Shown here piece after piece: positions 1-14,441 of a stretch of 14,441 nucleotides of DNA. The notes under the pieces are model-generated. The model had not been told where the DNA came from and did no database searches. It worked only from the letters and a program-made list of their open reading frames with translations. This DNA comes from a bacterium (GTDB lineage: Bacteria; ARS69): assembly GCA_025774805.1 (NCBI GenBank), contig JALGZR010000090.1, positions 15,625 through 30,065 of the forward strand. The letters run 5' to 3'. The stretch's first letter is position 1, and each line of letters opens with the position of its first letter. The translations under genes were made by a program, and so were the position numbers.

Positions 1-112
1 CGAGGAGCGTGATGTCGTCGTCCGCCGGTAGCCCCCCGGAGAAGCGGGTCACGGACTCGATCATCCGATCGCACGCCGCTCCCAGAGTGTCGGCGGGCGA
101 TCGGGTGAGGAG
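1..112 (-). pseudogene. C-terminal remnant of a SpoIIE/RsbU-type PP2C phosphatase (continues past the left edge)
   Basis: Read on the minus strand, about 37 codons give a segment ending RFSGGLPADDDITLL. This is the hallmark C-terminus of SpoIIE-family PP2C serine phosphatases, where the paired aspartates near the end bind metal. The rest of the phosphatase domain should lie to the right, but that DNA is the 3' end of the heme O synthase gene and a short palindromic stretch. None of the three minus frames at 113-190 looks like a phosphatase, and I see no credible start codon or ribosome site. The reading frame happens to match that of ctaB, whose TAG stop at 191-193 closes it. I read it as the tail of a truncated phosphatase gene. 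A rearrangement or assembly join at about 113-190 is the alternative. Confidence 0.42.
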
Positions 113-130
113 TGCAGGCCGGCCCGCATA

Positions 131-158
131 TCTCGCCGGCCTCTGCCGCGGCAGCGGC
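131..158 (-). repeat. GC-rich downstream element, copy 1 (contains a 12-bp palindrome)
   Basis: The minus strand reads gccgctgccg, then cggcag, then aggccggcgaga. Without the 6-base insert it matches 6071-6092 (+) at 21 of 22 bases. It contains the perfect palindrome ctgccgcggcag and lies 32 nt past the ctaB stop, in the ctaB orientation. A hairpin terminator for ctaB is possible, but there is no T-tract. Confidence 0.35.
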
Positions 159-190
159 TTGCCGCGCCTCGCAAGAGCAAGAAATGCAGG

Positions 191-1111
191 CTAGGTTCGC
201 AGCCGGGTCGGGTCGAGGACCATCAGGAGAAACAGAGCGGGCAGGTAGGCGATGCTCGCCAGGAACAGACGGCGGGCGGCCTCCGGGGTCTGGTCCCGAT
301 AGAGTCGGAGCCCCGCCCCGAGGAGCACGCTGCCGAGAACCACGGAGCCCACCAGGTAGACCCAGCCCGCGAGATCGACGAAGGCGGCGGCGGCCGCCAC
401 CGGAAGCAGGCCGAGGCAGTAGACGACGACGATTCGGAAGGGCGCGCGCCCCACACCCTCCACCACGGGGAGCATCCGGAACCCTCCCTCGACGTAGTCC
501 TCCCGGTGGACCCAGGCGATGGCGAGGAAGTGCGGAATCTGCCAGATGAAGAGAATCGCGAAGAGAACCCAGGCTCCGGCGTCGAGGCGGCCCGCCGCCG
601 CCGCCCAGCCGACGAGGGGTGGAAGGGCTCCCGAGACGGCCCCCACGACGGTGTTCAGCGTGGTCCGGAGCTTGAGCGGGGTGTAGACGAAGATGTAGAT
701 CCCCCACGAGGCGAGGGCCAGTCCCGCCGCCAGGGGATGGACCCGTACGAGAAGGAGTCCGGTCCCGAGGATGGTGATCGTCACGGAGAAGACCAGCCCC
801 CGACGGGGCGAGAGCCGGCGGGAGGGCAGCGGCCGGTCGCGGGTGCGCTTCATCCGGCGGTCCCGTTCCACCTCCCACCACTGATTCAAGCCGTTCGCGC
901 CCCCTCCGATCAGCGCGGTTCCGAGAACCGCCTCGAACAGCCGGAGCCAGTCGACCGGCCCCCGGCTCGCGAGCAGGTACGCGAACGCCGTCGTCACGAG
1001 AACGAGACTCGTGAGGCCGGGCTTCGTGAGCTCCGCGTATCGCAACCACGCCGGACGGGCCGCGGGGAGCGCGGCGTCGGAACGCATCGTCCGTTCGGGG
1101 GAATCGGTCAT
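191..1111 (-). CDS. ctaB: Protoheme IX farnesyltransferase (heme O synthase)
   Basis: This integral membrane prenyltransferase of the UbiA superfamily transfers a farnesyl group to heme B to make heme O, a step in heme A supply for aa3-type oxidases. The 306-residue length is normal for CtaB/CyoE. The first Asp-rich region is NQWWEVERDRRMKRTRDRPL at about 76-95. The loop YTPLKLRTTLNTVVG is at 143-157, and the CyoE-type second motif IWQIPHFLAIAWVHREDY, followed by MLPVV, is at 189-217. The remainder is hydrophobic helices, roughly nine segments. The reading frame stays open upstream, but the ATG at 1111 has GAGG six bases before it and gives the family length. A second ATG at 1087 is possible. 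No oxidase subunit genes are visible nearby. The neighbour to the right is divergent, so this gene has its own promoter. Confidence 0.93.
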   Translation of the reverse strand: MTDSPERTMRSDAALPAARPAWLRYAELTKPGLTSLVLVTTAFAYLLASRGPVDWLRLFEAVLGTALIGGGANGLNQWWEVERDRRMKRTRDRPLPSRRLSPRRGLVFSVTITILGTGLLLVRVHPLAAGLALASWGIYIFVYTPLKLRTTLNTVVGAVSGALPPLVGWAAAAGRLDAGAWVLFAILFIWQIPHFLAIAWVHREDYVEGGFRMLPVVEGVGRAPFRIVVVYCLGLLPVAAAAAFVDLAGWVYLVGSVVLGSVLLGAGLRLYRDQTPEAARRLFLASIAYLPALFLLMVLDPTRLRT

Positions 1112-1142
1112 CAAGGACCTCGACCGAGAGACGGGTCGGTCA

Positions 1143-1171
1143 TGGTCCGGGACGGAGATCGGCCCCGTCAA
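1143..1171 (-). promoter_or_regulatory. Candidate promoter for ctaB
   Basis: On the minus strand, TTGACG (1171-1166, five of six matches to the -35 consensus) is followed after 18 bases by GACCAT (three of six matches to the -10). Transcription would start about 25 nt before the ATG. The -10 is weak, so this is only a candidate. Confidence 0.25.
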
Positions 1172-1189
1172 GAACGGCCGGACCCCGGG

Positions 1190-1217
1190 TTGCGGGAATC
1201 CCGCCGCTCGGTACGAT
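1190..1217 (+). promoter_or_regulatory. Candidate promoter for the EEP-family hydrolase
   Basis: TTGCGG (1190-1195) and TACGAT (1212-1217) are separated by 16 bases in the 226-bp divergent region between ctaB and the gene at 1338. Three of six and four of six positions match the sigma-70 consensus. A start near 1224 would give a leader of about 115 nt. Confidence 0.25.
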
Positions 1218-1326
1218 GGGAGCGGTGGGACCCGGGAGGGGAGCCGCGGAACGGCTTTGCGATCCCCGAGGACGCCGGGTCTCCGCGCCCGGGGAGCCCG
1301 ACGGACTTCCCTCCCCGAAGCCTCTC

Positions 1327-1332
1327 GAGGAG
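1327..1332 (+). promoter_or_regulatory. Ribosome binding site fixing the GTG start at 1338
   Basis: GAGGAG lies five bases before GTG at 1338-1340. The frame is open far upstream, so this site, together with the signal-anchor that follows it, decides the start. Confidence 0.7.
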
Positions 1333-1337
1333 CCGCC

Positions 1338-2237
1338 GTGAACCACTCGGCCCGCCGCCCTCGCGCGAGGGGTCTCCGAAGACTCCCGCGGTTCCTCGCG
1401 GGAGCCGCGATCGTCGTGGTGGTGGTGGCGTTCGCCATCCACCGGAGAGCGCCCGGTCCTCCCCCTCCGCATCCGGGGAAAGGGGTCCTCAGGATCGTCA
1501 CCTACAACATCCGGGCGGGGCTCGGCGGCCTGGATCGCGTCGCGGAGGATCTCGCCCCTCTTCGGGCCGACGTCGTGGCTCTTCAGGAGGCGGAGCGCGG
1601 GATTCCGAGATCCCGCTCCGTCGATCAGCCCGGTGAGCTCGCCGAGGCCCTCGGCATGGAGGCGGTCTTCGCCAGCTCGTTTCGAATCGGAGGAGGCGGG
1701 CACGGGCTCGCCATACTGTCTCCCCACCCGATCTCGGACGTCCGGACCCACTCACTTCCCCAGGGGTCCGGGCGCTGGCCCCGAGTGGCGTTGACCGCCC
1801 GCATCGACGCCCCGACCGGGCCCTTCCGGATGGTCTGCGTCCACTTGGCGCGGCCGCGCGGTTGGCCGCTCTCGAACACGGCCACGCGAGTCGCTCAGCT
1901 CGACGCGCTGCTCGAGGCGCTGCAGGACGAGACGCTTCCGGTCGTCCTCGCGGGGGACTTCAACTGCCTTCCGATCGCCCTCGAGGGGCTGTCCATCGCC
2001 CGGCACTTCGCCGGCGCCTGGAATCCGTGGCGCGACGGATGGGCGACGTCCTTCTCTCTGAAGTCGGTCGGGTTTCCGGGGGGCTCGGTGAAGATCGACC
2101 ACGTCTACCACGAGCGTTCCTGGAAGAGCCACGGGACCTGGGTCGCTCCGCCGGGCGCGAGCGATCACCGGGCGGTGATCGCGGACGTGGTTCCGGGCTG
2201 GCATGAACTCCTCCCAGCCTCGCGACGAGCCCGGTGA
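1338..2237 (+). CDS. Membrane-anchored endonuclease/exonuclease/phosphatase-family protein
   Basis: The 299-residue protein has all the EEP (DNase I-like) superfamily motifs in order: TYNIRAG (55-61, Asn57), ALQEAE (81-86, metal-binding Glu84), VCVHLARP (166-173, His169), LAGDFN (204-209, Asp207 and Asn209), KIDHVYH (252-258) and SDHRAVI (275-281, catalytic His277). The nuclease or phosphodiesterase core is therefore probably active. Residues 1-20 are Arg-rich and followed by a hydrophobic run AAIVVVVVAFAI at 22-33. This predicts an inner-membrane anchor with the catalytic domain outside the cytoplasm, which makes a role in chromosomal DNA repair unlikely. The substrate could be extracellular DNA, phospholipid or another phosphoester, and the sequence does not decide this. 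The gene is divergent from ctaB and convergent with the S1-protein gene. Its stop codon lies inside an inverted repeat at 2204-2245. Confidence 0.85.
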   Translation: MNHSARRPRARGLRRLPRFLAGAAIVVVVVAFAIHRRAPGPPPPHPGKGVLRIVTYNIRAGLGGLDRVAEDLAPLRADVVALQEAERGIPRSRSVDQPGELAEALGMEAVFASSFRIGGGGHGLAILSPHPISDVRTHSLPQGSGRWPRVALTARIDAPTGPFRMVCVHLARPRGWPLSNTATRVAQLDALLEALQDETLPVVLAGDFNCLPIALEGLSIARHFAGAWNPWRDGWATSFSLKSVGFPGGSVKIDHVYHERSWKSHGTWVAPPGASDHRAVIADVVPGWHELLPASRRAR

Positions 2238-2245
2238 GGAGTTCA
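2204..2245. terminator. Inverted repeat between convergent genes, likely bidirectional terminator
   Basis: The arms tgaactcctc (2204-2213) and gaggagttca (2236-2245) are exact 10-bp inverted repeats around a 22-base loop. The loop carries a small inner hairpin, ctcg-cga-cgag. The structure sits between the convergent EEP gene, whose TGA at 2235-2237 it overlaps, and the S1 gene, whose stop is at 2258. There is no T-run, so the mode of termination is uncertain. Confidence 0.45.
2217..2238 (-). repeat. Short 3'-end element, copy 1
   Basis: Read on the minus strand, this 22-mer is ctcaccgggctcgtcgcgag plus gc. It matches 14153-14174 (+) at 21 of 22 positions. It begins about 19 nt past the S1-protein stop, in that gene's orientation, and includes the hairpin core CTCG-TCG-CGAG. 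Confidence 0.5.
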
Positions 2246-2257
2246 GGCCATGGCCGG

Positions 2258-4060
2258 CTACTGCTGGGATCCCATCCTCTGACGCAGGCGCTCGAACGCC
2301 TCACCCATCGAGGTGAGTCCGGAGTCGGGCGATCCGGATCGCTGGTGCTCCTCCCGCGACACCCGTCGGTGCTCCGAGTCCCGCTGCTTTCCGGAGCGTC
2401 GTCCCCCCTCGCGTCGACCCTGTCCGCCCCCCTCTCGCCGGGCGGGGGCGACCGCCGGATCCACGAAAGAGAGCGAGACCCTCCGCGCACCGCGATCGAC
2501 CGAGACGACCCAGACCTCCACCGTCTGTCCCGCCTCGACGATCTCCGACGGGTGCTTCACGCGGTGATCGCTCGCCAGGGCGGAGACGTGGATGAGGCCG
2601 TCGACACCGGGGAAGAGCTCGACGAACGCGCCGAAGTCGACGAGGCGGACGATCTTTCCCTCGACCTTCTCACCGGGAACGAGCTTTTCCGCCGCCTCGT
2701 CCCACGGGTCGGACTCGAGCCGCTTCCGTGAGAGGCTGATGCGCTCGCTCTTCTTTCCCAGATTCTCCACTCCCACGACCTGCACCTCGATCGACTGCCC
2801 CACCTCGAGGACCTCGGCCGGGTTCTTCACGCGGGAGTGGCTGATCTCCGAGACGTGAATCAGCCCGTCGATCCCGCCCAGATCCACGAAAGCCCCGAAG
2901 GGTCGGATCCGCGCGACCGTCCCGCGGAGCACCTGCCCGACCTCGAGGGTCTTGCGGAGCTCGTCCGCCTTCTCACGAGCCTCCTCCTCCACGTGTGCCC
3001 GACGGGAGAGAACGACGTTCTTCCCCCGCTCGTCCGCGGAGGAGACCCGGAACGTCAACCTCTTGCCGACGAACTCGGCGGGGTTCTCCACGTAGTGGCG
3101 ATCGATTTGGGAGAACGGGCAGAAGGAGCGGACTCCCATGACGTTGACGACGAGGCCACCCTTGTTGACGCCCGTCACCTTTCCGGTGACGGGGACTCCG
3201 GCTCGGACGGCCTCGAGGACCGCCGGCAGATTGCCCGGCACGCGACCGGCCTTGAGAGAGAGCTTCACGCCTCCCTCGACCCGAACGACCATCGCGCGGA
3301 CGGTGTCGCCGACCTTCCGCGTGAGGTTGCCTTCGGCGTCCTTCATCTCTCGGATGTCGATGACGCCTTCCTCTCGACCCCCGAAATCGACGAAGGCGCT
3401 GTCCTCGCCGATCTGAATGATCTTGCCGCCCAGCCGTCGACCCTTCCGCGGGGTGACGAGCGGTTTCTCCTTCGCCGTCGCCGCCTCGAGCTGTTTCGCC
3501 GTATCCGCCGCGCTCGCGACGACCGGTCCCGCCGGCGCTGGAACGGCCGTCGGGTCGGCCGGCTTCTCTCCGGCGGGCCGCTCCCCGGCGGGCGGCTCGT
3601 CCGACGCCGGTGCCTCCGCGTCCGGAGCGCCCCCTGCCGCCGCCGGTTTCTCCTCGGCGGGCCGCTCCTCCGCGGGCGGCTCGTCCGACGCCGGTGCCTC
3701 CGCGTCCGGCGCGCCCCCTGCCGCCGCCGGTTTCTCCTCGGCGGGCCGCTCCTCCGCGGGCGTCCCGTCCGCGACCTTCCCCCCGGAATCCGGTGCCTTC
3801 TCGATCGGAGCGCTCTCCGCGCGGGGAGCCGCGCGCTCCCCCGCTTCCGGTTCGGGATCGGCCCCGGCGGGAGGGGAATCGCCGTCGACCGTGGCGGCGT
3901 CGGGCGGGACGGGCGGGCTCTCGATCGGCGGCAATTCGGCCGCTGCGGTCTCGGCGGGGGCCTCGGCGCCGCTCACGGCTTCCTCGGGTCGGTCCGGGCG
4001 ACTCTCGTCCGAGGAAGGGCTGGAGGACGGGGAGGCTTGGTCAGGGGGTCGGGAATCCAT
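2258..4060 (-). CDS. rpsA: Ribosomal protein S1-like protein, four S1 domains with acidic N-terminal extension
   Basis: This 600-residue protein binds RNA and probably helps mRNA bind the 30S subunit. It has four S1 (OB-fold) domains at about 210-270, 288-354, 374-445 and 461-533. Domains 3 and 4 are canonical (FGAFVDLGGIDGLIHVSEIS and FGAFVELFPGVDGLIHVSAL). Domain 2 has the divergent GGLVVNVMGVRSFCPFSQID form typical of S1 proteins. Residues 1-200 are Pro/Ala/Glu-rich low complexity, including 28-residue repeats at about 100-168. Residues 540-578 are a basic Arg/Gly-rich tail. The E. coli protein has six domains, so this one is shorter in domains but extended at both ends. It could instead be an S1 paralog rather than the only ribosomal S1. 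The ATG at 4060 is preceded by GGAG at eight bases. The gene stands alone. Confidence 0.82.
   Translation of the reverse strand: MDSRPPDQASPSSSPSSDESRPDRPEEAVSGAEAPAETAAAELPPIESPPVPPDAATVDGDSPPAGADPEPEAGERAAPRAESAPIEKAPDSGGKVADGTPAEERPAEEKPAAAGGAPDAEAPASDEPPAEERPAEEKPAAAGGAPDAEAPASDEPPAGERPAGEKPADPTAVPAPAGPVVASAADTAKQLEAATAKEKPLVTPRKGRRLGGKIIQIGEDSAFVDFGGREEGVIDIREMKDAEGNLTRKVGDTVRAMVVRVEGGVKLSLKAGRVPGNLPAVLEAVRAGVPVTGKVTGVNKGGLVVNVMGVRSFCPFSQIDRHYVENPAEFVGKRLTFRVSSADERGKNVVLSRRAHVEEEAREKADELRKTLEVGQVLRGTVARIRPFGAFVDLGGIDGLIHVSEISHSRVKNPAEVLEVGQSIEVQVVGVENLGKKSERISLSRKRLESDPWDEAAEKLVPGEKVEGKIVRLVDFGAFVELFPGVDGLIHVSALASDHRVKHPSEIVEAGQTVEVWVVSVDRGARRVSLSFVDPAVAPARREGGGQGRREGGRRSGKQRDSEHRRVSREEHQRSGSPDSGLTSMGEAFERLRQRMGSQQ
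3561..3767 (-). repeat. 84-bp tandem repeat inside the S1-protein gene
   Basis: Positions 3600-3683 and 3684-3767 are direct copies with an 84-bp period, identical at 81 of 84 bases. A degenerate third partial copy runs over about 3561-3599. Each unit encodes 28 residues of the form PPAEERPAEEKPAAAGG, then an acidic APDAEAPASDE. The period is a multiple of three, so copy number can change without breaking the frame. The near-identity points to a recent duplication. Confidence 0.9.
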
Positions 4061-4366
4061 CGGTGGCGCTCCGTGGGTCGTCTCCGGCGGCGGCCGGGCT
4101 CGTTCCGTTACCTACCGGTCGCCGGGAGGACTCTTGTTCATCCTTACTCACGACCGGACACACAGACAAACATACCATTTCTGGAGGCAGGAATCCCCCT
4201 TGTTCGTCGAAGCTGGTAGAATCTGCTCGTGTATTCGGTTCCCGCGAGTACCGGCATGACGCAAAAAAGCCCGCCCGGAAGGGATCGGAGACGCTGAACT
4301 CCCTCCGCGCAACGTCCGAGGCCGGGCCGGGTATGCGGGGCGGAGTATTCCCGATCGGAGGCCTGC
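4061..4366. other. Divergent intergenic region between the S1 gene and ftcD
   Basis: This 306-bp gap separates two divergently transcribed genes and should hold both promoters. Its centre, about 4130-4230, is visibly richer in A+T than anything else nearby. It holds the extended -10 candidate at 4215-4223. For the minus strand, TTGTCT (4170-4165) is a possible -35 with a poor -10 17 bases on. An A6 run lies at 4263-4268. I see no convincing small gene, riboswitch or long inverted repeat. Confidence 0.6.
4215..4223 (+). promoter_or_regulatory. Candidate extended -10 promoter for ftcD
   Basis: TGGTAGAAT fits the extended -10 pattern (TGn followed by TAGAAT, five of six matches to TATAAT), and this type of promoter does not need a good -35. 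It lies in the A+T-richer centre of the divergent region. Transcription would begin near 4230, leaving a leader of about 137 nt. Confidence 0.35.
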
Positions 4367-6064
4367 ATGCAACGTATCGTCGAGTGCGTCCCGAACTTCA
4401 GTGAGGGCCGGGATCGCGAGAAGATCGACGCCATCACCGGAGTCATCGAGACGGTGCCGGGCGCCACCCTCCTGGACGTGGATCCCGGTGCCGACACGAA
4501 CCGCACCGTGGTGACCTTCGTCGGCGATCCGGACGCGGCCGTCGAGGCCGCCTTCCGGGCGATCGCCGAAGCCGCCGAGCGGATCGACATGCGGGAGCAC
4601 TCGGGAGCGCATCCCCGCATGGGGGCGACCGACGTCTGTCCGTTCGTCCCGATCCGAGGGTTGACGATGGAGGACTGCGCCGAGCTCGCTCGCCGACTGG
4701 GACGCCGGGTGGGCGAGGAGCTCGGGATCCCCGTTTACCTCTACGAGCACGCCGCGTCCAAGCCCGAGTGGAAGAATCTGGCCAACGCGCGCAGCGGGGA
4801 GTACGAGGGCCTCGCCGCCCGCGAGGGCAAGCCGGAGTGGAAGCCGGACTTCGGCCCGGACAAGTTCCAGCCGAAGGTGGGGGCGACCGCGATCGGGGCC
4901 CGCGAGTTCCTGATCGCCTACAACGTCAACCTCAACACGCGGTCCCGGAATCTGGCCCACGACATCGCCCTCGACATCCGCGAGCGGGGCCGACGCCGGA
5001 GGGACGAGATGGGCAAGGCGATCCGGGACGAGAACGGGAACTTCGCGATGGCCCCGGGACTGCTCCGCGAGTGCAAGGCGGTCGGCTGGTACATCCCCGA
5101 GTACGGCGCGGCTCAGATTTCGATCAACCTCACGAACTACCAAGTGACCGCGATTCACGACGCCTTCGATGCCGTGGAGGCGGGAGCGGCGAAGCGCGGC
5201 ATGAGGGTCACGGGCAGCGAGATCGTGGGGCTCGTTCCCCTGGAGGCGATTCGAAGAGCCGGGATCCACTACCTCTCGAAGCAGGGGTCCTACGTCGGAG
5301 TCACCGAGCGCGAGCTCGTGCACATCGCGGTCAAGAGCCTCGGCCTCCACGACCTCTCTCCTTTCGACCCGAACGAGAAGATCGTCGAGTACCGCCTGCG
5401 GCGAGAGGGCGCGCTCGTCGATCGCAGCGTCCACGACTTCGCGGACGAGCTGTCGAGCGACAGCCCGGCGCCCGGGGGAGGAAGCGTCGCCTCTCTGATG
5501 GGCTCCTTGTCCGCCGCCCTCTCCGCCATGGTGGGCAGCCTGACGTTCGGGAAGAGGGGTTACGAGACGGAGTGGGAAGAGATGGGGCAGATCGGCCTGG
5601 AGGCCCAGGTCCTCAAGGACGAGTTCCGCCTCGACATCGATCGGGATACCGACGCGTTCAACGACCTGTTCGCGGCCATGAAGCTGCCCAAGAAGACGGC
5701 CGATGCCGCGGCCATCCGAGACGCGGCGATTCTCGAGGCGACCAAGTGGGCGACCGAGATCCCCCTCGGGGTCTTGGAGCGAACGATTCGAACCGCGGAG
5801 CTCGCGCGGGAGGTCGCGGCCCGCGGCAATAGGAACTCACTCTCCGACGCGGGCGTCGCCGCGCTGGCCGCGCGGGCGTGCGCGGAAGGGGCCTACTACA
5901 ACGTCCTGATCAACCTCGACGGGCTGGCCGATCCGGAGTGGGCCCAGAAGACCCGGGAGACGGCGAGCGGGGCTCTGTCCCGGGTCCGGGCGATCACCGA
6001 CGGGATCGGGAAGGACGTGCGGGAGAGACTCGAGAGCGCTTTGTCGGCCCCGCAAGAGGTCTGA
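4367..6064 (+). CDS. ftcD: Bifunctional glutamate formimidoyltransferase / formimidotetrahydrofolate cyclodeaminase
   Basis: This 565-residue fusion moves the formimino group of N-formimino-L-glutamate to tetrahydrofolate and then cyclises it to 5,10-methenyl-THF with release of ammonia, the last steps of one histidine degradation route. The transferase part spans about 1-335, with CVPNFSEGRD at 7-16 and HSGAHPRMGATDVCPFVP at 78-95. His82 matches the catalytic histidine of the mammalian enzyme even in number. The cyclodeaminase part spans about 352-560, with SDSPAPGGGSVASLMGSLSA at 364-383, DTDAFNDLFAAMKLPKKT at 427-444 and GNRNSLSDAGVAALAARA at 487-504. Both active-site regions look intact. 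GGAGG lies five bases before the ATG. No hutH, hutU or hutI is in the window, so the fusion is isolated from the rest of the pathway here. It is convergent with the kinase gene, 36 bp away. Confidence 0.95.
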   Translation: MQRIVECVPNFSEGRDREKIDAITGVIETVPGATLLDVDPGADTNRTVVTFVGDPDAAVEAAFRAIAEAAERIDMREHSGAHPRMGATDVCPFVPIRGLTMEDCAELARRLGRRVGEELGIPVYLYEHAASKPEWKNLANARSGEYEGLAAREGKPEWKPDFGPDKFQPKVGATAIGAREFLIAYNVNLNTRSRNLAHDIALDIRERGRRRRDEMGKAIRDENGNFAMAPGLLRECKAVGWYIPEYGAAQISINLTNYQVTAIHDAFDAVEAGAAKRGMRVTGSEIVGLVPLEAIRRAGIHYLSKQGSYVGVTERELVHIAVKSLGLHDLSPFDPNEKIVEYRLRREGALVDRSVHDFADELSSDSPAPGGGSVASLMGSLSAALSAMVGSLTFGKRGYETEWEEMGQIGLEAQVLKDEFRLDIDRDTDAFNDLFAAMKLPKKTADAAAIRDAAILEATKWATEIPLGVLERTIRTAELAREVAARGNRNSLSDAGVAALAARACAEGAYYNVLINLDGLADPEWAQKTRETASGALSRVRAITDGIGKDVRERLESALSAPQEV

Positions 6065-6070
6065 GCCACG

Positions 6071-6092
6071 GCCGCCGCCGAGGCCGGCGAGA
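6071..6092 (+). repeat. GC-rich downstream element, copy 2
   Basis: gccgccgccg followed by aggccggcgaga begins six bases after the ftcD stop. Apart from a 6-base insert and one substitution it matches the element on the minus strand at 131-158, which follows ctaB. It sits between the convergent ftcD and kinase genes and could act in 3'-end formation. Confidence 0.35.
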
Positions 6093-6100
6093 GATGAAGG

Positions 6101-8437
6101 CTAAGTCGGCATCCGGGCTTCCCGCATGCCCAGGACCTCGTGAAGGGTCTTCACGATCCGGCTCATGGGGAACGGCTTGCCCAACACCGCGTCGATACCG
6201 TACTCCGAGACCTTTTCCGGGGACAGGGTGGCGCCCCATCCGGTGAGCAGCACCACTCCGATTAGGGCGTCGAACCGGCGGACCGTGCTCACGACCTCCC
6301 AGCCGCTCATCTCCCGCATGCCGAGATCGCAGAACAACAGGTCGAACTCCTGCTCGCGAAGGGCCGCCAGACCCGCGGGGCCGGAGGACTCGGTCCGCAC
6401 CTGGTGACCGTGCGATCCGAGGATGTCGGACACGAGATCGAGAATCTCCTCTTGGTCGTCGATCACGAGGACCCGGGCCGAGCGATCCGGCGTGATCTCG
6501 ACCTCGGCCTGATCGCGGATCGAATCCTTCTTGTGCGCGGGGAACCGGAGCGTGAAGCAGGTCCCCTGATTCGGTTCGGATTCGACGGTGATCGCGCCCC
6601 CGTGACGATCGATGATCCCGTACACCACCGACATGCCCAGGCCCATTCCCTTCGTTCCCTTCGTCGTGAAGAACGGATCGAAGATCCGGGCCTTGACCTG
6701 ATCGTCCATACCCTGGCCGTCGTCCCGCACCAGGACCACGGCCTCCTCTCCCTCCCTGCGGCAGGAGATCTCGATCCGTCCTCCTTCCGGCATCGCGTCG
6801 ACGGCGTTGAAGATCAGGTTCGTGTAGACCTCCCGCAGCTCCGACCCGTTCCCCCGGATGATGCCGATCGGCTCCAGGCGGAGATCCACGTCGATCCGGA
6901 CGCCCCGAATCTCGGCCTGATCGCGCCATCGCGTGCGGGTGATCTCGACGACTTCTTCGAGCACCTCGACCAGATCGACGTCTGTGAAGTTCATCTCGGT
7001 CCGCGCCCGCGCGAAGTCCTGAATCCGGCGAACCGTCTCTCCGCCGTCCTCGGCGGCCCGCTCGATCGTACGCAGCCCGAGAAGGACGTCCGGATCCTTC
7101 ACGTACCGTTGCAGGAGCTGGGCGCGGCCGAGGATGATTCCGAGGATGTTGTTGAAGTCGTGAGCCACGCCGCTCGCCAGCTCTCCCAGGGCGCGGAGCT
7201 TCTCGTGCTGGAGGAGATGGTCCTGCAGCTCCCGCTTCATGGTCACGTCCGTGAGGATGATCTCGACGGCGGGTTCGTCGAGGTAGTAGATGCGCATGCC
7301 GCGCATCTCGAATGTTCGGACGGCCCCGTCCCGGGTGAGGCCCCGGACCTCACTCGCCTCGACCGGCTCGTTCCGGAGGATCCGATCGATCATCTCCCGG
7401 ATCCGGCTGCGGTCATCCGGATGGAAGATCTCCTCGGTCCGGAGCTCCTGCCGGACCATTCCCTCGTGCCCGTAGCCGAAGACGCGGGCGAACGCGGGAT
7501 TCACGAAGCGAATGCCGTCGGCCTGGTCGATGAGAATCGGATCGGGCGAGTTGTCGACGAGGATGCGGTACTTCTCTTCGGACGCCAGGAATTCCTGGGT
7601 CCGCTTGGAGATCTGCTCTTCCAGCGTGGCGGTCAGAATCTCGAGCTCGCCCTTGGCCACCGCGATCTCCGTCTGATGCTTCTTGACCTGCTCGGTCATG
7701 TGGTTGAAGTGCTCCGCGAGGGTGGCGATCTCGTCCTCGGAGTCGATCACGATGCGGTGATTCAGATCTCCGCGAGAGACCGCGATGGTTCCGTGAACGA
7801 GATCATCGATCGATCGCGTGATCCGGCGCGAGATGATCCGCGCTCCGAGGAGAGCGAGAGCGGCGGCTCCGAACCCGATCGCGAACAGGATGAGACGGAT
7901 CCGCCGGATCTCCGCGTGCATCGGCGCGAGATCGAGACCGACCCGAATCGTCCCCCACTTCACGCCGCTCTTGTGAGGATACACGGGACAGGCGACGTCG
8001 AGGACCCGTTTCCGCGCACTGCCGTTCCCGAGAGTCACGGTCTGGAGGACCGGACTCGTCGCCTGCTCGGCCCGCTCGACGACGGCCTCGGGGAACTCCA
8101 GGTTCCGGAAGTCCGATCTTTCCCGGTGGGCGGCGACCGCGTTCTCCTTGTCGAGAATGATGACGTAGGCGATGCCGCCCTCCCTCACCGCCTCGTCCGC
8201 CGATTGCGTCAGCGAGAGGTAGTCATAGGTGACGAGGGCGCTCGTCGTCGTCGCTCCGATCGATCGCGCCACGGCTGCGCCGGTCGCGTGGTTCTCCCGG
8301 AGGAGAAGGCTCGCCAGACGGTTGTCCACCGCCAGGATGATGCTCCCCATGAGGAGAGCGAGGAGAAGCCCCACCGAGAACATGAATCTCGACTGGAGCG
8401 ATCCGGTCATCCGGGAGGCGATTCCGCGCAGCATCAT
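6101..8437 (-). CDS. Hybrid sensor histidine kinase (HAMP, PAS, HisKA, HATPase, receiver)
   Basis: The 778-residue inner-membrane kinase has helices at about 18-37 and 181-200 flanking a periplasmic sensor region of about 140 residues. HAMP (about 200-250) and a coiled coil (about 250-285) follow. A PAS domain spans about 286-400. The HisKA dimerisation helix carries the phospho-accepting His426 (GVAHDFNN). The ATPase domain has N540 and N544, DDGQGM at 572-577, FDPFFTTK at 586-593 and GMGLGMSVV at 597-605. The C-terminal receiver (about 655-775) has D660/D661, phospho-acceptor D704 (FCDLGM), T732 and K754. All catalytic residues are present. No HPt domain or DNA-binding output exists in the protein or window, so the final target is unknown. 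The ATG follows the stop of the upstream binding-protein gene by 13 bp, with AAGGGC just before it, so the two are co-transcribed. Confidence 0.92.
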   Translation of the reverse strand: MMLRGIASRMTGSLQSRFMFSVGLLLALLMGSIILAVDNRLASLLLRENHATGAAVARSIGATTTSALVTYDYLSLTQSADEAVREGGIAYVIILDKENAVAAHRERSDFRNLEFPEAVVERAEQATSPVLQTVTLGNGSARKRVLDVACPVYPHKSGVKWGTIRVGLDLAPMHAEIRRIRLILFAIGFGAAALALLGARIISRRITRSIDDLVHGTIAVSRGDLNHRIVIDSEDEIATLAEHFNHMTEQVKKHQTEIAVAKGELEILTATLEEQISKRTQEFLASEEKYRILVDNSPDPILIDQADGIRFVNPAFARVFGYGHEGMVRQELRTEEIFHPDDRSRIREMIDRILRNEPVEASEVRGLTRDGAVRTFEMRGMRIYYLDEPAVEIILTDVTMKRELQDHLLQHEKLRALGELASGVAHDFNNILGIILGRAQLLQRYVKDPDVLLGLRTIERAAEDGGETVRRIQDFARARTEMNFTDVDLVEVLEEVVEITRTRWRDQAEIRGVRIDVDLRLEPIGIIRGNGSELREVYTNLIFNAVDAMPEGGRIEISCRREGEEAVVLVRDDGQGMDDQVKARIFDPFFTTKGTKGMGLGMSVVYGIIDRHGGAITVESEPNQGTCFTLRFPAHKKDSIRDQAEVEITPDRSARVLVIDDQEEILDLVSDILGSHGHQVRTESSGPAGLAALREQEFDLLFCDLGMREMSGWEVVSTVRRFDALIGVVLLTGWGATLSPEKVSEYGIDAVLGKPFPMSRIVKTLHEVLGMREARMPT

Positions 8438-8450
8438 GCCCTTCGATTCC

Positions 8451-10106
8451 TCAACCGATCGGTATCTCGATCCAGACCCGTTCCAGCGCCAGACCGCCGA
8501 GACCGAAGGGGTTGACCACCAGACCCTTCACCTCCGTCCGCACCGCGTAGTTGTTCGCGACGTGGAACAGAGGGATCACGGGAACGTCGTTCAGGATGAC
8601 TCGTTCGGCCCGTCGGTAGAGGTCCGCCCGTCCCACCGAACTCCGCATCCCTCCCCCGATGGCGAGGACGGAGTCGACCACGGGATTCGAGTAGCGGAAG
8701 ATGTTGTACACGCCGGTGGTGGCGAATAGAGAGGCGAGGAACGAATCGGGATCGGGGACGTCGGCCACCCAGGTCAGCCCGAAGGAAGGAATCGATCGGG
8801 CGAGCAGATTGCGGTCGAACTGGTCCCATTCGACGTAGTGGTACTCGAGGTCGATTCCGACCGCCTCGAGACACTCTTCCATGACGCGATCGGCGCGACG
8901 TCCCAGCTCGCCGCGATCCGCCTGCCAGTGGACGACGACGGGCAACCCTCGACCTCCGGGATAACCCGCCTCTTCCAAGAGTCGGCGCGAGAGATCGGGG
9001 TCGTAGTCGAGCGCGCTTCCCTGGGGGTTGTATCCGAACATGCCCGGCGGGAGGATTCCCCCGGCCGGAATCCGGCCGACCGGATCTACTTCCATCATCC
9101 GGCGCCGGTCGATTGCGTGCGCGATCGCACGGCGAACCCGGACGTCCCGGAGCGGCTCCATATCCACGTTGATTCCGAAGAACGAGAACGAGAGCTCGGG
9201 GCGCCGGATGATGCGGAACTGGGGATTGCCGGCGAATTGCTCCTGAAGCGCCCCCGGCATGTCACACATGCTGAGGCGGCCGGCGAGGATCCACTCCGCC
9301 CCGGTGTCGATGTTGTAGTCGGCGGGGACGTGAAACACGACTCGGTCGAGGTAGGGCCGACCGCGGAAGTAATCCGGATTGGCCCGCAGCACGACCCTCG
9401 GCTCCGCCGGATCGTCGTCGTACCTCTCGAGGCGGAAGGGACCGGTGCCGATCGGATGGCGACTGTATTCGTCGCCGAGGCGTTCGATCTCCTCGCGAGC
9501 GACGACCTTCGTCTGATCCATGGCCAGCGCCGAAAGGAACGAGCCGTAAGGGGACTCGAGCCGGATCTTCAAGGTCGTGTCGTTCACCGCCACGATTCCC
9601 GTGATCTCGGGCGCCTCCCCCTTGCAGTAGGCCGCCACCCCCTCGATCTTGCGCAGGTACTCGCCTCCCAGGCCGTGGTCATTCCGTGCGGGGTCGAAGA
9701 TGCGCGTGAACGAGTAGACGAAGTCGGAGGCGGTCACCCGGCGTCCGTTGTGGAAACGGACGTCGTCCCGGAGGAGAAACACGTACTCGAGGCCGTTCCG
9801 CGAGATGCTCCACTCGCGGGAGATCGCGGGAACCGGATTGAGGTTCGAATCGAACTCCAATAGCCCGTCGTAGATCTGGTTCGAGATGCAGGCTTCGTAG
9901 ACGTCGTCGACCAGACCCGGTTCGAGCGTGCCCGGCGCTTCGAGCATCATCGCGAACGTGCCGCCGTAGCGGGGCTCCCGCGCCGGCGTTCCGTCGGAAT
10001 CGGGAGTGCCGCTCATCTCCGTACAGCCGCAGATCGCGAGGAGCGCGATCCCCCGCGTCGCCGCGCACCGGAAAAGAGCGCGCGAGGCGGCCACCGACAG
10101 CGTCAT
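8451..10106 (-). CDS. Peptide-type ABC substrate-binding lipoprotein (SBP_bac_5 family)
   Basis: This 551-residue extracytoplasmic binding protein belongs to the OppA/DppA family (family 5), which binds oligopeptides, dipeptides or other small ligands. The N-terminus has a hydrophobic signal ending ALLAICGC, so Cys28 is the probable lipidated residue (lipobox ICGC, slightly unusual). Family signatures follow: YGGTF at 47-51, LRDDVRFHNGRRVTASDFVY at 112-131, HPIGTGPFRLERY at 217-229, DVRVRRAIAHAIDRRRM at 321-337 and WVADVPDPDSFLAS at 446-459. No permease or ATPase genes are present on either side. The next gene in the operon is a hybrid histidine kinase 13 bp downstream, which suggests that ligand binding is relayed to the kinase. 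Genes for a transporter could lie elsewhere. The ATG at 10106 follows GGGG at four bases and is the first in-frame ATG. Confidence 0.9.
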   Translation of the reverse strand: MTLSVAASRALFRCAATRGIALLAICGCTEMSGTPDSDGTPAREPRYGGTFAMMLEAPGTLEPGLVDDVYEACISNQIYDGLLEFDSNLNPVPAISREWSISRNGLEYVFLLRDDVRFHNGRRVTASDFVYSFTRIFDPARNDHGLGGEYLRKIEGVAAYCKGEAPEITGIVAVNDTTLKIRLESPYGSFLSALAMDQTKVVAREEIERLGDEYSRHPIGTGPFRLERYDDDPAEPRVVLRANPDYFRGRPYLDRVVFHVPADYNIDTGAEWILAGRLSMCDMPGALQEQFAGNPQFRIIRRPELSFSFFGINVDMEPLRDVRVRRAIAHAIDRRRMMEVDPVGRIPAGGILPPGMFGYNPQGSALDYDPDLSRRLLEEAGYPGGRGLPVVVHWQADRGELGRRADRVMEECLEAVGIDLEYHYVEWDQFDRNLLARSIPSFGLTWVADVPDPDSFLASLFATTGVYNIFRYSNPVVDSVLAIGGGMRSSVGRADLYRRAERVILNDVPVIPLFHVANNYAVRTEVKGLVVNPFGLGGLALERVWIEIPIG

Positions 10107-10159
10107 CGATCCCCGCTGGAAAGGGAGTGATGGGGTGAAGGTCTTCTGGTGAGATTTCG

Positions 10160-10174
10160 TCGCTCGAAGAGCGA
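10160..10174. promoter_or_regulatory. Inverted repeat upstream of the binding-protein/kinase operon
   Basis: tcgctc-gaa-gagcga is a perfect 6-bp inverted repeat with a 3-base centre, about 54-68 bp before the binding-protein start. It lies in the 204-bp gap that probably holds the operon promoter. It could be an operator or a small hairpin in the leader. Confidence 0.3.
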
Positions 10175-10310
10175 ACCTTGACCCGCAAGCGGGGCCGCGC
10201 GCGGCGACAGCGGGACCCTTGGCGGTTCGTGAGGGCTTTCTGCCGATCTTGAACGATGTTCTCGTCCCGGGTCCGGCCGGAGGAGATCTCCCGCGTCGCC
10301 GAGACGTCGC

Positions 10311-10922
10311 TCAGAGCCCGACGGGAGGATTCCGAGCCCGGAGCACCGTCTCCGGTTCGGAGGGGATCGGAGCCGGAATCGGCCGGCCGCCTCCGGGGCT
10401 CAACGTCTTCGCGCCCATCGCGTGCATCGCCTGTTCCGGAGAGAGCGCGAGATGGCGCAGCAGAAGCTCGCCGAGAAGGCGCGCCTCCTCCTCGGGCAGA
10501 CGCCGACCGACGGCCCAGGTGCCGCGGATCGTCTCGATGCGAACGCCCCTCGGAAGGTTTCGAACGCCGGGACCGGGTGCTCGAACGCGGAGGACATCGA
10601 CCATCGCGACCGCGCGGCGTCGATCGCGCAGGACTCCGATCCGACGGTGCGTCAGCATTCGTCCCTGGCAGACAAGCGCCTCCGTGCCTCCGCTCAGCCA
10701 CCCGGAGGAGATGGACCCCGCGAACAGAACCGCGGCGGCGATCAGGAAGACGCCGGTGCCGGCCCCCCGCTGGGCGGCGAGAATCGAGCCGAGGGCGACG
10801 ACGAGGGATCCCCCGAGCAGAAGCCGGGTCACCCGACGGAAGGCACGAGAAGGTCCGATGACGGCCTGGAACTTCTCGCCGCCGGCCACGGGACACTCCT
10901 CGAGCGTGCGGACAGGAAGCAC
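10311..10922 (-). CDS. Small membrane protein with two helices and a possible PH-like domain
   Basis: I do not recognise a named family with certainty. The 203-residue protein has two adjacent hydrophobic helices at about 33-50 and 57-76, with a short Gln-Arg-Gly turn between them. A strand-rich part follows (ALVCQGRMLTHRRIGVLRDR at 82-101, then GVRIETIRGTWAVGRRL and an EEEARLLGELLLRHL helix at about 126-158). This arrangement of hairpin, short beta segment and closing 'G..L.EEEA..L...L' helix resembles bacterial membrane proteins with PH-like (YdbT/DUF2244-like) domains. The C-terminus (about 172-203) is Pro-rich and probably disordered. It starts at GTG 10922 with GGAGG six bases ahead. It lies upstream of the binding-protein/kinase operon on the same strand but is separated by 204 bp, and it is divergent from the gene at 11068. 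Confidence 0.7.
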   Translation of the reverse strand: MLPVRTLEECPVAGGEKFQAVIGPSRAFRRVTRLLLGGSLVVALGSILAAQRGAGTGVFLIAAAVLFAGSISSGWLSGGTEALVCQGRMLTHRRIGVLRDRRRAVAMVDVLRVRAPGPGVRNLPRGVRIETIRGTWAVGRRLPEEEARLLGELLLRHLALSPEQAMHAMGAKTLSPGGGRPIPAPIPSEPETVLRARNPPVGL

Positions 10923-10928
10923 GGACGA

Positions 10929-10933
10929 CCTCC
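10929..10933 (-). promoter_or_regulatory. Ribosome binding site fixing the GTG start at 10922
   Basis: GGAGG on the minus strand lies six bases before GTG (10922-10920). It is a strong site that supports this small gene as real despite its unremarkable sequence. Confidence 0.65.
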
Positions 10934-11054
10934 GGGGTGCACGTGCTCCCTCTCATCGGCGGGTTCCGGCCCGGGATTGAAGAGACGCGTTCTTGACACC
11001 CGGCGGGCCCTGTCCGACGCTTTCCCCCGATCAGCGAGGGTCCTTCCCCGGCGC

Positions 11055-11060
11055 GAGGAG
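11055..11060 (+). promoter_or_regulatory. Ribosome binding site fixing the ATG start at 11068
   Basis: GAGGAG lies seven bases before ATG 11068. The frame is open from 10993, but that ATG has no such site, so the start at 11068 is preferred. Confidence 0.6.
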
Positions 11061-11067
11061 ATCGCGT

Positions 11068-12414
11068 ATGGATCCCGACGCCCGCCCGCGTCCTCTGAGG
11101 GAGGCGGGGGCCCGCCTCGTGACGCGCGTTCGCGCGGACCGTTTGCTGCCGATCCTCTGCGTCCTCTGGATCGCGGCGCGCTTCCTTCCCGTCCCCGCAC
11201 TCGAACCGACGGTTCGCCTCTCGCTCGAGTCGATCCGGGTCCGCTCCTCTCCGATCACCGGGCGGTTTGAAATCGTGCCCGACCCCGACGATGCCATGCG
11301 AGGCGTGTGGGGTCCGAGGAACCCCCACTTCGAGGTTCCCGCGAGCCGTCTGGCGGGGGCCGTCTCGGAGGCAAACGACGGACTGTCCGAGATCGGGAGT
11401 CGAATCGCGGCCCGGGTGGAGGCCTTCCCCGACCGTTCGGCCGCCTTCCGGGTCTCCGGGCTGCTCGTCCCCTTCTACGGCCGTTCCGCGGAGCTTCTCG
11501 TGGAGGCGCGCGACACGGCGGGAGATCGTCCGAGGATCGCTCTGTCGACGATTGCGGAGATCCTGGAGACGCGTCTGGGGGAGCCGCGGGACGATCTCGT
11601 TCTCGAGGACACGACGCGCCTTCGCGATCTCACCCGCACCGTTCGGGAGATTCGCGATGCGATCGGCGATTCCGGCGCTTCCCTCGTGGGAGCTCTGGAC
11701 GATTTCCGCCTTGGAGCGAGCGAGATCGCTCGCCGCGCCTCCGGTCCCTTTCAGCGCCGAGGCCCGGGGAGAATCCTCGAGATCGTGCTCGCCGCGATGA
11801 TCGGAGCCGCGCTGCACGGCGTGCTTCGCCCGCGCTCCCCGCCCGCGAACCCGCTTCTCCCGCTGACGTTCGCCCCCGCGCTGGCCGCGGCCGTCCTGCT
11901 CTCGCTCGAGGGTACTCCCTTCCTGCCCGTCGACCCGGTCCAGGGGCTGACGCTCGCCTTCCTTCCGGCCGCTCTGGTGATCGGCTACGGTGGGGCCGCC
12001 GCGTTCCCCTCCCGGGTGTCCCGGATCGAAACGGAGGTTTCTGCGGCGGCCCCTTCGGCGGAGCGGTCCCCTGCGTCGAAGCCCGTCTCTCCGGCCGGCA
12101 CCCCCGCGCCCGACTCCCCGGCCCCGCGGGTCGCACCGGCACCTCCCTCGCCCTCCGTGCGAGAGTCCCCGGCACGGTCCGAGCGGGAGGTTCCGGAGGA
12201 TCCCGGTCTTCGAACCGGGAGAGAACCTCGAACGCCGACGACACCCGCCTCGATGCCGACGCGAATTGTCGCGCCGCCCGCGGCCCGTCCCTCCCCGCCG
12301 CCTCGATCAACCCCGACCCGCGAGCCCCGTCCGCCGGCGCCGACGCGAACGCCCCCGCCCTCCCCCGTCGAGAGAAAGGTCCCCTTCTTCCGGAGAAGGC
12401 GTCCGGGGTCTTGA
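11068..12414 (+). CDS. Uncharacterised membrane protein with proline-rich C-terminal tail
   Basis: No family is recognised. The 448-residue protein has an N-terminal helix at about 25-41 (LLPILCVLWIAARFLPV). A soluble segment at about 45-232, with mixed strand and helix character, probably lies outside the cytoplasm. It includes amphipathic helices rich in Arg and Asp around 160-225. Three hydrophobic helices follow at about 236-254, 264-281 and 292-312. Residues 320-435 form a low-complexity Pro/Ala/Ser/Arg/Thr tail, closing with KVPFFRRRRPGS. With four helices the tail would be cytoplasmic if the N-terminus is cytoplasmic. The even codon use and the ribosome site argue that it is a real gene. 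It is divergent from the small membrane protein (145 bp) and convergent with the radical SAM-like gene, whose stop is 53 bp away. Confidence 0.72.
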   Translation: MDPDARPRPLREAGARLVTRVRADRLLPILCVLWIAARFLPVPALEPTVRLSLESIRVRSSPITGRFEIVPDPDDAMRGVWGPRNPHFEVPASRLAGAVSEANDGLSEIGSRIAARVEAFPDRSAAFRVSGLLVPFYGRSAELLVEARDTAGDRPRIALSTIAEILETRLGEPRDDLVLEDTTRLRDLTRTVREIRDAIGDSGASLVGALDDFRLGASEIARRASGPFQRRGPGRILEIVLAAMIGAALHGVLRPRSPPANPLLPLTFAPALAAAVLLSLEGTPFLPVDPVQGLTLAFLPAALVIGYGGAAAFPSRVSRIETEVSAAAPSAERSPASKPVSPAGTPAPDSPAPRVAPAPPSPSVRESPARSEREVPEDPGLRTGREPRTPTTPASMPTRIVAPPAARPSPPPRSTPTREPRPPAPTRTPPPSPVERKVPFFRRRRPGS

Positions 12415-12466
12415 CCGAACCGGGTCTCACGCGCGGCGCCGGGGCGCAGGGCCTCCGCGGAATCGA

Positions 12467-13210
12467 TCAGGATCCGGAGAAGTCGCGACGGTCGACGATC
12501 GTGGAGTCATCGAGAAACGCGCCCGCGCTCGCGTGGACGGCTTGGCGGACCCGCTCGAGGGCATCGGGCAGGCCCTCCTCCGCCGCGTCCGGAGCGGGGA
12601 TCACGAATACACGGTCGGGGCGGATGCGACGCACGCAGCGCGCCCAAGCCTCCACGGACGCGCGGGTGTCGTTTCTCCCGGGATGGACCGGAAGCTCGAG
12701 CGCGACTCCCGTCGGCGTCTCCCGCCGGAGCGAAGCGACCCCCTCGACGTGAACCTCGAACGCCTCCCTCCGCTCGAGGCCGCGGGGATCTTCCGCCGAA
12801 TCCTCCAGAGCGGGAAGCCAGGCCGCGATGATCCCCGCCTCTCCGGCCTCCCGGCGCGTGTCGCGGTCGCGCAGGAGGATCCCGTCGGTCAGGACGACCG
12901 TGGTGACGTGGGCGGAGGTGCGGAGACGGCGGAGAACGGGTCCGAGGCTCCGGTGCCGAAGGGGATCCCCCGGCCCCCCGAACACGACCGCGTCGACCGC
13001 CGCCCCCCGGTCCAGGGGGGTGAGGATGGCGCGGAGCACCGCCTCGGGAGCGCTGTAGTGGGTGCGCCGCAGGGTCTCCGGGGAGCGGGCGAGCACGTTC
13101 TCGTACCGGCCCGGCCGCCCGGGGGGAGGGCCGGGCGCGATCTCGACGAAGAGCACGCGACCAAAGCGTACCGAGTCGCAGGGCTCGTGAACGACGGGGG
13201 CGAAGGCCAT
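12467..13210 (-). CDS. Radical SAM-like protein without the cluster cysteines (COG0731-like pseudoenzyme)
   Basis: This 247-residue protein follows the pattern of COG0731-type radical SAM proteins. The N-terminus SVRFGRVLFVEIAPG (13-27) fits the 'SRRLG.SLGVDLVP' strand. VDAVVFGGPGDPL (72-84) fits the strand with the GGE-like loop. VVLTDGILLRD (105-115) fits 'VLTNGSLL'. GEAGIIAAWLPALEDS (123-138) fits 'ADLVLPSLDA'. HPGRNDT (176-182) and RRIRPDRVFVIPAP (194-207) complete the barrel. The loop that should carry CxxxCxxC instead reads GPPPGRPGRYEN (27-38). The only cysteines in the protein are Cys11 and Cys192, so no 4Fe-4S/SAM chemistry of the usual kind is possible. I infer a repurposed or inactive fold. 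The ATG at 13210 has GGGAGG close before it. It is divergent from the transpeptidase-like gene. Confidence 0.72.
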   Translation of the reverse strand: MAFAPVVHEPCDSVRFGRVLFVEIAPGPPPGRPGRYENVLARSPETLRRTHYSAPEAVLRAILTPLDRGAAVDAVVFGGPGDPLRHRSLGPVLRRLRTSAHVTTVVLTDGILLRDRDTRREAGEAGIIAAWLPALEDSAEDPRGLERREAFEVHVEGVASLRRETPTGVALELPVHPGRNDTRASVEAWARCVRRIRPDRVFVIPAPDAAEEGLPDALERVRQAVHASAGAFLDDSTIVDRRDFSGS

Positions 13211-13214
13211 GCGC

Positions 13215-13220
13215 CCTCCC
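13215..13220 (-). promoter_or_regulatory. Ribosome binding site fixing the ATG start at 13210
   Basis: GGGAGG on the minus strand lies four bases before ATG 13210. The in-frame ATG at 13267 has no comparable site, so the shorter 247-residue product is preferred. Confidence 0.6.
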
Positions 13221-13303
13221 GGGTGACTCGGACGGACGGAGACGGCATTTTCGGCAGTGGGGACCATCGTGTAAAGTAGAGGTGAAGCAGTTCGGGAGGT
13301 TCC

Positions 13304-14143
13304 ATGCCCGCCGTCGCCATCGTCGCCTCGATGCTCGTCTCGTCGCCTCCCCCGGTGATGGATCACTTTCCGGAAGAACAGAACCCGTCCCAGGTGCTGC
13401 TCGTCGAGGATCTCCGATCCGGGGAGACGATTCGGAGGGAGAACGCCGGGGCGGCCGAGGAGATCCGTTTCCCCCTGGGCGAGTCGGCGCGATTGTTGTT
13501 CGCCCTCGCGGGGCTGGAGGAGCGATTGCTCGATCCGAGACGGAGGGTCCCCTGCGATTCCCTCTGCTGGGCGCGGGGCGGCCACGAGCTCGCCGACCTC
13601 TCCATGGCGGTCGCGTTCTCCTGCGATGCTTACTTCCGCTCGCTCCTTCCCGAGATCGGAGGAGAGCCCATTCGCCGCCACGCCCTTCGCGCGGGGTTCG
13701 GGCCGGACGTACCCTCCGCGACGGCGATCGAGAGCGCGGACGGTTTTCCGGGGGACGGGTGGAGCGCCACGGCCCGCCAGTGGATCGAGTTCTGGAGAGG
13801 TGTACAGAGGGGCACGCTCGGGCTGCGCTCCGCGACGACGTCGGCACTTCTCGCCGCGAGCGGAATGGCGGTCTCCTCCCCCCGCGGACTCGCCCGGGGT
13901 CTCCACGATCCCGTCCGTCGCGTCCGGGCCGCCGTCGGTGACACCGAAGAGGGAGCCTGGGTCACGGGAATCCGCCACCTCCGGGGAGGTGGACCCTGGT
14001 TGTTCGCCCTCCACGTTCGCGGGGCCACCGCGTCTCTGGTGACGGCACGGGCGGACCACATCCTGCGCGAGACGATCCGCACCTGGGAGCACACGTCACC
14101 GAACCGGGTGGGGCGCCCGCTCCCCCCCGTGACCGAGCGATAG
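13304..14143 (+). CDS. Penicillin-binding-protein-like transpeptidase domain with altered catalytic motifs
   Basis: The 279-residue protein resembles the transpeptidase domain of high-molecular-weight PBPs and class D beta-lactamases. VLLVEDLRSGETIRREN (31-47) fits the opening strand. FPLGESARLLFALAGLEERL (56-75) fits 'PPGSTFKLVTALAALE'. VPCDSLCWARGGHELADLSM (82-101) and AVAFSCDAYF (102-111) fit the 'CW..GGHG.vdL..AL..SCN.YF' block. EGAWVTGIRHL (216-226) fits the KTG strand. By this alignment SxxK is ExxR (Glu60, Arg63), SxN is SCD (106-108), and KTG is VTG (220-222). Ordinary acyl-serine catalysis therefore looks lost. A short hydrophobic N-terminus (AVAIVASMLV) may be a weak export signal, although it lacks positive charge. 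GGGAGG lies four bases before the ATG, and an in-frame TGA at 13283-13285 rules out a longer form. A serine hydrolase relative with other chemistry is the alternative. Confidence 0.68.
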   Translation: MPAVAIVASMLVSSPPPVMDHFPEEQNPSQVLLVEDLRSGETIRRENAGAAEEIRFPLGESARLLFALAGLEERLLDPRRRVPCDSLCWARGGHELADLSMAVAFSCDAYFRSLLPEIGGEPIRRHALRAGFGPDVPSATAIESADGFPGDGWSATARQWIEFWRGVQRGTLGLRSATTSALLAASGMAVSSPRGLARGLHDPVRRVRAAVGDTEEGAWVTGIRHLRGGGPWLFALHVRGATASLVTARADHILRETIRTWEHTSPNRVGRPLPPVTER

Positions 14144-14152
14144 CCCGCGCTT

Positions 14153-14174
14153 CTCACCAGGCTCGTCGCGAGGC
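14153..14174 (+). repeat. Short 3'-end element, copy 2
   Basis: This 22-mer matches the minus strand of 2217-2238 at 21 of 22 bases. It starts nine bases past the stop of the transpeptidase-like gene, in that gene's orientation. It overlaps a larger hairpin with arms ggctcg (14160-14165) and cgagcc (14185-14190), and lies between convergent genes. A terminator role is likely, but there is no T-run. Confidence 0.5.
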
Positions 14175-14192
14175 GGCGGCTCGCCGAGCCCT

Positions 14193-14441
14193 TTACCTCA
14201 GCCGCACCGCCTTCTCGACCAGCTCGACTCCGGGCGCGGTGAGCCGGAGCAGGTAGAGGCCGGGGACCACCGGTCGTCCGTCCTCGTCGCGACCGTTCCA
14301 GCGGACGGTGTGGTTCCCCCCGATGAGGGGGCGGTCGAGGACGTTCCGCACGAGCTTTCCCGAGACGTCGTAGACGCGAAGGGTCACGTGGGTGGGGGAC
14401 GGCACCCGAAAGCGCAGCTCCGTCCGCCCCGAGAACGGGTT
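14193..14441 (-). CDS. C-terminal FlgD-Ig-like sorting domain of a secreted or surface protein (N-terminus beyond the right edge)
   Basis: The visible 82 residues start NPFSGRTELRFRVPSPTHVT and continue with LRVYDVSGKLVRNVL, then GNHTVRWNGRDEDGRPVVPG and LYLLRLTAPG, ending in VRLR and a TAA stop. This is the standard 'NP...F.VP....V.L.VYDVSGR.V..L......G.H.V.WDG.D..G..V..G.Y..R' pattern of the Ig-like C-terminal domain (FlgD_ig / type IX-style sorting domain). It is found at the ends of large secreted proteins in the FCB group. The catalytic or binding part of the protein is outside the window, so its function cannot be given. The start codon is not present. The gene is convergent with the transpeptidase-like gene. 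Confidence 0.88.
   Translation of the reverse strand, partial: NPFSGRTELRFRVPSPTHVTLRVYDVSGKLVRNVLDRPLIGGNHTVRWNGRDEDGRPVVPGLYLLRLTAPGVELVEKAVRLR

Follow-up and report, generated by a model that had tools for sequence, protein, structure and literature searches.

The cluster cysteines are the usual mark by which a radical SAM protein is identified, and standard models consequently miss members that have lost the cluster. Among the described systems closest to the protein reported here, the pyruvate formate-lyase activating enzyme (PFL-AE) binds a [4Fe-4S] cluster and SAM. Another, TYW1, is an active and longer radical SAM enzyme that figures among the relatives of known structure of the COG0731-type profile. 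A literature search for radical SAM pseudoenzymes, or for members without the motif, returned nothing on point, an absence that carries little weight given the thin coverage of subscription journals. Here we report a protein encoded in the window (the whole 14,441-nucleotide stretch of bacterial DNA that was analysed; Table 1) that is a case of such a missed member, with Pfam scores under the cut-off and no credible name from NCBIfam. We consider it rather probable that this is a lineage-restricted pseudo-radical-SAM protein whose ancestor had lost SAM cleavage, with a probable four-cysteine site in its relatives and none in the window protein itself. Most likely, the window protein descends from an enzyme that has been put to another use.

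Table 1. Positions in the window of the gene, its motif remnants, its expression signals and its neighbours
Feature	Position	Strand	Remarks
Pseudo-radical-SAM protein gene	12467..13210	-	247 aa; (beta-alpha)6 barrel; ATG start
Former cluster loop GPPPGRPGRYEN	13097..13132	-	Residues 27-38; replaces CxxxCxxC
Former GGE-type SAM motif, now GGPGDP	12962..12979	-	Residues 78-83; from alignment
Strand-3 end TDG	12881..12889	-	Residues 108-110; canonical TNG (N in 33/34)
C-terminal DFS	12476..12484	-	Sits where two orthologs have CLC/CWC
Ribosome-binding-like GGAGG	13215..13219	-	4 bases before ATG; read directly from sequence
Promoter-like TTTACA-17-GAAAAT	13247..13275	-	9/12; consensus match only
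Convergent neighbour, proline-rich tail	10993..12414	+	No Pfam match; beside the gene in all three genomes having it
Divergent neighbour, truncated PBP2-type transpeptidase domain	13304..14143	+	ExxR for SxxK; KTG segment missing

Homology, fold and motif residues of the window protein

Profile searches with the single sequence gave weak results. Against Pfam PF04055 (Radical_SAM) the window protein alone scored 14.2 bits (E 0.051), under the gathering cut-off of 29.5, and the NCBIfam match was a fragmentary one to radical SAM, far under its cut-off; all three members of the clade to which the protein belongs matched the Pfam Radical_SAM family, the best with an E value of 4.7e-5. Profile-profile comparison was decisive. 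The three-member clade alignment was matched by hhalign to six canonical COG0731-type proteins with 99.5% probability and an E value of 3.6e-22 over 233 columns (28% identity), which supports the strand-by-strand correspondence with COG0731-type radical SAM proteins claimed in an earlier note on this DNA, and homology to these proteins is firm at the level of sequence profiles. The family name COG0731 is our assumption, taken from that note and from the GPVPSRRLG signature. A PDB match to 2mpe (BPSL1050, E 4e-4) was set aside as chance because its E value weakened to 0.029 when the clade profile was used.

AlphaFold2 models were built from two sequences. The model of the window protein (pLDDT 69.2, pTM 0.68) contains a strand at residues 17-23, a loop, a helix (55-67), and then alternating strands (74-78, 104-107, 128-131, 169-175 and 200-205) and helices (89-98, 116-125, 144-164, 183-196 and 214-229), a predicted strand-helix order that is that of the radical SAM partial barrel. 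At the top of both the Foldseek and the VIA-align lists stand only radical SAM chains, so a different fold, which the earlier note named as a refutation, is not indicated. Hhalign, the model and the fold searches agree in placing the protein with the radical SAM superfamily and its partial (beta-alpha)6 barrel. Confidence falls below a pLDDT of 50 in the cluster loop (26-52), at residues 80-86 and at the C terminus (233-247); the model of the G004 ortholog (see below) is similar, and the regions around its four conserved cysteines also lie below 50.

All three cluster cysteines are present in each of the 34 non-redundant canonical relatives aligned, so their loss in the window protein is not ordinary variation. 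The aligned positions are occupied by P30, G34 and E37, and the only cysteines, C11 and C192, are not conserved in the orthologs; neither CxxxCxxC nor a variant three-cysteine cluster motif is present, nor any other cysteine cluster. This confirms the earlier observation of only two cysteines among 247 residues and of a cysteine-free cluster loop. Because the cluster ligands are missing, established radical SAM chemistry leaves no place in the window protein for a [4Fe-4S] cluster that cleaves SAM.

The remainder of the barrel, described in the earlier note as well kept, is so with the qualification that several residues near the SAM site have changed. The glutamate of the GGE-type motif that contacts SAM, present in 34 of 34 canonical proteins, is replaced by D82 in all three clade members, a conservative change from GEP to GDP; the change from TNG to TDG is likewise common to all three; and the RPP motif that follows strand 6 in the canonical family (as RPPAE) is gone from every member. 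The S, R, G and L of the canonical start GPVPSRRLGxSLG are kept and the remainder is changed. Residues retained in all three members comprise S13, R15, G17, L20, Y36, R49, D73, the glycines and proline of GxG.P, T108 and E172. The C-terminal tail of canonical COG0731-type proteins, which we take to be winged-helix-like from our own reading and one weak Pfam HTH match, is absent from the clade.

Orthologs and the cysteine series

Five genomes of the window's phylum were searched, the window genome (G000) and four relatives, and the gene was found in three: the window genome, G004 (55% identity) and G002 (46% identity). The two genomes without it are 67% and 82% complete. The sole clade member in the genome_contigs collection was JALGZO010000644.1, and the viral contigs searched held none. 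Outside the phylum, best matches drop from approximately 440 to approximately 88 bits, and each of those read with a complete N terminus has CxxxCxxC. A phylogenetic tree unites the three members in a single clade with support 100/100, and their common stem measures 3.25. A homolog with CxxxCxxC at the same locus, which the earlier note had said would speak against its reading, was not found in the five phylum genomes, in 386 relatives or in the genome_contigs collection, and both orthologs lack the first cysteine. The window genome also encodes a canonical COG0731-type paralog (L021:1940-2887, minus strand, contig C187) with the motif CNYVCIYC, which groups in the tree with the canonical rows and not with the clade; it was not found in the other four phylum genomes and may have arrived by horizontal gain or stem from contamination during binning.

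The first cluster cysteine is replaced in all three clade members (by P, P and E). The second and third survive as CRYC in G004 and G002, which carry in addition a C-terminal CLC or CWC, so that the cysteines are residues 45, 48, 252 and 254 in G004 and 34, 37, 243 and 245 in G002, with no others in either protein. This C-terminal CxC of the relatives, invisible from the window alone, was lost along with CRYC in the window protein. The two orthologs are identical to each other at 110 positions, 26 of which differ in the window protein; by chance, those 26 would include all four cysteines with a probability of 0.0026. The simplest inference, resting on three sequences, is that the four cysteines work as a unit and disappeared as one in the window lineage. 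A four-cysteine metal site is probable in G004 and G002, with none in the window protein, which is, as far as these alignments go, the end state of the clade's cysteine loss. The check proposed in the earlier note, whether a clade shares the cysteine-free loop, gives a divided answer: CxxxCxxC is unusable and the SAM pocket is changed in all members, but the fully cysteine-free loop belongs to the window protein, the relatives keeping CRYC.

Each ortholog having exactly four cysteines, the relatives might still be radical SAM enzymes in which the loop CxxC and one C-terminal cysteine hold an open-iron [4Fe-4S] cluster, with only the window copy dead or repurposed. At the SAM site only conservative substitutions are seen (E to D, N to D), and the cluster cysteines of Dph2 come from separate domains, which provides a precedent for relocated ligands. 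We nevertheless regard this as unlikely, since the canonical SAM-pocket residues and the RPP motif have been lost in all three members, the stem is long, as would be expected had the function changed before the split, and four cysteines need leave no iron open. The reading that we prefer places the loss of SAM cleavage in the common ancestor of the clade; the long stem points to a single large change in constraint that preceded the divergence of the members.

Gene integrity, constraint and neighbourhood

The codon-position G+C of the open reading frame is coding-like (0.79/0.54/0.86), and a search for sigma-70-like promoters in positions 12300-13400 returned a single match, just upstream of the gene and on its strand, against a shuffle mean of 0.0. 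A frameshift or single sequencing error was ruled out, because the frame is intact on either side, two separate regions (the loop and the C terminus) differ, and several codons are altered.

A decaying pseudogene, its frame kept open by nothing more than the very high G+C content of the DNA, would account for the loss of all four cysteines and for the absence of the gene from two of the five genomes, and chance open frames are common at high G+C (compare the 55 listed ORFs). The substitution record runs against it: changes unique to the window protein number 24 versus 29 unique to G004, and no end branch in the clade is shorter than that of the window protein (0.28, against 0.55 and 1.26), which argues against simple decay or relaxed later evolution. 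Identity by codon position is 69/73/43%, positions 1 and 2 being far better kept than position 3, with synonymous sites saturated at clade distances; the ribosome-binding-like site and the promoter-like match also count against a pseudogene, which we consider improbable. These measures show a barrel that, in the window lineage, appears to have kept evolving at an ordinary rate while all four cysteines were lost. The gene may be dispensable, as it is missing from two of the five genomes and the clade counts just three known members; recent decay in the window's own species alone is also possible.

The divergent neighbour, compared with the lineage's own PBP2 proteins, has GESAR in the window and GEAIR in G004, with SCDxYF kept. 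It is present in G004 and absent from G002, which has the pseudo-radical-SAM gene, so the two genes are not obligatory partners. In the window, two inactive-looking enzymes, the pseudo-radical-SAM protein and the PBP2-like domain, are divergently paired. The SxxK-less neighbour could be a hint of a decaying region, though G004 also has an SxxK-less neighbour. Genes for SGNH/AlgX-like hydrolases (L024:7123-8331, L023:3279-4424) adjoin the pseudo-radical-SAM gene in G002, where the latter overlaps the hydrolase stop by 4 bases, and lie nearby in G004; no homolog was found in the window genome at E 1e-20. At positions 14193-14441 (minus strand) lies a gene that the window edge truncates, with a FlgD-like Ig sorting domain at its C terminus; in G002 the corresponding domain ends an S8 protease. 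Taken together, the neighbours weakly suggest an envelope-related role for the window protein.

It is very unlikely that the barrel is instead a cofactor-free or divalent-metal enzyme in which D82, D109, E172 and E23 bind metal or substrate for a non-radical reaction: all three members carry the E to D and N to D substitutions, which lie at ends of strands that point into the active site of the radical SAM fold, but the genomic context points to no reaction, and part of the residue geometry falls in low-confidence regions of the model (80-86, pLDDT <50).

Proposed history and comparison with known radical SAM proteins

We favor a pseudo-radical-SAM protein put to other use, with the following history. 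Sequence and model comparison show that an ancestral COG0731-type barrel lost its first cluster cysteine, and that its GEP became GDP and its TNG became TDG, ahead of the diversification of the clade. The other two cysteines persisted in two descendants, which with the C-terminal CxC carry exactly four; these may have held one metal, either zinc or an iron-sulfur cluster without free iron for SAM. The window lineage lost all four, the metal site there presumably having become dispensable, which would leave a protein presumably unable to bind the radical SAM cluster or to cleave SAM reductively. A cofactor-free binding or regulatory role is the most likely for such a protein, which may hold a small molecule or a partner at the barrel mouth; E23, D82, D109 and E172, at acidic strand ends, are candidate ligand-binding residues. 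The full graded series, in which the ancestor loses Cys1 and its SAM contacts change, CxxC is re-used with a new CxC as a metal site, and the window lineage discards that site and keeps the barrel for cofactor-free binding, is a tentative proposal, conceivable but short of probable. Because it contains both an intermediate (two of the three cysteines and a new pair) and an end state with none, the clade offers a concrete test case for asking if a barrel deprived of its cluster can still be useful, and which of its residues were tied to that cluster.

The COG0731-type proteins resemble the window clade in an alignment that extends across the whole barrel at 28% profile identity. The window protein differs from them in having no cluster cysteines, in having GDP for GEP and TDG for TNG, in the disappearance of RPP, and in lacking their C-terminal domain (247 versus approximately 315 aa). 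In fold, the best VIA-align match to the window model is PFL-AE (3cb8; Z 13.1, rmsd 4.0 over 209 residues), which is similar in length (approximately 245 aa) but only 13% identical to the window protein; NifB follows at Z 12.3, and TYW1 at 11.8 (2yx0) and 11.0 (2z2u), with only 12-13% identity.

Follow-up and report, generated by a model that had tools for sequence, protein, structure and literature searches.

What would a protein with a PBP-type transpeptidase fold do once its catalytic residues are lost? This question is raised by an open reading frame at positions 13304 to 14143 on the plus strand of the window, the stretch of 14,441 nucleotides analysed here, which an earlier note had described as a transpeptidase-fold protein in which all three PBP motifs are altered. 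The frame runs without interruption for 279 codons, from an ATG at 13304 to a stop codon that ends at 14143, and a likely ribosome-binding site (GGGAGG, 13294 to 13299, plus strand, read from the sequence) lies 4 nt 5' of the ATG, in agreement with the intact frame and strong ribosome site described in that note. A scan for sigma-70 promoters on the gene's strand found none, although the sigma-70 model says little for the host organism.

The small phylum to which the host belongs has an ortholog with 44% amino-acid identity in one other genus (G004, MAG contig JALGZO010000644.1). When the two genes were compared, the differences per codon position were 0.43, 0.34, and 0.61, with the third position differing most. 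The corresponding dN of 0.57 and dS of 1.32 give a dN/dS of ∼0.43, with the reservation that a dS above 1 is imprecise. For the same pair of genomes, PBP2 had a dN of 0.32, a dS of 1.04, and a dN/dS of 0.31, and the radical-SAM-like neighbor of the gene had values of 0.41, 1.16, and 0.35, respectively. Since the dN/dS of the gene under study is somewhat above those of these genes, the constraint on it is moderate. The window contains many overlapping spurious open reading frames, as would be expected if this one, too, were not a gene and had stayed open by chance because the DNA is GC rich. This reading is refuted in practice by the 44%-identity ortholog, the third-position excess, a PBP2 match with an E value of 1e-7, and a coherent predicted fold, and we give it almost no weight. 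From these sequence comparisons, positions 13304 to 14143 clearly constitute a real coding gene under constraint, which we describe as a pseudo-transpeptidase gene on the basis of its frame, PBP2 similarity, fold, and purifying selection.

The NCBIfam PBP2 model TIGR03423 matched the 279-aa protein with an E value of 1.2e-7, but its score of 30.6 bits against a curated cut-off of 455 does not place the protein within class B PBP2 (MrdA). PBP2 chains in the PDB also matched it (E=4e-5 to 1e-3). The Pfam Transpeptidase model (PF00905) returned an E value of 0.09, under the model's cut-off, so counts based on PF00905 would miss this protein. A match to a class D beta-lactamase family was sought in Pfam and NCBIfam and none was found; the SxxK serine is absent as well. 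The PBP2-like domain starts at about residue 28, and the N-terminal anchor and pedestal domain of class B PBP2 are absent.

The structure was predicted with AlphaFold2 from a 36-row alignment, also used for the motif assignments, that included 27 PBP2s and 4 intact short homologues. This model (pLDDT 69, pTM 0.68) had a best structural match with a Z score of 18.4 and an rmsd of 3.7 over 242 aligned residues. A control prediction from the five pseudoenzymes described below, in the absence of any PBP2 row, was poorer (pLDDT 59.6, pTM 0.53), and its best matches were again PBPs and OXA enzymes (Z 11.0, rmsd 5.2, 221 residues aligned). OXA-1 itself was matched with Z scores of 17.3 by the 36-row model and 10.4 by the five-row control. 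Both models therefore have the PBP-type transpeptidase fold, as judged by their Z scores to PBP structures (18.4 and 11.0) and by the order of their secondary structure elements, and because the control found this fold too, the assignment is independent of the PBP2 rows. Based on these results, the protein is a PBP-type transpeptidase domain that is by sequence nearest to PBP2 (MrdA). The PBP/class D framework proposed earlier is thus real as a PBP framework; PBP2 rather than class D beta-lactamases is the better sequence match, though the fold is common to both. The comparison of predicted models with known structures, which the earlier note had suggested as a check, gave a PBP/OXA fold and not an unrelated one.

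In the alignment, the SxxK position carries serine and lysine in 27/27 PBP2s and in 4/4 intact short homologues, whereas the window protein reads E60-S61-A62-R63 (13481 to 13492, plus strand); [ED]xxR is found in all five pseudoenzymes. No other intact SxxK is present in the aligned domain, so the proposed ExxR replacement is borne out. The second motif gives a different result. S106-C107-D108 (13619 to 13627, plus strand) had been taken for an altered SxN, but SxD is the form found in 23 of the 27 aligned PBP2s (SxN in 4/27), and the PBP2 of the same genome reads YAPGSTFK, SCDTYF, and AGKTGTAE at its three motifs. These comparisons rule out SCD as an alteration; it is motif 2 in its intact PBP2 form. 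The KTG position on strand beta3 is occupied by A210-V211-G212 (13931 to 13939, plus strand; strand 207-213 in both models), with both Lys and Thr lost, and reads LTG in the G004 ortholog, so the KTG lysine is missing from both proteins. V220-T221-G222, proposed earlier as the KTG site, was rejected, as residues 217-225 form the next strand in both models and W219-V-T-G222 (13958 to 13969, plus strand, strand beta4) aligns with the WFVG/WFIG of PBP2. The claim that all three motifs are altered therefore stands as written for SxxK, stands for the loss of KTG at a site one strand earlier, and does not hold for SCD.

The retention of motif 2 may be linked to a predicted zinc site. In Acinetobacter baumannii PBP2, zinc is held by D350, D365, H371, and C384, of which C384 is the x of SxD; the site lies ∼10 Å from the catalytic serine and is required for stability and cell shape but not for bocillin binding, and Cys can stand for Asp at the first ligand position (PMC9974482). 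All four positions are filled in the alignment of the window protein, by C84 and C88 (13553 to 13567, plus strand, from the first residue to the second) at the D350 and D365 positions, by H94 (13583 to 13585, plus strand) at the H371 position, and by C107 of motif 2 at the C384 position. The spacing of C88-H94-C107 is identical to that of D365-H371-C384 in the pairwise match, whereas the pairing of C84 depends on how a shortened loop is aligned. C84, C88, H94, and C107 are all present in the G004 ortholog, which also keeps E60/R63 and SCD (including D108), the residues whose conservation in homologs had been named as a check in the earlier note. We infer that the 279-aa protein binds zinc as a structural pin, and a retained zinc site of this kind would simply explain why SCD survived the loss of SxxK and KTG. 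Purifying selection has preserved the fold and the residues of the predicted zinc site in both orthologs, which agrees with the earlier view that the gene is not simply decaying. In a separate observation, 27/27 PBP2s from many phyla had a suitable residue at each ligand position (C/D, C/D, H, C), a sample biased by having been picked for similarity to the query; this spread is wider than the mainly proteobacterial one reported previously (PMC9974482).

The serine, the SxxK lysine, and the KTG lysine are gone in both orthologs. In PBPs and serine beta-lactamases, the acyl-enzyme route requires the catalytic serine. With the serine and both lysines missing, that route would be closed by established mechanism, and the protein would not be expected to form an acyl-enzyme with either peptidoglycan stems or beta-lactams. 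The non-catalytic reading of the earlier note is thus supported in that ordinary serine transpeptidase or beta-lactamase function should not be possible for a protein of this sequence. It is very probable that canonical catalysis has been lost and that the protein is a non-acylating pseudoenzyme. It is also conceivable, but unlikely, that the protein is still an enzyme, with the conserved pair E60/R63 (or D/R) serving as a new active site for a different substrate. The invariance of [ED]xxR in five proteins from two phyla exceeds what is expected of free positions, as such altered chemistry would predict. The KTG lysine is lost as well, however, the remaining motifs differ between the two groups of proteins, and we know of no enzyme of the PBP fold with a Glu or Asp nucleophile at the position of the SxxK serine. 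An acid and an Arg are equally explained by a salt bridge that holds the helix; such a bridge between E60 and R63 could stand in place of the Ser-Lys pair, a detail beyond the confidence of the models.

The protein is probably exported, as suggested by sequence features. Residues 1-14 (13304 to 13345, plus strand) form a hydrophobic stretch that is a possible export signal by hydropathy (2.42 over 11 aa), but this signal is weak and has no positively charged start. Relatives in a second phylum have lipoprotein-type signals. Considering these results together, the explanation that we favor, with a probability of roughly 0.6, is that the gene encodes a stand-alone, probably exported PBP2-type pseudoenzyme that does not acylate and probably has a binding or regulatory role, with non-covalent binding as the mechanism that we would guess first. 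A fold and a zinc pin kept under selection without catalysis suggest binding, which might use the old active-site cleft or the surrounding surface. Its ligand could be the stem peptides of peptidoglycan or a wall-synthesis protein, and the protein might act as a scaffold, competitor, or sensor alongside the cell's four normal transpeptidases. Binding to peptidoglycan or to the wall machinery as its specific role is put forward tentatively, with the odds somewhat against it. The suggestion in the earlier note that the protein binds muropeptides or regulates another enzyme is, to the same degree, plausible and no more.

In its genomic context, the pseudoenzyme gene stands alone, with minus-strand genes on both sides, and none of its neighbors is a known wall gene; the four ordinary transpeptidases are encoded in the same genome. 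Its left neighbor, 36 bp away, is a divergent radical-SAM-like gene (12467 to 13267, minus strand; NCBIfam E 1e-3) that lacks CX3CX2C and is also beside the pseudoenzyme gene in G004. The orthologs of this neighbor in G004 and in a second relative, G002, retain only CRYC, and it is possibly a second pseudoenzyme adjacent to the first. Further left, a gene at 10993 to 12414 (plus strand) encodes a putative membrane protein whose tail is rich in proline and which has no Pfam or NCBIfam match; by eye, a similar-looking gene is found by the radical-SAM-like gene in both G004 and G002. In G004, the pseudoenzyme gene sits exactly between SGNH-type hydrolase-like and radical-SAM-like genes, on the other strand. 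In G002, a relative rated 100% complete, these two genes (L065:3123-5089) are not separated at all, as the radical-SAM-like one runs into the end of the SGNH-like one, which leaves a clean site without the pseudoenzyme. The pseudoenzyme gene is therefore accessory: some lineages acquired it, or others lost it.

This patchy occurrence (2/5 genomes of the phylum), the joined neighbors in the complete relative, and a dN/dS slightly above that of the neighbors are what one would see if a duplicated PBP domain had lost its activity and were now drifting as a functionless relic. Drift, however, would bring stop codons or random motif loss, and the frame has instead stayed open in two genera at 44% identity, with dN well under dS and with the E/R pair and the four zinc-ligand residues kept. 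We consider such a relic unlikely: because a distant ortholog keeps the same changes, the protein is most likely a working non-enzyme and not junk. The counterweights to the favored reading of a non-covalent binder are the weak export signal, the presence of just two orthologs in its own phylum, the complete relative without the gene, the moderate constraint, the lack of a known wall gene among the neighbors, and the loss of most zinc ligands in the second phylum.

About 600 genomes were searched in all, including 386 across many families in which at most 6 candidates per genome were scored. Within the searched genome contigs, the only homologue of the window protein recovered was again the one on the G004 contig, and no homologue was found among viral contigs. 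PBP-fold proteins with [ED]xxR were found in at least five of the ∼600 genomes, a count from which rare members may be missing. Three further phyla (132, 5, and 82 genomes), selected for the proximity of their PBP2s in the tree, yielded no pseudoenzyme at E≤1e-20, in sets that held no positive control.

The other three carriers came from a second small phylum, of which all seven available genomes were searched. These short proteins lack SxxK and have DxxR or ExxR in its place (G240, G388, and G368; loci L046/L053, L054, and L055), have the lipoprotein-type signals LLSC, LAGC, and TAGC, read PCA or PCR at motif 2, and lack KTG. Among the zinc residues, just C84 and C107 occur in every one of the three proteins, so a complete zinc site is not a common feature of proteins with [ED]xxR. 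An isochorismatase-like gene follows the pseudoenzyme gene in G240 and G388, and a carbamoyltransferase-like gene adjoins it in G240.

The proteins of the two phyla might belong to a single ancient family of pseudoenzymes, spread by descent or by transfer, which would be compatible with the non-covalent binder that we favor. All five share F-x-x-G-[ED]-x-x-R and a similar short layout, and a tree forcing both groups into a single clade was not rejected (AU p=0.418). The free tree, which has long branches and little signal, does not join them, and their gene contexts are unlike. In profile comparisons, the window pair scored 122.8 against the intact short homologues, 98.6 against PBP2, and 76.5 against the second-phylum trio, whereas the trio scored 111.5 against PBP2 over 246 columns; this last match is favored by the inclusion of second-phylum proteins in the PBP2 set. 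A single family is thus a possible reading that we do not favor, and it seems somewhat likelier that the two groups lost catalysis independently and both arrived at acid-x-x-Arg.

Among known systems, the window protein resembles class B PBP2 (MrdA; A. baumannii 7zg8, Campylobacter jejuni 8yjx) in its fold, in an FPLG that corresponds to the YPPG-like turn before the active-site helix, and in a CW..GH..L..SCD.YF block with the zinc-ligand positions. It differs from these proteins in lacking SxxK, KTG, and the transmembrane anchor-pedestal, and in its size (∼280 versus ∼600 aa). The intact short, exported PBP2-like proteins (L047, L048, L049, and L051), which have the top profile score to the window pair, are likewise stand-alone (∼270-310 aa) and share the CW..GH..SC block, but they retain SxxK and KTG and are presumably catalytic. 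They are seemingly an uncharacterised group; the gene of one (L051:2711-3649) lies end to end with a SpoIID/LytB-like gene (3592-4800). Class D beta-lactamases (OXA) and the sensor domains of BlaR1/MecR1 share the overall fold, but no family-level sequence match to them was found, and they are acylated on the SxxK serine that the window protein lacks. Bacillus subtilis PBP 2B, with its catalysis-independent structural role, is a precedent for a PBP that functions without catalysis, although PBP 2B is catalytic in nature and was inactive only as a mutant made by engineering (PMC5656894).

A literature search for inactive or pseudoenzyme PBPs found no natural case among the papers covered, and PBP-fold proteins that naturally lack the catalytic serine have apparently been described scarcely at all. 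A more far-reaching proposal, which we regard as speculative and rather improbable, is that these proteins represent an undescribed class of exported PBP pseudoenzymes, with a fixed acid-x-x-Arg for SxxK and a zinc pin kept in the window's phylum, reached independently in two little-studied phyla, that would, without catalysis, sense or occupy the stem peptides of the wall or adjust the activity of the elongation machinery. If the pseudoenzyme that we favor is real, the PBP fold can persist for binding alone and its zinc site is separable from catalysis, and the protein would provide a natural non-acylating probe of substrate recognition by transpeptidases.
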